From Clostridia bacterium (GTDB taxonomy: Bacteria > Bacillota > Clostridia > Oscillospirales > RGIG577), in NCBI GenBank assembly GCA_017513095.1, contig JAFWDJ010000007.1, positions 103,733 to 167,732 on the forward strand: a stretch of DNA of 64,000 nt, written 5' to 3'. The translations under genes were made by a program, and so were the position numbers. This document shows positions 1 through 64,000 of the stretch, piece after piece (the first letter of the stretch is position 1; the number at the start of each line of letters is the position of its first letter). A model generated the notes under the pieces. The model made no database searches. It was not told the origin of the DNA and saw nothing but the letters and a program-made list of their open reading frames with translations.

Positions 1-5
1 ACAAC

Positions 6-434
6 ATGGAAAAATACGAAAACTACAAATCAAAAATGGAGCGGCTCAAAAAAGCCATGGCAAGCGGCTTTTATCTTGAGGCCATAGCTATTGAATACGC
101 CGTCATCGAGGACAGGATAGAATCGGTGCTCCGTCACAGCGGAAAATTCAATCCGAACCGGCATAAATCGCTTGACAGCAAGCTTAACAAGCTCGGCGAT
201 ATGAGAAGAGAAAAAAAGAGCCTTGCGAACAAGTATTTTTCCGAGGAGCTTTTAGATTCCCTCTATAAATGGAAGAACGACAAGCGAAACCCTCTCACCC
301 ACGCGCTTTTGAAGCTGAAACTCAGCGACGAGGAGCTAAAAGAGACGGCCGAGCAGGGAAAAACGCTTGCCTACGCTTTCCGTGACAAGGCAAATCAGCA
401 TAACCGCGCCCTCAAGCGGCAGAAAAAGCAATAA
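6..434 (+). CDS. HEPN-motif small protein, hypothetical
   Basis: A predicted soluble, highly charged, mostly helical protein of 142 residues. Residues 94-99 read RNPLTH, which matches the R-x4-H signature of HEPN domains. The polar residue after the Arg and the preceding helix ('LDSLYKWKND') also fit. HEPN proteins include ribonuclease toxins and the helper halves of MNT/HEPN pairs, so an RNA-cleaving or nucleotidyltransferase-partnered role is possible. The start lies 6 bases from the window edge, so its ribosome binding site and any upstream partner are not visible and the true start may lie further upstream. A strong terminator follows at once. The HEPN reading rests on one short motif plus helical character. 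Confidence 0.6.
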   Translation: MEKYENYKSKMERLKKAMASGFYLEAIAIEYAVIEDRIESVLRHSGKFNPNRHKSLDSKLNKLGDMRREKKSLANKYFSEELLDSLYKWKNDKRNPLTHALLKLKLSDEELKETAEQGKTLAYAFRDKANQHNRALKRQKKQ

Positions 435-450
435 AGCTTCACCCCCTCGA

Positions 451-480
451 CACAGCGGAGCCGTGCTCCGCTGTGTTTTT
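451..480 (+). terminator. Rho-independent terminator after the HEPN-motif gene
   Basis: An 11-bp perfect stem (CACAGCGGAGC / GCTCCGCTGTG) with a 3-nt loop is followed by a run of T. Confidence 0.9.
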
Positions 481-566
481 ATATTCCCCCCGCCGCGTTC
501 TGTAAAAAAGCAATAAAAAACCACCCAAAACCCTCGCCCGATTTGTCGCATATGCCCCGTTTTCGG

Positions 567-595
567 TTGACACGGCGGCGGTGCCGGCATATAAT
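567..595 (+). promoter_or_regulatory. Perfect-consensus vegetative promoter
   Basis: TTGACA at 567-572 and TATAAT at 590-595 are separated by exactly 17 bases. Transcription would start near 602 and lead into the flavoprotein gene at 653. Confidence 0.85.
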
Positions 596-652
596 AGAAT
601 CAATAAGTTTTAACTTAATTCTTTAAAAAAACAAAAGGGCGGTGTAAAAATC

Positions 653-2614
653 ATGAGGTATGAAAATCTTTTTAAGCCTATCAAAATCGGCAGGCTGAAC
701 ATCAAAAACAGGATCGTGCTTACCGGCTTGGCTACGGCCCTGTCGAACTACGACGGCTCCGTTTCGGACGACATTGTTGAATATTTCAAGGTGCGCGCGC
801 GCGGCGGCGCCGGACTTTTATATACCGAGTTCTGCCGTATCGAAAAGGACGGCCTCGGCAGCATGAACCAGCTTGGCGCATACAACCTCCAGCTTGCGGG
901 AGGACTTAGAAAGATCGCCGAGGGCGTTCACCGCTTCGACGCAAAGATATTCCTTCAGCTCCATCACGCGGGCAGCATGTCAAAGGCGATGTATACGGGA
1001 ACGCAGCCCGTAGCTCCCAGCGTTATCGCAATGCCCGGCACTCCCGCTCCGAGAGAGCTCACCGTACCGGAGATACATGAGATAGTCGACAAATACGTCC
1101 TCGGCGCGAAGGCCGCCATGTACGCCAATTTCGACGGCGTCGAGGTGCACTGCGCGCACGGCTATCTTCTCAATCAGTTCGTAAGCCCCTATCTCAATCA
1201 GCGCACCGACGAATACGGCGGCAGCCTTGAAAACCGTCTGCGCATCGTAAAGGAGATAATGGAAGGCATAAGAAAGCTTGCGGGTCCCAACTTCCCCATT
1301 TCGGTGCGCATCTCCGCGGACGACCTTTTGGGCGAAAAGGGCATGCAGCTTCCCGAGGCGAAAGAGATGGCGAAGCTGCTCGAAAGCTACGGCGCGTGCG
1401 TTATAAACGTATCGGCCGGAGGCGGACTTGCGCCGCAGGGCGTTATCGCGCCCGCGTTCTTTGACCAGGGCTGGCTCATTCCGCTTGCCGAGGGCATAAA
1501 GCAGGCCGTGAACATCCCCGTAATAGGCGTAAGCCTCATCCGCGACTTCGATTACGCCGACAGCCTCATCGCCGACGGCAAGTGCGATCTCGTATCGCTT
1601 GCGCGTCCGCAGCTTGCAGACCCGAATCTTGTTAACAAGTTAAGAGCGGGCAAGCCCGAGCAGGTGCGCCCCTGCATCGTCTGCATGCACTGCGCCAATA
1701 CGCTGACGCGCGGCCACATAGAATGCGCCGTAAATCCGACCGTGGGCTACGAGCGCGAATATAAGGAGTTCAGAAAGAACGGCGCCGGACGCAAGATCGC
1801 CGTAATCGGCGGCGGCCCCTCGGGCTGCGAGGCGGCGCGCGTGCTCGGCATTCGCGGATTCGACGTTACGCTGTTTGAAAAGGCGGAGAGGCTCGGCGGC
1901 CAGCTAAACATCGCAAAGCTTCCGCCGCACAAGTACAGGATAGAAAATCTCATTAAGTATTACGAGAACAATCTGGAGCGTTCGGGCGTTAAGGTATGCC
2001 TTAATACAGACGTGACGCTCGATATGCTGAAGGCGATGGACCCCTACGCCGTTATCGTCGCAACGGGCGGCAAGGACTTCATACCGCCGTTCGTTAAGAT
2101 TGACCATTCCCTCGCCTGCACCGCGAACGACATCCTCACGGAGAAGATAAAGCTCAACACCGGCGACAAGGCTGTCGTGGTCGGCAGCGGCATGACAGGC
2201 ATGGAAACGGCGCACTTCCTGCTTAAGCAGGGCGTCGACGCGACGGTAGTCGAGATGCTGCCCGAGATAGGCATGGCCGCACCGGGCGCGAATATGCTTT
2301 ATATCAAGAGATTCCTCGCGAGATACGACAATTATCAGGCGCTGCCGGGACTCAAGGTGCTTTCGGTTGAAAACAACGTGATAAAGCTTGAAAAGGTCAA
2401 CACGGGCGATCATCTTGAGATGAACGCCGACTGCACGATCTTCGCCTCGGGCGTAAAATCGGTGGACGAGCTTTCAGAGGGCGTAAAGGCCAACTTCGAA
2501 AACGCCTTCGTCATCGGCGACGCGTACAAGATCGGCCAGATCTCCGACGCGGTGCGCGCGGGCTTTACCACGGCATGGCATTTAGACGACGGCTGGGATG
2601 TATACTACGCTTAA
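653..2614 (+). CDS. NADH:flavin oxidoreductase, old yellow enzyme / 2,4-dienoyl-CoA reductase type
   Basis: A 653-residue cytoplasmic iron-sulfur flavoprotein of the family that includes 2,4-dienoyl-CoA reductase and the Bai oxidoreductases of bile-acid-converting clostridia. The N-terminal half (about 1-335) is the FMN-binding TIM barrel ('LFKPIKIGRLNIKNRIV'). A cysteine cluster from about residue 340 (CIVCMHC...C) fits the 4Fe-4S site. A dinucleotide-binding segment starts near 383 (GGGPSGCEAAR), and a second nucleotide-binding glycine motif lies near 507 (VVGSGMTGMETA). Such enzymes pass hydride from NAD(P)H through FAD and the Fe-S cluster to FMN and reduce activated C=C bonds. The substrate cannot be told from sequence. 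It is monocistronic, with a consensus promoter upstream and a terminator after it. Confidence 0.93.
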   Translation: MRYENLFKPIKIGRLNIKNRIVLTGLATALSNYDGSVSDDIVEYFKVRARGGAGLLYTEFCRIEKDGLGSMNQLGAYNLQLAGGLRKIAEGVHRFDAKIFLQLHHAGSMSKAMYTGTQPVAPSVIAMPGTPAPRELTVPEIHEIVDKYVLGAKAAMYANFDGVEVHCAHGYLLNQFVSPYLNQRTDEYGGSLENRLRIVKEIMEGIRKLAGPNFPISVRISADDLLGEKGMQLPEAKEMAKLLESYGACVINVSAGGGLAPQGVIAPAFFDQGWLIPLAEGIKQAVNIPVIGVSLIRDFDYADSLIADGKCDLVSLARPQLADPNLVNKLRAGKPEQVRPCIVCMHCANTLTRGHIECAVNPTVGYEREYKEFRKNGAGRKIAVIGGGPSGCEAARVLGIRGFDVTLFEKAERLGGQLNIAKLPPHKYRIENLIKYYENNLERSGVKVCLNTDVTLDMLKAMDPYAVIVATGGKDFIPPFVKIDHSLACTANDILTEKIKLNTGDKAVVVGSGMTGMETAHFLLKQGVDATVVEMLPEIGMAAPGANMLYIKRFLARYDNYQALPGLKVLSVENNVIKLEKVNTGDHLEMNADCTIFASGVKSVDELSEGVKANFENAFVIGDAYKIGQISDAVRAGFTTAWHLDDGWDVYYA

Positions 2615-2634
2615 AAGGGCAAAAAAGACATAAA

Positions 2635-2675
2635 AAGCGGCAGTCGGCTCATTTGAGTCGGCTGCCGCTTCGATT
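2635..2675. terminator. Bidirectional terminator between convergent genes
   Basis: A 17-bp stem (2635-2651 with 2654-2670, two G-U pairs) has T-rich sequence on both exits. It serves the flavoprotein gene on + and the SLH gene on -. Confidence 0.85.
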
Positions 2676-2682
2676 TTTCAAA

Positions 2683-3300
2683 TCAGGACAAAAATGCGTT
2701 ATAGCTTCGATACAGGAAAGTGATTATCTCGGCTCTCGTGCATATTTTGTCAGGGCTGAACGTATTTTTTGAGGTGCCGAGCGTAATTTTCTCGCCGCTT
2801 GCCCACATTACGGCGTTGTAATAATATGCGCCCGTGCTCACGTCGGAAAACGAGGTCACGGCCTCCGGCGCGGGCTCGCCCATCGCGCGGTGGATGAAGC
2901 TTACGGCCTGCGCGCGCGTGCAGGAGCCGTCGGGATTAAATCTGCCGTCCGAGGCGCCAAGGGTGATGCCGCGTCCCGCCGCCCACATTACCGCAGTATA
3001 GTAATAATCTCCCTTTGAAACGTCCGAAAAGGCGGGCGCGTTCGCTCCGGCCTTGGGCTGCCCCGCCGCGCGCCACAAGAAGCACACCATCTGAGCGCGC
3101 GTGCACATCTCGTCGGGGCCGAACGACGCGTCGGACGTACCCGTCGTTATGCCCATATCGACTGCCCATTCGACCGCCTCGGCGTAATAAGCCGACGAGG
3201 GCACATCCGTGAACTGTCCCGCATTCGCGGCGACGGACGCGCAGATTACCGCCGCGCAAAGCGTAATCACGGCGAGCGTATTTTTAATTCTTTTATTCAT
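2683..3300 (-). CDS. Minimal secreted SLH-domain protein
   Basis: A 205-residue protein made only of a signal peptide (about 1-27, hydrophobic core followed by VAANA) and three S-layer homology repeats (about 28-85, 90-145 and 147-203). Each repeat has the FTDVP/FSDVS opening, the AVEWA/AVMWA helix and the TRAQ/TRAE motif. SLH triplets bind pyruvylated secondary cell-wall polymers. With no other domain, the protein is a bare anchor; it may pack the wall surface or compete for SLH binding sites. A GGGGAAAG ribosome binding site precedes the ATG. It shares its repeat type with the giant protein at 7629-15464, the deacetylase at 17349-19796 and the hydrolase at 61927-63999. Confidence 0.9.
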   Translation of the reverse strand: MNKRIKNTLAVITLCAAVICASVAANAGQFTDVPSSAYYAEAVEWAVDMGITTGTSDASFGPDEMCTRAQMVCFLWRAAGQPKAGANAPAFSDVSKGDYYYTAVMWAAGRGITLGASDGRFNPDGSCTRAQAVSFIHRAMGEPAPEAVTSFSDVSTGAYYYNAVMWASGEKITLGTSKNTFSPDKICTRAEIITFLYRSYNAFLS

Positions 3301-3469
3301 AACTTATCTTTCCCCTTTTCGTCTTTGCTTTAGAGTACCACATATCACGCGCATAAACAACCGTATCGCGCCGTATAATTACCGCGCGAACTTCGTATAA
3401 TACTATAAACGCGCGCTTATCCGGCTTTTTTTGCCGCGCGGCGGAGTTAATAAATTGTTTACAATTAAA

Positions 3470-3496
3470 TTAGCACTCACCTATTGACAGTGCTAA
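3470..3496. promoter_or_regulatory. CIRCE operator (HrcA binding site)
   Basis: TTAGCACTC at 3470-3478, 9 bases, then CAGTGCTAA at 3488-3496. This matches the CIRCE consensus TTAGCACTC-N9-GAGTGCTAA except for one base. It overlaps the -35 of the hsp20 promoter, so HrcA bound here would block transcription. Confidence 0.93.
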
Positions 3497-3511
3497 CAAG
3501 CATGCTATAAT
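3484..3511 (+). promoter_or_regulatory. hsp20 promoter overlapping CIRCE
   Basis: TTGACA at 3484-3489 and TATAAT at 3506-3511, 16-base spacing. The rest of the 3301-3601 gap holds the upstream region of the SLH gene and a roughly 85-nt hsp20 leader; no gene is seen in it. Confidence 0.88.
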
Positions 3512-3601
3512 ATACTTGAACGAAGGGCAGAGAAAGTCAAAAACCCAACGTTCACAAAATTGATTTTTAAAATGTTTCATATAATGAAGGAGGAATTTAC
3601 A

Positions 3602-4048
3602 ATGTTACCCGCAATTTTCAGTGACAGACTTTTCGACAACTGGATGCGCTTCCCCGCTTTCGATGACTTCTACGACATCGACAAAAAGCTTTACGGCGCG
3701 AACGCTTCGAGCGTTATGAACACCGACGTGCGCGAGCACGACGACCGCTACGCGATCGATATCGACCTGCCCGGCTTCGGTAAGGATGAGCTTTCGCTCG
3801 CCCTTGAAAACGGTTATCTCACCGTTACGGCGCAGAAGAACGCGGACACCGAGGACAAAGGCGAGGACGGCAGGATCATAAGAAGAGAGCGTTACTCGGG
3901 CACGATGCAGAGAAGCTTCTATATCGGCGAAAACCTCACCGAGGAGGACATAAAGGCGAAGTTCGAAAACGGCGTGCTCTCCCTCACCGTTCCGAAGAAG
4001 GACGCGCAGGCGCTCCCCGAAAAAAAGACGATACTCATCGAAGGCTAA
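3602..4048 (+). CDS. Small heat-shock protein, Hsp20/alpha-crystallin family
   Basis: A 148-residue ATP-independent chaperone that holds unfolding proteins for refolding. The alpha-crystallin domain spans about residues 38-135: 'DVREHDDRYAIDIDLPGF' opens it, 'ENGVLSLTVPK' is the usual A-x-x-x-N-G-V-L closing motif, and a short C-terminal tail follows. An in-frame start 42 bases upstream exists, but AAGGAGG at 3587-3593 sits 8 bases before the ATG at 3602, which decides the start. The CIRCE operator on its promoter places it in the HrcA regulon. The neighbouring htpG is a second chaperone but is transcribed convergently. Confidence 0.95.
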   Translation: MLPAIFSDRLFDNWMRFPAFDDFYDIDKKLYGANASSVMNTDVREHDDRYAIDIDLPGFGKDELSLALENGYLTVTAQKNADTEDKGEDGRIIRRERYSGTMQRSFYIGENLTEEDIKAKFENGVLSLTVPKKDAQALPEKKTILIEG

Positions 4049-4063
4049 TCGCCTTCACGCATG

Positions 4064-4094
4064 AAAAAAGCACCCATCGTTTGGGTGCTTTTTT
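4064..4094. terminator. Bidirectional terminator between hsp20 and htpG
   Basis: AAAAAGCACCCA stem, short loop, TGGGTGCTTTTT. A-run and T-run flanks allow it to work on both strands. Confidence 0.9.
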
Positions 4095-4104
4095 CGTTTT
4101 TCTC

Positions 4105-6015
4105 TTATTCCACCATAAGCTCACATACGAGGGAGCCAATCTCCGCCGCGTTCTTTAGCTCCATGCCGCTTATCAGGCGCGCTTGGGCGTAAAGTATCTT
4201 CGAGTACTTCGAAAGCCTGTCCTTATCGGTTTCAAACAAAGCTTTGAGCTTGTCCGCGATGGGGTGCGTCATGCTTATTTCAAGCACGAGCTCGGCCTTT
4301 ATGCCGCCCTCCTCGAAGCCCGGCATACGGCTCAGCGTCTTTTCCATGCCTACCGAAACGGGGCCCTCGCTCGATATGCAGGCGGGGTGATTCTTTAACG
4401 TATTAGTAAAGCGCACCGCGTGAACGTCGCCGCCTATGCTCTCTTTAATAAAGGCGAACATATCGGCGTTCTTCTCGTTTTCGGCCTTTAAGCTCTCCTT
4501 CTCCTCATCGGTGGAAAGGTCGAGGTCGTCCTGACATACATTAGAAAACTCCTTTTCGTCGTACTCGCGAAGTATCTGAAGCGCAAATTCGTCGATATCC
4601 TCGGTAAGATAAAGTACCTCGTAACCGTGCGAAGTCACGGCCTCCACCTGCGGAAGCAGGCTTATCTGCTCGACGCTGTCGCCCGCGGCGTAGTATATTT
4701 TCTTCTGATCCTCCTTCATGCGCGAAACGTATTCCTTTAACGTCACGTTCTTCTTCTCATTCGACGAAACGAAGAGGATAAGGTCCTTTAAGCTGTCCTT
4801 GTGCGCGCCGAAGTCGCTGTACACGCCAAACATTAACTGGCGGCCGAACGCTTTATAGAACTTCTCGTAATTCTCGCGCTCGTTTTCGAGCATTTTTGAA
4901 AGCTCCGAGCCTATTTTCTTCTCGATTGCCTTCGCGATGCTTTTAAGCTGTCTGTCGTGCTGGAGCATCTCGCGCGAAATGTTCAAAGACAGATCGGCGC
5001 TGTCAACGAGACCCGCAACGAAGCCGAAATGGTCGGGCAGAAGGTCCTTGCACTTGTCCATGATGAGCACGCCGCTTGAATAGAGCTTTAAGCCCTTCTC
5101 ATACTCCGTGCTGTAATAATCATACGGCGCGTGCGACGGGATGAACAGAAGCGCCTCGTAATTCGACACGCCCTCCGTCTTTTGGCGGATCACCTTCAGC
5201 GGAGGCTCGTAATCGAAGAATTTTTCGCGGTAGAACGTCGCGTATTCCTCGTCGCTCACCTCGCCCTTCGGCCGCTTCCAGAGCGGCACCATACTGTTTA
5301 GCGTCTCGTCCTCGACGTAACTTTCATACTCCGGCTTGTCGTCGGGGCTGCCCGCCTTCTTGCGCGACTTCGTAACGCTCATGCGGATGGGATAGCGGAT
5401 GTAGTCGCTGTATTTCTTTACAAGCTCCTTTATCCTCCACTCGTCCAAGAACTCGTCGTAGTTTTCGTCCTCGGTGTTCTCCTTTAAGCGAAGCGTTATC
5501 GTCGTGCCGACGTCTGCCTTCGCGCACGTATCGACGGTATAGCCGTCCGCGCCCGACGAACGCCAGCGGTACGCCTCATCTGAGTCTATGGCCCTCGTTT
5601 CGACCGTTATCTCGGAGCTTACCATGAAGGCCGAGTAAAAGCCGACGCCGAACTGACCGATAATGTCTATCTTGTCCGCGCCGTCCTGCCCGTCTCCGTT
5701 TTCACTCTTGAAATCGAACGAGCCGCTCTTTGCTATCGTGCCGAGGTTCGAGTCAAGCTCCTCCTTCGTCATGCCGCAGCCGTTGTCGAATATCATAAGT
5801 ATGCGGCTTGTCTTATCCGCCGCGATGCGTATCTCGTATTCTCCTCCGGAAAGCGCCGCCTTCGGGTCGGTAAGCGACCGGAAGTAACGCTTGTCTATCG
5901 CGTCGCTCGCGTTCGAGATGAGCTCGCGAAGAAATATCTCTTTATGAGTATAGATGGAGTTTATCATCATATCGAGAAGCTTTTTCGATTCCGTTTTGAA
6001 CTGTTTTTTTGCCAT
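4105..6015 (-). CDS. htpG: Molecular chaperone HtpG (Hsp90)
   Basis: A 636-residue cytosolic Hsp90 chaperone dimer, of normal bacterial length. The GHKL ATPase domain shows ELISNASDA (about 32-40), DNGCGM (about 76-81) and GQFGVGFYSAF (about 122-132). A middle domain with the catalytic-loop region around 'NISREMLQ' and a C-terminal dimerisation domain follow. An AGAGGT ribosome binding site lies 8-10 bases before the ATG. The MarR-type gene ends 77 bases upstream on the same strand, so the two may be co-transcribed; a GCCCGG/CCGGGC hairpin between them at 6062-6076 lacks a T-run. No CIRCE lies in front of htpG, so its heat control differs from that of hsp20. Confidence 0.97.
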   Translation of the reverse strand: MAKKQFKTESKKLLDMMINSIYTHKEIFLRELISNASDAIDKRYFRSLTDPKAALSGGEYEIRIAADKTSRILMIFDNGCGMTKEELDSNLGTIAKSGSFDFKSENGDGQDGADKIDIIGQFGVGFYSAFMVSSEITVETRAIDSDEAYRWRSSGADGYTVDTCAKADVGTTITLRLKENTEDENYDEFLDEWRIKELVKKYSDYIRYPIRMSVTKSRKKAGSPDDKPEYESYVEDETLNSMVPLWKRPKGEVSDEEYATFYREKFFDYEPPLKVIRQKTEGVSNYEALLFIPSHAPYDYYSTEYEKGLKLYSSGVLIMDKCKDLLPDHFGFVAGLVDSADLSLNISREMLQHDRQLKSIAKAIEKKIGSELSKMLENERENYEKFYKAFGRQLMFGVYSDFGAHKDSLKDLILFVSSNEKKNVTLKEYVSRMKEDQKKIYYAAGDSVEQISLLPQVEAVTSHGYEVLYLTEDIDEFALQILREYDEKEFSNVCQDDLDLSTDEEKESLKAENEKNADMFAFIKESIGGDVHAVRFTNTLKNHPACISSEGPVSVGMEKTLSRMPGFEEGGIKAELVLEISMTHPIADKLKALFETDKDRLSKYSKILYAQARLISGMELKNAAEIGSLVCELMVE

Positions 6016-6092
6016 AATAATTACCTCTTTTCAAAGCTTTAAGTTTATCATAGATGAATTTGCCCGGAAATCCGGGCGAAAACGCGCGGACG

Positions 6093-6518
6093 CTACAAAA
6101 ACTCACCCGCCGCCGCGCCGAGCTTTTTAATGAGGCGCACGTATTCGCGCGCATCCTCGGGCCCGAGCAGCCGCAAAATGTTCGACAGCGTTTCAATAGC
6201 CTCGCCGTATTTGTCGCAAATGAGCCGTTCGCCCTTTTCGCTCAAAGTCACGATCGTCTGGCGGCTGTCGTTTTCATCGCCGCACCTTGAAACGCAGCCG
6301 TTCTTTTCAAGCCTGTTTAAAATCACGGCGATGCGCGCGGTGCTCACGCGAAACTCGCTGCTCATCTCCTTCGGATACGCGCGGTTTTTGTGATTTTTAA
6401 GATACATGAGTATAAAAATATCGGGCCCCCACGTGTCCGAAAGCTCCCTTGAGAGCTTCACGTGCGCGCTGTCCAGCTTTATATTGAAATACTCCTCCGC
6501 AAGCTGCCTGTAATACAT
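6093..6518 (-). CDS. MarR-family transcriptional regulator
   Basis: A 141-residue dimeric winged-helix repressor. The winged-helix core spans about residues 45-110 ('MSSEFRVSTARIAVILNRLEKNGCVSR' then a 'DENDSRQTIVTLSEKG' wing), flanked by dimerisation helices. The reading frame is open to a TTG at 6533, but the ATG at 6518 lies behind a GCGGGTG ribosome-binding-like stretch and is preferred. It is divergent from the alpha/beta hydrolase gene at 6702, which makes that gene a plausible target, and lies upstream of htpG on the same strand. The ligand cannot be predicted. Confidence 0.88.
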   Translation of the reverse strand: MYYRQLAEEYFNIKLDSAHVKLSRELSDTWGPDIFILMYLKNHKNRAYPKEMSSEFRVSTARIAVILNRLEKNGCVSRCGDENDSRQTIVTLSEKGERLICDKYGEAIETLSNILRLLGPEDAREYVRLIKKLGAAAGEFL

Positions 6519-6539
6519 ACTCAACACCCGCAAACTTTA

Positions 6540-6552
6540 CTAACGATATTAG
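6540..6552. promoter_or_regulatory. Candidate MarR operator
   Basis: CTAACGATATTAG is an imperfect palindrome (CTAA...TTAG) just upstream of the MarR start, in the divergent intergenic region. Proposed from position and symmetry only. Confidence 0.3.
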
Positions 6553-6628
6553 CAATTATTTTACACCTTTATTTTGATTTGTCAAGGGGAAAAGCATGCG
6601 GGGCATTAAAAAACCGCCACGCAGGCTC

Positions 6629-6657
6629 TCGCCAAAGGCGCGAAATTCCGATATAAT
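6629..6657 (+). promoter_or_regulatory. Promoter of the alpha/beta hydrolase gene
   Basis: TATAAT at 6652-6657 with a weak -35 (TCGCCA, 6629-6634) at 17-base spacing. Confidence 0.55.
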
Positions 6658-6701
6658 ATAATCAAAAATCAGCGAGTGCCGTTTTAAAAGGAGCGATATA
6701 C

Positions 6702-7538
6702 ATGAACAAAGAGTATCTATTCAAAGACCCGCATTTTGCCTGCGGCGAGCTGCCCATAGACGAGGAGCTTATTCTTTCGGGAAGGCGCGGCAAGCTTTTC
6801 TGCGTGCTGTTTCGCGCCGGAGGCAGAGGCAAAAAGCCCGCCGTGCTTCTTCTTCACGGTCTGCCCGGCAACGAACAGAATCTTGACCTCGCGCAAAGCC
6901 TCAGACGAACGGGCATAAACGTGCTTACGCTCCATTACAGCGGCTCGTGGGGCAGCGAAGGCGCGTTCTCGTTTAAAAACTGCATCGAGGACGCGGTGAC
7001 CGCGCTCGATTTTCTGAGGGACTGCGGGAACGCCGAAAAATACCTCATTGATACTGACAGGCTTTTTGTTATTGGCCACAGCATGGGCGGATTTCTCGCG
7101 CTTTATCTTGCGGCCGAATGTTCCTTGATACGAGGCGTTATCGCCATAGCGCCCTACGACTTCGGTTTCATTCAAAAAATGATCATAACAAAAGCGCCTG
7201 CGCTTCAAAGTGCGCTGGAAGGGGCGATGGCGTCAAACGCCGAGTGGCTTATGACCGACGGGGCGTCGCTTTCGCGGGAGCTTAAAGAGAACCGCGACGA
7301 TTTCGACCTCGCGGGCAAATCGGAGGCGCTTTCACGAACGCGCGTTCTCATCATAACGGGAAAACGCGACGAAACGGCCGCCGCCGAACGCCACGGCGGA
7401 AGGCTTTACGCGGCCGTAAACGCGCACGGACGCGGTCTTGCCTCTTACCGTGAGATCGACACGGGCCACGGCTTTACCGACAGGCGCATCGAGCTTATAA
7501 ACGCTGCGGCGGACGAAATGGAGCGCTGGCTCGGATAG
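6702..7538 (+). CDS. Alpha/beta hydrolase (serine esterase/peptidase type)
   Basis: A 278-residue cytoplasmic hydrolase. 'LLLHGLPGNEQN' near residues 47-58 is the oxyanion-hole HG motif. GHSMGG near 126-131 is the nucleophile elbow with the catalytic Ser. 'DTGHGFTD' near 256-263 carries the catalytic His, and an Asp in 'ITGKRDETA' is a candidate acid. No signal peptide is seen. An AAAGGAG ribosome binding site sits 8 bases before the ATG. It is divergent from the MarR gene, which suggests local control. The substrate (ester, peptide or acyl conjugate) cannot be inferred. Confidence 0.88.
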   Translation: MNKEYLFKDPHFACGELPIDEELILSGRRGKLFCVLFRAGGRGKKPAVLLLHGLPGNEQNLDLAQSLRRTGINVLTLHYSGSWGSEGAFSFKNCIEDAVTALDFLRDCGNAEKYLIDTDRLFVIGHSMGGFLALYLAAECSLIRGVIAIAPYDFGFIQKMIITKAPALQSALEGAMASNAEWLMTDGASLSRELKENRDDFDLAGKSEALSRTRVLIITGKRDETAAAERHGGRLYAAVNAHGRGLASYREIDTGHGFTDRRIELINAAADEMERWLG

Positions 7539-7570
7539 TAAGAATACATAAATTGCCTTGGAACGCCAAA

Positions 7571-7608
7571 GGCCCGGACCGTTTTTCGGTCCGGGCCCCT
7601 TTATTTTG
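7571..7608. terminator. Terminator between the hydrolase and giant SLH genes
   Basis: An 11-bp GC-rich stem (GGCCCGGACCG / CGGTCCGGGCC) is followed on + by a CCTTTATTTT tail; it probably also serves the - strand gene. Confidence 0.85.
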
Positions 7609-7628
7609 ATTTGTCTGCGTTTTAAGGC

Positions 7629-10600
7629 TTATTCCGCCGTTTCCGGGGCTTCTGCCGATATGTCCGTATCTGCCGTTTCTTCGGCAAACCGCATGAACAT
7701 TGCCGCGATCTGGGCGCGGGTAGCCTCGGCCTTCGGCGCAAGCGTGCCGTCGCCCATGCCGTTTATCACGCCGTGCATCGTCATCCAGCAGAGCGGCTCA
7801 TATGCGTATTCGGAAATCTCATCGGCGTCAGCGTAGTCGAGTCTGAACGCCCATAAGCCGGTAAATCCCTTGCCCTGCGCCTTCGCAGAGCGGTAGAGTA
7901 TCGCCGCAAGCTGCTCTCTCGTGACGTGTTCGTCCGGCGAGAATGAAGTTTCCGTGGTACCCGTAACTATGCCCGTGGAGGCAGCCCAGCGAATTGCCTC
8001 GGTGTACCACAGTCCATCCGAAACGTCCGTATAGGGCATAACGAAGTCCGCTGCGGGCTCTCCCGCCATACGCCAGAGCATAGTAACAGCCATCGCTCTC
8101 GTTGCGCTGTCGTCGGGCGCAAACATATCGACGCTCACGCCGTTCATGACGCCGTTGTCAACGGCCCACTGCACCGCGTCACGGTACCATGCCGTCTCGG
8201 GCACGTCAATGAATCTGTCGGCAGCGCTGCTGTCGTCGGGGTCTCGTATCTTTTCAAACTCGGGCGTTATGCTTACCGCCTTTTGAGGCATTGTGAAGCT
8301 GTACGTGCCGTCGCCGTTTTCGGTCACGGCCACCGCGTTTCCGTCGGCGTCCGTAACGCTTACGCCGGCGGTCCTGTAACCCTCGGCGGGCTCGGGCGTT
8401 ATCGTGACCGTATCGCCCGCTCTTGCGCTTTGTGAGCTTAACCGAACAAATCCGTATGCGCCGGATTCGGATACGCTTATCGGATTTGCCGCGGCGGAGC
8501 TTCCGCCGCCGCCTCCGCCGCCTCCGCCGCCGCTCGGCAGCGGTACGGGTGTGGGCTCGGGGCCGTCGTACGAAGCGGTCTGTGCGGCGTAGAGATCGGA
8601 TTTTATCACCTTCGCATATGCTGCGCTGCTGTCCTCCGAAGATGCTGCCGTAAGCCTTACGTCGACATAGCCGAATCTGTTGTACTCCGTCTCAAGAGGA
8701 GTGAAGCTTACGTCTATCGCTTTTGTCTCGCCGGGAGCAAGCGACTCGGCGCGTCCCGCGTCTATCGTGCGGACGGCGTCGCCGTTTTTGTCGCATATCT
8801 CAAGCTTTATCGTCGTCTCGGACGCGGCCCTGCTGCCCTCGTTTCGTATTGTCGCGGTAAGATGCGCGTCGCCGTTGTTTTCGCCGCGCTCAACGCTTAA
8901 ATCTCCTACGGAGAGCTGCACCGCATACGGTACGTCAACAGTGGTATAAGAGCGTCCGCCTATTACATCCCCGTTCTCGTCAAGCGCCGCGGCCGAAATC
9001 TCGATCTGTGCGCCCGCGAGGTCAGAGGATACCTCCCAGCCAATATCCAAAGTCATGCTTTCGCCGCCGAGGATGGGCTCCATCTCGGTGACGCTACCGA
9101 TTTCCGTGCGTTCGCCGCCGCTTATAAGCGCCGCGGTCACGTCGTAGCCGTCCGCGTCTAAAAGTCCGCTGTTTTCAAGCGTGAATCTTACATTTGCAAC
9201 GCCGCCCTCGAAGAGCTCGCCCAATACCGCGCACGATTCCTTCGGCACTTTGAGCGTGCACGCCGGAAGCAGATTGAGGAGTATGAGCGAGTTGTCGCCC
9301 TTGTATACTCCGCCGTTTCCGTCGTCCTTGTTGTCGTAGCAGTTCGCGGCCACAACAGTTCTCGTGTCGTTAAGCATCGAGATGTCAAGCTGGTCGTATA
9401 CGCGGTCGCCGCCCGTGAGACGCACGGCGCTGCCGAAGCCCGTATGAGCGCCTTCCTTTTGGAATCTGATTGCGCATAAATGCAGTCCCGAGTTGTCGGG
9501 ATCCTGGTCGTAAGCCGTGAAGAATACGTATATATCCGTGCCGTCAGAAACGAGGCGGTAGGAATCGGAGGCGCTCTGAAGCGCGTCGTCCTTCCAGAAG
9601 GTCGTGGTGTATGTGCAAAGCACGCCCTTCGAGAGGTCGTCGTAAATGCTGTCCTCAAACTGCTCCTCTGTCATACTAAGATCGGCCGCGGTCTTTTTGT
9701 ACCAATCCCAATCGGATGCGTCGGCCTCCCAGTATGCCGAGGCGACGGCGTAAGTATCGAGCTTAACGGAATCTTCCTCCGTATCGTTTACAGGTGTGAA
9801 CATTGCGCAAAGCAGGTCGGTTATGTCGGCCATGTGGAATATGTAGCCCTCCGACAGCCACGACAGCCATACCTCGTCGCCCATCTTCGTAAGCCTGGGC
9901 GCGGAGGGACTTTCCGCGTCAGCCGTTATGCGGATGGGGCGGTATTTTACGTCGTTCGACGCGCTCGTTATGCCGAGATAGAGCTCTCTGTCATCTATTG
10001 TATCGGTGAGGTTGCCGTCGGTATCGACCGTATACGTCTCAAGAAGCCAGCTTCCCTCGCCGACCTTTACGGCCGTGGTATTGTGGTCCAATACAAGCGG
10101 GTCGGCAAGCGTAGGATGCTGCACGGTGTTGTAGCTTTCGCTATTGCCGTTTCCGTCCGGTACTACAATGCCGTAATTTAAGTTGAGCTTAACGGTGGCC
10201 ATTACCGAATAGATGCCCGTAACGTCCAAAAGGTCGTCCGCGTCCTGAAGCCTTACTTCCCTGTTCGTAAGGTCGCGCTTCATATAGGTGATGTAAGCGT
10301 TTTCGCCGTCGGAGCATATCTTCGGATTCAGATTTGCGTATTCGTCGTTCGTAAGCGTCATTTTATTCATCATGACGTTCGTTTCGGGATCGTATATCGC
10401 GCAGGATATGCCGAGCTTTCCGAGCATGGAGTCGAGGTCCTCGCCGTCCTCAAATTCCGCGTTCGCGTCGGTCCACGCTATAAGCACCCTATTGCCTATC
10501 CGGTCAAGCTCGGGCATAACGTCCATGGTGCCGTCGTCCGCAACGAGCTGTGGCTCCGACCAGCTGTCCCCGTCAAATACGCTGTAGAAAAGCATCTGCG

Positions 10601-13600
10601 TGCCGTTGTTGCTGCCCAAGAAGACCATAAGCTGTCTTTTGTCGTCCAGGGCGAGTATCTGCGGGCTTGAACGCTCCGCCGAATCGTAAAGGAGCACCTG
10701 CTCCGCCGTGGACGCTCCGCCTACGGCGTAACTGCGCTGTCCGAAGCGGCTCATGTCACCCGTTCCGGAATCGTACGGACGTGCCGTTACGGTCTCGTTG
10801 CCGTCGGCTACAACCAATACTGCACCGTCCGTTTGTGCATCCGCCGCGCTGAATGATTTGGACGGCACCTTCGTCTTATACAGTCCGTTCAGGAAGTTGA
10901 AGGAAGCCGCATCCTGAAGAGTGCCCCAACCCTGCGTGTATTCGGCGATCGTGAGGTCAAGCGACGCGACGATGACGTCGAAGTGAAGGCCTCCGCCTAT
11001 GTTCAGAAGCTCACCCGTCGATCTGCCCTTGCCGTCTATCGGGAAGTCGCACTGAAGGTTCACCGCTATATATCCGCCGGCGCTTGCAACGCCGCTCATG
11101 CCTACGCCCACGGTGACCTTGCCCGTAAGATTAAGAAGTATATCGGCTTTCGTCTCCGGCAGCCAGTCTGCGAGGTTGCCTGTGTAGTTTGCAAAGTCCT
11201 TTGAGTTGTATGCGTTTTCCCCTTCGGGGAACGGATAGCTTACAACGGCGTCTATCTGCACCTTGCCCTTTACGTTCAGAAAGACAGGTACGCCCATAAG
11301 CGCCGTATACCACGTCTTGCTGCACTCGAACGTGCCGCCTATTATCGCCGTGCCGCAAAGCAGGATATATTCGTCCTGCTCCTTATCGTATACGAAGTCG
11401 AAAGACAAAAGCAGTACGATATCAACCGTCCACTTGAACGGTATGCCGCCCATGGCGTCCTTGGCGTCAGTCATGTTTTGCCTCCTGTCGCGAAGGCTGT
11501 CGCGCCAGCTGTCCATGTCATCGTCCCTGTCCGGATTCAAAACCTCTAACGGGTCTTCCATATCCTCAAATATACCCTCGGCTCCCGCAAGGCCGCCTCC
11601 GCCTGCCGATCTGGACGAGTTCTTTGCGCTGTTATTTAGTTTTTTAAGCGCTTCCACGGCCTCTTTATCCGTAAGCTTGCCCTTGTGGTCCAAAAGAACG
11701 TCTACGTTAACGTAGATAGAATAACCCGTGGGCGTGCCGTCCTCGGCGTCGGCCCATCTTACCGTATTGAAATTAAGAAGTCCGGACTTCATATGCGCCG
11801 TGGATGCTCCTATGACCGGAATGTCGACCTTCATGCCGTTCGCCTCAATCGTTTTGGGCACTACGAGGTCGTTTGCGGTATAGAACATAAATCCGCTGTC
11901 AACGTCCGGATAGCTTACGGTCGGAGCGTCAGGGTCGTCACCTACGTATTCAAGCCTTACACAAACGCGGTCGCCTGCGTGAAGCACCTCCGTCATCTTA
12001 TCCGTCGTGCATTCAAATACCGCAAGCTCTCCGTCTGTCTTCGTGACAGACGCGCGGTATTCCGTTTTTATGCCGTCCATCGTATATACGGTAAAGACCG
12101 CGCTGTCGAGCGGGCATCCGTTAAGATTTACGTTGGCGGAAAGCTTCAGCTTGTCGTCCACAATGCGAATCTGATTCTCGCGGGTGTCAAAATTCTGCTT
12201 GAACTCCTCCATCGTATACTCGCAGGTTACCATCTCGTCCATTACGTAGGGCGCGCCGTAGGGATAGCTTATCCCGATTTCGCCCGCATTCGTATTTAAG
12301 TCGGCGCCGAGCGTAACGGCCGATACCTGTCCGTTCGTCACGCCGTTCGATACAAGTATGGGGATTACGTCTCCGCTTCGGCCCATTATGCCGCTTAATG
12401 TGAACACGCCGTCGTCGCCGGAGAGGGAAACGGCTGCCATGGGACGCTTTTTGCCGAGTCCGTCGGCGGACTGCGTATTTGTGGACGCGGTCACGGTGTA
12501 TCCCACTACCGGCAGAGGTATGCTTGCCATGCCGTTTGTGCGTATCGGGGCGAAATTCGACATAAGCGTTCCCGATACCGTGAAGCTCTTAAGCTCGCTC
12601 TTATTCACCTGTACGCAGTCTACGTTTATTACGTTATCCGCAACGTCGCCCGCGCCGACGTGATAGTATGTATTGGTGCAGTACGTCTTGCTGCCCGCCT
12701 TTATCACGGGGAGATATATGGACGTATCGTTCTCCTCGCAGGCAAAGTTTATCGTATATATTCTGCCCTTTACAGGCTCCAGCTTTCCGAGAGCGGTCGT
12801 CTCGGAGGGGTTGGCGTTTAAGATATTCTGTCCTTTGAATTCCTTGAGAACGTCGTTTGACGCCTTGTAATCCTCGGTAAACAGTCCGTCCGCACTCAGA
12901 TGCTTTGCCGCTTCATCGGTAAAAACGATCTCAATCTTATTGCGTATAGGAGAGATTACCGGACGTATCTTATAATAATCCTTGCCCGGTTCCAAAAAGA
13001 GGTATTTCGTATCGGTGATGGTGTTGAAGTTTACGCCGCCGTCCACGGATACCTCGTAGCCGATAACGCGGTTCTTCGAGGGGTCCGCCGCCGCCGCGCT
13101 TAAGTTCAGAGTATCTCCCGCGTGGTAGGTATAAGCGCCTTTTGAAAGGTTCGCAGCAGTGAAGCTGCCCGTACCGGCGCCGAGCGTCGGGTCGAGGACC
13201 TCTACCGTTATGTTATTGTAGGTCACTATCGGGCGGATGGACAGCTTCTGATAATATCCGCTGCCGTCCTTTACAATGTTGCTCTGAACGTCCTCGAGCC
13301 ATGCGAAAAAGAATCTGTCGTAAGGGATAACGGCCGGGTTATCCTTTACCCTTTTTATCTCGCCGTCTATCGTATCCCCCGATATTTTGGCTTCGCCCTT
13401 TTTCCAGTCAGTTCTGTTGTCGTTCAAAAAGGTTACAAAGTCGTCCGGGTAATTCACCGTCTTCTTTTTGCTGTTGTCGGAGCCGGTGATGGTCAGTTTA
13501 AAGCCCGTAACGTGACCGAATATACCGGTGTGACCGTTAAGCGCGGTGCTGTCCAGGTTTACGACGAGGTTTGTCTTCGATGCGTCCGGATTAGCGTAAA

Positions 13601-15464
13601 AGTCGCGGCTTCCGCTGTAGAGCACCTGCGCGCCGCTCTTTAAGTGAGCCTGCATCGCAAGAGACTGCATATTCATGTCGCCCAGGCGGTAGGTGAGTGC
13701 GTTGGGCGTCTCAACGGAGACGTTTATCTTTTTATACATAGCCGCCACGCCGTAGAATTCGAGATACGACTTCGGGGTCTTTCCGGTGGTGTCGTCTATC
13801 GCCTGAACTCTTACGTAATGTCCCTCTTTTATTCCCATTCCGTCTATCCTTACGGCACAGTTATTCTGAGTCCTGCTAAAAGAGCCGCATCCGCTTATGG
13901 AGTCCGATTTGCTTCCGTACACAATTTTGAACTTCTGACCTCCGCCGAAGCCGGAAAGAGAACACCAGTCCGGCGCGAAGTACTGATAATAGTCCGGAAA
14001 TACGTTTTCGCTGATCGCCGACTGTGTACCCTTGTCTCTTACCCACGAGCTGTAATATTTAAGGCTGCCGTAGCGTTCGTCGGGGTCCATGTTCTTGGCT
14101 TCGTTAAAGTGGTACTTGTTTGCGTACGTGCCTCGCCAGCCGGGATCGGTTCCGCTGAACTTGCCGTATTCGAACATGCCGCCGTGCTTTTTGTCAAGCG
14201 AGAAAAAGTATTCGCCCACCTCAAGCTCGGGCGTGTAGTCGGTATCCACGATAATGCCCTTGGCCGCGCCGTAGTTTTTGTAATCGGACGGCATGGTATA
14301 GCGCACCGTATATTTTTTATCGTTGACCTTTATGGTAAAGGAATAATCGGAGCTTCCCTGAAGCTGCGCCGTCTCCTCCCGATCGGGCTCGTACGCGCTT
14401 TCCTCAATGTATATCTTTGTATCCGTATAATCCCCGGCTTTGCAGGCGGCAAAATCGGTCATCCGGAGTTTAAACGTTCCCTCGCCTGTAACGGGTATGT
14501 CGAACGACCGCTCCGTCTCATACGGGGAGAAGAAAAAGTCGTCCTGTATCGCGGGATAATTCACGCCGGCAGCCGCCGTTTCGCCCACGCTCATTATCGT
14601 GAAGCTGCACGCGGAATATTCGGCCCCGCTCCTTTGCACGGTAACTCTTACCGTGCCGTTCTCCGACGTATAGGCGTCGCTTGAGAAGGACACCTCGGAG
14701 CGCTGTGCGGGCTCGTTGTCGTTTATTGTGACGGCAAGGCTCGTCACCATAAAGAGCTCGGCCCCCTGCGGGTCGACGAGAAGAAGGCTCAAAGCCTCGG
14801 TGCCCTCGCTTATTCTGTCGTCAAGTATCTTAAAACTTACGGTCTTTTCCGACTCTCCCGGAGCGAAGGTGACCTTCATCTGCGCTGAATAGTCGATCTC
14901 CTGTATCTGATCGGGGACTACGTTGTTCACGATAGATGTAAGTACCGCCTCGCCGCTCGTCTCATAGAGGTCTCTCGTGGGCTCCCCTGTCTGCTCCTGT
15001 ACAAGGCGCGCAAGAGACGATTCTTCGGCGCTCGGCCGCCTTTCCGCCGCGGGAGCGCTGTTTTCCGAAACGGGGGACGCATCTTCATCATAGTACGACT
15101 TCATTGCTTCCGCCGAACGCTCCAAAAGCGACATATCGGAGCCCGTCGTCTCTATGCCGCTTCCCAAAAGGACGTAGTCGCGGCCGTATACGGCGGAAAG
15201 GTCGAGCGTACGAAGCGTAACTTCCGCTTCATCGCTTAAGTCGCCCTCTCTGTAAATAAGAAAGGAATACGTCGCCGTTTTTTCCTCCACCGCAGCGGAG
15301 GCGGTGCCAAGGTAGATTAAATTGCCCTCCGGCAGATCGTCAAGGCGGGAGGTGTTTAAAGCGTATTCCTCCGGCACCGACTCTGCCAACGCCGTGCCCA
15401 TAAGGCCCGCTGTCATCAGGACCGCGAGTATAACCGCGATCAGCCGCTTTACGGTGTGATTCAT
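7629..15464 (-). CDS. Giant SLH-anchored surface protein with Calx-beta and CARDB-like domains
   Basis: A 2611-residue secreted protein. A signal peptide (about 1-28) is followed by Calx-beta-like units ('MKVTFAPGESEKTVSF...DDRISEGTEALSL' and a second near 250-350). A long run of beta-rich domains without a recognised family comes next. Around 1690-1900 is a stretch like BNR/propeller repeats ('FDGDSWSEPQLV'). Around 2070-2290 are two CARDB-like Ig folds. A run of ten glycines lies near 2316, then a 'YSFTMPQKAVSITPEF' repeat. Three SLH repeats (about 2417-2600) anchor it to the wall. A GAAAGGAG ribosome binding site precedes the ATG. It is monocistronic. A surface-layer, adhesin or matrix role fits; no enzyme motif is evident. 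Confidence 0.85.
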   Translation of the reverse strand: MNHTVKRLIAVILAVLMTAGLMGTALAESVPEEYALNTSRLDDLPEGNLIYLGTASAAVEEKTATYSFLIYREGDLSDEAEVTLRTLDLSAVYGRDYVLLGSGIETTGSDMSLLERSAEAMKSYYDEDASPVSENSAPAAERRPSAEESSLARLVQEQTGEPTRDLYETSGEAVLTSIVNNVVPDQIQEIDYSAQMKVTFAPGESEKTVSFKILDDRISEGTEALSLLLVDPQGAELFMVTSLAVTINDNEPAQRSEVSFSSDAYTSENGTVRVTVQRSGAEYSACSFTIMSVGETAAAGVNYPAIQDDFFFSPYETERSFDIPVTGEGTFKLRMTDFAACKAGDYTDTKIYIEESAYEPDREETAQLQGSSDYSFTIKVNDKKYTVRYTMPSDYKNYGAAKGIIVDTDYTPELEVGEYFFSLDKKHGGMFEYGKFSGTDPGWRGTYANKYHFNEAKNMDPDERYGSLKYYSSWVRDKGTQSAISENVFPDYYQYFAPDWCSLSGFGGGQKFKIVYGSKSDSISGCGSFSRTQNNCAVRIDGMGIKEGHYVRVQAIDDTTGKTPKSYLEFYGVAAMYKKINVSVETPNALTYRLGDMNMQSLAMQAHLKSGAQVLYSGSRDFYANPDASKTNLVVNLDSTALNGHTGIFGHVTGFKLTITGSDNSKKKTVNYPDDFVTFLNDNRTDWKKGEAKISGDTIDGEIKRVKDNPAVIPYDRFFFAWLEDVQSNIVKDGSGYYQKLSIRPIVTYNNITVEVLDPTLGAGTGSFTAANLSKGAYTYHAGDTLNLSAAAADPSKNRVIGYEVSVDGGVNFNTITDTKYLFLEPGKDYYKIRPVISPIRNKIEIVFTDEAAKHLSADGLFTEDYKASNDVLKEFKGQNILNANPSETTALGKLEPVKGRIYTINFACEENDTSIYLPVIKAGSKTYCTNTYYHVGAGDVADNVINVDCVQVNKSELKSFTVSGTLMSNFAPIRTNGMASIPLPVVGYTVTASTNTQSADGLGKKRPMAAVSLSGDDGVFTLSGIMGRSGDVIPILVSNGVTNGQVSAVTLGADLNTNAGEIGISYPYGAPYVMDEMVTCEYTMEEFKQNFDTRENQIRIVDDKLKLSANVNLNGCPLDSAVFTVYTMDGIKTEYRASVTKTDGELAVFECTTDKMTEVLHAGDRVCVRLEYVGDDPDAPTVSYPDVDSGFMFYTANDLVVPKTIEANGMKVDIPVIGASTAHMKSGLLNFNTVRWADAEDGTPTGYSIYVNVDVLLDHKGKLTDKEAVEALKKLNNSAKNSSRSAGGGGLAGAEGIFEDMEDPLEVLNPDRDDDMDSWRDSLRDRRQNMTDAKDAMGGIPFKWTVDIVLLLSFDFVYDKEQDEYILLCGTAIIGGTFECSKTWYTALMGVPVFLNVKGKVQIDAVVSYPFPEGENAYNSKDFANYTGNLADWLPETKADILLNLTGKVTVGVGMSGVASAGGYIAVNLQCDFPIDGKGRSTGELLNIGGGLHFDVIVASLDLTIAEYTQGWGTLQDAASFNFLNGLYKTKVPSKSFSAADAQTDGAVLVVADGNETVTARPYDSGTGDMSRFGQRSYAVGGASTAEQVLLYDSAERSSPQILALDDKRQLMVFLGSNNGTQMLFYSVFDGDSWSEPQLVADDGTMDVMPELDRIGNRVLIAWTDANAEFEDGEDLDSMLGKLGISCAIYDPETNVMMNKMTLTNDEYANLNPKICSDGENAYITYMKRDLTNREVRLQDADDLLDVTGIYSVMATVKLNLNYGIVVPDGNGNSESYNTVQHPTLADPLVLDHNTTAVKVGEGSWLLETYTVDTDGNLTDTIDDRELYLGITSASNDVKYRPIRITADAESPSAPRLTKMGDEVWLSWLSEGYIFHMADITDLLCAMFTPVNDTEEDSVKLDTYAVASAYWEADASDWDWYKKTAADLSMTEEQFEDSIYDDLSKGVLCTYTTTFWKDDALQSASDSYRLVSDGTDIYVFFTAYDQDPDNSGLHLCAIRFQKEGAHTGFGSAVRLTGGDRVYDQLDISMLNDTRTVVAANCYDNKDDGNGGVYKGDNSLILLNLLPACTLKVPKESCAVLGELFEGGVANVRFTLENSGLLDADGYDVTAALISGGERTEIGSVTEMEPILGGESMTLDIGWEVSSDLAGAQIEISAAALDENGDVIGGRSYTTVDVPYAVQLSVGDLSVERGENNGDAHLTATIRNEGSRAASETTIKLEICDKNGDAVRTIDAGRAESLAPGETKAIDVSFTPLETEYNRFGYVDVRLTAASSEDSSAAYAKVIKSDLYAAQTASYDGPEPTPVPLPSGGGGGGGGGGSSAAANPISVSESGAYGFVRLSSQSARAGDTVTITPEPAEGYRTAGVSVTDADGNAVAVTENGDGTYSFTMPQKAVSITPEFEKIRDPDDSSAADRFIDVPETAWYRDAVQWAVDNGVMNGVSVDMFAPDDSATRAMAVTMLWRMAGEPAADFVMPYTDVSDGLWYTEAIRWAASTGIVTGTTETSFSPDEHVTREQLAAILYRSAKAQGKGFTGLWAFRLDYADADEISEYAYEPLCWMTMHGVINGMGDGTLAPKAEATRAQIAAMFMRFAEETADTDISAEAPETAE

Positions 15465-15689
15465 ATAGTCCGCTCCTTTCTTTGGCGCAGCATCGCACCC
15501 ATATATATCAGCCGGCTGCCTGTCCGTTCACGCGAAGCGTTATTTTGGCGAAACGAACAAAAAAGCCGCTGATCCGGTAACAATTTTTATTGTTTTTATT
15601 TATGCCACATTTTTCTCCGCAATACAAGAATAATCATTTTATTAACAAAAAAATCTCCCCGCTCCCGGGCCTTTTTAAAAACAATGCGG

Positions 15690-15733
15690 CGCCCGTATTA
15701 CGAAGCATTCGGAACGCGGACGCCGCGTTTTTT
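15690..15733 (-). terminator. Probable terminator after the GtrA-like gene
   Basis: On the minus strand a GCGGCGTCCG arm pairs with CGGGCGCCGC and is followed by ATTGTTTTTA. The loop is long, so confidence is moderate. Confidence 0.5.
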
Positions 15734-15735
15734 TA

Positions 15736-16368
15736 TTATTCTTTCTTTGCCTCTCCCTCGGGGAAGATTATCATGAACACAAAGAACATAACGACCATCG
15801 AAACGCCGCCTATGACTACGGTCTGTATAAGGCTGAATACGCCCGTTCCGAAGCGGTCGATTATCACGGGCTTGAAAAGATTCGTAAGCCCGCCCGTGAT
15901 GAGCGAAATGGCCACCCACGCGATGAAGTACCAAAGCATCTGAAAGCCCACGTTTCCGTGCGACTTGAACGTGATGTTCCTCTGAAGCGGAAAGTTTATA
16001 CACTGTGCTGCGAAGGGCGCTACCCAGTTGGCTATGGCTGCCCCCAATCCGCCGCCGATTATTACGTTACCCGCGCTGTCATAGAGCACCTCGGCGCCGA
16101 CAAGGCACCATTTTACATGGCTGCCCAGAAGGTCGAACTCGACTCCCGAAGGCCACATTGCCTCGCGCGACGCCATCTCAAGACCAAGCGCGGACGGCAG
16201 AAACAAAAGTATAAGAAACTGAATTACGGTTATTCCGAGCGAGAATACGAGAAAATACGCTATTTTTCGTATAAGCTTGGCCGCCTGCGGCGATTTCTCT
16301 TCAAAGGCGCGCCATTTGGGCATCCACCACGCCATGAGCGCGTTTTGCTTTTTCTCTTCCATTTGCAT
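15736..16368 (-). CDS. GtrA-like multi-pass membrane protein
   Basis: 210 residues with four likely membrane helices (about 30-52, 103-122, 140-162, 178-203). The segment 'NFPLQRNITFKSHGN' before the third helix resembles the signature of GtrA-like proteins, which help move lipid-linked sugars across the membrane for surface glycan decoration. A polar stretch of about 45 residues between the first two helices is longer than in the compact 120-150-residue members. It lies 21 bases downstream of the MBL-fold gene on the same strand, so the two probably share a transcript. The family call is a motif reading; another small flippase-like family is possible. Confidence 0.65.
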   Translation of the reverse strand: MQMEEKKQNALMAWWMPKWRAFEEKSPQAAKLIRKIAYFLVFSLGITVIQFLILLFLPSALGLEMASREAMWPSGVEFDLLGSHVKWCLVGAEVLYDSAGNVIIGGGLGAAIANWVAPFAAQCINFPLQRNITFKSHGNVGFQMLWYFIAWVAISLITGGLTNLFKPVIIDRFGTGVFSLIQTVVIGGVSMVVMFFVFMIIFPEGEAKKE

Positions 16369-16389
16369 TTCTCCTTAAATATCGCGGCG

Positions 16390-17169
16390 CTAAAACACTA
16401 CGGTCTGCCCCGCGGATATATAGTTTAAGCGCCTCATGTACCGCTTCATGAACTCATACTGAGCCGTGCCGGTGCAGTGGCACGTATAATATACGGTATC
16501 AAACGCATCAAGCGCTTCGGCGTAACCTTTAAGCGTATCGTCAAGCGGCAGCCCCGAAAAGTGAAATCCGCCGATGAGCACGTCGGGCGAAAACCAATCT
16601 GCTATGTTTATTATGCCCTTATGCGAGCATCCGCTTATAAGCACGCTTTTTTCCTTTTCGCGTATCAGCATATACTGCTCGTGAAGAAAATCATCGGGCA
16701 AAAGCTCCCCGCCGCGCATGACGCAGAGGCCGAACGAGCCGAGCTTTACGGCCTTTTTTCTGTCGTTGCAGGAATAAAGCGATATACCGTCCGAAATATG
16801 CGTCTCGTCGTCGGTAAATATTATCCTGCCGCTGTCTTTAAGCTTCGGGTCAAGCCCGATATAACGGCCGCCCGTGCCGTAATACGGCTCGAACGCGCGG
16901 CGGCTAATATATACGGGCGCCTTATTGTTTAGCCCGAGGAACGTCTCTATGCCGCCGCCGTGATCGTAGTGACCGTGCGACAGTACGAAAACGTCGACGG
17001 CCGCGATATCGACGCCCAGTGTTTTTGCGTTTTTCGAAAAAAGCTCTCCCTGCCCCGCGTCAAAAAGAATCTTCATGCTCTCTGTTTCTATATAGAGGCA
17101 GAGCCCGTGCTCTACGGGCAGTCCGCACGACGACGTGTTCTCCGTCAGTGCCGTTATCTTCATGATCAT
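16390..17169 (-). CDS. Metallo-beta-lactamase-fold hydrolase
   Basis: A 259-residue cytoplasmic protein of the MBL superfamily. 'LSHGHYDHGGG' near residues 63-73 is the HxHxDH metal-binding motif. 'SGCSHKGIIN' near 184 and 'YTCHCTG' near 231-237 carry the remaining metal ligands. This arrangement fits the subgroup annotated as 7,8-dihydropterin-6-yl-methyl-beta-ribofuranosylaminobenzene 5'-phosphate synthase-like. GGGAGCGG precedes the first ATG by 3-5 bases; the second ATG (codon 3, 17163) has better spacing and may be the true start. It leads a two-gene unit with the GtrA-like gene. A TACAAT -10 lies at 17196-17201 on the minus strand. The substrate is unknown. Confidence 0.85.
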   Translation of the reverse strand: MIMKITALTENTSSCGLPVEHGLCLYIETESMKILFDAGQGELFSKNAKTLGVDIAAVDVFVLSHGHYDHGGGIETFLGLNNKAPVYISRRAFEPYYGTGGRYIGLDPKLKDSGRIIFTDDETHISDGISLYSCNDRKKAVKLGSFGLCVMRGGELLPDDFLHEQYMLIREKEKSVLISGCSHKGIINIADWFSPDVLIGGFHFSGLPLDDTLKGYAEALDAFDTVYYTCHCTGTAQYEFMKRYMRRLNYISAGQTVVF

Positions 17170-17249
17170 CCGCTCCCGTTATTACTTATACGAATATTGT
17201 ACCACATTTCGCGCTTTTTTAAAATATTCTTAAGCTTTATCGGGATTTA

Positions 17250-17278
17250 TTGCTAAAAGGCGCGCGATGTGATAATAT
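17250..17278 (+). promoter_or_regulatory. Promoter of the SLH-deacetylase gene
   Basis: TTGCTA at 17250-17255 and TAATAT at 17273-17278, 17-base spacing. It overlaps the in-frame TTG at 17250, which argues against that codon as the start. A GCGGAAA...TTTCCGC hairpin lies in the leader near 17286-17308. Confidence 0.6.
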
Positions 17279-17348
17279 TCGATATGCGGAAATATTTTGT
17301 TTTCCGCAAAATTGCGACTTTTTTATTCAATCAAGGGGGCCTTTCACC

Positions 17349-19796
17349 ATGAAAAAGAAGATACTTCTGCGCCTTTTAAGCCTGGCGGTGCTCTGCGCGC
17401 TTGCCTTTTCGCTTTTGCCCGCGTCCGCGCTTGCCGCCGATTCCTCGCCGAAGCTCGTTGCTCTCACGTTCGACGACGGTCCGAGCAAATATACTCCCCG
17501 CCTTCTCGACGGGCTTAAGGAGCGCGGCGCAAAGGTCACCTTTTTCATGCTCGGAAACTGCGCGAACACCTACCCCTCGACGGTAAAGCGCGCGTATGAG
17601 GAAGGCCATCAGATAGCAAGCCACACCTACGACCATCCGAGGCTAACGTCGCTTAGCGATACGCAGGTATCAAGCCAGGTAAGCCGCACGAAAAGCGCGC
17701 TCGACTCCGCGATAGGCGCGTCGAACAAATACGTCGTGCGCCCGCCCTACGGCGACTACAACAGCCGCGTGCTCGGTCAGCTCGGCACCGCGGCCATCTA
17801 CTGGTCGGTCGACTCGAACGACTGGCGCTGGACTAATAACGCCGACAAAACCGTAAGCGAGATTATGAAGAACGTCTTCGACGGCGCGATAATCCTTCTG
17901 CACGACAGCCACTCCTGGTCGGTCGATGCGGCGCTTACCGCCGTGGACAAGCTGCAGGCGCAGGGCTACGAATTTGTGACCGTGTCCGAGCTTTTCAGGC
18001 GCAGAGGCGGCACACTTTCGGCAGGTCAGATATATTACAGCAAGAAATCAGCGGGAAGCGACCTTCCCGCGATAAGTGCGCCCGTGATAAAATCAAGCGT
18101 TATCGGCGGCTCATCCTTCGCCGTGATTGAAGCCGACGCCGGTACGGACGTATACTTCACGACCGACGGCTCGATTCCTAATGCGAACAGCAGAAAATAC
18201 AGCGCGCCCATCCCGTTCGAGGGCACGATAAGAATAACGGCGGTCGCGGGCTACGACATGAACGGAAGCCGTTCCAATCCCGTGACCGTAACCTTGAGCG
18301 CGCCGAAAAAGGCACAGAAGCCCGAGATTTCGCTGACCGACGGCGGTCTTATAACGCTTAGCGGCGGAAAAGAGATATACTACACGACCGACGGCACGTC
18401 TCCGACGACGGAATCGGCGCTATACTCAGAGCCGTTTTCGGTTTCGGGCGGCACGATCATAGCGGCGTTCTGCACGCCGCTCGAGGAGGACCGTCTGCCG
18501 AGCGATACGGCGCTTTGGTGTTACAGCGGCGAGGGCTTTATCTACGCCGACGTCGCGCCGTATAACTGGTTTTATCCGTATATCGAGTACGCCGTATCAA
18601 ACGGCCTTTTGAACGGCCGCGCGCAGTATATCATGGCGCCCGACGACACACTCACGCGCGCAATGCTCGTTACGATGCTGCACCGCATGGCAGGACAGCC
18701 AAAAGCCGCATCGGACAGCGGATTTTCGGACGTTTCCTCCGACAGCTGGTACGGCGAGGCCGTTTCCTGGGCGCGTGAGAGCCGCGTTGCCGGCGGCTAT
18801 CCCGACGGGCGGTTCTATCCCGACGAGCCGATAACGCGCGAGCAGCTTGCAACGGTGCTCTATAATTACAGCCGAAACGCGCTCGGCCTTATCACCGAGG
18901 GCGGCGATACGCTTGAAGCGTTCAAGGACGCGGGCGACGTTTCCGACTACGCGCGTGGGCCCATGAGCTGGGCTGTCTCCTCCGGCATTATCGGCGGCGT
19001 CGGAGACAATACGCTCGCGCCCGGGAATACCGCCACCCGCGCGCAGGCCTCCGCAATGCTCATGCGCTTTGCGGAGCTTACCTCGGATCAGGAGCGCTAC
19101 TATATCACGGACAATGAGCTTCTTTTACACACGGTCGGCGTACTTGCCGCGCTGAACACGCACGACTTCGGCGCGCTTCGCACGCTCATCTGCGACGACC
19201 TTGGCCTCGACGTTTTATACGGAAGCGATTTCGGCGGTACGAAGGTGGAATTAAGCGAAAAGGAGCTTAAATCGGCCGCTTCGTCGCAGAGCAAAAAAAC
19301 GTCGTACGTCTGGGGCGAAGGCCCGGATGGCGCGCCGATAGAGCTTTCGTGCGCCGAATACTTCGACGGTTTCGTATGGGACACAGACTTTGCGGAATCG
19401 AACGAGATACGCATAAACGCGTTCACCGACGGTCACGAGACGACGGGGCTTTCGGAAAGCTATCCGCGCTGCCTCTTCGTTGACTTCAGAGCCTCCACGG
19501 AAAACGGCGGCAAAGCGTATCTTACGCTCATATTCGAGCGTTTCGATGACGAGTGGTACCTCTCGGCCATCGTGACATATAAGGACGAGCCTGCCCCGCC
19601 CGAGGTCGAAGCCGAGAATGAAGACGCGAACGTGGATGAAAATACGGACGTAGACGAAAATACGGACGCAAGCGAAGACGCGTCCGCCGACACCGATACG
19701 GCCCCGAACGAAGATGAAACGACGCCTCCAGACGCAGACGCCGACGCCGATACGGCCGAAGGCGGCGAATCGGACGGCGTGGACGCCGAGGCGTAG
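17349..19796 (+). CDS. Secreted polysaccharide deacetylase with chitobiase-like and SLH domains
   Basis: 815 residues from the ATG at 17349 (AAGGGGG ribosome binding site at 17333-17339). A signal peptide (about 1-29) precedes a NodB domain (about 34-230) with all expected motifs: TFDDGP, a metal-binding SHTYDH, RPPYGDYN, DSNDW and LLHDSHS. Two chitobiase C-terminal-like Ig units follow (about 255-380; YFTTDGSIPNANS and YYTTDGTSPTTES), then three SLH repeats (about 396-577). A further domain (about 580-740) is unassigned. A highly acidic Asp/Glu/Ala tail (about 747-815) contains short VDENTD repeats. The enzyme would remove N- or O-acetyl groups from wall glycans while bound to the cell surface. 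Confidence 0.93.
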   Translation: MKKKILLRLLSLAVLCALAFSLLPASALAADSSPKLVALTFDDGPSKYTPRLLDGLKERGAKVTFFMLGNCANTYPSTVKRAYEEGHQIASHTYDHPRLTSLSDTQVSSQVSRTKSALDSAIGASNKYVVRPPYGDYNSRVLGQLGTAAIYWSVDSNDWRWTNNADKTVSEIMKNVFDGAIILLHDSHSWSVDAALTAVDKLQAQGYEFVTVSELFRRRGGTLSAGQIYYSKKSAGSDLPAISAPVIKSSVIGGSSFAVIEADAGTDVYFTTDGSIPNANSRKYSAPIPFEGTIRITAVAGYDMNGSRSNPVTVTLSAPKKAQKPEISLTDGGLITLSGGKEIYYTTDGTSPTTESALYSEPFSVSGGTIIAAFCTPLEEDRLPSDTALWCYSGEGFIYADVAPYNWFYPYIEYAVSNGLLNGRAQYIMAPDDTLTRAMLVTMLHRMAGQPKAASDSGFSDVSSDSWYGEAVSWARESRVAGGYPDGRFYPDEPITREQLATVLYNYSRNALGLITEGGDTLEAFKDAGDVSDYARGPMSWAVSSGIIGGVGDNTLAPGNTATRAQASAMLMRFAELTSDQERYYITDNELLLHTVGVLAALNTHDFGALRTLICDDLGLDVLYGSDFGGTKVELSEKELKSAASSQSKKTSYVWGEGPDGAPIELSCAEYFDGFVWDTDFAESNEIRINAFTDGHETTGLSESYPRCLFVDFRASTENGGKAYLTLIFERFDDEWYLSAIVTYKDEPAPPEVEAENEDANVDENTDVDENTDASEDASADTDTAPNEDETTPPDADADADTAEGGESDGVDAEA

Positions 19797-19833
19797 GCCA
19801 CAGTAAGCGCAGTTCTCTCAACTACAAACAACG

Positions 19834-19868
19834 CAGGCGGTAAAAAGCTTTCGCTTTTTACCGCCTGT
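19834..19868. terminator. Bidirectional terminator, deacetylase gene / partner-switching operon
   Basis: A 15-bp stem (CAGGCGGTAAAAAGC / GCTTTTTACCGCCTG) with a TTTC loop lies between convergent genes. Confidence 0.88.
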
Positions 19869-19888
19869 TTAATATCTTTATCTCATTT

Positions 19889-21484
19889 TCATCCGGCATT
19901 TGCGGGGATGCTTACGTGCTCTCTTTTTGATACCTCATCTTCGATTATCGGAAGAAGAAGCGCACGCGCAAAGCCGCGTCGGTTCTTTTCCGAATACATA
20001 TCCTTTAAAAGTCCGGCGTTCAAGCGCTCGATCAAGCGGTCTGCCGTCTTTTCGGCCTCTTTTCTGCCCAAAAGGTATTCAAAGGCCATTTGGGAAAAGA
20101 CGCTTTCGATTATCGCAAGCATTTCCGCCGCGTCGCTCTCAACAAGCGCGCCCGTTATCCTGCCGCTTACCTTTCCCGCCGCGCCGCCGGCCGCAATCGA
20201 GCCTATAACTCCGCCGATAAGCGTGCCCGCGCCGGGCATTACGGCAGTGCCTATCGCGGCACCGCCCAAAGCTCCCGCGACGCTTGCCGCGGACGCCGCC
20301 GAATTGTCGGCAAGATTCTTAAAGAACTGCTTTCTTGATATGCGTCCTCTGAAAATGTTCACGGCGTCGACCGCGCTCAAAAGAACGACCGGCAGAGCCG
20401 CGCCCAGCGCGTCGTTTTTTAAAAGCTTCGACACGCTTTTCGCCGCCGCGCCGTATATGCTTCTCTCGCCGGCAAGCGCGCCGATGAACTCCGCCGCGGC
20501 CGAAATGCCCAGCGCGGAGATAAGCTCCTCGGAAACGCCCGTAATGCCGCCTGCCGCAGTCTCTGCCGAAAGCCCCTTTAAAGCTTCGCCGTAGCGGGCG
20601 ACGGCCGCGTCCGACCGGCTTTCGCCGTCGGCTTTATTTATATCCGCGCCGTGCCACAGAACAAGCGCAAGCGTTATAACTGACGTTATGCCAAACGGAG
20701 AATCCGTCGTTACCGCGCCGCTTCGCGCGTCGTATTCGAGCGTGTCTATCTTCCCCGAAAGTGCGGCGTTCTTTGCCTGTTCATACGTAAAACACCCGCA
20801 CAGCACGGCGTCACGAGCCTTCGGCGCTTCCTCGCCGCCCTCTTTTTTCTTTTCCTCAAATGCGGCGACAGCTTCGTCGTACTTGTCGGACGGCACTTCC
20901 ACACGAGCCGCGCCGCCCTCTTCAAACAAGGCGGCGATGCATTCGCGTCCCGTCTTGCAGTATCTCGACACGACCGTTTCCGTATGCGTATCCCCAAAAG
21001 CCTCGATAAGCTTTTGCCGCCTTGTTTCAAATTCGGCCTTTCGCGCCTCGGCGGATGCGCGTTCCATCGCCAAAAGCTCGTCGAAAAAGCGGTAAAGCGG
21101 CGTTTTATTTAAAAAACAGCTCGTCCATTCGACTGTTGAACCGTCGTAAAGGTAAAACCTTATGCCCCGGTCGCAGTCCTTTTTATGCTCGTCGTAAAGC
21201 TCAATGCTTTCGATCTCGTCATAGTGAAGCTTTTTCGGCCTGTCCAGCATTTCAAGATAATATACCCTGTCGTCGGTAAAAATATAGCCGTTCTTTCCGC
21301 TATGCTTTAAGGTGGTGTCGTAAAAGCCGATTACGGTCGTCCTGTCAAGGCCGCGGGCGAACTTTATTATCGCGTTATCTATTATTCTCGAGGGGATAGA
21401 GCCTTTTATGTGAAAGTCGCAGCTCGTTCGTATTCTGTTGTGATACTTCCGTATAAGCTCTATTTTGTCTTCGTGACTTCCCAT
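19889..21484 (-). CDS. Unknown protein with PH-like N-terminus and glycine-zipper segment, last gene of the partner-switching operon
   Basis: 531 residues, not recognised as a named family. Residues about 45-130 ('GKNGYIFTDDRVYYLEML...YDEIESIELYDE...RFYLYDGSTVEW') read like a bacterial PH-like beta barrel. Residues about 130-200 are helical and charged. Around 390-450 lies a glycine/alanine-rich stretch (AGALGGAAIGTAVMPGAGT, then GGVIGSIAAGGAAG) typical of glycine-zipper membrane-associating helices. There is no signal peptide. It starts 15 bases after the RsbW-like gene (AGAGGT ribosome binding site) and ends at the operon terminator, so it is co-expressed with the switch proteins. It may be the effector or a membrane-linked partner; this is inference from context. 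Confidence 0.7.
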   Translation of the reverse strand: MGSHEDKIELIRKYHNRIRTSCDFHIKGSIPSRIIDNAIIKFARGLDRTTVIGFYDTTLKHSGKNGYIFTDDRVYYLEMLDRPKKLHYDEIESIELYDEHKKDCDRGIRFYLYDGSTVEWTSCFLNKTPLYRFFDELLAMERASAEARKAEFETRRQKLIEAFGDTHTETVVSRYCKTGRECIAALFEEGGAARVEVPSDKYDEAVAAFEEKKKEGGEEAPKARDAVLCGCFTYEQAKNAALSGKIDTLEYDARSGAVTTDSPFGITSVITLALVLWHGADINKADGESRSDAAVARYGEALKGLSAETAAGGITGVSEELISALGISAAAEFIGALAGERSIYGAAAKSVSKLLKNDALGAALPVVLLSAVDAVNIFRGRISRKQFFKNLADNSAASAASVAGALGGAAIGTAVMPGAGTLIGGVIGSIAAGGAAGKVSGRITGALVESDAAEMLAIIESVFSQMAFEYLLGRKEAEKTADRLIERLNAGLLKDMYSEKNRRGFARALLLPIIEDEVSKREHVSIPANAG

Positions 21485-21498
21485 ATCGGACCTCTCGT

Positions 21499-21906
21499 TC
21501 AGATCTTCTTTTTGATCCTTAATATGTTCTGACCGTCCTTATACTCGTACGTTACATTGTCCATCGTTTTTTTGACTAAGAATACTCCGAGGCCGCCTTC
21601 CTTTCTTTCCTCCGCGGCAAGCGTGACGTCGGGATCCTCTACGGAAAGCGGGTCGTAGGGCTTGCCGTTGTCGATAAAGGTTATTATGACCGCCAGCGGG
21701 TCCTTTTCCACCTCTACCCTTACGGTAGCGGGGCCCGTTTCGGGATTATATGCGTACATTGCGATGTTGCCGAAAAGCTCGTCTATGGCGATGTCTATCT
21801 GCATCTGCACTTTCATGGAGCAGTCGAGGGCCTCAAGCTGTTCGTTGACAAAATCAGTGACCGTCTCAATGTTCTCAACAGTTGCTTCAATAGTAAGTTC
21901 TTTCAT
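21499..21906 (-). CDS. Anti-sigma-type serine kinase, RsbW-like GHKL ATPase
   Basis: A 135-residue protein of the RsbW/SpoIIAB family, which phosphorylates a STAS partner and, when free, binds a target. The N box is intact ('AIDELFGN' about 40-47, with E43 and N47). The G1 box 'FIDNGKPYDPL' (about 77-87) has its Asp and Gly. The G2 region 'EGGLGVFLVKK' (about 103-113) is present, so ATP binding and kinase activity are expected. It lies 14 bases downstream of the STAS gene and 15 bases upstream of the large unknown gene. No sigma factor gene is adjacent, so its binding target is not obvious. Confidence 0.92.
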   Translation of the reverse strand: MKELTIEATVENIETVTDFVNEQLEALDCSMKVQMQIDIAIDELFGNIAMYAYNPETGPATVRVEVEKDPLAVIITFIDNGKPYDPLSVEDPDVTLAAEERKEGGLGVFLVKKTMDNVTYEYKDGQNILRIKKKI

Positions 21907-21920
21907 TTCTGTACTCTCCT

Positions 21921-22217
21921 TTACCGGATTGTAAGTATATCCGAAAAACCCGTTATTTCAAATATCTCCATGATCGTATCGTTTACATTCGTCACCGTCA
22001 TGCTTCCCTGCTTGTTCATGACTTTCTGTGCGGACAAAAGCACTCTGAGACCGGCGGACGAGAGGTATTCAAGCTTTTCGAGGTCGAATACAAGCTCCGT
22101 GATGCCGGGCATGGACGCCTTCAGCGCCTCGTCAAGCTGCGGAGAGGTCGCGGTATCGAGACGTCCCTCTAAGGTTACAGAAAGCGCGGTTCCGTTTTTT
22201 TCAGTGTTGATAGTCAT
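21921..22217 (-). CDS. STAS-domain anti-sigma-factor antagonist
   Basis: A 98-residue single STAS domain of the RsbV/SpoIIAA type. 'VTLEGRLDTATSPQL' near the N-terminus and 'LEKLEYLSSAGLRVLL' (about 47-61) are the typical motifs. The second Ser of the pair (Ser54) aligns with the phosphorylated Ser of SpoIIAA. Unphosphorylated, it would bind the RsbW-like kinase encoded next; phosphorylated, it would let go. A dedicated phosphatase is encoded at the start of the operon. It lies 42 bases after the symporter gene. Confidence 0.93.
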   Translation of the reverse strand: MTINTEKNGTALSVTLEGRLDTATSPQLDEALKASMPGITELVFDLEKLEYLSSAGLRVLLSAQKVMNKQGSMTVTNVNDTIMEIFEITGFSDILTIR

Positions 22218-22259
22218 AATTCGGTATATCCTCCTTATATAAATGATTATTGTCTGTAT

Positions 22260-23858
22260 CTATTTTTGCAGAATGTTCCTGTTTAGTATGCCCATCCTGT
22301 CGGTGTAGAGCACAAGCTCCATCTGAAGCATTACCTGATTCGCCGCAGCGGTAACGAAGCCGAAAAGCACGTCGGCCATAAGCGCTATCGTAAGTCCGCT
22401 CGAGGGTATCCCGAGCTGAGCGAACACGCCCGCGTAGGCAAGCAGACCGATGCCGGCCACAGGCGGCGTTGCGATAAGCAGGGCCACCGTCATGACCACC
22501 GCGGTTATGCACCACACGGGTGTTATAACTATGCCGTAGCTTTTTGCCGTGTACATTGTAAATATCATCGTCGTCACCGTGCCGATCGGCATGAATACGA
22601 CAAGGCCGAAGCTCAGGCTGTAACGTGAGAATCTCTCGGGAATGCCGAGCTTCTTTTCGCAGCAAATAAGATTGTCGCCGAACGCGGCGTCGACCGAGGC
22701 GGTCTTTAAGGCCACCAGAAACGACGGCCGCAGCTTCTTAAACAGTTTGTTAAGCCCTATCCCCTTCGTTGCGCATATGCGGACCGCCCAGACGAATATG
22801 GACACCGCCGTCATGGCAAGAACGAGGAGTATAGGCTTCCAGCAGCCGATAAGCGCGTCGAGCGAACGGCTCCACAGGCCCAAAATGAGCAGGATGACTA
22901 TAAAGAACGGCGACAGTCTGCCAACCCAGTCGGTTATTATAAGTCCTACGTTGTTTATCTGCTTTAATACCGCCGTAAGCCCGTCCGCCCGTGAGCCAGC
23001 CGCAAGCAGCGCGTTGCCCACGATAACGGCCACGAGTATGAGCTGAGGCGTTTCTCCCGATATGAGCGGCGATATTATGTCGTTCGGCACGAATTTGAGG
23101 AAAAAGTCGAGAACGCCGGTAAAGCGGGTCTCGTTCATCGGCGCGTTATAGTGGCTAATCGAAAACGCCAGCGTTGAAAGGTACAAAGAGACCATCGTAA
23201 GCGCAGTAGTGCTGGCTATGAAACGAAGGAGCATCCTTCGTCCCGTTTTTCCGCCCGCGGCGATGCTGCCGACGCCGATGATGCCGACGAGCACCGTAAA
23301 GAAGATGACGGGGCCTGACACGGCGTTCATAATGCGGAAAAAGAGGCTCTGTATCGGGTCGAGCGTTGTGTTTATAAGCATTGCCCTTATATGCTCGGGG
23401 AAAATATACGCACCGATAATACCCACCGCAAGGCCTATACCCAATGCGATAACGAGCGTAATCGCGGGATTCATCTGCGGGCGTCGCAGGGAGAGCTGAA
23501 GGGTGTTTATTCCCTGCTGATAAGAGTACTGCGGGATTAAGCCGACTTCGCTTAAGAGATTTTCCGTCCAGCGTCCAAGCTCGTCGGCCGTATCGGAAAG
23601 CGGGTCGTATCGCTCGCCCTCCATCTCAAGGCTTATATACGGCCTGCGCCAGCGGCTGCCCTTGGAGAAAGACACCTTCGCTTCCTCTCCGAAGCGCGCC
23701 TGCCAGCGTATCAGGGCTTCCTCCATGGTAAGTCTGACTCTGAGCACGTTCGCGCGCTGCGTTTCAAGCGAATAGAGAAAAGTCTCTATCTGCTCTGCTA
23801 TGTCGTCTATCGCTTCCGCGTTTAGGTCATATTCACTTCGTTTGTTTTCTATCTTCAT
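22260..23858 (-). CDS. Dicarboxylate/amino-acid:cation symporter fused to a degenerate RsbW-like domain
   Basis: 532 residues from the ATG at 23858 (GAAGGA ribosome binding site inside the end of the phosphatase gene; the frame stays open to 23915). Residues about 130-532 form a multi-helix DAACS-family (SLC1-type) transporter, with 'PIQSLFFRIMNAVSGPVIF', the 'LKTASVDAAF' serine-rich-type hairpin, 'MPIGTVTTMIF' and a closing 'LMADVLFGFVTAAANQ'. Residues about 13-127 are cytoplasmic and track the neighbouring RsbW-like kinase: 'LTMEEALIRW' matches its N box, 'ISLEMEGERYDPL' its 'ITFIDNGKPYDPL', and 'SYQQGINTLQLSLRR' its end. The N-box Asn and G1 Asp are lost, so ATP hydrolysis is unlikely. The gene overlaps the phosphatase gene by 26 bases. 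Confidence 0.85.
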   Translation of the reverse strand: MKIENKRSEYDLNAEAIDDIAEQIETFLYSLETQRANVLRVRLTMEEALIRWQARFGEEAKVSFSKGSRWRRPYISLEMEGERYDPLSDTADELGRWTENLLSEVGLIPQYSYQQGINTLQLSLRRPQMNPAITLVIALGIGLAVGIIGAYIFPEHIRAMLINTTLDPIQSLFFRIMNAVSGPVIFFTVLVGIIGVGSIAAGGKTGRRMLLRFIASTTALTMVSLYLSTLAFSISHYNAPMNETRFTGVLDFFLKFVPNDIISPLISGETPQLILVAVIVGNALLAAGSRADGLTAVLKQINNVGLIITDWVGRLSPFFIVILLILGLWSRSLDALIGCWKPILLVLAMTAVSIFVWAVRICATKGIGLNKLFKKLRPSFLVALKTASVDAAFGDNLICCEKKLGIPERFSRYSLSFGLVVFMPIGTVTTMIFTMYTAKSYGIVITPVWCITAVVMTVALLIATPPVAGIGLLAYAGVFAQLGIPSSGLTIALMADVLFGFVTAAANQVMLQMELVLYTDRMGILNRNILQK

Positions 23859-25602
23859 ATGCGTTTCCTTCTGCCGCACCTGTGTATTCGATGCACAGCA
23901 TGGTAATATCGTCAAACTGCGCGGCCTCGTTTACAAAATCGTCTATCGCTCCCGAAACGGCTTCTATCACCGTTCGCGGCGCCTCGCCCGACGCCCCGTC
24001 AAGGGCGACCAGCATTCTATCAAGGCCGAACATGTTTTTGTCGCTGTCCGTGGCCTCCGCCACGCCGTCCGTATAGATAAACAGCTTGTCGCCCGGATGA
24101 AGCGTAAGAACGTATTCCGTATACTTCATGCCCTCCATACCGCCCATAACGAAGCCGTGCTTATCCTTGTAAAGCTCAAATCCGCGTCCGGCGCGCATGA
24201 TGGCCGGATATTCGTGACCGGCGTTCGCGGCGGTGAGTCTGCCCGTCGATATTTCAAGCACGCCCAGCCACACGGTAACGAACATCTGCTCGCGGTTGTT
24301 TTTGCAAATCTGATCGTTTGCCTTTCTTAACACCTCGGCGGGAGCAAGTCCCGTCATGGTGTAATTCTTTATAAGTATCTTCGACACCATCATAAACAGC
24401 GCCGCCGGTACGCCCTTGCCCGAAACGTCCGCCATTACGAGCCCCAGATGATCGTCGTCGACAAGAAAGAAGTCGTAAAAGTCGCCGCCCACCTCTTTTG
24501 CGGGCGTCATTGCGGCGTATATATCGAACTCGGTCCTCTCAGGAAAGGCGGGAAAGATATTCGGAAGCATATCGGCCTGGATGCGCGTAGCCAGAGCAAG
24601 CTCCGTGCTTATGCGTTCTTTTTCCGCCGTTATCCTTGTTATGCTCTCTTCAAATTCGTTTATGTCGCGCTCCATATCGGCCATAACGAGGCTTAAATTC
24701 TCCACCTCGTCGCCCGTTGTGATGCCGAGCGTCTCTCTGCTGAAATGGTCGCTTATATCCTCGCCCGCGCGGCGGTCGCGAACGTATTTTTCGGCCGCCC
24801 CGGCAATTCGGTTTAAAGGCTCGGATACGTTCTTCTGCATATGTCTCGTAAGCAGATGACCGAACAGCACGGCAACAACGGTTATTGCCAGCAAATACTC
24901 AATAAGAAATCTTCCGATGGCCGCGGCCACACCTGTCATTGTAACGTCGGCAAGCACAAAAGCCTTTATATGGCCATCGCCGTCCCTTATGGGTACGCCG
25001 CTCGTGCAGAGCCAGCCGTAATCCCTGGTATACGATATATAATAGAGCTTTCCCGAGCCGTCCCAGCTCCAAAAGCGGTCTATCTCTCTTTTGCCTACCG
25101 TTTCCCACGTGCCCGCGGAATACGCGTACTCAACGTCGGTATCGTTGTATGCGTTTATGTACACGAGCGCCGTCGTCTTTTTATCATAGACGGCAAGATA
25201 TATGTCGTTTACGTCGTTTGCAAGCCTGAAATCCGCAAGCACCGATTCTATCGTCTTATAATCGTCGCGCGAACGCACGTCCGAGAAGAGTTCCCAGTAA
25301 GCGCGTGTGTTCTGCTGCGCGCGCTCTTTTTCGCTCAGATTATTGTATATCCGCATTACGCTCTCCACCGAAGGCGATACGTCGGTCACCTGTGTCAGCA
25401 CGGCGGCGGCGTTTCTTGAAAGGTTGAACGCCTCGGTGACGTATTTGTCCGCCAAAGCGTAGGAATAAAGCCCGAGTCCTATGATAAGCGCCACTATGCC
25501 AAGCAGGACCGTTCCCCTGACGATGGCGCGTCTCACGCGCGCGGTCAGCGAATGGCGCTTTCGCTCTTGTGCGCTCATTTCTCTTACAGACTTTCGGGGC
25601 AT
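23833..25602 (-). CDS. Membrane PP2C-type phosphatase, RsbU/SpoIIE family, with extracytoplasmic sensor and HAMP
   Basis: 589 residues. Membrane helices at about 28-50 and 235-257 bracket an extracytoplasmic domain of about 185 residues that looks like a Cache-type sensor. A HAMP-like linker and coiled coil (about 258-345) lead to a PPM/SpoIIE catalytic domain (about 370-575): 'RIQADMLPN', 'EVGGDFYDF', 'MADVSGKGVPAALFM' and 'FIYTDGVAEATD' hold the metal-binding Asp residues. It should dephosphorylate the STAS protein on an external signal. It is the first gene of the five-gene operon (AGAGAGGTG ribosome binding site). A TATAAT -10 lies at 25684-25689 on the minus strand with a TTGCTT -35 at 18-base spacing. 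Confidence 0.93.
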   Translation of the reverse strand: MPRKSVREMSAQERKRHSLTARVRRAIVRGTVLLGIVALIIGLGLYSYALADKYVTEAFNLSRNAAAVLTQVTDVSPSVESVMRIYNNLSEKERAQQNTRAYWELFSDVRSRDDYKTIESVLADFRLANDVNDIYLAVYDKKTTALVYINAYNDTDVEYAYSAGTWETVGKREIDRFWSWDGSGKLYYISYTRDYGWLCTSGVPIRDGDGHIKAFVLADVTMTGVAAAIGRFLIEYLLAITVVAVLFGHLLTRHMQKNVSEPLNRIAGAAEKYVRDRRAGEDISDHFSRETLGITTGDEVENLSLVMADMERDINEFEESITRITAEKERISTELALATRIQADMLPNIFPAFPERTEFDIYAAMTPAKEVGGDFYDFFLVDDDHLGLVMADVSGKGVPAALFMMVSKILIKNYTMTGLAPAEVLRKANDQICKNNREQMFVTVWLGVLEISTGRLTAANAGHEYPAIMRAGRGFELYKDKHGFVMGGMEGMKYTEYVLTLHPGDKLFIYTDGVAEATDSDKNMFGLDRMLVALDGASGEAPRTVIEAVSGAIDDFVNEAAQFDDITMLCIEYTGAAEGNAYEDRKQTK

Positions 25603-25743
25603 TTTTTCACCTCTCTTTTCAAAAAGCCAATGCGTTTTTTAAGGCTTTTGCGTAAGCTTATTAAAATAGAATATTATTAAATAATTATACCATCCCGCCG
25701 CATTAAAAAGCAATAAAAACTCCCGTATTGCCTTAAAAAAAGA

Positions 25744-25796
25744 AAAAGGGATCCAAAAAGCGCGCATACGCTGCGACCCGCCTTTGGATCCCTTTC
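25744..25796 (-). terminator. Terminator after the VOC-family gene
   Basis: A 13-bp perfect stem (25745-25757 with 25783-25795) leads on the minus strand into a C/T-rich run ending in seven T. The loop contains a second small GC hairpin. Confidence 0.75.
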
Positions 25797-25845
25797 GATT
25801 TCTGTCCGTTTCTGCCGCGGGAAAACTCCCCGGCGCAAAATATTT

Positions 25846-26226
25846 TTAATCTTTTTCGTCGAAAAATTCAACAAGCTCGCCTAACGGGCCTACGCAGAAC
25901 GCCATTCTCGCGCGGCACGGCGGATCGGCCTCTATCACCATGTCGTTAGGCTCGATAAATATCTTGTAGCCCGCAGCACGCGCCTTTTCGATAAGGCCGT
26001 CAACGTCGTCGGCCGCGAAAGCGAAATGTCTGAGCGCGCCGATGGCGGGCGTTCCTTCGCCGTTGCACATGATCTCGATGCAGCCTGCGCCGGTATCTAT
26101 CATAACGCCCTCAGCCCACGTGCGAACGATCTTAAGACCCAATACGTCGGTATAGAAGGATTTTGCCTTCTCAAACGCCTCTTTCGTACCGCACTTCATG
26201 TTTATATGATGTATGCCCTTAATCAT
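25846..26226 (-). CDS. VOC-family (glyoxalase/bleomycin-resistance fold) protein
   Basis: 126 residues forming one two-module VOC domain. 'IKGIHHINMKC' opens with the first metal-ligand His, 'FYTDVLGLKIVR' is the usual second strand and helix, 'LRHFAFAADDVDGLIEKARAAG' starts the second half, and 'GPLGELVEFFDEKD' ends with the conserved Glu ligand. Such proteins isomerise, open or bind small molecules with a divalent metal. Lactoylglutathione-lyase-like or sugar/aromatic-ring functions cannot be told apart. An AGGGGTGAG ribosome binding site precedes the ATG. It is transcribed alone towards the partner-switching operon, with its own terminator. Confidence 0.88.
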   Translation of the reverse strand: MIKGIHHINMKCGTKEAFEKAKSFYTDVLGLKIVRTWAEGVMIDTGAGCIEIMCNGEGTPAIGALRHFAFAADDVDGLIEKARAAGYKIFIEPNDMVIEADPPCRARMAFCVGPLGELVEFFDEKD

Positions 26227-26275
26227 GTTCTCACCCCTAAAATTATTTTACTCCCAAAAAGAGTATTTTTTATAA

Positions 26276-26599
26276 TTATACGTCCGAAAAGGCATTCTCG
26301 TCAAGCGTCTCAAGAAGAAAGCTTACGGGGCGAAAGCCGTCGTTGCAGGAAATCATGGCCGAACGGCTGTTTTTCATCCAGCCGTCGTAAAAATTACTGC
26401 CGCCGTGCGCGAGAGTCATAACGAACGGCGACATGCTCTCCCACGCGCTTTCGCACATTCCGGCGGGTCTCTTCCACCCCTCGGCGATAAAGACCTGCCC
26501 CACGCGCATATCGCAGGCGTGCTCTATCGGATTTTCGTATTTTTCTATAAGATCGTCGTAGCGCGCCGTTTTCATCACCGTTATTCTGACCTTTTTCAT
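26276..26599 (-). CDS. TIGR04076-type small protein
   Basis: 107 residues from the ATG at 26599, chosen because AAAGGAGAGA lies 9-18 bases upstream; the frame stays open for 15 further codons. The sequence ('KKVRITVMKTARYDDLIEKY', 'FIAEGWKRPAGMCESAWE', 'MISCNDGFRPVSFLLE') matches my recollection of the small Clostridia family TIGR04076, which has no established function. Two cysteines (in ACDMRVG and GMCESAW) and one near the end (ISCNDG) are the family's notable residues; a metal or redox role is only a guess. It ends 50 bases before the VOC gene, so the two may be co-transcribed. Confidence 0.75.
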   Translation of the reverse strand: MKKVRITVMKTARYDDLIEKYENPIEHACDMRVGQVFIAEGWKRPAGMCESAWESMSPFVMTLAHGGSNFYDGWMKNSRSAMISCNDGFRPVSFLLETLDENAFSDV

Positions 26600-26644
26600 T
26601 CCGGCCTCTCTCCTTTTAAATAATCCGCACCGCCGACAAACCAA

Positions 26645-27487
26645 AATGAAACCGTCCGAACTAATGTCCGGACGGTAATATTTATCGGGCGTAATATCGT
26701 CAACTTATCTTAAATCAAGATAATTTATAATCAAATCGACATTCTTGCTGTCCGCCAATCAAACCCAGCCGCGCAATTCACAAAAGATAATCACAAAATT
26801 CTAAACACTTAATGTCTCGCAACACAGATATTAGTCTGAAAACTATACTTTAGATATACATACGGCACAGATCCGACTCTGATAAGTAAGGCGACAACAA
26901 AATCAGCCAAACGACCCACGCTCGTGAAAACCACCTATACTCCGCTAAAGCGCCGTCTCCACAAAGGCTACTGTCCTCGCTTGCGGCAAAGCCGATAATC
27001 ACATCACGATACAACGAAACTTTCGATTTCTTTGGCGACTACTTCGCAAATCTCAAGCCTGCAGCTTTCTGCTGCATTACACTTATCGTCTAATCGTGTT
27101 TTGCACGGGCGTATTATTCTGTTTTTAAATTAATATCGCTTTTTAATACCCGAACTCTTCATTCGGGCTGATCCGTGTATCGCAAATGAATTTGACCTCC
27201 AAAGACATTTTCCGTACCTTCCTACGCAGACCGGATATCCCTTTCAGCGGGGACACCTCAACAAGTATTAGCATTCTTTATCCGCATTCTCAATGTGTAC
27301 GACAAGCAAACGTCTTCGCTATATAATCAAATCAAGCGATATCACGCACCGAAGGACGATACACGGATCGACTTTGACGTTTCTTTGTTCACCGGAATCA
27401 TCCCCTTTCTGATAACTCAAGAGCTTTGTTTCTTCCAAGATCGCTTACTTCTTTTCGATCTTCTTTATTATTCCCCTCGCTCTTTGT
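26645..27487 (-). ncRNA. Candidate large structured non-coding RNA (about 840 nt)
   Basis: No credible protein frame exists here on either strand, yet the region has its own promoter (27494-27522) and a terminator-like hairpin (26651-26676) and is rich in self-complementary segments. The strongest is a perfect 13-bp long-range pair: 27357-27369 with 27170-27182 (GATCCGTGTATCG / CGATACACGGATC), enclosing about 187 nt. Perfect local hairpins lie at 27149-27167 (CCCGAA/TTCGGG) and 27060-27076 (TGCAGC/GCTGCA). Size and lack of ORFs recall the OLE, GOLLD and ROOL classes of large bacterial RNAs. I cannot assign it to any of them, and I do not see tmRNA or RNase P hallmarks. Confidence 0.6.
26651..26676 (-). 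terminator. Terminator-like hairpin at the end of the candidate RNA
   Basis: ACCGTCCG pairs with CGGACGGT over a 10-nt loop. On the minus strand it is followed by TTCATTTTGG, an imperfect T-rich tail. Confidence 0.55.
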
Positions 27488-27493
27488 ACTTGT

Positions 27494-27522
27494 ATGTTAG
27501 CATATAATAAACAAAAAGTCAA
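27494..27522 (-). promoter_or_regulatory. Promoter of the candidate large RNA
   Basis: On the minus strand TTGACT (27522-27517), 17 bases, then TAACAT (27499-27494). No start codon with a ribosome binding site follows. Confidence 0.6.
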
Positions 27523-27539
27523 TAGTTTTTTTAAGATTT

Positions 27540-28112
27540 TTATGAATTTTTCACAATGGATTTTCCTGCCATGCTAAAAATCGCATATAAGGCGTATCCG
27601 ATCGCGCATCCCACTGTATTTAGTATAACGTCGTCTATGTCGGTCGTCCGGTCAAAAAACGGAAGCTGGCATATTTCTATTAAACACGAGAACGCTGCGC
27701 CCGCGATAAGCGTTTTCCAAAACGCGCGAAGCCGCGGGAACGCCGCCGGCCACACTATACCGACCGGTATGAACAGAAGTATGTTCCCGATCTCGTTTAT
27801 TATAAAGTTTATCTTATTGCCCCACAGCTTTTTTATATAATAAAGCGGCTCGAGGTTTATAAGATAATCCTTCATCCTGTCGGGATCGAACACAAGCGGC
27901 TGCACGTATCCCCCATCTCTGAACGTGGGAAAGAACGTGAAGCGCACGACGAGGCATACTGTAAAAAGCGCCGCAAGCTGCCAAAGCTCGCACTTTGGGT
28001 CAAATTTTCGCTTTACAATGCATGCGGCCGCTCTTATTATCAGCCATATTATGATTATTCCTGCCATGACCGGCAGAAAAGGAATTTCAACGGTATTATT
28101 CGTGTCTGTCAC
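27540..28112 (-). CDS. VanZ-like integral membrane protein
   Basis: 190 residues with about five membrane helices. 'NEIGNILLFIPVGIVWP' in the middle and 'RTTDIDDVILNTVGCAIGY' near the C-terminus are the typical VanZ-family segments. The family is named after the low-level teicoplanin resistance protein; most members are of unknown role in the envelope. The start is a GTG at 28112 with a weak AAAGG upstream, and no better ATG is seen. A minus-strand promoter (TTGGCA-N18-TATATT, 28158-28129) lies just upstream. The neighbouring gene is a wall-polymer deacetylase. No vanA-type cluster is nearby, so a resistance function should not be assumed. Confidence 0.85.
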   Translation of the reverse strand: MTDTNNTVEIPFLPVMAGIIIIWLIIRAAACIVKRKFDPKCELWQLAALFTVCLVVRFTFFPTFRDGGYVQPLVFDPDRMKDYLINLEPLYYIKKLWGNKINFIINEIGNILLFIPVGIVWPAAFPRLRAFWKTLIAGAAFSCLIEICQLPFFDRTTDIDDVILNTVGCAIGYALYAIFSMAGKSIVKNS

Positions 28113-28128
28113 CTGCCTTTGCTATCTT

Positions 28129-28158
28129 AATATATCACAAAGACGATGACCCTGCCAA
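28129..28158 (-). promoter_or_regulatory. Promoter of the VanZ-like gene
   Basis: TTGGCA at 28158-28153 and TATATT at 28134-28129 on the minus strand, 18-base spacing. Confidence 0.5.
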
Positions 28159-28185
28159 AAAAGTTTCACACGGATGCGTAAAAAT

Positions 28186-28956
28186 TTACTGTGCGCCGCT
28201 TTTATGCTGCCTGCCCGCGTGGTCTATCGCGTAGTCCTCGCGGATTATAAGCTCGGAGACCTTGACGAACGTATACCCCTCATTCTTTAACGCCTCGATT
28301 ATCGCAGGCAGCGCCGCGGGCGTATTCTTCGCGCCGTTGTGAAAGAGCACTATGGAGCCGGGGCCGACCTTAGAAAGCACGCGCTTTTTTATCTCGTCGG
28401 GCGTTATGTCCTTCCAGTCTAAGCTGTCTACGTCCCACTGTATCGGATAATAGCCGTTTTCGCGCACCGTTTTTATAAGCGTGTCGTTATAATCGCCGTA
28501 TGGCGGGCGAAATAGATCCGGATATACGCCCGTTACGGCGGCAATTTTGCCCGAGCACTCGCCCACGTCGGCCTCAATTTCGGACGCGGTCATTTGACTC
28601 ATGTGTTCGTGCCTGTCTGAGTGGTTCATTATATCGTGTCCGGCGTCGTAAAGCTCCTTTACCGATTCGGGATAGCTTTCGGCCCAGCCGCCCGTGACGA
28701 AAAACGTGACGGGTACGTCGTATTCTTTAAATATCTCCGCGAGGGCGTGCGTGTCCTCGTTCCCCCATGCGGCGTCGAACGTAAGCGCCACCTTCTTCTC
28801 GTCCGTATCGACGCAGTAAATCGGAAGCTCTCGCCCCGCCACGGCGGACGCGACGAGCGTTCTCGCCGCGGGAAAGTTATATAAAAGCACCGATATCACG
28901 GCTATCGCCGCGCACGCGCATAAAAGCCCCCGCCTTCCCAGTACAAAATAACGCAT
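28186..28956 (-). CDS. Polysaccharide deacetylase, PdaB-like
   Basis: 256 residues from the ATG at 28956; this third ATG in a short row lies 9 bases after AAAGG, better placed than the first at 28965. One N-terminal membrane helix (about 9-28) anchors a NodB domain. Its motifs are 'VALTFDAAWGNEDT' (the metal-binding Asp pair of TFDDG replaced by the TFDAAWG form usual in PdaB), 'HDIMNHSDRHEH', 'FRPPYGDYN', 'WDVDSLDWKD' and 'GSIVLFHNG'. PdaB-type enzymes act in spore cortex formation, which fits the spoVA genes at 40.9-42.7 kb. It is shorter than the secreted SLH-linked deacetylase at 17349. Confidence 0.88.
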   Translation of the reverse strand: MRYFVLGRRGLLCACAAIAVISVLLYNFPAARTLVASAVAGRELPIYCVDTDEKKVALTFDAAWGNEDTHALAEIFKEYDVPVTFFVTGGWAESYPESVKELYDAGHDIMNHSDRHEHMSQMTASEIEADVGECSGKIAAVTGVYPDLFRPPYGDYNDTLIKTVRENGYYPIQWDVDSLDWKDITPDEIKKRVLSKVGPGSIVLFHNGAKNTPAALPAIIEALKNEGYTFVKVSELIIREDYAIDHAGRQHKSGAQ

Positions 28957-29030
28957 ATGCATCATCCTTTCAGATTTTATGATACATTTTTATGATGCGC
29001 ACGCCGCGATAATGCGTATTTATAAAAAAC

Positions 29031-29067
29031 ATCCCGTGACAGACCGTCACGGGATATTTTTATTTCA
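29031..29067. terminator. Terminator after the ferritin-like gene
   Basis: A 10-bp perfect stem (ATCCCGTGAC / GTCACGGGAT), 5-nt loop, with T-runs on both exits. Confidence 0.9.
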
Positions 29068-29070
29068 CTA

Positions 29071-29475
29071 TCAGCCTTTGATTCTCTTTGCCTGGGCCGC
29101 CATCATGTCGCCGTGCTTTTTCTCGTCCTGCTGCATCGCCGCAACGCCGGGATACTCAAGATACGGCTTATAAAGATCGAATCCGGCGTACTCCGTAGCC
29201 GATATTCTTTCAAGCAGCGCCGCCATGCCGAGCGCGCCCAAAGCCGCCTTTATCTTCGCCGCCGCCTCGGGATTGGGCTTTAATACCTCGCCGGTAATAT
29301 TTTTAAGTATACCCGCGTGCCTGCCCTCGTCCGACGCCGCTTCGCTGAATGCGGCTTTAAGCTCCGCGTCGTCCGTAAGCTCATAAAGCGTCTGATAAAC
29401 AAGCACGCCGTCAAGCTCGCCCTGCTGGAATTTTACGAATAATTCCTTTGTTTCCTTTGATAAATTTTCCGCCAT
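29071..29475 (-). CDS. Ferritin-like (rubrerythrin-type) diiron protein
   Basis: 134 residues, all helical. Glutamate and histidine ligands appear in two repeated helices: 'FQQGELDGVLVYQTLYE' with 'ASDEGRHAGIL' (ExxH), and 'LERISATEYAGFDLYKPY' with 'QQDEKKHGDMM' (ExxH). This four-helix diiron pattern is that of rubrerythrin-like and related ferritin-superfamily proteins, which reduce peroxide or handle iron in anaerobes. The rubredoxin-type C-terminal domain of full rubrerythrins is absent, so electrons would come from another protein. It is monocistronic with its own promoter, a candidate redox operator and a terminator. Confidence 0.85.
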   Translation of the reverse strand: MAENLSKETKELFVKFQQGELDGVLVYQTLYELTDDAELKAAFSEAASDEGRHAGILKNITGEVLKPNPEAAAKIKAALGALGMAALLERISATEYAGFDLYKPYLEYPGVAAMQQDEKKHGDMMAAQAKRIKG

Positions 29476-29496
29476 AGTCGTACCGTCCTTTCTGCC

Positions 29497-29520
29497 TTAT
29501 TGTTCTAATAATTACAATAA
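29497..29520. promoter_or_regulatory. Palindromic operator, Rex-like, at the ferritin-like gene
   Basis: TTATTGT at 29497-29503 and ACAATAA at 29514-29520 form a perfect 7-bp inverted repeat. The inner 18 bases run from TTGT to ACAA, the size of a Rex site (TTGTTAA-N4-TTAACAA). It lies just downstream of the -10, where binding would block initiation. Confidence 0.5.
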
Positions 29521-29521
29521 C

Positions 29522-29550
29522 ATGATACCATAACACGGAAAATAAATCAA
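29522..29550 (-). promoter_or_regulatory. Promoter of the ferritin-like gene
   Basis: TTGATT at 29550-29545 and TATCAT at 29527-29522 on the minus strand, 17-base spacing. Confidence 0.7.
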
Positions 29551-29563
29551 GTCTGCTTTTTCT

Positions 29564-32107
29564 TCATTCCATTGATAATACCGCGTAATCCTCTTCCTCC
29601 ACGGCACTTTTAAGCGCATCGGGGTCAATTTCACCCTCGTATTCTATCACGGCGATATCCTTTTCGTGGTCTGCCTCGGCCGAAACGACGCCCGAAACGC
29701 CCAAAAGCGCGCGTTTTACGCGCCTTTCGCAGTGCTCGCACATCATGCCGTCGATTTTAAGTACCATTCGGCGCGTTTCCGGCGCGCCGCCGACTTCCGG
29801 CGAAGGCAAAGACGCCGCGCCGCCGTTTTCGGTCTTGCAAGGCGCCGCGGGGGCGCCTTTTATACGGTACGGATCGAACAGATTGAGCCTCAGCGCATTC
29901 GACACGACGCAGAAGCTCGACAGGCTCATCGCCGCCGCCGCGATCATGGGATTAAGCGTTATCCCGAACGATGCGAGCGCGCCCGCCGCGATGGGAATGC
30001 CTATCACGTTGTATATAAACGCCCAAAAAAGGTTTTCATGTATATTGCGAAGCGCCGCGCGGCTTAATCGAATTGCCGCGGCCGCGTCGGTAAGCGTGCT
30101 TTTCATAAGCACGACGTCTGCGGCGTCCGCGGCGATATCGGCTCCCGCGCCTATCGCTATGCCCACGTCGGCCTCGGCAAGCGCCGGTGCGTCGTTTATG
30201 CCGTCGCCCACCATGGCGACCTTGCCGCTCTCTTTAAGGCTTCGTATTTTTTGGGCCTTGCCGTCGGGAAGCACTCCCGCCGTCACCTCGTCGACGCCCG
30301 CCGCAGCGCCTATCGCTTTTGCCGTAAGCTCGTTGTCGCCCGTGAGCATTACGACGCGGATTCCCATGTTTTTAAGCTCGGATACGGCCCTTTGACTGTC
30401 GTCCTTTACCGTATCCGCGACCGCGATTATTCCTATCGCCGCTCCGTTCCTTGAAAAGAGCATCGGCGTCTTACCGTCCGATGAAAGCTCGCGGGCACGC
30501 CTGATTAACGCTTCGGGCACCTCTGCCGTATCATTCATGAATTTCTGGCTGCCGCCCGCGATGCGCGCGCCGTCAAGCTCGGCCGAAAGGCCGTTTCCCT
30601 GAAGAACACGAAAATCGCGCACGTCGCGTACACTGGCGTTTTTCGCCCTCGCTTCGTTCATCACGGCCTTTGAAAGCGGATGCTCGCTCTTTGCCTCAAG
30701 AGACGCCGCAAGCGACAGAAGCTCTTCTTTTGTACAGCCCTCGGCGGGTATCATGTCGGTCACGACGGGCTCTCCGCGCGTTATCGTGCCCGTTTTGTCG
30801 AGCGCTACGGTCTTAACTCTGCCCGTCTCCTCAAGCGACTCCGCCGTTTTGAACAGTATGCCGCATTTCGCACCGGCGCCGCTAGCCACCATTATGGCCA
30901 CGGGTGTGGCAAGCCCGAGCGCGCACGGGCAGCTTATAACGAGCACCGATATCGCGCGCGCAAGCGCGTACCCCGCGTTCTGGCCGACTAACAGCCATAT
31001 GACAAGCGTCACGAGCGCGACGCCTATCACAGCGGGCACGAATATGCCCGACACGCGGTCGGCCGTCTTTGCTATGGGCGCCTTCGTCGCCGCCGCCTCG
31101 CTCATCATTTCGATTATCCGCGACAGCGTCGTATCGCGGCCGACGCGCGTGGCCTCGCACTTTATAAAGCCCGATTGATTTATTGCGGCCGCTGAAACGC
31201 TGTCGCCCTTCATTTTATCGACGGGGATGCTCTCTCCCGTGAGCGCCGCTTCGTTTACCGCGCTTTGCCCGTCAATTACGATGCCGTCCGCAGGGATGCT
31301 CTCGCCGGGGCGCACGACGAATATATCGCCCGCCCTCACCTGCTCTGCGGGAATCGTGACTTCCGTGCCGTCCCGTATCACGTTCGCCGTTTTCGGCGCT
31401 ATCTTCATAAGGCCCAAAAGAGCGTCGGTCGTTCTGCCCTTCGAGTGCGCCTCGAGCATTTTCCCGAGCGTTATGAGCGTAAGTATCATCGCGGCCGACT
31501 CAAAGTAGAAGTTCATCATATATCCCTCGGCGGCCGCCGAGTCTCCCGCGGTCACCGCCGCACTCATCGAAAAGAGCACGTACACGCTCCACAAAAACGA
31601 CGCCGACGCGCCGAGCGCGACGAGCGCGTCCATATTTGGCGCGCGGTGGATGAGGCTTTTAAATCCGCTTATAAAGAACCGCTGATTTATCACCATGACT
31701 AAGACTGTCAGAAGAAGCTCGAAAAGGCCCATCGCCAGATGATTTCGCGCGAAGGCGTCCGGCAGCGGCCAGCCCCACATCATATGTCCCATCGAAACGT
31801 ACATAAGAGGGATGAGCACGCATATTGAGGCGATGAGGCGGCGCCTCAGAGCCGCCGTCTCGCGGTCGAAGGGCGCGTCGGCCCGGGGCGCGTCAGACAC
31901 TCCCGACTCACCCTTTACGCTTGCGCCGTAGCCCGCTTTTTCTACCGCGGCGATTATTTCATCCGGCGAAGCCGTGCCCTCGACGCCCATCGAATTTGTA
32001 AGAAGACTTACGGCGCAGGACTTAACGCCCTGTACCTTCATTACCGCTTTTTCTACTCTCGCGCTGCACGCCGCGCAGCTCATTCCCGTTACGTTGTACT
32101 GCTGCAT
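29564..32107 (-). CDS. copA: Copper-exporting P-type ATPase with an extra C-terminal HMA domain
   Basis: 847 residues from the ATG at 32107 (GGGAGGA ribosome binding site); the open frame extends 36 codons further but overlaps the promoter. An N-terminal heavy-metal-associated domain (GMSCAACSARVEKA, about 7-20) precedes eight membrane helices. The CPC motif (ISCPCALGLATP), DKTGT phosphorylation site, SEHPLSKA, GDGINDAPALAE, a YN pair in helix 7 and MSxSS (MAMSLSSF) in helix 8 mark the Cu(I)-exporting P1B-1 class. A second HMA domain (about 780-847, GMMCEHCERRVKRA) sits at the C-terminus. It is divergent from the TSCPD gene. No CsoR or CopY gene is adjacent. Confidence 0.93.
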   Translation of the reverse strand: MQQYNVTGMSCAACSARVEKAVMKVQGVKSCAVSLLTNSMGVEGTASPDEIIAAVEKAGYGASVKGESGVSDAPRADAPFDRETAALRRRLIASICVLIPLMYVSMGHMMWGWPLPDAFARNHLAMGLFELLLTVLVMVINQRFFISGFKSLIHRAPNMDALVALGASASFLWSVYVLFSMSAAVTAGDSAAAEGYMMNFYFESAAMILTLITLGKMLEAHSKGRTTDALLGLMKIAPKTANVIRDGTEVTIPAEQVRAGDIFVVRPGESIPADGIVIDGQSAVNEAALTGESIPVDKMKGDSVSAAAINQSGFIKCEATRVGRDTTLSRIIEMMSEAAATKAPIAKTADRVSGIFVPAVIGVALVTLVIWLLVGQNAGYALARAISVLVISCPCALGLATPVAIMVASGAGAKCGILFKTAESLEETGRVKTVALDKTGTITRGEPVVTDMIPAEGCTKEELLSLAASLEAKSEHPLSKAVMNEARAKNASVRDVRDFRVLQGNGLSAELDGARIAGGSQKFMNDTAEVPEALIRRARELSSDGKTPMLFSRNGAAIGIIAVADTVKDDSQRAVSELKNMGIRVVMLTGDNELTAKAIGAAAGVDEVTAGVLPDGKAQKIRSLKESGKVAMVGDGINDAPALAEADVGIAIGAGADIAADAADVVLMKSTLTDAAAAIRLSRAALRNIHENLFWAFIYNVIGIPIAAGALASFGITLNPMIAAAAMSLSSFCVVSNALRLNLFDPYRIKGAPAAPCKTENGGAASLPSPEVGGAPETRRMVLKIDGMMCEHCERRVKRALLGVSGVVSAEADHEKDIAVIEYEGEIDPDALKSAVEEEDYAVLSME

Positions 32108-32177
32108 GTTTCCTCCCGAAAACTTGGATACGGATAAGTTTTGCGCAAGTTTATTATGCGCCCGTCCGTCCGTTATA

Positions 32178-32206
32178 ATGATATTATCAGGAATCGGTTT
32201 TGTCAA
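32178..32206 (-). promoter_or_regulatory. copA promoter
   Basis: TTGACA at 32206-32201 and TATCAT at 32183-32178 on the minus strand, 17-base spacing. Confidence 0.75.
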
Positions 32207-32236
32207 ACTGCGCAAAAGCGCCTTATCTTGACAAAA
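32198..32236. promoter_or_regulatory. Inverted repeat joining the two divergent -35 elements
   Basis: TTTTGTCAA at 32198-32206 and TTGACAAAA at 32228-32236 form a perfect 9-bp inverted repeat over 21 bases. GCGCAAAA recurs at 32210 and 32240, with TTTTGCGC near 32139. A shared regulator site is possible. Confidence 0.4.
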
Positions 32237-32256
32237 CGGCGCAAAACCGATATACT
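32228..32256 (+). promoter_or_regulatory. Promoter of the TSCPD gene
   Basis: TTGACA at 32228-32233 and TATACT at 32251-32256, 17-base spacing. Confidence 0.8.
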
Positions 32257-32321
32257 CCGATTGAGTTCAATCGAATTTCGGCGGCTTTTTATACAAAATA
32301 TAAAACAAAGGAGCTTTAATA

Positions 32322-32591
32322 ATGAAGTTCACATATGAAACCGAAAACGTCTGCTCTCTTGCGATAAACTTTAACCTGGACGGCGACGTTGTGACCGACA
32401 TATCGTTTCTCGGCGGCTGCAACGGCAACTTAAAGGCCATATCAAAGCTTGTCGACGGCTGGACCGTCGACCGTATAGAGGAAATGCTTCGCGGCAACAC
32501 GTGCGACGACAACCCCACCTCGTGCGCGGATCAGCTTGCCATCGCGGTAAGAGAGGCGTATGAAATGCAGAAAAAGCAGGCGCAAAAATAA
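32322..32591 (+). CDS. TSCPD-domain protein, TIGR03905 type
   Basis: An 89-residue single TSCPD domain: 'GGCNGNLKAISKLVDGW', 'RIEEMLRGNTCDDNPTSCADQLA' with conserved cysteines, and a lysine-rich end. TSCPD domains occur at the C-terminus of B12-dependent ribonucleotide reductases and as free-standing proteins like this one, whose function is not established. The spaced Cys residues suggest metal or redox chemistry. AAAGGAG lies 8-10 bases before the ATG. It is divergent from copA with back-to-back promoters, so a link to metal stress is possible but unproven. Confidence 0.85.
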   Translation: MKFTYETENVCSLAINFNLDGDVVTDISFLGGCNGNLKAISKLVDGWTVDRIEEMLRGNTCDDNPTSCADQLAIAVREAYEMQKKQAQK

Positions 32592-32627
32592 CACGGCTTT
32601 TGCGAAGCCGCGAGGAATGATTATGCT

Positions 32628-32655
32628 AAAAAACCGCCCGAAAGGGCGGTTTTTT
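32628..32655. terminator. Bidirectional terminator after the TSCPD gene
   Basis: A 12-bp stem (AAAAAACCGCCC / GGGCGGTTTTTT) with a GAAA tetraloop lies between convergent genes. A second small hairpin (CGGCTT...AAGCCG) lies near 32594-32610. Confidence 0.92.
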
Positions 32656-33224
32656 CAGTCTATGACCTTTACTACCGAGCCGGGGCGCGGCTCCTCAGGC
32701 GTCCCGGGGCCGTCGTGCTCCTTTGAATCGCTTATTTCGATAAAGCACAGATTCCCACGGTCGTAGTCCCAATGCGGCGAACGGTACCATCTGTTCATAA
32801 GCGCGACGTGACTTCTCACGAGCTTTTCCCAGCGGTCGGCGGGAAAGCCGTATTTCGCGTTGCGAAGGAAGCACTCGAAGCCCCAAAGCCTCGGGTCCTC
32901 TATCGCGTTGTAGTCGTAACGGCGGCGCTCGACGTAGAACCATTTACCGTCCTCGGCGTGATCGCGATAGTACCGCCAGGTTTTATTCTCACGCGGCCGC
33001 ACCTCTTTTACGAAGGTGCAGACGGTCTCGAGCATAAAGTAGCGAAGCTCATCCTCGTTTTTCGCATCGAACACGACCGTATCCGGCCCGCCGCGCTCTC
33101 CCTCGGTCATCACGGTAAGGCCGTTAAGATAATAGCTTCCGAAAAAATCAATATTCTCTGAGCGAAGCTCCTCGGGCAGATGCGCCCGAAGCCAGCCCTC
33201 GTACTTTTGCGCCCACTTTGTCAT
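32655..33224 (-). CDS. Hypothetical protein
   Basis: 189 residues, not recognised. It is soluble, rich in Trp, Tyr, Arg and Glu, with no signal peptide or membrane helix. Notable segments are 'RAHLPEELRSENIDFFGSYY' near the N-terminus, a charged 'WFYVERRRYDYN' middle, and 'MNRWYRSPHWDYDRGNLCF' near the C-terminus. The size and acidic, aromatic-rich make-up recall immunity-type proteins of polymorphic toxin systems, but no toxin gene is adjacent. The stop codon sits at the edge of the shared terminator. The flavoprotein gene ends 15 bases upstream on the same strand, so the two are probably co-transcribed. Confidence 0.7.
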   Translation of the reverse strand: MTKWAQKYEGWLRAHLPEELRSENIDFFGSYYLNGLTVMTEGERGGPDTVVFDAKNEDELRYFMLETVCTFVKEVRPRENKTWRYYRDHAEDGKWFYVERRRYDYNAIEDPRLWGFECFLRNAKYGFPADRWEKLVRSHVALMNRWYRSPHWDYDRGNLCFIEISDSKEHDGPGTPEEPRPGSVVKVID

Positions 33225-33239
33225 TTTCCCGTCCTCCCC

Positions 33240-33833
33240 TCAGCTCATAAGCTCTTTTGCGAACGCTCTCGCGTGTTCGCGCTTTTCGTCGTCCATGAAA
33301 ACGGATTTATACCCCATATGGCGCTCGCAGAGGACGCGAGACGAGTACACGAGTCCCGAATACTTGCAGTAGCGCCGTATGCCCTCCAAAAAGAGGTCGG
33401 CGCCCTTCTCGGGGCGAAGGCCGCACGTCGTTATCACGGCTATCTCCTTCCCCGCCCAAAGCGAGGGGCCGCGCTCGTCGCCGTAATACATGTTCATGGC
33501 GTAGACGAGCCTGTCGAGCATGGCCTTCATCGGCGGAGTGCAGTACCACGAATATATGGGCGTTGCAAGCAGTATTATATCGCTTTTCATTATCGCGTCG
33601 AATATCGCGGGCATATCGTCCTTTTGAACGCAGGCGACGCGGCTCCAGTCCTTCTGGCACCGGCGGCAGGCCGTGCACGGCTTTATCTCCATGTCGAAAA
33701 GGTCAAATTCAATAACCTCGCAGCCGTTTTGTCGAAGCTCTGATACGACGATATCCGTAAGCGAATTTGTATTGCCGTGTTTTCGTGGGCTTGCGCGCAT
33801 GACGGCTATGCGTTTTTCCTTTTTGTCCTCCAT
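33240..33833 (-). CDS. Flavodoxin-fold NAD(P)H-dependent oxidoreductase with a Cys cluster
   Basis: 197 residues of the NADPH-dependent FMN reductase / iron-sulfur flavoprotein family. 'VMRASPRKHGNTNSL' near the N-terminus is the FMN phosphate loop. 'PCTACRRCQKDWSRVACVQKDDM' (about 52-74) carries the compact CxxCxxC...C cluster seen in archaeal and clostridial iron-sulfur flavoproteins. 'ATPIYSWYCTPPMKAMLDR' is the second flavin-contact region. It would shuttle electrons in anaerobic metabolism. It heads a two-gene unit with the hypothetical gene and lies just downstream of the hydrogenase operon. A relative, differing in detail, is at 56369. Confidence 0.88.
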   Translation of the reverse strand: MEDKKEKRIAVMRASPRKHGNTNSLTDIVVSELRQNGCEVIEFDLFDMEIKPCTACRRCQKDWSRVACVQKDDMPAIFDAIMKSDIILLATPIYSWYCTPPMKAMLDRLVYAMNMYYGDERGPSLWAGKEIAVITTCGLRPEKGADLFLEGIRRYCKYSGLVYSSRVLCERHMGYKSVFMDDEKREHARAFAKELMS

Positions 33834-33859
33834 CTGTCGCCATCCTCTCTCCGATAGAC

Positions 33860-33889
33860 CAAACGGACGCGAAGAGACGCGTCCGTTTG
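33860..33889. terminator. Hairpin between hydA and the flavoprotein gene
   Basis: A 12-bp perfect stem (CAAACGGACGCG / CGCGTCCGTTTG), 6-nt loop. The minus-strand exit lacks a T-run, so termination of the hyd operon here may be partial. Confidence 0.5.
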
Positions 33890-33913
33890 TGTTGTCGGTT
33901 ATTCTTTTTTGAT

Positions 33914-35695
33914 TTAAGCCTTTGCCACTTCGTTGAAGCCTTCCTTTGCGGCATACGTGGTGTGAAGAAGCTCGTGCGCCTTATGCGAATTGGGCTCGTC
34001 GAGGAATTTCTCGTAAAGCTCGATTATCTGCGGATTGTTGTGCGACTGGCGAAGCTCTAAACGCTCGTCCTCGCTGTAAAGCGCCTTCGCTCTCTTCTCC
34101 TTGTACGTGTCCATGATGTCGTCGGACTCGTTGGGGAGGAAGCAGCTTCTTACGTAAGGCTGACCGCCGCCGTTGATGCAGCCGCCGGGGCAGCCCATTA
34201 TCTCGATGAAGTGATACTTCGAGGTGCCCGCTCTTATCTCGTCAAGCAGCACCTTCGCGGACTTCATGCCGGAGGCGATGGCAACGTTTACCTTCGTGCC
34301 GTTTATATCTATCGTCGCTTCGCGGATGCCCGCGTCGTGACCGCGCACCTCTTCAAACTTGATGCGGCCGTATTCCTTGCCGGTGAGCTTGAAGTATACG
34401 GTTCTGAGGGCTGCTTCCATAACGCCGCCCGTAACGCCGAAGATTACGGCTGCGCCGGTGTAATCGCCCATTATATCCTGGTCCCAATCCTCGTCGGGGA
34501 GGCGGTTGAAGATTATACCGCTGCGCTTTATCATCTTTGCAAGCTCGCGGGTAGTGATAACGGCGTCAACATCGTTAAGTCCGTTTACCTTAAGCTGCTC
34601 TCTGTCCTTCTCGTACTTCTTCGCAACGCAGGGCATTACGGATACGACGAATATATCTCTCGGGTCTATGCCGTTCGTTCTTGCCCAGTAGGACTTGATT
34701 ATAGCGCCCTGCATCTGATGCGGCGACTTGCAGCTCGAAAGATGCGGCAGAAGGTCGCCGTACGTATACTCGGCGTAGTTTATCCAGCCGGGCGAGCAGG
34801 AGGTTATCATCGGAAGCACGCCGCCGCTTGTGATGCGGTGAAGAAGCTCCGTGCCCTCCTCCATTATCGTAAGGTCCGCGCCGAAGTTTACGTCGTAAAC
34901 GCGCTCGAAGCCGAGTCTTCTCATTGCGGCTATCATCTTGCCCGTTACGGGAGTGCCTATCGGATATCCGAACTCCTCGCCCAAAGCGGCGCGTACTGCG
35001 GGAGCCGCCTGGATTATAACGTGCTTGCCCGCTGCCAGAGCCGCGTCTACCTTCGATATCTCGGAGTGCTCCATAAGAGCGCCCGTCGGGCAAACGTTTA
35101 CGCACTGGCCGCACTGAATGCACGGAGAATCGGCAAAGCTTCTGTTCTCTGCGGGAGAAACGAACGTGCGGAAGCCTCTGTTCTCGTAGCCGAGTATGCC
35201 GAGGCCGTGAGCGTTCTTGCATCTTTCGATGCATCTGCCGCAAAGTATGCACTTTGAGGTGTCGCGCACGAGCGCGGGAGCCAGCCTGTCTATATGCGTT
35301 TCGGAATGAACGCCCTTGAACGCGCCTTCCCTTGCGCCGGTGATCGACGCAACGTGAAGAAGCTCGCACTTGCCGTTCTTCTCGCACTGCTGGCAGTTCA
35401 TATTATGGTTCGACAAAAGGAGCTCAACGCTTCTTCTTCTTGCTTCAACGGCCTTCGGCGAGGATATGCGTATCTCCATTCCCTCGGAAACGGGATATAC
35501 GCAGCTTGCAACAAGGCCTCTCGCGCCAGTCGCCTCAACAAGGCAGACGCGGCAGGAGCCTCTGTTGCACTCGCCGTGATTGAATGCGCAAAGAGAGGGT
35601 ATCTCATAGCCGCACGCTTTTGCGGCTTCGAGAATAGTCATGCCGTCTTCGACCTGGTGAGCCACACCTTCGATTTTAATATTTATCTTTGACAT
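33914..35695 (-). CDS. hydA: [FeFe] hydrogenase catalytic subunit, group A (HydA)
   Basis: 593 residues. An N-terminal [2Fe-2S] domain (CAFNHGECNRGSCRVC about 36-51), a His/Cys segment (HNMNCQQCEKNGKC) and two [4Fe-4S] motifs (CILCGRCIERC and CIQCGQCVNVCPTGA) feed the H-cluster domain. Its three signatures are intact: L1 TSCSPGW, L2 MPCVAKKYE and L3 GCPGGCINGGGQP. The C-terminal small-subunit region follows. The enzyme evolves or takes up H2. Together with the HydB and HydC subunits encoded upstream, it forms the NADH-linked, probably ferredoxin-coupled (electron-bifurcating) complex of Clostridia. It is the last gene of the operon, 15 bases after hydB. The maturases HydE, HydF and HydG are not in the window. 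Confidence 0.96.
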   Translation of the reverse strand: MSKINIKIEGVAHQVEDGMTILEAAKACGYEIPSLCAFNHGECNRGSCRVCLVEATGARGLVASCVYPVSEGMEIRISSPKAVEARRRSVELLLSNHNMNCQQCEKNGKCELLHVASITGAREGAFKGVHSETHIDRLAPALVRDTSKCILCGRCIERCKNAHGLGILGYENRGFRTFVSPAENRSFADSPCIQCGQCVNVCPTGALMEHSEISKVDAALAAGKHVIIQAAPAVRAALGEEFGYPIGTPVTGKMIAAMRRLGFERVYDVNFGADLTIMEEGTELLHRITSGGVLPMITSCSPGWINYAEYTYGDLLPHLSSCKSPHQMQGAIIKSYWARTNGIDPRDIFVVSVMPCVAKKYEKDREQLKVNGLNDVDAVITTRELAKMIKRSGIIFNRLPDEDWDQDIMGDYTGAAVIFGVTGGVMEAALRTVYFKLTGKEYGRIKFEEVRGHDAGIREATIDINGTKVNVAIASGMKSAKVLLDEIRAGTSKYHFIEIMGCPGGCINGGGQPYVRSCFLPNESDDIMDTYKEKRAKALYSEDERLELRQSHNNPQIIELYEKFLDEPNSHKAHELLHTTYAAKEGFNEVAKA

Positions 35696-35710
35696 GAATT
35701 CATCCTCCTA

Positions 35711-37594
35711 TTATTGCTTCGATATCGCTTTGAACTTGCAGGTGGGCATACATGCTCCGCACTTTATGCACTTGCTTGCGTCTATCTTGAACGAAGCGAG
35801 CTTGTGACCGGGAGCTATATAGTCCGTTCTCTCGATGCAGCCTGCGGGGCAGCCCTTTGCGCACATGCCGCAGCCTATGCACTTCTCGGGATCGATGCGG
35901 TATTCCATAAGCTTCTTGCATACGTGAGCGGGGCACTTCTTGTCAACGATATGGGCTATATATTCGTCCTTAAAATGCGCCAGAGTGGAGTTTATCGGAT
36001 TTGCCGCGGTCTGACCGAGCGCGCAGAGCGAATTTGCCTTAACGGTCTGGCTCAGCTCTTCAAGCTCGTCAAGGTCCTCCATCGTACCCTTGCCCTCGGT
36101 TATGCGGGTGAGTATTTCAAGCATTCTCTTCGTGCCGATGCGGCAGGGCGTGCACTTGCCGCACGATTCGTCGCATATAAATTCCATATAGAACTTCGCA
36201 ACGTCTACCATGCAGTTGTCCTCGTCCATTACTATTGCGCCGCCGGAGCCCATCATCGAGCCCTTCTGAACAAGGTTGTCGAAATCTATCGGCTCGTCTA
36301 AAAAGTCGGTCGTAAGGCAGCCGCCCGAGGGACCGCCCGTCTGTATAGCCTTGAACTTCTTGCCGCCGGGGATGCCGCCGCCGATGTCGTAGATGAGCTC
36401 ACGAAGCGTGGTGCCCATCGGTACCTCTACGAGGCCTACGTTGTTTACCTTTCCGCCGAGCGCGAATACCTTCGTGCCCTTCGACTTTTCGGTGCCCACG
36501 CTTGCGAATTTAGCAGCGCCGTTTCTCATGATATAGGGAACGCACGCGAGCGTCTCAACGTTGTTTACGATGGTGGGCTTGCCCCAAAGACCCTCAACTG
36601 CCGGGAACGGCGGACGGGGTCTGGGCATTCCGCGCTTGCCCTCGATGGAGTTAAGAAGCGCCGTTTCCTCGCCGCAGACGAACGCGCCCGCGCCAAGACG
36701 GATGTGACAGTCGAAGCTAAAGCCGGTGCCGAGTATGTTCTCGCCGAGCAAGCCTGCTTCCTTTGCCTGCTTTATTGCTATTCTGAGGCGGCGAACGGCT
36801 ATCGGATACTCCGCGCGAACGTAGAAGTAGCCGTTCTTTGCGCCTATTGCGTAGCCCGCAATTACCATGCCCTCGATTACGGCAAGCGGATTTCCTTCAA
36901 GTATGCTTCTGTCCATGAACGCGCCGGGGTCGCCCTCGTCGCCGTTGCAGACAACGTATTTTTCATCGTTCTTCTGATTCAGCGCGAACTGCCACTTGCG
37001 TCCCGACGGGAAGCCGCCGCCTCCGCGCCCGCGAAGGCCCGACGCGAGTATCTCGTCGACTACCTCCTGCTGAGTCATGGAAAGAGCCTTTTTGAGGCCC
37101 TGATATGCGCCCATGCCAAGCGCCTCGTTTATGTCCTCGGGATTTATAACGCCGCAGCCGTAAAGAGCTACGCGGCTCTGCTTTTTATAGAAGGTGATAT
37201 CGTCCTGCTTCGATATCTTTTCGCCCGAAGCGGGATCTACGTATAACAGGCGCTCAACTACCTTGCCGCCGATGATGTCGGATTCTACAATCTCCTCAAC
37301 GTCCTCGATCTTAACGAGACGGTAAAGCGTGTCCTCGGGGTAAATCTTTACGAACGGACCCTGCGAGCAGAAGCCGAAGCAGCCTACCATGTTCACGGTG
37401 GCCTTGTCCGACGCGCCCTTAGCCTCAAGCACTTCTTTGAACTTCTTCGTTATCTCGTCGGAGTGGCTGCTTAAGCATCCCGTACCGCCGCATAAAACGA
37501 TGTGGCGCTTGCCGTCCGAGCCCGTGAGCTTGGCGTTTAAGCTTTCGGTGAGCTTACTTATGTTTTCGTTTAAGCTGTCGATGGTCTTGATCAT
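35711..37594 (-). CDS. hydB: Hydrogenase subunit B, NuoF-like flavoprotein
   Basis: 627 residues. An N-terminal thioredoxin-like [2Fe-2S] region (about 30-110; CGGTGCLSSHS, CFGFCSQGP) is followed by the NuoF core: 'GLRGRGGGGFPSGRKW' and 'CNGDEGDPGAFMDR' bind FMN and NADH, then an SLBB domain, and 'CGKCTPCRIG' holds a 4Fe-4S cluster. Two ferredoxin-type motifs close the protein (CIGCGMCAKGCPAG, CIKCGACMPTC). This is the subunit that exchanges electrons with NAD(H) and, in bifurcating complexes, couples to ferredoxin. It overlaps the hydC stop by 4 bases (37591-37594), indicating translational coupling. Confidence 0.95.
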   Translation of the reverse strand: MIKTIDSLNENISKLTESLNAKLTGSDGKRHIVLCGGTGCLSSHSDEITKKFKEVLEAKGASDKATVNMVGCFGFCSQGPFVKIYPEDTLYRLVKIEDVEEIVESDIIGGKVVERLLYVDPASGEKISKQDDITFYKKQSRVALYGCGVINPEDINEALGMGAYQGLKKALSMTQQEVVDEILASGLRGRGGGGFPSGRKWQFALNQKNDEKYVVCNGDEGDPGAFMDRSILEGNPLAVIEGMVIAGYAIGAKNGYFYVRAEYPIAVRRLRIAIKQAKEAGLLGENILGTGFSFDCHIRLGAGAFVCGEETALLNSIEGKRGMPRPRPPFPAVEGLWGKPTIVNNVETLACVPYIMRNGAAKFASVGTEKSKGTKVFALGGKVNNVGLVEVPMGTTLRELIYDIGGGIPGGKKFKAIQTGGPSGGCLTTDFLDEPIDFDNLVQKGSMMGSGGAIVMDEDNCMVDVAKFYMEFICDESCGKCTPCRIGTKRMLEILTRITEGKGTMEDLDELEELSQTVKANSLCALGQTAANPINSTLAHFKDEYIAHIVDKKCPAHVCKKLMEYRIDPEKCIGCGMCAKGCPAGCIERTDYIAPGHKLASFKIDASKCIKCGACMPTCKFKAISKQ

Positions 37595-38082
37595 GCGCTG
37601 ACACCTTCCTTTGCCTTATATTCAGCAACTATGCCCGGCACCTTATCTACCGAGACCTTGGGATATACGGTCCCGTTAATGGTAACTGCGGGAGCAATGC
37701 CGCAGGCGCCTATGCAACGAAGCGCGTCGAGAGTAAACATACCGTCCTTCGAAGTCTGACCGGGACGGATGCCCAGTATCTCCGAAAACTTGTCAATGAC
37801 CTGCTGAGCGCCCTTTACGTAACATGCGGTACCGAGGCAGCAGCCTATTACGTATTTGCCCTTCGGCTCAAGCGAGAAGAAGGAATAAAACGTAACGACT
37901 CCGTAGATCTCGGCAACCGAAATGCCCGTCTGCTCCGATACGATCTGCTGTACCTCCAGCGGAATGTAACCATACTCGTTCTGAATATCACTCAAAATCA
38001 TCATGAGCGGCGTTTTTTCGTCCTTATAACGTCCGCAAATCTCGAGGATAGTCGCAACGGCCTTTTCATTGAGCTTTGCCAT
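37591..38082 (-). CDS. hydC: Hydrogenase subunit C, NuoE-like thioredoxin-fold [2Fe-2S] protein
   Basis: 163 residues. A helical N-terminal half ('GYIPLEVQQIVSEQTGISVAEIYGVVTFYSFF') is typical of NuoE/HydC. The [2Fe-2S] ligands lie in 'CCLGTACYVKG' and 'LRCIGACGIAPAVTIN'. It passes electrons within the hydrogenase complex. It is the first gene of the hydCBA operon; AAAGGGTG precedes the ATG. The AT-rich upstream region has no clear consensus promoter that I can place. Confidence 0.94.
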   Translation of the reverse strand: MAKLNEKAVATILEICGRYKDEKTPLMMILSDIQNEYGYIPLEVQQIVSEQTGISVAEIYGVVTFYSFFSLEPKGKYVIGCCLGTACYVKGAQQVIDKFSEILGIRPGQTSKDGMFTLDALRCIGACGIAPAVTINGTVYPKVSVDKVPGIVAEYKAKEGVSA

Positions 38083-38647
38083 GCTATCACCCTTTCTGTG
38101 GATTTATACATAAATTATTTAATATATCTCTCGCGCATAACATTTTTCGCGTTTGTCTTTAAATGTCAATTTGCAAAAATAACGAGAGAAAGCGACTGAT
38201 TTATAATCGCGGTACAATAAAGCGCTGCGGGGACGAAATACGCATTAAAAAATACGCACACGTATGACAATTCACCGTTCCCCAAGTTTTCCCCGATATC
38301 CGAAACTTTATTATGCCGCCGGTTTTTTCGGCGCGGCGCACATTCCGCGGCCGAAAAATGTCCCTAAAAACCCGCATTATTCATGCATTTGCGTTTTCCC
38401 TGCATTTGCCTATTTTTTGGTAATACTGCACAAAGCGCTGCGAACAATGCGGTGTATCTATAAAAAATATAAATACATTTTTCAAGGATTTTGGCATTTA
38501 TTTATCAATATCATAACTATAATACTATATCGTTAATTATTTTTCAATATCTAAAAGATAAAAAAATAACAAAATTTAATGTATTTTTCGAGATTTTTTT
38601 CACTTTCGGGAAAACGCATCAAAAAACGGCCCCGAAATACAAAAAAC
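38083..38647. other. Intergenic region upstream of hydC; no gene seen
   Basis: About 565 bases without a credible gene. The right part (about 38454-38640) is strongly A+T-rich. A hairpin-prone segment (TTTTTTCGGC...GCCGAAAAA) lies near 38323-38357. The hyd promoter should lie at the left edge; TTGACA occurs on the minus strand near 38165-38172 but lacks a good -10 at proper spacing. Confidence 0.5.
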
Positions 38648-38673
38648 GTCGGCAAAGAATACTCTTTGCCGAC
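38648..38673 (-). terminator. Terminator after the aquaporin gene
   Basis: A 10-bp perfect stem (GTCGGCAAAG / CTTTGCCGAC), 6-nt loop. The minus-strand exit is GTTTTTTG. Confidence 0.88.
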
Positions 38674-38697
38674 GCCAGAAAATCTAAACAGCTTGTT

Positions 38698-39423
38698 TTA
38701 CTTCTTTTTGCCGCCTTTGTTTGTCTCGGGAGCTTTCTTGCCTTCGAGGCCCTTGTATACGAGAGCCGCAAGGATCGCGCCGATAAGGGGACCTACGATA
38801 AATACCCACAGGCTTGCAAGCGGAGCCGCGTTGCCGCCTATCGCTGCGATAAGTGCGGGGCCTATGCTTCTTGCCGGGTTTACGGAGGTACCGGTAAGGC
38901 CGATGCCGAGAATGTGAACTCCGACGAGCGTAAGACCGATCACGAGGCCGCCGAACGAGCCGTGACCCGCCCTTGACGACGTAACGCCCAGGATGCAGAT
39001 AACGAAGATGAACGTAAGGATTATCTCGACGATAAGACCCGCGCCCGCGCTGCCGTTCACGCCGGCAAGGCCGTTCGTGCCGAGGCCGCCCGTCTTGTCC
39101 TCAACGCCGCCCATACCGAAGATGCCCGCGAGTATGGCGGAGCCGATTATGGCGCCGATTATCTGCGAGATTATATATCCCACAAAATCCTTGCCGCTCA
39201 TGCCGCCCTTGATAAGCACGCCCAGGGATACGGCCGGGTTAATGTGGCAGCCCGAAATATTGCCGATGGAGTAAGCCATCGCAACTATGGACAGACCGAA
39301 CGCAAGCGCCGTAAGGATATATCCTCCGCCGTTCGCAGAGTCGCATCCGACGAGCATTGCCGTGCCGCAGCCCAGGATTACCAGAACCATCGTACCGATA
39401 CATTCGGCAAGATACTTTCTCAT
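38698..39423 (-). CDS. Aquaporin (MIP family), AqpZ-like
   Basis: 241 residues from the ATG at 39423 (AAGGAGG 8-10 bases upstream); the frame stays open for 30 more codons that overlap the promoter. Six membrane helices and two half-helices are visible. Both NPA motifs are present: 'GCHINPAVSLGV' in the first half and 'SVNPARSIGPAL' in the second. NPARS, rather than the NPARD of glycerol facilitators, points to a water channel. 'YLAECIGTMVLVILGCGTAM' is the usual first helix. It is monocistronic with its own promoter and terminator and probably serves osmotic balance in the cell membrane. Confidence 0.93.
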   Translation of the reverse strand: MRKYLAECIGTMVLVILGCGTAMLVGCDSANGGGYILTALAFGLSIVAMAYSIGNISGCHINPAVSLGVLIKGGMSGKDFVGYIISQIIGAIIGSAILAGIFGMGGVEDKTGGLGTNGLAGVNGSAGAGLIVEIILTFIFVICILGVTSSRAGHGSFGGLVIGLTLVGVHILGIGLTGTSVNPARSIGPALIAAIGGNAAPLASLWVFIVGPLIGAILAALVYKGLEGKKAPETNKGGKKK

Positions 39424-39471
39424 AATTATACCCTCCTTTGATAAGAAAAAAACAATTGTTGATGCACGTTT

Positions 39472-39500
39472 ATTATCGCTCCAAACGCGGTGTGCGTCAA
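39472..39500 (-). promoter_or_regulatory. Aquaporin promoter
   Basis: TTGACG at 39500-39495 and GATAAT at 39477-39472 on the minus strand, 17-base spacing. Confidence 0.7.
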
Positions 39501-39612
39501 GTACCCTTTGCAAATATCGCCCGCCGCGGATATGGATGCGCGTCTGATATATATGACGTAATATTTGCGTTTTTGATTCGTTTTTGAAAAAAATTTTTGG
39601 GTGGAAAGTAAA

Positions 39613-39641
39613 AATACCGCCGATTTAAAATCGGCGGTATT
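39613..39641 (-). terminator. Terminator after the PD-(D/E)XK-type gene
   Basis: A 13-bp perfect stem (AATACCGCCGATT / AATCGGCGGTATT) with a 3-nt loop, followed on the minus strand by TTTTTAC. Confidence 0.88.
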
Positions 39642-39729
39642 CTCTATGAGCAATATTGCGATTTTAACAAAACAGCGGGAATCGTAATATTTCGTAACAC
39701 TCCGCGCAGACGTAACACTTCAAAAAGTG

Positions 39730-40596
39730 TTATTCGGAGATATTAAAATACTCCATTGAACTCAGAATACATGATTCAATAAACTGCTTATGTTTTTTGT
39801 ATTCGTTATAGTCCTTAATACGCAAATAATACTCCCTAAAACGAGGCTTATAGCTTAGGTCAAGCCCTTCATTTTCCGCCGTTTTGATTAACTCCGAATC
39901 ATCATGACCTTTGAACATTAGGTACATGTAGTCCTTTTTGGGGCGAAACATTAAAAAATTCTTTGATATGCCATCTTTTGCCATTCCAATGTAGTGTTTA
40001 TTATATTTTAGGGCATACCCTCCGATGAAATTTTGAAGATCTCCGAATATTAAATCTACTTCTTTAAGCATTTTAGGGGTGCTTTTATTCTCCCAATACT
40101 TTCGGTCTGTAACCTCAAACTGCTCGTCGTCTTCAACGGCATACGTTACTCTATCCAATACTTTTGTAAATACCAGCGAATAATCTTCGCCTTGCTTATA
40201 TGCTGAAAGCTGTAATGCGATTAACGGAATTGAACCGTTGAATAAAGAGATTACATTCATAAACCTTCCCGTAATCTCTTCTGCGACGATTACAGCGCAA
40301 TGATCATACTGCGGATAGCGTTTTCTCTCGCTGTCCCAATACTCAATCGTGCGGATAATATGACTCGGGTCTGTCGCCCCAAGCTGGATTTCGACTTCGT
40401 AGCGCGTTCCGTTATCATCTGCAAGAAGCAAATCAAGCCGTCCTCCGTTGGGCTGCACCTTTTCTCTTTGAATTGGAGATAAATCGCCCAGTCCCAAAAC
40501 AGATGGGTCGCGAAAGATAAAGTCTTGGATTAACTTTTCACTTATGTCTGTGTGGGGCTTTAAATAGACTTTTTCCATGCTAACCAGTTTTGCCAT
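39730..40596 (-). CDS. PD-(D/E)XK-type nuclease-like protein, hypothetical
   Basis: 288 residues. Residues about 51-71 (GGRLDLLLADDNGTRYEVEIQ) look like a PD-(D/E)XK core: Asp55, a strand, then E-V-E-I-Q with Gln71 in place of the usual Lys, an accepted variant. 'LGLGDLSPIQREKVQPN' before it resembles the entry to NucS/DUF91-type nucleases. The C-terminal part (about 190-288) is helical and lacks a recognised domain. The gene is visibly more A+T-rich than its neighbours and lies just downstream of tRNA-Pro, a common site of integration, so it may be acquired. AGGGGGAG precedes the ATG. A defence or DNA-repair role is possible; neither is shown. Confidence 0.7.
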   Translation of the reverse strand: MAKLVSMEKVYLKPHTDISEKLIQDFIFRDPSVLGLGDLSPIQREKVQPNGGRLDLLLADDNGTRYEVEIQLGATDPSHIIRTIEYWDSERKRYPQYDHCAVIVAEEITGRFMNVISLFNGSIPLIALQLSAYKQGEDYSLVFTKVLDRVTYAVEDDEQFEVTDRKYWENKSTPKMLKEVDLIFGDLQNFIGGYALKYNKHYIGMAKDGISKNFLMFRPKKDYMYLMFKGHDDSELIKTAENEGLDLSYKPRFREYYLRIKDYNEYKKHKQFIESCILSSMEYFNISE

Positions 40597-40644
40597 TCTT
40601 TACTCCCCCTAATATCACTTTGGAACCCAATATGAACTATGCTA

Positions 40645-40673
40645 AAAATAACAAGGATTGTTGCCTTTGTCAA
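40645..40673 (-). promoter_or_regulatory. Possible promoter of the PD-(D/E)XK-type gene
   Basis: TTGACA (40673-40668) and TATTTT (40650-40645) on the minus strand, 17-base spacing. The -35 falls in the loop of the tRNA-Pro terminator. Confidence 0.45.
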
Positions 40674-40686
40674 GACAGCAATCCTT
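40653..40686 (-). terminator. Terminator after tRNA-Pro
   Basis: An AAGGATTG-cored stem of 13 bp with G-U pairs; the minus-strand exit is GTTATTTTTA. Confidence 0.75.
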
Positions 40687-40693
40687 TTCTTCA

Positions 40694-40770
40694 TGGTCGA
40701 GGTGACAGGATTTGAACCTGCGGCCTCTGCGTCCCGAACGCAGCGCTCTACCAAACTGAGCCACACCTCG
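40694..40770 (-). tRNA. tRNA-Pro (CGG)
   Basis: 77 nt including an encoded CCA. The acceptor stem is CGAGGTG/CACCTCG. The anticodon stem is CTGCG/CGCAG with loop TTCGGGA, so the anticodon is CGG, reading CCG. The T arm GCAGG-TTCAAAT-CCTGT is present. Confidence 0.95.
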
Positions 40771-40887
40771 ATGTGACTTTTATATTATATCGAAGCAGAT
40801 ATCGTTTGTCAATTATGTTTATAAAAAAATTTCGCATTTTCGCATACTTCTTTTTTGAGCGAAAGATACTACGCATGAGGTGATTCT

Positions 40888-41337
40888 ATGCAGATTGGCA
40901 GCGCGGATTATCAAACGCTTGTAAAACGCTTCTCAAAAAACTCGCGAACGGCCAAAAATACACTAAACGCCTTCTGGACGGGCGGCCTTATATGCATTCT
41001 CGGGCAGGCGCTTCTCGATCTTTTTGATTCACAGAAGCATCTGACGCACGACGAGGCCGTCGCCGCCGTTACGGTGGTGCTCGTGCTTCTTTCCGCGCTT
41101 GCGACGGGCGCGGGCCTCTACAAGCCTGTCGCGAAATTCGCGGGTGCCGGCACGCTGATACCCGTTACGGGCTTTGCGAACGCCGTCGTGTCCGCAGGGC
41201 TTGAATTTCGCTCGGAGGGGCTTGTAACGGGGCTCGGGATAAAGCTTTTTACGATAGCGGGGCCCGTTATCGTCTACGGCAGCGCCGCCTCATTTATCTA
41301 CGGCGTAATTCTATGGATAATAAAGACTCTCGCGTGA
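40888..41337 (+). CDS. spoVAC: Stage V sporulation protein AC
   Basis: 149 residues, an integral membrane protein of the SpoVA channel that moves Ca-dipicolinate into the forespore and out again at germination. 'FSKNSRTAKNTLNAFWTGGLICILGQ' near the N-terminus and 'ALATGAGLYKPVAKFAGAGTLIPVTGFANAV' are typical SpoVAC segments; four to five helices are visible. GAGGTG sits 6 bases before the ATG. It is the first gene of spoVAC-AD-AE, the minimal trio of Clostridia. A forespore-specific (sigma-G) promoter is expected upstream, but I could not place one with confidence. The tRNA-Pro gene is divergent. Confidence 0.95.
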   Translation: MQIGSADYQTLVKRFSKNSRTAKNTLNAFWTGGLICILGQALLDLFDSQKHLTHDEAVAAVTVVLVLLSALATGAGLYKPVAKFAGAGTLIPVTGFANAVVSAGLEFRSEGLVTGLGIKLFTIAGPVIVYGSAASFIYGVILWIIKTLA

Positions 41338-41349
41338 GGTGAAACCGTC

Positions 41350-42375
41350 ATGAAACGAAAAAAACGAGGCACTATTCTCTTTTCGTCTCCCCCTTCGATA
41401 ATCGCAAACGCCGCCGTCGTCGGAAAAACGGAGGGCGAAGGGCCGCTTGCCGCCCATTTTGACGCGATATGCCAGGACGACAGGTTCTGCGAGAAAACGT
41501 GGGAAAAGGCCGAGGCTTCGCTTCAAAAGCAGACGCTTTCGACGGCCATAAAGAAGGCCGGACTTTCGGCTGACGATATTGATATGCTCTTTTCGGGCGA
41601 TCTTTTAAACCAGTGCGTCGCCTCGGGCTACTGCGCGCGCGATATGCGCATCCCCTTCTTCGGGCTTTACGGCGCGTGCTCCACAATGGCGGAGGCGCTG
41701 ACGCTTGCGGCCGTTATGACGGGCGGCGGATACGCCGAACGCGCCGCCGCGGTGACGTCGTCGCACTTTTGCACCGCCGAAAGGCAGTTTCGCTTCCCCC
41801 TCGAATACGGCGGCCAGCGCACGCCCACCTCTCAGCGCACGGTCACGGGCTGCGGCGCGGCGATACTTTCGCGCACGCGAAAGCCGCCGTATATACTCTG
41901 CTGCACGCCGGGCAGAGTCGTCGACCTCGGTATAAAGGACATAAACAACATGGGTGCGGCAATGGCGCCCGCTGCCTGCGACACGCTCGTTTCCTTTTTT
42001 TCGGATACAGGCCTTTCCCCGTCCTCGTTCGACCTTATACTTACGGGCGACCTCGGCGCTGCGGGCGCCGACCTTCTTTTGGAGACGGCAGAGCGCGCGG
42101 GCATTTCGCTTCGAAGCAACTACGACGACTGCGGGCGCATGATCTTTGATTCACGGGCGCAGGATACGCATTCGGGCGGCTCGGGCTGCGGCTGCAGCGG
42201 TGCCGTGATATGCTCCTACGTCTTAAATCAGATGAGGATCGGCAAAATCGCAAGCGTGCTCTTCGTCGGCACGGGCGCGCTCATGAGCCCGACGGTGCTC
42301 AATCAAAAGGAATCCATACCCTGCATCGCGCACGCCGTATATATATCGAACAGCACGGCGTTCAAAGGAGGATGA
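41350..42375 (+). CDS. spoVAD: Stage V sporulation protein AD
   Basis: 341 residues, the soluble thiolase-fold SpoVA subunit that binds dipicolinate on the inner membrane of the spore. 'GTILFSSPPSIIANAAVVGKTEGEGPL' opens the protein. 'MLFSGDLLNQCVASGYCARD' and 'PFFGLYGACSTMAEAL' resemble the thiolase-fold core. 'GGSGCGCSGAVICSYVL' and 'LFVGTGALMSPTVLNQ' are the standard C-terminal motifs. It starts 12 bases after the spoVAC stop codon and ends just before spoVAE. Confidence 0.96.
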   Translation: MKRKKRGTILFSSPPSIIANAAVVGKTEGEGPLAAHFDAICQDDRFCEKTWEKAEASLQKQTLSTAIKKAGLSADDIDMLFSGDLLNQCVASGYCARDMRIPFFGLYGACSTMAEALTLAAVMTGGGYAERAAAVTSSHFCTAERQFRFPLEYGGQRTPTSQRTVTGCGAAILSRTRKPPYILCCTPGRVVDLGIKDINNMGAAMAPAACDTLVSFFSDTGLSPSSFDLILTGDLGAAGADLLLETAERAGISLRSNYDDCGRMIFDSRAQDTHSGGSGCGCSGAVICSYVLNQMRIGKIASVLFVGTGALMSPTVLNQKESIPCIAHAVYISNSTAFKGG

Positions 42376-42376
42376 C

Positions 42377-42730
42377 ATGCAGTATCTTCTGGCTTTTCTT
42401 ATCGGCGGCGCGATATGCGCCGCGGGGCAGCTTCTCATCGACAAAACAAATCTCACGCCCGCGCGCATCCTCACGGGATACGTCGTTATTGGAGTCGTGC
42501 TCACGGGCGCGGGGCTCTACGGCCCGTTCGTTTCGTTCGCCGGAGCGGGCGCGACGGTGCCGATACTCGGATTCGGCTATTCTCTTGCGCGCGGCGTCGA
42601 GCAGGCCGTCGAACGCTCGGGACTGCTCGGCGCGTTCATGGGCGGCTTTACGGCAACCTCGGCGGGCATTGCCGCCGCGATAATCTTCGCCGTCGCCGCC
42701 GCGCTTATTTTCAGGCCCACGCGGAAATGA
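42377..42730 (+). CDS. spoVAE: Stage V sporulation protein AE
   Basis: 117 residues, a small membrane protein with four helices that completes the SpoVAC/AD/AE channel unit. 'YLLAFLIGGAICAAGQLLIDKTNLTPARILTGYVVIG' and 'LYGPFVSFAGAGATVPILGFGYSLARGVEQAV' are characteristic and resemble SpoVAC, to which it is related. It starts one base after the spoVAD stop codon, with AAAGGAGG inside the end of spoVAD. SpoVAA/AB-type genes are not present next to it, as in other Clostridia. Confidence 0.95.
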   Translation: MQYLLAFLIGGAICAAGQLLIDKTNLTPARILTGYVVIGVVLTGAGLYGPFVSFAGAGATVPILGFGYSLARGVEQAVERSGLLGAFMGGFTATSAGIAAAIIFAVAAALIFRPTRK

Positions 42731-42759
42731 CAGGACCGCCCGATTCACGGGCGGTCCTG
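42731..42759. terminator. Hairpin terminator between spoVAE and the convergent gene
   Basis: A 12-bp perfect stem (CAGGACCGCCCG / CGGGCGGTCCTG), 5-nt loop; T-tails are weak on both sides. Confidence 0.65.
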
Positions 42760-42774
42760 TATGACGTTATTCGT

Positions 42775-44856
42775 TTATCTTACCAATGACGGTTCCATCC
42801 CGGGAATGTTTATATCCGCGCATCTTCCCGTGGGTCTAAGCGACTTGTCGAGCGCGATGAGCTTGAAGCGCGGAGGGTCGTCGCCTGCGTAGCTCAGCGT
42901 CAGCGCTGCGCCCGTCTGCGGTGTATTGCATACGGCGCAGCCCGTGAGTTTTCCGTCCTCGTCGTACGACGATAAGATGACGCTCGCCGGATATACCGGA
43001 CTTTCAAACAGAGCCGCGTCAAGCTCGACGGTCACGGTCTTCTTTTCGCGGTCCACCCATGCGGTGCATCCGTCGCAGACGTATCCGTATTCCGCGCCGT
43101 CCCATACGGCGTAAAGGTCAACCACGCCGCCCAGGGGCACGGTTATACCGTCGCCCGGCTTATATTCCGCGGCTCCCGCCGCCTTCGTTGACCATCCGAC
43201 AAAGGTGCGGCCGTTCGGAGCTTCAAGGTAACTTTGGTCAATCGCGTAAAGCTCGAGGCTTGAACACGACGCCTTATAGTCGTATTGCACGGTCACGTCT
43301 CCTCCCGCCGACGGGCGTCCCGCCGTGGGATGATATACTATATAGAAGCCGTCCCGGGCGTATTCGGCGTAAAGCGCAAGGTACGTGCCTTCCGGCGCGG
43401 CGATACTGCTTCCCGCCGCATACCAGTTCCCGTCCAATACGCCGTTTTCATCGGCTTTCGGCGAAAGCACGGTGCCCCATCCGGCCAGCGCGGCCTCCGT
43501 ATCGTTGTAAGTAAGCTCCGCCGGAAGCCCGACGTTAGAGGCGCCGCGGTATCTTACAAAGCGGCTGCCGTCCGCGAACATGCCCCCGAGAGCGTTTAAA
43601 ACCACGTCTCCGTCAGATACGTCGAGCCATTCGGCGTAAAGCTGCGTATCCGAGACGGGCGTAAATACGCGGTCAAGCTCAATGAGGTCTCCCGACGCGT
43701 TCGACCAGGCCACCTGAGTATATCCGCCGCGCTTATGAAGGTATTCGGACAAGTCGTATCGGGCGGGATAGTAGTCGCAGAGGCTCGTATACGTCGAGTA
43801 GTTAAGGCTTCCGCCGCGCCCGAAGAGCTCAAGCGTATACTTATTTATCTCGATGGACATCGCGTACTCGTTGCCGGTGACCGTGGTGTGAGGATGTATG
43901 TAGGTCGGCATATTCCCGACGCGCGAACATATTACCGCATATTCATATTCGCCGGACACGGAGCGTCCTCCGCTTATCTCAATGTTTGCAAGCCCGAACT
44001 CACACTTGTTGTAAAAGCAGACGGCCGGTGCGGGATTGTATCCGTTTCCTCCCGATAAAACGCCGTCGCAAGACGAACAGAACATATTTGCATATACGCC
44101 GCAGCCCGCCACGGCTTCCGACGATGACACTGAGGCATTGCCTCCCGCGGCGTTAAACTGCGCGCCTTCGTCGGAGAAGTCGAAAACATATGCGTCGTAC
44201 GCATCGAGGCCGTGTCCGCCGCTTCCCGACGGCGAGCTGCCTCCCGTCAGGTTTACGCGTCCGTCGTATATAAAGGCTAAAAAGTCACACGCGCTTATCG
44301 CGTTGCCGCCGCAATACGTTCCGCTGCCGCCGTTTACGTTAAGCGTGCACCCTTCGGCGTACAGAATCACATCTCCGGCGGCCGATATCGCGTTAGAACC
44401 GTAGCTTCCCGACGAGCCCGTCACGGTCACGTCTCCCGTGGAGTAGACCGTAAGGTCGCCGCTGGCCCATATTCCCGGCCCGTTATACTCGTTTAAGAAA
44501 AGCACGCCGCCTTCATACGACCAGCCGTCGCCGGAGCGCGTTTCATCCGACATAAAGCTTTCGCTGCCTACCTCGATTACGTATGAGCCGTCCTGAAGCT
44601 GCGCGGCGGCGTCTTCGGACGGTCCGTCCTCATCGTTTTCGGAATCTGCGTCCTCGTTTAGTGCCGACAATGCTTCGTTTCGCAGGCTTGAGTAGTCGTC
44701 AGGGGAAACCACCCATTCGGGCGCCGCTATGGGCTCCTCGCCGTCGGCGTGCATATCGGGCAGATCGGCCTCCCATGCATACGCGGGCAGAGCAAACAAA
44801 AACAGCGCAAGAATCGCAAGATTAAGACCCAAAAGCTTACGAAGTGTCACGTTCAT
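42775..44856 (-). CDS. Secreted beta-rich repeat protein (bacterial-repeat type)
   Basis: 693 residues. A signal peptide (about 1-27, ending AYA) is followed by an acidic linker. A glycine/serine-rich section (about 95-330) reads like parallel beta-helix turns ('GIWASGDLTVYSTGDVTVTGSSG', 'GCTLNVNGGSGTYCGG'). Several InlB B-repeat-like units follow ('AAGSSIAAPEGTYLALYAEYA', 'FVGWSTKAAGAAEYKPGDG'). There is no SLH domain or LPXTG motif. It overlaps the ligase-like gene by 4 bases and is therefore translationally coupled to it. GGAAGGGA precedes the ATG. An extracellular adhesin or matrix role is inferred; a short CxxC (CDGC) occurs near residue 600. Confidence 0.8.
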   Translation of the reverse strand: MNVTLRKLLGLNLAILALFLFALPAYAWEADLPDMHADGEEPIAAPEWVVSPDDYSSLRNEALSALNEDADSENDEDGPSEDAAAQLQDGSYVIEVGSESFMSDETRSGDGWSYEGGVLFLNEYNGPGIWASGDLTVYSTGDVTVTGSSGSYGSNAISAAGDVILYAEGCTLNVNGGSGTYCGGNAISACDFLAFIYDGRVNLTGGSSPSGSGGHGLDAYDAYVFDFSDEGAQFNAAGGNASVSSSEAVAGCGVYANMFCSSCDGVLSGGNGYNPAPAVCFYNKCEFGLANIEISGGRSVSGEYEYAVICSRVGNMPTYIHPHTTVTGNEYAMSIEINKYTLELFGRGGSLNYSTYTSLCDYYPARYDLSEYLHKRGGYTQVAWSNASGDLIELDRVFTPVSDTQLYAEWLDVSDGDVVLNALGGMFADGSRFVRYRGASNVGLPAELTYNDTEAALAGWGTVLSPKADENGVLDGNWYAAGSSIAAPEGTYLALYAEYARDGFYIVYHPTAGRPSAGGDVTVQYDYKASCSSLELYAIDQSYLEAPNGRTFVGWSTKAAGAAEYKPGDGITVPLGGVVDLYAVWDGAEYGYVCDGCTAWVDREKKTVTVELDAALFESPVYPASVILSSYDEDGKLTGCAVCNTPQTGAALTLSYAGDDPPRFKLIALDKSLRPTGRCADINIPGMEPSLVR

Positions 44857-46226
44857 TTGCGTTCCCTTCCTTTCTTTTCGTTTTTATTCCGAAAGGCCTC
44901 TTCGGCACAGCATAAAAAGCCCAGCGCTATCCAGAAATACGGGGTCGAAATAGGAGAGCTTATGCCGAAAAACGCCTGAATGGAGTAACCGAGCGCGGCG
45001 CATCCGCAGACGAGCGCGGTCGGGTTTTCGTGCGCCCGCCGCACGAAGCGCACGGCGCATGCGATAAGCGCGGACAAATACGCCGCAAGCGCCAAAATGC
45101 CCTGATTTACGAGGATATTGAGATATTCGCAGTGCGCGGCGTCGATCGCGCTTCGAATAGTTATCCCCAAAGTCTCGTCGTACCGCTCGAACGCGACGTC
45201 GAGGCGCAGTCCGAGCGTATCGGGGCCGCCGCCGAAAATCGGACGCTCTGCGACGAGCGGGATGACGCTTCGCCAGATATATATGCGTCCCGAGCCGAAG
45301 CTGTCGTCGAAATCGCCGTGCATGACGCGCGAGGCTTCGTATATAAATCCGCCCGAGCTTTCACCGAAGGCGTATGTCCCCGCAATAATCACGGCGAAAA
45401 ATACGATGACGGCGATGAATGCGCGCCTTCGCGCGCGGCCCGGCTTAAAGTAGAGCGGTATGCTTATTATGAGGGCGCCGAACACACCGAGTATGCCGCC
45501 CGCGACGAACGCTCTAAACAGAACAACAAGGCACAGCGCCGCCGCAGCTGCAAGAAGACATCGTTCCGCCGTATTTTTGCTTTTTATGATGAACGCCGCA
45601 AACGCGGGCACAGAGAGGCTCAGCATCGCCGACAGAATGTCGACGTTTCCTATGGTGCCTAAGAATTCGCCCGCGTAGAGCCTGTTCGCGTCGTAATAAT
45701 TCATCCCCTCGGGGTAAAGTGTCAGAGGATTAAAGCCCGCAAGCTGAATGAGCGCGAGGATGCAGTTTAATGCCATCGCGGCAGCGAAGACCCACATCAT
45801 ACGGCGCTTCGGCCGCGCGTACCGCGAAACGAAAAGAAAAGACAAGCAGTAAAGCGCGACGGCAACAAGTCCCTCGCAGCGTCCCCCGCCCCATACGGCT
45901 GTTTTCGGATATTCCGACACGGCCGCCGAGACTGCCGTAAACAAAAGATATAAGATCACGAGCTTCGCGGGTATGCCCAAAGACTTCCACAGTGCGGAAG
46001 GCGTCGGCAGTCTGTAGACGCCCGTGAGCGCAAGCTCAAGCCGTATCAAGACCGTTATCACCGCGTACGCGCCCGTAAGCACAAGAAACGCCTGCCATTT
46101 TTGCGCGGTGATCTCGCGGTAGCCGCCGAGTCCCGGGTATAACATGTATACGCTCAGCATTACGTATAAATAGACGGAGGTTATCGCAGATAAGACGGTT
46201 CTGCCCTTTTGCGCGTCGTTTTTCAT
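44853..46226 (-). CDS. O-antigen ligase / polymerase-like membrane protein
   Basis: 457 residues with about twelve membrane helices. The large outward loop with 'GGGRCEGLVAVALY' and the 'GSGRIYIWRSVIPLVAERPIFGGGPDT...HCEYLNILVNQGILAL' section form the Wzy_C/O-antigen ligase signature. Such proteins join or polymerise lipid-linked sugars on the outer face of the membrane. In Gram-positive-type cells they are linked to capsule, teichoic-type polymer or protein glycosylation. It is first of a two-gene unit with the secreted repeat protein, which suggests, without proving, that the secreted protein is a glycosylation target or partner. Confidence 0.88.
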   Translation of the reverse strand: MKNDAQKGRTVLSAITSVYLYVMLSVYMLYPGLGGYREITAQKWQAFLVLTGAYAVITVLIRLELALTGVYRLPTPSALWKSLGIPAKLVILYLLFTAVSAAVSEYPKTAVWGGGRCEGLVAVALYCLSFLFVSRYARPKRRMMWVFAAAMALNCILALIQLAGFNPLTLYPEGMNYYDANRLYAGEFLGTIGNVDILSAMLSLSVPAFAAFIIKSKNTAERCLLAAAAALCLVVLFRAFVAGGILGVFGALIISIPLYFKPGRARRRAFIAVIVFFAVIIAGTYAFGESSGGFIYEASRVMHGDFDDSFGSGRIYIWRSVIPLVAERPIFGGGPDTLGLRLDVAFERYDETLGITIRSAIDAAHCEYLNILVNQGILALAAYLSALIACAVRFVRRAHENPTALVCGCAALGYSIQAFFGISSPISTPYFWIALGFLCCAEEAFRNKNEKKGRERK

Positions 46227-46262
46227 ATCCGCACCTCGCGTAAATTTGATTTCTTTATTTTA

Positions 46263-46291
46263 ATTATAAGCTTTGAAATTGATAATTGCAA
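46263..46291 (-). promoter_or_regulatory. Promoter of the ligase-like gene
   Basis: TTGCAA at 46291-46286 and TATAAT at 46268-46263 on the minus strand, 17-base spacing. Confidence 0.7.
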
Positions 46292-46324
46292 CTTTTGAAA
46301 ATAATCGCAGCCGAAAAAAATACA

Positions 46325-46357
46325 AAAAACGCGCCCGATGGCGGGGCGCGTTTTTTT
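46325..46357 (-). terminator. Terminator after the ZnuA-like gene
   Basis: An AAACGCGCC-type stem pairs with GGGCGCGTTT, with T/A runs on both exits. Confidence 0.85.
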
Positions 46358-46360
46358 ATG

Positions 46361-47335
46361 TTATGACAGCGCGGCTTTTATCACTTCGAGGTTTTGCTCC
46401 ATGACGGATATATACGTTAAGCCGCGCTCTTCGTCGGCGTTCGATGACGCCTGCATTGAATCAAGCGACATTACGGCGACGCCGTCCTTGCCGCTCGTCT
46501 CGATTATCGTTTGGGCAAGGCGTTCGTTTCCGCCGTCTATCGTAAGAACGACAGGCAAATTAAGCTCTTTTAACTTATCCGACAGAAACATGACCGTCTC
46601 AAAGCTTGCCTCGGTCTCGGCGGAGCAGCCGTTGAATGCGGCGTAATATTTAAGGCCGTAATCCTCTGTGAGATATCTAAACGGGAAGCGGTCCCCGAAC
46701 AAAAGCGTGTCGCCCGGGGCGTTTTCAATCGTTTCTTCGTACTTTTCGTCGAGCGCATAAAGCTTTTCCTTATAATCCGCGGCGTTAGCGGCGTATACGT
46801 CGGCGTATTCGGGGTCTTTTTCCGATATCGCCTTTTCTATGGCGCCGCAGAATATAACTGCGTTCTTTATCGACAGCCATACATGCTCGTCATATTCCGG
46901 CTCGTCCCCGTCGCCGTCCGGCTCCGTGCTCAAAACGGCTTCCTCCTCCTTCGCGGCGTCTCCAAGGACTTCCATAAGATTTACTACCGTCATATCCTCG
47001 TTTACGGCCTCCGAAAGCGCGTCCTTGACCCACGCGTCGGACTCGCCGCCCACATATATGAAAATATCGCAGGTGGATATCTCTATTATATCGTCCGCCG
47101 ACGGCTGAAAGCTGTGCATATCCGTGCCGTCGTGAATAAGAAGCTTTACGGAAACTTCGCCCGCGCGTTCGCCAAGTATGTTTTTCGCCCAGTCGTATTC
47201 GGGGAAGATAGTCGCAACTATCGTAAGCCCCTCGCCGCCTTCATCCTTTTTGTCCGCGCCGCCCGTGCAGCCCGCGAAAAGGAAAACAGAAAGGGCAAAA
47301 ACGACAAAAGCCGCAATAAGTCCGTGTTTTTTCAT
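46361..47335 (-). CDS. Zinc/manganese ABC transporter substrate-binding lipoprotein, ZnuA-like
   Basis: 324 residues. A lipoprotein signal peptide ends in LFAGC (Cys about 23). The cluster A-I fold is shown by 'IVATIFPEYDWAKNIL', 'HDGTDMHSFQPSADDI' (first metal His), an acidic loop 'EPDGDGDEPEYDEHVWLS' (second His, usually His-rich in ZnuA but here Asp/Glu-rich), and a 'LTIDGGNERLAQTI' region near the end. It would bind Zn(II) or Mn(II) outside the membrane. It follows the Fur-family gene by 18 bases and shares its promoter. No permease or ATPase gene is adjacent, so the rest of the transporter must be elsewhere. Confidence 0.88.
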   Translation of the reverse strand: MKKHGLIAAFVVFALSVFLFAGCTGGADKKDEGGEGLTIVATIFPEYDWAKNILGERAGEVSVKLLIHDGTDMHSFQPSADDIIEISTCDIFIYVGGESDAWVKDALSEAVNEDMTVVNLMEVLGDAAKEEEAVLSTEPDGDGDEPEYDEHVWLSIKNAVIFCGAIEKAISEKDPEYADVYAANAADYKEKLYALDEKYEETIENAPGDTLLFGDRFPFRYLTEDYGLKYYAAFNGCSAETEASFETVMFLSDKLKELNLPVVLTIDGGNERLAQTIIETSGKDGVAVMSLDSMQASSNADEERGLTYISVMEQNLEVIKAALS

Positions 47336-47353
47336 CGTTCCTCCAAAAGTCCG

Positions 47354-47755
47354 TTATTTCGTCTTGTGCTGACATTCCTCGCACGTGCCGTACAGCACCG
47401 TCGCCGTTTTGTCTATCGCGAAGCCCTCGTTCTTTGCCAGGTTATAGGCGAGCATGTCGGCCTCGCCCGTGTCCATGTGATACGTGCGGCCGCAGCTTTT
47501 GCAGTAAAGATGCAGACAGTCGCGGCAGGCCTCGTTGTCGGTATATTGAAAGAAAATCTCGCGGCTTTTTGATTTCGTTATCTTTCGCACCTTGCCCTCG
47601 TCCGAAAGAGCGGCAAGATTGCGGTAGACGGCGCTAACGCTTATGTTCTCCTCGCTCAGCGCTTCGGAGATCTGGCGCGCCGAAAGCTGCATATCGGCAT
47701 GTTTCGATAAAAAAGAAAGGAGTATTTTTCTCTGCCTCGTCATATATTTGTTCAA
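47354..47755 (-). CDS. Fur-family metalloregulator (Zur/PerR-like)
   Basis: 133 residues from the TTG at 47755. The frame is open to 47842, but the promoter (-10 at 47798-47793) lies inside that stretch, so upstream starts are impossible on this transcript. GGGGGTG lies 6 bases before the TTG; the ATG at 47743 is the alternative. The winged helix spans about 20-85 ('ARQISEALSEENISVSAVYRNLAALSDEGKV'). The structural zinc site is formed by 'CKSCGRTYH' and 'YGTCEEC'. Linkage to the ZnuA-like lipoprotein suggests zinc-responsive repression. A palindrome at 47771-47791 is the likely autoregulatory site. Confidence 0.87.
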   Translation of the reverse strand: MNKYMTRQRKILLSFLSKHADMQLSARQISEALSEENISVSAVYRNLAALSDEGKVRKITKSKSREIFFQYTDNEACRDCLHLYCKSCGRTYHMDTGEADMLAYNLAKNEGFAIDKTATVLYGTCEECQHKTK

Positions 47756-47770
47756 ATCACGCACCCCCAA

Positions 47771-47791
47771 ATTTGCGACTGCTTCGCAAAT
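47771..47791. promoter_or_regulatory. Operator of the Fur-family regulator
   Basis: ATTTGCGA (47771-47778), CTGCT, TCGCAAAT (47784-47791): a perfect 8-5-8 inverted repeat between the -10 and the start codon. Confidence 0.7.
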
Positions 47792-47792
47792 G

Positions 47793-47821
47793 AGTATAAC
47801 ATGAGAAAGGCTTTTCGTCAA
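47793..47821 (-). promoter_or_regulatory. Promoter of the Fur-family regulator and ZnuA-like gene
   Basis: TTGACG at 47821-47816 and TATACT at 47798-47793 on the minus strand, 17-base spacing. Confidence 0.85.
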
Positions 47822-47845
47822 CGGTATTTGAAAAACGAGCATACA

Positions 47846-47880
47846 AAAAAGCCCCGGCGTGATGCGTCCGGGGCTTTTTC
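47846..47880 (-). terminator. Terminator of the ilv operon
   Basis: AAAAAGCCCCGG pairs with CCGGGGCTTTTT over a 10-nt loop, after ilvD. Confidence 0.9.
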
Positions 47881-47890
47881 AGGCTAAATT

Positions 47891-49552
47891 TTACTCAAGC
47901 ACTGCGCCTCTTGCGGCGGAGGTGACAAGCTTTGCGTATCTTGCGAGGTAGCCCGTCTTTACCTTCGGCTCGGGGCATACCCATTTTGCCTTGCGCTCGG
48001 AGAGCGTCTTTTCGTCTACGTCGAGAGTTATCGAGCACGACGTGATGTCGATGTTTATCGTGTCGCCTTCTTCAACAAACGCTATCGTGCCGCCCTGCGC
48101 CGCCTCGGGGCAAACGTGGCCTATGGACGCGCCGCGCGTAGCGCCGGAGAAGCGTCCGTCGGTGATAAGCGCAACGTCCTTGTCGAGACCCATTCCGGCA
48201 ATGGCGGAGGTGGGATTTAACATCTCGCGCATGCCGGGGCCGCCCTTCGGGCCCTCGTAGCGGATAACGACTACGTCGCCGGCTACTATCTTGCCGTCAT
48301 AGATTGCGGCGATGGCCTCCTCCTCGCTGTCGAAAACGCGCGCGGGGCCGGAATGCTTCATCATCTCGGGAGCAACTGCCGAACGCTTGACTACGCAGCC
48401 CTCGGGTGCAAGGTTGCCCTTTAATACCGCGATGCCGCCGTCATGCGAATAGGGGTTGTCTATCGGGCGGATGATCTCGGGATTTCTGTTCTCAACGCCC
48501 TTTAAGTTTTCGGCGAGCGTCTTGCCCGTGCAGGTCATAACGGACGTGTCAAGAAGTCCCTTCTTCGTAAGCTCGTTCATAACGGCGTACACGCCGCCCG
48601 CCTGCTCGAGGTCTTCCATATACGTATTGCCCGCGGGAGCGAGGTGGCAGAGATTAGGCGTATTCGACGAAATGTCGTTCGACGCGTCGAGGTCGAGCGC
48701 GATGCCGCACTCGTGAGCTATCGCGGGAAGGTGGAGCATCGTATTTGTGGAGCAGCCGAGCGCCATATCGACGGTCTCGGCGTTCTTAAATGCCGCTTCG
48801 GTCATAATGTCGCGCGGCTTTATATCCTTCGCAACGAGGTCCATTATCTGCATTCCGGCGTGCTTTGCAAGGCGGATGCGCGCGGACCATACGGCCGGTA
48901 TTGTGCCGTTTCCGCGAAGGCCCATGCCTATGGCCTCGGTCAGGCAGTTCATCGAATTTGCGGTATACATGCCGGAGCACGAGCCGCACGTGGGACACGC
49001 GTTGTTCTCGTATTCCTCAACGCCCGCCTCGTCAAGCTTGCCTGCGTAGTAGCTGCCTACGGCCTCGAACATATGGCTTAAGCACGTGCGTCTGCCGTCG
49101 TTTAAGTGACCTGCGAGCATCGGGCCGCCCGATACGAATATCGTGGGCACATTAACGCGCGCCGCCGCCATAAGAAGGCCGGGCACGTTCTTGTCGCAGT
49201 TGGGTATCATTACAAGGCCGTCGAACTGGTGCGCCATTGCCATTGCCTCGGTCGAGTCGGCGATAAGGTCGCGCGTTACGAGCGAGTATTTCATGCCGAC
49301 GTGGCCCATTGCTATGCCGTCGCATACGGCGATGGCCGGAAATTCAATCGGGGTGCCGCCCGCCGCTCTTATGCCGGCCTTTACGGCCTCGGCGATCTTG
49401 TCAAGGTTCATGTGTCCGGGCACTATCTCGTTATACGAGCAGACAACGCCGATGAGCGGACGTTCAAGCTCCTCTTTCGTATAGCCGAGCGCGTAGAAAA
49501 GCGAACGGTTCGGCGCGGTGGGGATACCTTTTTTTACATTATCGGAACGCAT
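47891..49552 (-). CDS. ilvD: Dihydroxy-acid dehydratase
   Basis: 553 residues from the ATG at 49552. An upstream in-frame ATG (49570) overlaps the AAAGGAG ribosome binding site that serves 49552, which settles the start. The enzyme dehydrates 2,3-dihydroxy-isovalerate and -methylvalerate to the keto acids of valine and isoleucine. Fe-S ligands are visible in '[10 protein letters not shown]' (about 112-121) and '[19 protein letters not shown]' (about 187-205). '[28 protein letters not shown]' is the C-terminal signature. It is the last gene of ilvBNCD. Confidence 0.97.
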
Positions 49553-49642
49553 ATACGTTACTCCTTTCATATATAGGTCAATAATAGGTCAAAAGACAGG
49601 GCCGACACGCAGCCTGCCCTGTCCCGTAAAAGCTTATTTGAA

Positions 49643-50662
49643 TTAGTTCGAAGCGGTGTCGAGGTCCTTGTCGCCGCCCCAGATCATGTTCTTTCTGAGC
49701 TCCTCGCCCACGATCTCCATCTGGTGCTTCTTAAGCTGTGCGCGCTTGGAATTGAAGAAGGTGCGTCCGTTCTTGTTCTCGGCAATCCACTTGCCCGCGA
49801 ACGTGCCGTCCTGGATGTCGGAAAGCACTGCGCGCATGCGGGCCTTCGTCTCCTCGTGAGGGATAACGCGCGGACCCGATACGTATTCGCCGTATTCGGC
49901 GGTGTCGGATATCGAGTAGTTCATGGCTGCAACGCCGCCCTTGTTGATAAGGTCGATGATGAGCTTTAACTCGTGGATGCACTCAAAGTAAGCGTTCTCC
50001 GGCTCATAGCCCGCCTCAACGAGCACCTCGAAGCCGCAGCGCATAAGGTCAACAACGCCGCCGCAGAGAACGGTCTGCTCGCCGAACAGGTCGGTCTCGG
50101 TCTCGTCGTGGAAGGTGGTCTCCATTACGCCCGCGCGCGCGCCGCCGATGCCGGCGATGTACGCAAGCGCGATGTTGTACGCGTTGCCCGTTACGTTCTG
50201 CTCAACGGCAACGAGGCACGGAACGCCCTTGCCCGCAACGTACTGCGAACGAACGGTGTGGCCCGGGCCCTTGGGAGCCGCCATAAATACGTCAACGTCT
50301 GCGGGAGGAACTATCTGCTGGAAGCGGATGTTGAAGCCGTGCGCGAAGGCAAGCGCCTTGCCCGCCGTCATATAAGGAGCTATCGACTTCTTATATACTT
50401 CGGCCTGTACCTCGTCGTTTATAAGCATCATAACGATATCGGCCCACTTTGCTGCCTCCTCTATCGTCTTAACGGTAAGGCCGGCAGCCTCAGCCTCGGC
50501 CCAGCGCTTGCTGCCCGTGCGAAGGCCTACGCATACGCTGCAGCCCGAATCCTTTAAATTGAGCGCGTGTGCGTGTCCCTGTGAGCCGTAACCGATGATA
50601 GCTATATTTTTGCCGTCCAGATAATTGATATCGCAGTCGTTTTCGTAATACATTTTTGCCAT
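49643..50662 (-). CDS. ilvC: Ketol-acid reductoisomerase
   Basis: 339 residues, class I. The Rossmann motif '[17 protein letters not shown]' (about 25-41) and '[16 protein letters not shown]' set cofactor binding, with Arg and Ser residues that favour NADPH. '[16 protein letters not shown]' and '[14 protein letters not shown]' (metal-binding acidic residues) belong to the catalytic part. '[21 protein letters not shown]' is the C-terminal knot region. The enzyme isomerises and reduces acetolactate and acetohydroxybutyrate. It lies 28 bases after ilvN. Confidence 0.97.
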
Positions 50663-50690
50663 TTTAAAAGCACCTCTTTATATTAAATTG

Positions 50691-51242
50691 TTAATTCATG
50701 TTCTTGCCAAGGTTGAATTCCTTGTTTTCCTTCGTGTCGTCGACCAAAGTTGCCTCGCCGCGCTCAAGCGCCACCGTACCGGTGCGGGCAAGCTCCAGAA
50801 TGCCGAAGTTCTTTAAGAGATTCTGCATCGCGTCGGCCTTGTCCTCGTCGCCGATGAGCGCTATCGTGAGCGTCTTTAAGGACACGTCGATTATTGACGC
50901 GCGGAAGATGTTTACTATCTGTATTATCTCGTTTCGCATGTCGGGCTCCTCGGCCTTTACCTTAATAAGCACGAGCTCGCGTCTTACGGAGGTCTTTCTC
51001 GGCAGCTCCTTTACGGAATAAACGGAGAACATCTTGCGGAGCTGGTTCATTATCTGCTCCGCCGAAGCGTCGTCCGCCATGACCTCTATCGTTATTCTCG
51101 AAACGGACGTGTCGTCGGTCGGGCCGACTGCCAGCGATTCGATATTGTAGCCCTTGCGCGAGAAGAAGCGCGTTACATGGCTTAAAACGCCCGCTACGTT
51201 TTCAACAAGCACAGAAAGGGTATGTATTCTTACTTCACTCAT
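50691..51242 (-). CDS. ilvN: Acetolactate synthase small (regulatory) subunit
   Basis: 183 residues from the ATG at 51242, which lies 9 bases after GGAG; the ATG at 51248 is too close (3 bases). An N-terminal ACT domain ('VRIHTLSVLVENVAGVLSHVTRFFSRKGYNIESLAVG') is the valine-binding part. The C-terminal half ('RELVLIKVKAEEPDMRNEIIQIVNIFRASIIDVS') is the usual IlvH-type domain. The C-terminus is longer than the common 160-residue form by a charged tail. It binds and activates the IlvB subunit and confers feedback inhibition. Confidence 0.95.
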   Translation of the reverse strand: MSEVRIHTLSVLVENVAGVLSHVTRFFSRKGYNIESLAVGPTDDTSVSRITIEVMADDASAEQIMNQLRKMFSVYSVKELPRKTSVRRELVLIKVKAEEPDMRNEIIQIVNIFRASIIDVSLKTLTIALIGDEDKADAMQNLLKNFGILELARTGTVALERGEATLVDDTKENKEFNLGKNMN

Positions 51243-51260
51243 GATCATATGCTCCTTTCC

Positions 51261-52970
51261 TTAATCAAGCAAGAACTCGTCGCTCTTCGCGCCGCCGGGT
51301 ATCATGGGACTTACAAGATCCTCGGTGTCGATGCTGCATTCTATCATATAATAGCCGCCCGATTTTACGGCCTTCTCGAACGCCTTTTCAAACTCGTCCT
51401 TCGTCGATACCCTCACGCCCTCGAAGCCGAAAGCATCTGCGAACTTTACGAAGTCGGGGCCGCGGTCGAGCGTCGTCTGCGAGAAGCGTCTGCCCGCTGT
51501 AAGCGCCTGCCACTGACGCACCATGCCGAGCGCGCGGTTGTTGAAGAGCACCGTGATAACGGGAACGCCGTAATATTTCGCGGTAGCGTATTCCGTATAA
51601 TTCATGCGGAACGAGCCGTCGCCCGTGCAGTGTACGACGAGCTTGTCCGGATTTGCGATCTTCGCGCCTATCGCCGCGCCGAGTCCGAAGCCCATCGTGC
51701 CGAAGCCGCCGGAGCTTATGAACTGCTTCGGGCGCGAGCAGTTGAAATACTGCGCAAGCCACATCTGGTGCTGGCCTACGTCGGTCGTGATTATCGTATT
51801 CTCGTCGGTATATTTGTTGATTATATCAACGATTTCTTTAGGCGTCGTCTTGCCTGCGGAAACGGGCTCCTTCGTCTTCTGCGAGAATACCTCTTCTCTC
51901 CATTCGGGGTAATCGTAGGAGGGAAGCTTCGCGTTTATAAGCTCAAGCACGCGCCTTGCGTCGCCTATGATGTGGTGATCGGTCTTTACGTTCTTGTCTA
52001 TTTCGGCGCGGTCGATGTCGATGTGGACGATCTTCGCGTTTCTCGCAAAGAAATGCGGAGCGAGCGCCACGCGGTCGGAAAGACGGCAGCCGATTATAAT
52101 GAGAAGGTCGCACTTCGTCGTCGCGATGTTGGACGCGCGCGTACCGTGCATGCCTATCATGCCCGTAAAGAGCGGATGATCGCTCGGACATGCGCCTATG
52201 CCCATCATGGACGTGGTAACGGGCGCGCCGAGCTTTTCAATGAATTTTCTGAACTCGGGCACCGCGTCCTTCGAGCGGATTATGCCGCCGCCCGCTAAAA
52301 CGAGGGGCTTTTTCGCCTCGGCTATCATGGAGATAAGCTTGTCTATATCCTCGCCGTCCGGCTCGGGAGCCTTTAAGTTGTTGTTGGAGCGCTGTACTCT
52401 CTTTGCAAGCCTGCCGCTCTTTGAATGCTCGGACAGGGGCAGCGACTCGAACTCGACCTCGGTGAGCGTAACGTTCTTGGCTATATCTATAACAACGGGG
52501 CCGGGTCTGCCGCTTCTCGCGATGGCGAAAGCCTCGCGAACGACGTCGGCAAGAGTCTCGGGGTCGCGTACAAGGTAATTGCACTTCGTAATGGGCATCG
52601 TTATGCCCGTAACGTCGACCTCCTGGAAGGCGTCCTTGCCTATAAGGGCCTCGGGGACGTTTACGGTTATGAAGACGACGGGGGAGGAATCATAATAAGC
52701 GGTAGCGATACCGGTAGTCAAATTCGTAGCGCCGGGGCCGCTCGTTGCGAAGCAGACGCCGACCTTTCCCGTCGAACGGGCGTAGCCGTCGGCAGCGTGA
52801 GCCGCACCCTGCTCGTGCGAGGTAAGGATATGCTTTATTTTCTCGCCGTAGCCGTGCAGTTCAAATTCGTCGTAAATGTTCAGGATAGTACCGCCCGGAT
52901 ATCCGAAGACCGTGTCGACACCCTGCTCTAAAAGACACTCCATAAGTACCTGCGAACATTTCATTTTCAT
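51261..52970 (-). CDS. ilvB: Acetolactate synthase large (catalytic) subunit
   Basis: 569 residues, thiamine-diphosphate enzyme joining two pyruvates, or pyruvate and 2-oxobutyrate. 'VFGYPGGTILNIYDEF' and 'HEQGAAHAADGYARSTGKVGV' (catalytic Glu about 52) form the N-terminal Pyr domain. 'ATSGPGATNLTTGIATAYYDS' follows. The middle domain binds FAD. 'CTGDGSFRMNYTEYATAKYYGVPVITVLFNN' is the C-terminal diphosphate/Mg site. AGGAGG lies about 10 bases before the ATG. It is the first gene of ilvBNCD, after a leader of about 198 nt. Confidence 0.97.
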   Translation of the reverse strand: MKMKCSQVLMECLLEQGVDTVFGYPGGTILNIYDEFELHGYGEKIKHILTSHEQGAAHAADGYARSTGKVGVCFATSGPGATNLTTGIATAYYDSSPVVFITVNVPEALIGKDAFQEVDVTGITMPITKCNYLVRDPETLADVVREAFAIARSGRPGPVVIDIAKNVTLTEVEFESLPLSEHSKSGRLAKRVQRSNNNLKAPEPDGEDIDKLISMIAEAKKPLVLAGGGIIRSKDAVPEFRKFIEKLGAPVTTSMMGIGACPSDHPLFTGMIGMHGTRASNIATTKCDLLIIIGCRLSDRVALAPHFFARNAKIVHIDIDRAEIDKNVKTDHHIIGDARRVLELINAKLPSYDYPEWREEVFSQKTKEPVSAGKTTPKEIVDIINKYTDENTIITTDVGQHQMWLAQYFNCSRPKQFISSGGFGTMGFGLGAAIGAKIANPDKLVVHCTGDGSFRMNYTEYATAKYYGVPVITVLFNNRALGMVRQWQALTAGRRFSQTTLDRGPDFVKFADAFGFEGVRVSTKDEFEKAFEKAVKSGGYYMIECSIDTEDLVSPMIPGGAKSDEFLLD

Positions 52971-53169
52971 ATGGATCGGTTCCTCCTTTTTAAGATTTTC
53001 CGGATAAAAACAAGACGTTATATAAAAAGAGCATCAATATCCCGCCGCGGCCTTTCTTTGAAAACAACCCGCACAGGGATACTTTTACCCGGCAAACTCA
53101 AGTGAAATTTTATTAAATATCTGCCGCCTCATACAATAATGCGGCAAAAGCCTATAAAAATGTGATTAT
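52971..53169 (-). promoter_or_regulatory. Long ilv leader
   Basis: About 198 nt from the predicted start of transcription to ilvB. It can form a GCCGC...GCGGC hairpin (about 53126-53148) and a CCGGG-type hairpin. I see no T-box signature and no leader peptide rich in Ile, Leu or Val. Confidence 0.4.
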
Positions 53170-53174
53170 AGATT

Positions 53175-53203
53175 ATCATACAATAATCCTTTTGCGTTGT
53201 CAA
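53175..53203 (-). promoter_or_regulatory. ilv operon promoter
   Basis: TTGACA at 53203-53198 and TATGAT at 53180-53175 on the minus strand, 17-base spacing. Confidence 0.85.
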
Positions 53204-53242
53204 TCGGACAAGGCGAAAAATATGCGGCGTCCGGGGATAAAA

Positions 53243-53262
53243 AAACCGCCCTGCGGGCGGCT
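53243..53262 (-). terminator. Terminator after the potassium channel gene
   Basis: CCGCCC/GGGCGG stem with a 3-nt loop; the minus-strand exit is a run of seven T. Confidence 0.85.
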
Positions 53263-53340
53263 TTTGGGTTTTGGGGGCGCCTTTGCGTCCGCGAAACGGG
53301 CGTTTCGGCGTTTAACGCCGCGCAAAAAAGATGCGCTGCG

Positions 53341-53760
53341 CTATTTCTTCTGAAACTCGCGTACCTTTCTTGACATATCCTCAAGCTCCTCCTTCGAAAG
53401 CTCAGGCAGGCGCTCCAGCTTATTTATGAACGCCGAAATCGTCTCCTTGTTGCGAAGGTCCGTCATCTGATTGTAGAAGTTCACGATAACGCCGGTAACG
53501 ATTGCTATCACGATGACCGCGCTTACGGAAAGCACGACCGAAATTATCCTTGTAATCGTAGTTTGCGCGATAACATCTCCGAATCCCACGGTCGTGACTA
53601 CGGCATAGCAGTACCACAGCGCATCGCCGTAAGTATGTATCTGCGGCTCCGAAAGAAGTATAATAGCGGCGCACGCGAAAAGCTCTATCAAAAAAACCAA
53701 CCATATTTTAACGGCTCCCGTCCGCTTTAAGACAATGCCAAGTACGTGTAACTGTTTCAT
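53341..53760 (-). CDS. Two-helix potassium channel
   Basis: 139 residues. Membrane helices at about 18-38 and 74-96 flank a pore helix and the selectivity filter 'VTTVGFGD' (about 56-63), the hallmark of K+ channels. A charged cytoplasmic tail (about 97-139), likely a coiled coil, follows the inner helix; no RCK/TrkA-N domain is present, so gating is not obvious. It would act as a tetramer in the cell membrane. It has its own promoter (TTGATT-N16-TACAAT on the minus strand, 53864-53837) and terminator. Confidence 0.92.
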   Translation of the reverse strand: MKQLHVLGIVLKRTGAVKIWLVFLIELFACAAIILLSEPQIHTYGDALWYCYAVVTTVGFGDVIAQTTITRIISVVLSVSAVIVIAIVTGVIVNFYNQMTDLRNKETISAFINKLERLPELSKEELEDMSRKVREFQKK

Positions 53761-53836
53761 GATGTGTCACGCATCCTTTCCGAAAGCGACAGAGTAAAAG
53801 CGCCGCCGAGACCCACTCATTTTTATTCATATTTTA

Positions 53837-53864
53837 ATTGTATACGACTAACGGTAAAAATCAA
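53837..53864 (-). promoter_or_regulatory. Potassium channel promoter
   Basis: TTGATT at 53864-53859 and TACAAT at 53842-53837 on the minus strand, 16-base spacing. Confidence 0.6.
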
Positions 53865-53924
53865 GCTTTTAGCGAAAACGGGCGCAATTATTAGCTGTTT
53901 TGTTTTTTCTTTAAGGTATCCGAG

Positions 53925-54048
53925 GCCGGACAGCGCCGCTCGCGCTGCTCGCTTTGCATAAGTTCCGCCAACCGCTCCCGCTTCGCCTTAGGCTCGCGCT
54001 CTCGGGGCGTCACTTATCTCACCTCCGGTTCTCGTCCGCCCAAACGGC
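53925..54048 (-). repeat. GC-rich non-coding segment with a tRNA-Leu 3'-end-like fragment
   Basis: No gene. On the minus strand GTCCGGCCTCGG with ATACC after it (about 53940-53925) repeats the end of the T arm and acceptor of the nearby tRNA-Leu (AGTCCGGCCTCGG then GCACC), about 160 bases downstream of it. The stretch between is GC-rich and hairpin-prone. Confidence 0.45.
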
Positions 54049-54082
54049 CAAAAAAGAGCATCGCAAAAGCGATGCTCTTTTT
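54049..54082 (-). terminator. Terminator after tRNA-Leu
   Basis: AAAAAGAGCATCGC pairs with GCGATGCTCTTTTT over an AAAA loop. Confidence 0.92.
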
Positions 54083-54169
54083 TGGTGCCCGAGGCCGGAC
54101 TCGAACCGGCACGGGATTGCTCCCACGGGATTTTAAGTCCCGGGCGTCTACCAATTCCGCCACTCGGGC
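54083..54169 (-). tRNA. tRNA-Leu (TAA)
   Basis: 87 nt including CCA, with a class II long variable arm. The acceptor stem is GCCCGAG/CTCGGGC. The anticodon loop CTTAAAA gives anticodon TAA, reading UUA. The T arm is GCCGG-TTCGAGT-CCGGC. Confidence 0.95.
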
Positions 54170-54242
54170 ATTGGGAACGAATAATATTATATACGCAAAG
54201 CATATCAAATGCAATACCTTTTATAAAAATACCGAAAAAAAC

Positions 54243-54629
54243 TCAGCCGAGCTTGCTCTGCGCGCGTGAAAGGAATTTCTCCGTTTTAACGATAAAGCGC
54301 TCGTGCGTGCCGCGCGCCACGAGCTCGCGCTCATCGCATACCTCGAACGAGAAAACGAGGCGCTTGCCGTCCGTTTCGTCAAGGGTAACGCGCGCCGTTA
54401 CGCTCATGCCCTCGGGAGTCGCGCGTAGGTGCTCGAAGTTCATAAGCGTACCGACTGTGGACTCGCCTTCGGCCATTTCAGCCTGAGCGAGAGTATACGC
54501 CGCGTTCTCAACGGCAAGCACGAGATACGGCGTGGCCGCGACGGGATATCCCCCGCTGCCCAGGGCCAAGGCGGTGCGCGACGGCGTTATATCGTTCTTT
54601 ACTTCATAAGTCATTCCCTGTTTAAGCAT
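54243..54629 (-). CDS. Thioesterase, hotdog fold, FlK-like
   Basis: 128 residues forming one hotdog domain, similar to fluoroacetyl-CoA thioesterase-type proteins and their relatives of unknown substrate. 'TPYLVLAVENAAYTLAQ' carries the helix of the hotdog with a conserved Glu/Asn. 'STVGTLMNFEHLRATPEGMSVTARVTLDE' is the central sheet with the catalytic-type Thr and His. 'VARGTHERFIV' is the closing strand. It would hydrolyse acyl-CoA thioesters in the cytosol. It starts 15 bases after the deformylase stop (GGGGAG ribosome binding site), so the two genes are co-transcribed. Confidence 0.85.
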   Translation of the reverse strand: MLKQGMTYEVKNDITPSRTALALGSGGYPVAATPYLVLAVENAAYTLAQAEMAEGESTVGTLMNFEHLRATPEGMSVTARVTLDETDGKRLVFSFEVCDERELVARGTHERFIVKTEKFLSRAQSKLG

Positions 54630-54644
54630 TTTTTACTCCCCTTT

Positions 54645-55055
54645 TCATATCAGTATGCCGCTTAAATGGTCGATTTCGTGCTGTATTATCTGCGCCGTAA
54701 AGCCCGTGAAGGTCTTTATCTGCGTTTTAAATCTTTCGTCGCGGTATTTTACCTTTATCGTGCTTTTTCGCACGGTTTTTCTCTTTCCGGGAAGCGACAG
54801 GCAGCCCTCCTCGGCCTCGTATTCGCCCTCGCCGCCTATTATCTCGGGATTGAACATAAGCATGAGCGTTCCCCCGTCGTTTACCGCGATTATGCACTTC
54901 AAAACGCCTATCATGTTCGCCGCCATGCCCACGCATTCGTGCCCGTGCGCCGCGAGCGTGTCCATAAGGTCGCGCGCGGCGGGAACGTCGGCCTTCGTCG
55001 CCGGAGCCGACTTCTGCATGAGAAAGAGCGCGTCTTTTACAATGGGCTTTACCAT
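54645..55055 (-). CDS. def: Peptide deformylase-like protein with an altered motif 1
   Basis: 136 residues from the ATG at 55055, which lies 9 bases after GAGG; the ATG at 55061 is too close. Motif 2 'EGCLSLPG' and motif 3 'QHEIDHLSG' (the metal-binding Cys and two His) are intact. Motif 1 reads 'CVGMAANMIG' where standard enzymes have GxGxAAxQ, so the catalytic Gln is replaced by Met. Length is shorter than the usual 150-190. It may still remove formyl groups from new proteins, or may have shifted specificity; it may also be a second copy beside a standard def elsewhere. Confidence 0.87.
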   Translation of the reverse strand: MVKPIVKDALFLMQKSAPATKADVPAARDLMDTLAAHGHECVGMAANMIGVLKCIIAVNDGGTLMLMFNPEIIGGEGEYEAEEGCLSLPGKRKTVRKSTIKVKYRDERFKTQIKTFTGFTAQIIQHEIDHLSGILI

Positions 55056-55123
55056 ACGCATTCACCTCAGAATCTGCTTACGCTTCGATTATAACGGATT
55101 TTCGTGGAAAACTCAAGATATCA

Positions 55124-55154
55124 AAATAACGGCGGAAATATTCCGCCGTTATTT
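55124..55154. terminator. Bidirectional-type terminator after the lipoprotein gene
   Basis: A 14-bp perfect stem (AAATAACGGCGGAA / TTCCGCCGTTATTT) with a 3-nt loop. Confidence 0.85.
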
Positions 55155-55165
55155 CTCATGCAATA

Positions 55166-56287
55166 TTACTCGGCCTGTGCCGTGGTGATAACCACCTCGA
55201 AGGTCTCCTCGTTGTAGTCAACGCCGAAGCCTACCGCCGCGCCGAGATCACGCAGCTTAAAGAAGTTGTTGCCGCCGAGGTTGTACGCCTCAACATAAGC
55301 CTTTTCGCCGTTTACCGCAACGGACTGGCTGCTCTTTACGCAGCTTGCCGACTTGTCGGTGCCCGTTTCAAGCTCGCCGCCTACGGGGGTGTAGGGCTCG
55401 CCCGTCGTTACGTCTATCTCGCCCGTTTCCTCGTTGTACGCGATTTCAAACTGCGAGTCGCTGCCGTTTAAGAGCATTGCCATATCTCTTAACTTGAAGT
55501 AGTTGTAGCCGTCGATATTGTAGACCTCAAGCTCTACCGTTTCGCCGTCTACCGTTATGCTCTGGCTGCTGGGCACTACTGCGGGCGCGGTCTCTGCCGG
55601 AGCCTCGGCCGTCGTGAACTTATAAAGAACGTCCTCGTCCTCTGCCGTCATTTCCATAAAGTTGAGCGTAAGAACGCTGCCCTCGATGGTTACGCCTTCC
55701 GTTTTGCCTTCTATCTGGCGAACGGGCGCGGGCATTTCAAACGTCATAACGAACGCCATGTTCGCAAGCATTTCCTCGGCTGCGGCGTTGATTTCGTCGA
55801 TCTCCTCCTGAGTAAGCTCAACGTCCTCGCTCGTATCGCTCTCGGCGTCAGACGCTTCTTCGTCCTCAATGTTTCCGCTTAAAACAATCGAAAGTTCGAT
55901 GCTGCCGTCCTCGTTTACCTTTAACATCGGGCGGTCGTTCGTGCTGCCGTCCTCGCTTTCGGATATCTCGGCCATGGTATCCTCGTACCACGTCATCGTA
56001 TTGAATTCTTCCGCATTTGCGAACGTCTTCTCGACGATCGTGCCGTAATACTCAACGCCGTTATACTCGAACACGTCATACTGGCTTAAGTCGGGCTCGG
56101 TCGTCTCTCCCGATTCGTCCTCGTACAGCGAGTTTATCGCTTCGAGCGTGTAGCCCATCTTCATGGTCACGCTGCCGCTTCCGTCGGAGTTTACCTTGAT
56201 TTCGCTGATGCCTGCCATACAGCCCGCAAGCATTGCCGCAACTACGATAACGGCAAGGACTGCCATGATCAATCTGGTTTTTTTCAT
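55166..56287 (-). CDS. Lipoprotein with two copper-amine-oxidase-N-like domains
   Basis: 373 residues. The signal peptide ends in the lipobox LAGC (Cys about 23). A beta-rich N-terminal domain ('EIKVNSDGSGSVTMKMGYTLEAIN', about 28-215) resembles the conserved region of secreted clostridial proteins of unknown role. Two units follow (about 235-300 and 318-370) with the pattern 'VYNIDGYNYFKLRDMAMLLN' and 'AYNLGGNNFFKLRDLGAAVG', the copper-amine-oxidase N-terminal-like/stalk repeat that binds wall components. It is therefore an outer-face, lipid-anchored protein. Promoter TTGAAA-N17-TATAAT lies just upstream. Confidence 0.85.
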   Translation of the reverse strand: MKKTRLIMAVLAVIVVAAMLAGCMAGISEIKVNSDGSGSVTMKMGYTLEAINSLYEDESGETTEPDLSQYDVFEYNGVEYYGTIVEKTFANAEEFNTMTWYEDTMAEISESEDGSTNDRPMLKVNEDGSIELSIVLSGNIEDEEASDAESDTSEDVELTQEEIDEINAAAEEMLANMAFVMTFEMPAPVRQIEGKTEGVTIEGSVLTLNFMEMTAEDEDVLYKFTTAEAPAETAPAVVPSSQSITVDGETVELEVYNIDGYNYFKLRDMAMLLNGSDSQFEIAYNEETGEIDVTTGEPYTPVGGELETGTDKSASCVKSSQSVAVNGEKAYVEAYNLGGNNFFKLRDLGAAVGFGVDYNEETFEVVITTAQAE

Positions 56288-56320
56288 GTTTATACCTCTT
56301 TCCTTTTAAATTTCGTCATA

Positions 56321-56349
56321 ATTATACATCAGACTTCTAAATATTTCAA
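56321..56349 (-). promoter_or_regulatory. Promoter of the lipoprotein gene
   Basis: TTGAAA at 56349-56344 and TATAAT at 56326-56321 on the minus strand, 17-base spacing. Confidence 0.8.
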
Positions 56350-56368
56350 CTGCTTTGCTTATTGTAAA

Positions 56369-57001
56369 TCATCGGATATAATTGTAATTTATTTTCTCCT
56401 CGCGGCGGGGCGGCTTTATACCCGCCTTTTCGCCGGCTTCCTTTATTTTAAGAAGCCAAGCCATGTTGCGCGCAAGCACGCGCATTATCTGAAGCCCCTC
56501 CTCGTCCTTTAATACCTCCTCGGGCTTATTTCCGTGCACCATGTTCCAATATCGCGAGGATACCACTGTCATCTGCGCGTAGAGAAAATATTTGTTTATC
56601 TGGTCTAACGCGGACGTCGTTCCCGCGCGCCTTGCCGAAACGACCGCCGACGCGGGCTTTAAATAAAACGGCTCACGCCCCGATTTCGACGCCGAGTAGA
56701 ACGCCCTGTCCATAAAGCTCTTCATCGCGCCGTTCATCCCGGCGTAATATACGGGCGAGCCGAAAACAAAGCCGTCGTACTCCGCCGCAAGCGACGTAAA
56801 TTCGTTTACCTTGTCGTCGAATACGCACCTGCCAAGCTCAGCGCATTTTTTGCAGGCGATGCATCCCGACAGGGGCTTTTTCCCTATCCAGAAAAAGTCC
56901 GCCGCAATGCCTTCCGCGGCGAGCGTTTCTTTTATCACCGAGAGCGCGGTATGCGTGCAGCCGTGTTCATTAGGGCTCCCGTTTATAAGCATGACTTTCA
57001 T
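56369..57001 (-). CDS. Flavodoxin-fold NAD(P)H-dependent oxidoreductase
   Basis: 210 residues of the NADPH-dependent FMN reductase family. 'LINGSPNEHGCTHTALSVI' is the FMN phosphate loop. 'CIACKKCAELGRCVFDD' (about 47-63) is the CxxCxxC...C cluster. 'FGSPVYYAGMNGAMKSFMDRAFY' is the second flavin-contact segment. It resembles the protein at 33240 but is not a close duplicate. AAGGGGGA precedes the ATG. It is divergent from trmO, the promoter regions being only about 100 bases apart. Confidence 0.88.
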   Translation of the reverse strand: MKVMLINGSPNEHGCTHTALSVIKETLAAEGIAADFFWIGKKPLSGCIACKKCAELGRCVFDDKVNEFTSLAAEYDGFVFGSPVYYAGMNGAMKSFMDRAFYSASKSGREPFYLKPASAVVSARRAGTTSALDQINKYFLYAQMTVVSSRYWNMVHGNKPEEVLKDEEGLQIMRVLARNMAWLLKIKEAGEKAGIKPPRREEKINYNYIR

Positions 57002-57047
57002 AATATTTCCCCCTTATCCCTCTTCGTTTTTTGCAGCGTGAGTACAT

Positions 57048-57076
57048 TTGACCTTGGGCGTCCCTTATGGTACAAT
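57048..57076 (+). promoter_or_regulatory. trmO promoter
   Basis: TTGACC at 57048-57053 and TACAAT at 57071-57076, 17-base spacing. It overlaps the in-frame ATG at 57067, which rules that start out. Confidence 0.8.
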
Positions 57077-57102
57077 TTCAGAAAAAGTATGCGAGGTGCG
57101 AT

Positions 57103-57804
57103 ATGGAAAAAGACGCCGCCATGATTATTATAGCACACATGAGAAGCGATTTCCCGACGAAATTCGGCGTTCCGCGCCAAAGCGGGCTTGCCGCGTCGTC
57201 CGTATCGCGCATCGTATTCGAGCCGGAGTTTCGAAATCCCGATTTTCTCAGAGGCATTGAAAACTACTCTCACTTATGGATAATATGGCAGTTTTCCGAA
57301 AACATGACTGCGGGTTTTTCGCCCACGGTACGTCCGCCGAGGCTCGGCGGCAATAAGCGCATGGGCGTATTTGCAACGCGCTCCCCGTTTCGCCCGAATG
57401 CCATCTGCCTCTCGTGCGTGAAAATATTAAAAACGGAGCTTCAAACGGACGCGGGCCCCGTTATATACGTTTCCGGCGCGGACATGGTGGACAACACGCC
57501 GATTTATGATATAAAGCCGTATCTTCCCTACGCCGATTCGCACCCCGAGGCAAGGGACGATTTCACCTCGGGCACGCCGAGAGTGAAGCTTTCGGTCGAT
57601 ATCCCGCCCGAGCTTCTGGCGCGAATCCCCGCCGCTCTTACGGCCGCGCTCACCGAGGCGCTGTCGGAGGATCCGCGTCCCGCATATCAGCGCGACCCCG
57701 CGCGTATATATAAAATGCCGTTCGCGGATATCGAGGTGCATTTTTCGGTGGACGGAGATGTGCTGCGCGTCGTCGATATAATCGAATACAGGGGCAAAAT
57801 TTAG
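57103..57804 (+). CDS. trmO: tRNA (N6-threonylcarbamoyladenosine37-N6)-methyltransferase, TrmO type
   Basis: 233 residues from the ATG at 57103 (AGGTG 6-8 bases upstream). TrmO adds a methyl group from S-adenosylmethionine to t6A37 of tRNA-Thr. 'MRSDFPTKFGVPRQSGLAASSVSRIVFEPEF' is the usual opening. 'LRGIENYSHLWIIWQF' and 'RPPRLGGNKRMGVFATRSPFRPNAICLSCVKI' form the SAM-binding barrel. 'DMVDNTPIYDIKPYLPYADS' is the third signature. It lies just upstream of tRNA-fMet on the same strand, which has its own promoter. Confidence 0.95.
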   Translation: MEKDAAMIIIAHMRSDFPTKFGVPRQSGLAASSVSRIVFEPEFRNPDFLRGIENYSHLWIIWQFSENMTAGFSPTVRPPRLGGNKRMGVFATRSPFRPNAICLSCVKILKTELQTDAGPVIYVSGADMVDNTPIYDIKPYLPYADSHPEARDDFTSGTPRVKLSVDIPPELLARIPAALTAALTEALSEDPRPAYQRDPARIYKMPFADIEVHFSVDGDVLRVVDIIEYRGKI

Positions 57805-57830
57805 CGCCGCGCTTTTTTCGTTTTTGCCTC

Positions 57831-57859
57831 TTGACAAATTGACAGGTATACTCTATACT
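57831..57859 (+). promoter_or_regulatory. tRNA-fMet promoter
   Basis: TTGACA at 57831-57836 and TATACT at 57854-57859, 17-base spacing. Confidence 0.85.
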
Positions 57860-57883
57860 GTATTAGTACAAAATATAATATAT

Positions 57884-58103
<220 letters not shown>

Positions 58104-58193
58104 GGCGAGCACCGCAGCGGTCGAAAAAACGGGTGGATAAGCTGCGGCAGCAGCCCGCCCGCTTTTTCGGGCACCGCAAGGCGGCGCGAAGCG

Positions 58194-58236
58194 ATAACCC
58201 GGAGGTCGTAGGTTCGCGTTCTGCCTCCGCAACCAA
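58194..58236 (+). pseudogene. Partial tRNA-fMet copy (3' half only)
   Basis: 43 bases match tRNA-fMet from the anticodon loop to CCA, but the 5' half is absent and the T loop has changed (TTCAAAT to TTCGCGT). It cannot fold as a tRNA. Confidence 0.88.
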
Positions 58237-58379
58237 AATAAAACAGTCTGCACAAATGTGCAGGCTGTTTTGCTTTCTTAGAACGTATCGGGCTTCGTAT
58301 TTCGACGGGTTATGAGGCCGGCGGGCGCTGCTCGTTGGGGCTCGTCGTGTCCCGCCGCCTGCGGCGGATGAAGGGACGC
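58194..58379 (+). repeat. Tandem duplication, copy B
   Basis: Second copy of 57919-58103, including the terminator (about 58240-58276) and the GC-rich tail, with scattered changes. Between the copies lies a 90-base GC-rich segment with its own inverted repeats (58104-58193). No gene lies here. Confidence 0.88.
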
Positions 58380-58420
58380 ATCATCGGGGGGATACAGCCG
58401 CATCCGTTCGTTTTATCGTA

Positions 58421-58449
58421 TTGTAACGATCGGCCAAATACGGTATAAT
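58421..58449 (+). promoter_or_regulatory. Promoter of the DUF5714-type gene
   Basis: TTGTAA at 58421-58426 and TATAAT at 58444-58449, 17-base spacing. Confidence 0.65.
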
Positions 58450-58474
58450 TTCAAAAGATAAAGGAAGTGATTCT

Positions 58475-59173
58475 ATGAACGAAGAGTGCCTGATCTGCAA
58501 AACCCCGCTTGAATACCTGAGCGAGGATGTCGAAATGGAATGCGCCATATGCCGCAAGAAGGAAAAAAGCAAGACACGATGTGTGAACGGACACTACGTT
58601 TGCGACGAGTGCCACACGGCCGGAGTTGACGCCATTTTCGGCGTATGCCTCTGTGAAACGTCCAAAAAACCCTCGGATATCCTAAACAGACTGATGAATA
58701 TGCCCTTCTGCCACATGCACGGTCCCGAGCACCATGTCATGGTCGGCGCCGCATTGCTTACCGCGTATAAAAACGCAGGCGGAAAAATAGACCTGCCGAA
58801 AGCGCTGAACGAGATGAAAAACCGCGGGCAAAGTGTGCCCGGCGGAACCTGCGGATTCTGGGGCGCCTGCGGAGCAGGCATAAGCACCGGGATGTTCGTC
58901 TCCATAATTACCGGTTCAACGCCTCTTGCCGAAGAGCCCTTCGGCCTTTCCAACCGGATGACGGCAAAGTCGCTTGAAGCGATAGGTCTGACAGGCGGCC
59001 CCCGCTGCTGCAAACGCAATTCTTTTCTGTCCGTGCTTGCCGCCGTTGATTTTGTGAAGGAGCATTTGGGCGTTGAAATGGAAAAGTCAGATATCGTCTG
59101 CGGCTTTTTTGCCCGGAATAATCAATGTATCGGAAAACGCTGTCCCTTTTTTGCGGCAAATCATCGAGCGTGA
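58475..59173 (+). CDS. Cys-rich DUF5714-type protein
   Basis: 232 residues. A cysteine-rich N-terminus (about 5-60: 'CLICKTPLEYL', 'CAICRKKEKSKTRC', 'YVCDECHTAG') looks metal-binding. The core carries 'FCHMHGPEHHVMVGAALLTAY', 'GGTCGFWGACGAGISTGMFVSI', 'GGPRCCKRNSFLSVLAAVDF' and a closing 'CIGKRCPFFA'. Taken from memory, this matches the DUF5714 family of anaerobes, sometimes fused to methyltransferases; its function is not established. Many Cys and His residues suggest an Fe-S or corrinoid-linked role, which is inference. GGAAGTG precedes the ATG. A terminator sharing 20 bases with that of tRNA-fMet follows. Confidence 0.78.
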   Translation: MNEECLICKTPLEYLSEDVEMECAICRKKEKSKTRCVNGHYVCDECHTAGVDAIFGVCLCETSKKPSDILNRLMNMPFCHMHGPEHHVMVGAALLTAYKNAGGKIDLPKALNEMKNRGQSVPGGTCGFWGACGAGISTGMFVSIITGSTPLAEEPFGLSNRMTAKSLEAIGLTGGPRCCKRNSFLSVLAAVDFVKEHLGVEMEKSDIVCGFFARNNQCIGKRCPFFAANHRA

Positions 59174-59211
59174 TGTGTTTTCTTTATATTTTGCCCTTTA
59201 GTGCCATGAAA

Positions 59212-59248
59212 AAAACAGCCCCACATCCGTGCAGGCTGTTTTGCTTTG
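59212..59248 (+). terminator. Terminator after the DUF5714-type gene, third copy of a tRNA-linked sequence
   Basis: AAAACAGCC pairs with GGCTGTTTT. The right half (59229-59248) is identical to 57983-58002 over 20 bases. Confidence 0.8.
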
Positions 59249-59275
59249 CCCGAAAATTCATTCTCATACATTCCC

Positions 59276-59304
59276 TTGAAAAGCCTCCGCGGATTTAATA
59301 TAAT
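59276..59304 (+). promoter_or_regulatory. Promoter of the small lipoprotein gene
   Basis: TTGAAA at 59276-59281 and TATAAT at 59299-59304, 17-base spacing. Confidence 0.8.
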
Positions 59305-59363
59305 AAAATCATAGCATATCCGCGCGGCACGGGCCGCGATAAACGAACGAACGGAGGCGCGCC

Positions 59364-59549
59364 ATGAAAAACGTAAAGCTTATTCTGATAGTCGCATCTC
59401 TCGTCTGTCTTTCTCTTCTTGCGGGATGTGTTCCCGACGGCGCGTCCGCCCAGCCGCCCGCGGCTGAAACGAACGAGGATTCCTCGGGCTGCGGCATTTA
59501 CAACGCCTTAAGCCGCATCGGCGACGACGATAACCCCGAAAACGAATAG
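59364..59549 (+). CDS. Small lipoprotein
   Basis: 61 residues. A lipoprotein signal peptide (positively charged start, hydrophobic core, lipobox LAGC with Cys about 22) is followed by only about 39 residues of polar, acidic, unstructured sequence ending DDDNPENE. It would sit on the outer face of the cell membrane. ACGGAGG lies 8-10 bases before the ATG, and promoter and terminator are clear, so it is probably a real gene despite its size. No family is recognised. Confidence 0.75.
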   Translation: MKNVKLILIVASLVCLSLLAGCVPDGASAQPPAAETNEDSSGCGIYNALSRIGDDDNPENE

Positions 59550-59576
59550 AGCGGCGGCCCGAGGGCGGCCGCTCTA
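59549..59576. terminator. Hairpin after the small lipoprotein gene
   Basis: GAGCGGC-type arm pairs with GCCGCTC, GC-rich stem with a short loop. T-tails are weak. Confidence 0.6.
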
Positions 59577-59798
59577 CGTTATTTCGTTCAGTTTCCTTTG
59601 AAGCTTCAAAAGATCGCTCTGCGTGAACGAGTCCGGGTCGACATTGCATGCAATGCACGCGCGGCGGAACTCGTCCGTATCAATGGAATCGTTCGGGCTT
59701 TTCGCAAGCGTATACGCCACACGGTTTATAAGGCCGTCATTCGTGTCCATATAGCCGTACTCCTCCAAAGCCGCAAGCTGCCACGGTTTGAACGACAT
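59574..59798 (-). CDS. Small hypothetical protein, accessory cluster
   Basis: 74 residues from the ATG at 59798 (AAAGGAG 8-10 bases upstream); the frame is open 13 codons further. It is helical, with two Cys in 'RRACIACNVDPDSF' and a 'LLKLQRKLNEI' end. Not recognised. It starts 4 bases after the stop of the 253-residue gene, its ribosome binding site lying inside that gene's end, so the two are coupled. Confidence 0.7.
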   Translation of the reverse strand: MSFKPWQLAALEEYGYMDTNDGLINRVAYTLAKSPNDSIDTDEFRRACIACNVDPDSFTQSDLLKLQRKLNEIT

Positions 59799-59802
59799 AT
59801 GA

Positions 59803-60564
59803 TCAGCTCCTTTTGTATTTTTTAGTGACGGGGTCATAAACAGAATGCCTGGTGATCTGTTTTATTGTTTCTGCCCTGAAATCATCTATATCTGCTATTT
59901 TTAAGCGTCGTAAATTTTCGATCGCTTTTTCATACTCTTCTTTGGTGATCTCAGATGCGCTTAAGCACTCCATATACTCATCATAACTCTTATCGTAAGG
60001 CCACCCGTCAAATGGCGCGTTGATTGCAGAGTCTAAAAAGGCAATGTAATCGTCAGCGTCAAATCGATCCGTGTCAACTTTGAAAATGGAGCAGAATTCG
60101 GTATAAGGCAGTTTTTCTTTTATATGTTCCGCATATTTCTTATTTAACTCATCGTTCGACAATTCATATTCAGCTAAATACAGCTTGCCGTCTTTCAATT
60201 CTGCATCAAGCGCAAAATCGCCTCCGTTATCAAAGCCCGAAGACCTTCCGTCAAAAAATGCCGTCGGTGCTGCCTCAGCCAATGCCTGAAACAGTCCAGC
60301 GCCACTTAACGACCAAAAATAACCGTACGGGCCTTCTGCTTCAATAACTATTTCTGCCGAAGCTTTTTCGATCAAAGCCCTGATTTCTTCATCTTCTAAA
60401 AAATCCCAATCTTCCAAATCATGCTCATTTGTGCCTATGCATACACTGTCAAAATCTGCATCCTTCTTTGAGTCTGTTTCAAAGGATTTTATTACCCCGA
60501 TAAGTGCCGTTAGTTCGTCCGTATTCCCTTTAAATTTTATAAAAGTGCTTATATCGGAAGACAT
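59803..60564 (-). CDS. Hypothetical protein, accessory cluster
   Basis: 253 residues from the ATG at 60564 (AGGAG about 11 bases upstream). Not recognised. It is acidic, without signal peptide or membrane helix. 'TFIKFKGNTDELTALIGVIKSFE' at the N-terminus resembles a small alpha/beta fold, and 'GPYGYFWSLSGAGLFQALAEAAP' lies in the middle. 'MECLSASEITKEEYEKAIENLRR' is a helical C-terminal part. The gene is A+T-richer than most of the window and lies between two similar unknown genes, which suggests a horizontally acquired cassette. Confidence 0.7.
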   Translation of the reverse strand: MSSDISTFIKFKGNTDELTALIGVIKSFETDSKKDADFDSVCIGTNEHDLEDWDFLEDEEIRALIEKASAEIVIEAEGPYGYFWSLSGAGLFQALAEAAPTAFFDGRSSGFDNGGDFALDAELKDGKLYLAEYELSNDELNKKYAEHIKEKLPYTEFCSIFKVDTDRFDADDYIAFLDSAINAPFDGWPYDKSYDEYMECLSASEITKEEYEKAIENLRRLKIADIDDFRAETIKQITRHSVYDPVTKKYKRS

Positions 60565-60653
60565 TGCATGTATCACTCCTGTTTTTGTATATTTAAATCA
60601 TTTTTCGCTCTCTTACGCTTTATCAAAAGCGTAAGCTTTTATCAACACCGGCT

Positions 60654-61616
60654 TTATTTGCTCAATCCCCGCAGCTTGCTCATGAAATCATTATCGCTTG
60701 CTTCCGCTTCTCCGTAGTTTTCGGTGCTTCCTTCATGACCGTAATACTCAAGCTTATCCCAATCAAAATACCCTTCAGTGTTCTTAAGCATCTTGTTGAG
60801 TATGTTTTCTTCTTTTTGGGGCATGTTTTTCTTGTTAGTAATGGATATACGCACTTCAAGTTTGGGAACACGCGCCCGGCTGTTTTGCTTTTTTCTTACA
60901 GACAGCGGCTCAACATTGACCGCGGTTATTATAATATTTTCAGGGTCAAATTCATTTTTTGAATCAATAATGATGATTTCTCCTAAAGATAAGTTGTTTT
61001 TACTGAAAACTTCGCCGCGATAGGTGTTTGTGATTTCATTGAGCTTAGTAACATTATTCAGTTTCAGCACATCTCCTTTGCGAACGGACTCGATATTCTG
61101 TATACGATTTTTCTCCTGCATTTTTCCGACAGGTTCCAAATTGTCCTCTATAGACATCTCCCATTTTTTGTGCGCTTCCGCCCTTCTGCGGCTTTCTAAT
61201 TCTTTATGATACTCATAATTATAGGGAATTGATCGCGATCGTTCGATTCGCCCGTTGATATACCTGTCAAACTGATCAAAATCCGACTCACCTGACCAAT
61301 AGCGTACCTGGATTTCGCAATTCAAGGCCTCTGATTTTGCTCTCAGAGAGTAATTCACCAATTTCATGGCAATGTCGGTCACATCATCGTCATCAACCTT
61401 TCCCAAATCGACAGGAGCGCCGTTCCATGAATCATTTACTCCGTAATTAACCGACCATTTGCAGTCCCCGGTGAAGTGCATTTCGTATTTGTCTTCGCTG
61501 CCCGATTCAAACAAGATGCTTTTATCGTCATTGTAGCATATCGTCGACTCATAGAGCACATATGCAGCCTTTTTCGTACCCTTAACATGGATTTCATACT
61601 CGCATACATTTGCCAT
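60654..61616 (-). CDS. Hypothetical protein, accessory cluster
   Basis: 320 residues; AAGGAG about 10 bases before the ATG. Not recognised. The N-terminal part (about 1-115: 'CEYEIHVKGTKKAAYVLYESTICYND', 'FTGDCKWSVNYGVND') has a beta-rich character seen in small accessory proteins that report on or bind protein partners. The middle is charged and helical, with many Arg/Glu. A late 'VPKLEVRISITNKKN' strand and an acidic end follow. The gene is A+T-rich and heads the three-gene cluster. A possible promoter lies at 61708-61713 with a palindrome near it. Confidence 0.7.
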   Translation of the reverse strand: MANVCEYEIHVKGTKKAAYVLYESTICYNDDKSILFESGSEDKYEMHFTGDCKWSVNYGVNDSWNGAPVDLGKVDDDDVTDIAMKLVNYSLRAKSEALNCEIQVRYWSGESDFDQFDRYINGRIERSRSIPYNYEYHKELESRRRAEAHKKWEMSIEDNLEPVGKMQEKNRIQNIESVRKGDVLKLNNVTKLNEITNTYRGEVFSKNNLSLGEIIIIDSKNEFDPENIIITAVNVEPLSVRKKQNSRARVPKLEVRISITNKKNMPQKEENILNKMLKNTEGYFDWDKLEYYGHEGSTENYGEAEASDNDFMSKLRGLSK

Positions 61617-61926
61617 TTTGTAAACACTCCTTATAATAGTTTTTTATACTTCAGCCGTAAAATAGATTCTTTTTAGCTTTTGAGAATCTAACTTATTGAT
61701 TAATACTATTATACAACAGGCACTTAGACATAAAGTGTCTATCTTATTATTTTTTTATATTTTTTTATATTTTTTTTCTTCAAACAACACCGTACTGTCG
61801 TGGATTTTCCGGAGACGCTGTTATTATATTGCCGTCCTGATGCGCTTACGCTCCCGTAACAGAGCCGTTTGCGTACTTCTTTCGTATGTGCTACAATAGA
61901 AAAAAACGTATACGGAAGTGGATACC
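61617..61926. other. AT-rich intergenic region with hairpins; no gene seen
   Basis: On the minus strand a TATAAT (61713-61708) is a possible -10 for the accessory cluster. TAGACA (61725-61730) and TGTCTA (61736-61741) form an inverted repeat just upstream of it, a candidate operator. TAGATTCT/AGAATCTA near 61663-61690 forms another hairpin. The right end carries the promoter of the next gene. Confidence 0.4.
61869..61897 (+). promoter_or_regulatory. Promoter of the SLH/NlpC-P60 gene
   Basis: TTGCGT at 61869-61874 and TACAAT at 61892-61897, 17-base spacing. Confidence 0.65.
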
Positions 61927-63999
61927 ATGAAAAAAACGATAAAACGTATCGCCGCGGGGCTTCTCGGCGTGTGCGTCGCGGTATGCGCGGCCATGCCCGG
62001 GGCGGCGCAAACGTCCGCCTTCCCCGGCATAACCGAGGAGATGACCGAGGCGTCGTTCTGGTCGGAACTTCAGGCCGATGCGGACGACGTGCTTGCGTCG
62101 CCCGAAGAGATAGCGCGAGTGAACGCGGCCGCGCTTTCTGCCGACGGCAGCAATATGCACGACCTTAAAAACATAGCGCCCCGGTTCAACGGCGTTAAGC
62201 GCTGCAATGCCTTAAAGGCGAGCGCCGAGGCCGACACGGCCTATTATCTCGGCTGGACGTACGACGACCGCGGCAATATCGCCTCGCAGTCGTATTACAA
62301 CAGAGTCATCGCGAACACGAAGGACCCGAAGGCCAAGTACGACATGCCCGTGCGCTACGGCATTATAACGGAGCGCACCGAGCTTTTATGCCTGCCCACG
62401 TCAAAGCCCATCCTCGACGACCTGGGCGACGTGGACTTCGACTACCGTTCGCTCGTGGGCCTTAGGGTAAACGAGCCCGTTGTAATCTTTACGACGTCCG
62501 CCGACGGGAAGTTCTATCATATATTCAACTCCTGCTGCTCGGGCTGGGTCGACGTAAACGACGTCGCCGTATGCCGCGACCGCGACGAATGGCTTGCCGC
62601 GTGGGATATCCCCGCCGAGAAGCGCATCGTTTTCTGGGGAGACAAGATGTACACCGATTATTCGATAACGGCGCCCGAGACGTCGCGCCGCCTTATCACG
62701 ATGGGAACGGTGCTCGAGCGCGTCGAAACTGAGCCGGGCGAGACGGTCATAAACCGCCTGCCGCTTCACAATTACGTCGTATACCTCCCCGTGAGGAACG
62801 AAGACGGCACCTACCGAAAGCAGGCCGCGCTCCTTAATGCGCGCGAAAAGCTCTCCGAGGATTATCTGCCGCTTACGAAGGCGAATATTGCCGAAGTGGC
62901 CTTCTCGTCGCTCGGCGACGCGTACGGCTGGGGCGGCTCGATAAACAACGAGGACTGCTCGAGCATGGTGCGCAACTTCTACTCCTGCTTCGGGCTCGAC
63001 CTGCCGCGCAACGTGAATTGGCAGTGGGTCGTTGACTACCCGAAGATGAATCTTTTGGATACCTCGACCGAGGAAAAAGAGGCCGTGCTCGATGAAATGC
63101 CGCTCGGCACCATCCTCAACTTCCCCGGCCATCAGATGCTCTACCTCGGCAAATACGAGGGCGGCTACTACGTTTTCAGCACCATCGGCAGCGTGTCGAG
63201 CCCGTGGGACGAGGGCAGCCGCCAGCGTGTGCGCAGCGTTACGCTCAACACGCTCGATATGCGCCGCATGAACGGCAAGACGTGGATGCGTGAGCTTAAG
63301 CAGATCTACATACCGTGGCAGCTTGCGGGCGACGGCGAATATACGATGCCTCTGCTTCCGTGGTATCACGAGGCCGTAAGCTTTGCTATGACGCGCGAGC
63401 TTATGGATGCACCCGACGGATACTTCCGTCCCGACGAGGCCGCCACGCGCGCCGAAACGGTATATGCGCTCTGGCGGCTTTCGGGCAAGCCCGAGCCGGA
63501 GGGCTCCGCCGCTTTTACGGATATACCCGAGGGCGCTTCTTATTCGAAGGCCGTTTCGTGGGCATACGGATGCGGTATTATAGAGGGCACGTCGTCCGCG
63601 TCGTTCTCGCCCGATCTGCCCTTGACGCGCGAGCAGCTTGCCGTGATTCTCATGCGGTATGCGGGCGTGCCCGACGAGGGCGGGGAGATGGGCCTTGCGG
63701 GATATGAGGACAGCCGGGAGATTTCAGATTACGCGCGCACCGCACTGCTTTGGGCACACACAAAGGGACTTATAAACGGCACGTCCGAATCGACGCTGAG
63801 CCCCGGCGCCGCCGTTACGCGCGCGCAGCTTGCTGCTGTGATAATGCGCTATAACGATATGCTCACCGCCGAAAAAGAGGCGGCGGAGGCCGCGGCGAAG
63901 GCCGAGGCCGAAGCCGCACAGGCGGCACAGGAGGCCGAAGCCGAAGGCGAGGCGCCGTCCGACGCGGACGCGTCGTCCGACGGCGGGGCCGCCGCGTGA
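61927..63999 (+). CDS. SLH-anchored cell-wall hydrolase, NlpC/P60-type with SH3-like domains
   Basis: 690 residues from the ATG at 61927; an in-frame GTG at 61918 falls in the GGAAGTG ribosome binding site. The signal peptide (about 1-30) ends near GAAQTS. SH3-like segments (about 135-300; 'VRYGIITERTELLCLP', 'RVNEPVVIFTTSADGKFYHIF') precede an NlpC/P60-type catalytic domain (about 315-450): catalytic Cys in 'NNEDCSSMVRNFYSCFG' (about 342), His in 'NFPGHQMLYLG'. Three SLH repeats (about 476-645) and an Ala/Glu-rich tail follow. It would cut peptidoglycan stem peptides at the surface. The stop codon is the last three bases of the window. Confidence 0.9.
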   Translation: MKKTIKRIAAGLLGVCVAVCAAMPGAAQTSAFPGITEEMTEASFWSELQADADDVLASPEEIARVNAAALSADGSNMHDLKNIAPRFNGVKRCNALKASAEADTAYYLGWTYDDRGNIASQSYYNRVIANTKDPKAKYDMPVRYGIITERTELLCLPTSKPILDDLGDVDFDYRSLVGLRVNEPVVIFTTSADGKFYHIFNSCCSGWVDVNDVAVCRDRDEWLAAWDIPAEKRIVFWGDKMYTDYSITAPETSRRLITMGTVLERVETEPGETVINRLPLHNYVVYLPVRNEDGTYRKQAALLNAREKLSEDYLPLTKANIAEVAFSSLGDAYGWGGSINNEDCSSMVRNFYSCFGLDLPRNVNWQWVVDYPKMNLLDTSTEEKEAVLDEMPLGTILNFPGHQMLYLGKYEGGYYVFSTIGSVSSPWDEGSRQRVRSVTLNTLDMRRMNGKTWMRELKQIYIPWQLAGDGEYTMPLLPWYHEAVSFAMTRELMDAPDGYFRPDEAATRAETVYALWRLSGKPEPEGSAAFTDIPEGASYSKAVSWAYGCGIIEGTSSASFSPDLPLTREQLAVILMRYAGVPDEGGEMGLAGYEDSREISDYARTALLWAHTKGLINGTSESTLSPGAAVTRAQLAAVIMRYNDMLTAEKEAAEAAAKAEAEAAQAAQEAEAEGEAPSDADASSDGGAAA

Positions 64000-64000
64000 G

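Follow-up and report, generated by a model that had tools for sequence, protein, structure and literature searches.

The largest ORF-poor gap in our window, the 64,000-nt stretch of clostridial DNA analyzed here, probably holds a stand-alone gene. Its product would be a large noncoding RNA of ~845 nt with multiple domains, most likely a structural RNA that acts in trans. Sequence comparison revealed that the segment is conserved as a unit, has conserved structure on the predicted strand, lacks a coding signal, and is present as a single copy in a fixed place. At this level, the interpretation offered by the first-pass annotation, a large structured noncoding RNA gene, is supported.

The predicted RNA is flanked by promoter and terminator sequences

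The gap, put at ~840 bases in the first-pass annotation, was confirmed. It extends from the end, at 27540, of a gene for a VanZ-family membrane protein (27540–28112, minus strand) to the start, at 26599, of a gene for a TIGR04076-family protein (26276–26599, minus strand), which is followed by a gene for a VOC/glyoxalase-family protein (25846–26226, minus strand). Within the gap, conservation and structure delimit a predicted RNA at 26643–27487 on the minus strand, with ends that are approximate. Another gap without a long ORF, of ~320 bases (53760–54082), adjoins a tRNA gene at 54086–54169.

A promoter scan identified the minus-strand promoter TTGACT-N17-TAACAT described earlier. This sigma-70-type promoter (27494–27522) consists of a −35 box (TTGACT, 27522–27517), a 17-nt spacer, and the extended −10 element TGCTAACAT (27502–27494), in which TG lies one base 5′ of the −10 box (TAACAT, 27499–27494), and it is retained in both relatives in which we found the RNA. 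The RNA would start at about 27487. Elsewhere in the order, very similar promoters lie 5′ of tRNA genes and of protein genes. The promoter type seen here at 27522–27494, TTGAC-TTTTTGGTTATTATATGCTATAAT, whose spacer is conserved, occurs in several families of the order (loci L082–L087, around 1501–1545), with a tRNA pair downstream in L084 and protein genes downstream in the others. In addition, 29 bases matching the promoter region are present in two genomes of another genus (L005 and L006, around 1501–1529), upstream of a RidA-like gene but on the opposite strand. We had considered that the spacer might be an operator bound by a repressor, and no other close copy was found at a promoter in the genome. 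In other genera and families, tRNA and protein genes have the same sequence type as their core promoter, and we therefore dropped this idea.

The terminal hairpin was also confirmed. The intrinsic terminator (26643–26676, minus strand) has an 11-bp stem (26676–26651), invariant across the three species, followed by the U-rich tail TTCATTTT. The hairpin folds far better than shuffled sequence (z = −8.0), and a near-identical terminator is present elsewhere in the order. The 3′ end of the RNA also contains TTGACG and TATTAC separated by 16–17 nt (26704–26677, minus strand). This arrangement, which is invariant in the three species, resembles a weak promoter and could serve the TIGR04076 gene.

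The whole unit is conserved in two related species

Using blastn against 147 genomes, we detected the complete segment in two further species, both congeneric. The second relative is a Clostridia assembly from dairy-cattle duodenum (JAFOLN010000034.1, locus L030), in which two contigs overlap in the first 145–150 bases of the unit and represent one locus. Conservation in relatives had been named as a check on the earlier interpretation, and the unit in all three species includes the promoter and the terminator, with the conserved block beginning at approximately the −35 box and reaching the U-rich tail. The RNA is as conserved as the neighboring coding DNA: identity across species is ~73% for the RNA, 72–73% for the VanZ gene, and 76% for the TIGR04076 gene. 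The spacer between the RNA and the TIGR04076 gene is unconserved: its length is about 43, 150, or 200 nt, and its sequence differs as well.

The RNA is present in a single copy, and its chromosomal place is fixed in the three species, with the order VanZ-like gene, RNA, TIGR04076 gene, VOC gene kept in both relatives. No phage genes lie beside the RNA, the neighboring proteins being ordinary chromosomal ones, and the nearest tRNA gene is more than 13 kb away.

Conserved structure is stronger on the sense strand and extends over several domains

The strong internal pairing reported from the single sequence held in each of the three species, where folding of the sense strand gave z scores of −3.5, −3.7, and −4.1 relative to shuffles. 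The consensus fold of the three-species alignment reached −189 kcal/mol. In a null model in which the reference was shuffled with dinucleotides kept and the same substitution pattern was applied, the mean was −118.6 (sd 7.2), corresponding to z = −9.8 for the sense strand. The antisense strand gave z = −5.7; we count the better-than-chance folding of the antisense strand against the RNA-gene reading. Column shuffling gave z = −9.2 (sense) and −4.1 (antisense). With the same null, the neighboring genes scored −2.9 (VanZ), −2.3 (TIGR04076), and −0.6 (VOC), revealing some background folding in this genome, far less than that of the RNA.

Covariation pointed in the same direction. Double changes that keep pairing were present at 20 of 215 pairs, as compared with a mean of 9.1 in shuffles, none of which (0 of 500) scored as high; these small counts come from three sequences of one genus and from a structure derived from the same alignment. 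When the partner strand was slid by 1–3 columns, paired cells fell from 95.5% to 38–45%, a control biased in favor of the structure because the structure was derived from that alignment. The best-supported helix (27317–27308/27210–27201) contains three neighboring compensatory pairs. Conserved helices of at least 9 bp numbered 10, compared with a mean of 5 and a maximum of 8 in 20 shuffles, but the longest conserved helix (14) was equaled in shuffles, and helix counts alone are not decisive.

The structure can be divided into domains, all on the minus strand. The 5′ part (27395–27484; z = −2.8) consists of a helix, 27484–27479/27424–27419, in which one side varies while pairing is kept, and a hairpin at 27418–27395. 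Domain 1 (27170–27369; z = −5.3) is closed by a 13–14-bp helix (27369–27356/27183–27170), which comprises the perfect 13-bp pairing of GATCCGTGTATCG (27369–27357) with CGATACACGGATC (27182–27170) and one U-G pair. The 13-bp helix of the first-pass annotation is therefore present, but the domain that it closes measures 200 nt with both arms rather than 187. When this sequence was shuffled 200 times, a Watson-Crick helix of at least 13 bp arose four times; for the relatives, whose longest helices measure 13 and 14 bp, none of 200 shuffles reached that length. As the 13/14-bp helix is invariant, the proposed check of covariation within it argues neither for nor against it; the covariation that we detected sits in other helices.

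Hairpin 2 (27148–27168; z = −10.5) varies in sequence with pairing mostly kept. It is followed by domain 3 (26911–27112; z = −3.5), closed by ACGCCCGUGC (27112–27103) paired with 26921–26911; domain 4 (26736–26910; z = −5.3); and a small A+U-rich hairpin with a nearly invariant stem (26705–26723). Several perfect local hairpins had been described earlier, and some of these, such as GCAGCAGAAAGCTGC near 27060–27075, were not kept in the relatives.

Long-range pairing may connect the two ends. The conserved strand 27373–27393 can pair with 26704–26688, forming a candidate 5′–3′ closure (27393–27388/26693–26688 and 27379–27373/26704–26698) that is nearly invariant. A competing 11-bp pairing of GCGUGAUAUCG (27347–27337) with CGAUAUUACGC (26699–26689) would be a pseudoknot. 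Separately, GATTTGATT occurs twice on the minus strand, at 27333–27325 and about 26735–26727, and is invariant in the three species. As both copies can pair with the AGTCAAATT-like stretch at 27197–27189, two folds compete.

Wider searches recovered only members of one genus

No Rfam 15 family reached threshold for the segment, for which searches at E values up to 10 returned a few far-subthreshold chance matches, and there were no Rfam matches in the copies of the relatives. In keeping with the failure of the first-pass annotation to match the sequence to a known class, the Rfam models for OLE, GOLLD, ROOL, HEARO, and raiA, which it had proposed to run, matched neither the segment nor its relatives. 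RNase P RNA was rejected as a candidate, as the copy in this genome is located elsewhere. When 394 genomes of the order were searched using blastn, we obtained, beyond the known relatives, only promoter matches and one terminator match. A covariance model of domain 1 recovered only the three genus members from these 394 genomes, and from 391 genomes of the class it recovered the window's own genome alone; a more permissive search, covering 39 genomes, returned weak matches, the best of which was in an apparently coding stretch. With a model of the 3′ part, the matches in the 394 order genomes were weak and mostly due to similar terminators, with one inside a hydrolase gene. Divergent relatives may have been missed, given the fast filters and three-sequence models that these searches employed, with the genus represented by three genomes.

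Exact-motif scans retrieved 21 GTDB contigs. Extended similarity was confined to L030, the rest matching the motif or a few bases more. In viral contigs, three patterns gave nothing and two gave isolated motif matches only, and phage and plasmid records contained no match to the RNA. The flanks of the TIGR04076 genes that we searched in other genera contained no such RNA. The RNA is most likely restricted to one genus; it has no entry in Rfam 15 and, as judged by model matches, does not belong to the OLE, ROOL, or GOLLD families.

Alternative explanations

The segment could instead act in cis, as a very long regulatory leader for the TIGR04076 and VOC genes, in which the folded RNA senses something and gates the terminator at 26676–26651. 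In all three species, albeit of one genus, both genes lie next to the RNA and share its orientation. Moreover, the ~43 nt between the terminator and the TIGR04076 start codon in this genome leave little room for a separate promoter of that gene, an arrangement that suits a leader better and keeps this model alive. However, the RNA's own promoter and terminator and the unconserved spacer argue against it, as do the TIGR04076 genes in other genera, which, where searched, lack the RNA. We also found no convincing antiterminator, as the terminator stem is invariant and its sole candidate partner is weak. Since regulatory leaders are usually far shorter than 845 nt, the length is also unfavorable, and we consider a leader unlikely. 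A trans-acting regulatory RNA that base pairs with target mRNAs, with structure serving mainly for stability and presentation, would be consistent with the promoter and terminator and with conserved stretches that are unpaired within local domains, such as 27393–27380. Yet antisense regulators usually need less size and fewer structured domains than are found here, making this explanation quite doubtful.

Two further possibilities involve protein-coding DNA. A frame of 16–19 codons (AAAGGGG ATGATTCCG GTG...TGA, about 27401–27342) is preceded by a purine-rich stretch and keeps its start and stop, uninterrupted, in all three species, raising the possibility of a dual-function RNA or small-peptide gene. 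However, its few substitutions are mostly amino-acid-changing, it matches no family, and it overlaps the invariant 13-bp helix, so structure explains its conservation; we regard its translation as improbable. The last possibility is that a decayed protein gene, an intron, or a mobile element occupies the segment; of these, decayed coding DNA and mobile DNA had been listed as potential refutations by the first-pass annotation. The one point of support is the weak match of the 3′ model inside a HAD-type hydrolase gene of another genus, which we rejected when comparison of the hydrolase protein with the RNA in any frame gave no significant match (best E = 0.49). Shuffled sequence yields open frames as long as the longest ones here, and Pfam searches with five stop-masked sense-frame translations from the three species gave no credible match (one chance match, E = 0.013), in agreement with the earlier description of the segment as ORF-less. 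No Rfam model for group I or group II introns, such as that for domain V, matched the segment. With no phage or plasmid match, a single copy, and conservation like that of its coding neighbors, we consider this last possibility very improbable.

Discussion

We favor a stand-alone structural RNA gene. We infer transcription, the exact ends, and a trans-acting structural role: the minus strand would be transcribed from the RNA's own promoter and ended at its own terminator, and modeling suggests that the transcript would fold into several structured domains, possibly gathered by pairing of the 5′ and 3′ parts. By analogy with other large RNAs, it would most likely act in trans, as the core of an RNA-protein particle or of an RNA-only assembly.

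The first-pass annotation noted a resemblance to OLE, GOLLD, and ROOL, which holds for size and style but not for model matches or for the phage and tRNA context of GOLLD and ROOL. OLE RNA, at about 600 nt, has an intricate structure (PMC9723947) and works with the membrane protein OapA (PMC12286853). Like OLE, the RNA described here is predicted to be a large structured RNA encoded by a chromosomal gene in anaerobic Gram-positive bacteria, and a membrane-protein gene adjoins it, a possible parallel to the partnership of OLE with OapA. Unlike OLE, it is longer, its neighbor is VanZ-like, and it gave no match to the OLE model at E values up to 10. Many GOLLD members exceed 800 nt, and their genes reside in phages and prophages, in many cases close to tRNA islands (PMC12286853). 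Our RNA has a similar length and multi-domain organization, but it has no adjacent phage genes, no nearby tRNA gene, and no match to the GOLLD model. ROOL RNAs are phage- or prophage-borne, and one of them, env-120, is a 659-nt RNA from cow rumen (PMC12286853). Although both are large and multi-domain, and one relative of our RNA also comes from cattle, the ~845-nt RNA is longer than env-120 and gave no ROOL model match. OLE, ROOL, and GOLLD form RNA dimers and cages (PMC12286853).

From sequence comparison, the RNA appears to represent a previously unrecognized class among the large noncoding RNAs of bacteria. Tentatively, we envision a class so far found in one uncultured Clostridia genus that forms a compact multi-domain particle, RNA-only or RNA-protein, and is chromosomal rather than phage-borne. 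Its invariant repeats (GAUUUGAUU twice, and two candidate partners for CGAUAUUACGC) might switch it between two long-range folds.

Bacterial noncoding RNA classes of such size and complexity number only a handful. Another class, unrelated to these and occupying a fixed place in the chromosome, would constitute a new test case for very large bacterial RNAs. It would also suggest that large RNAs can be confined to a single genus and hence be missed where searches require broad conservation.
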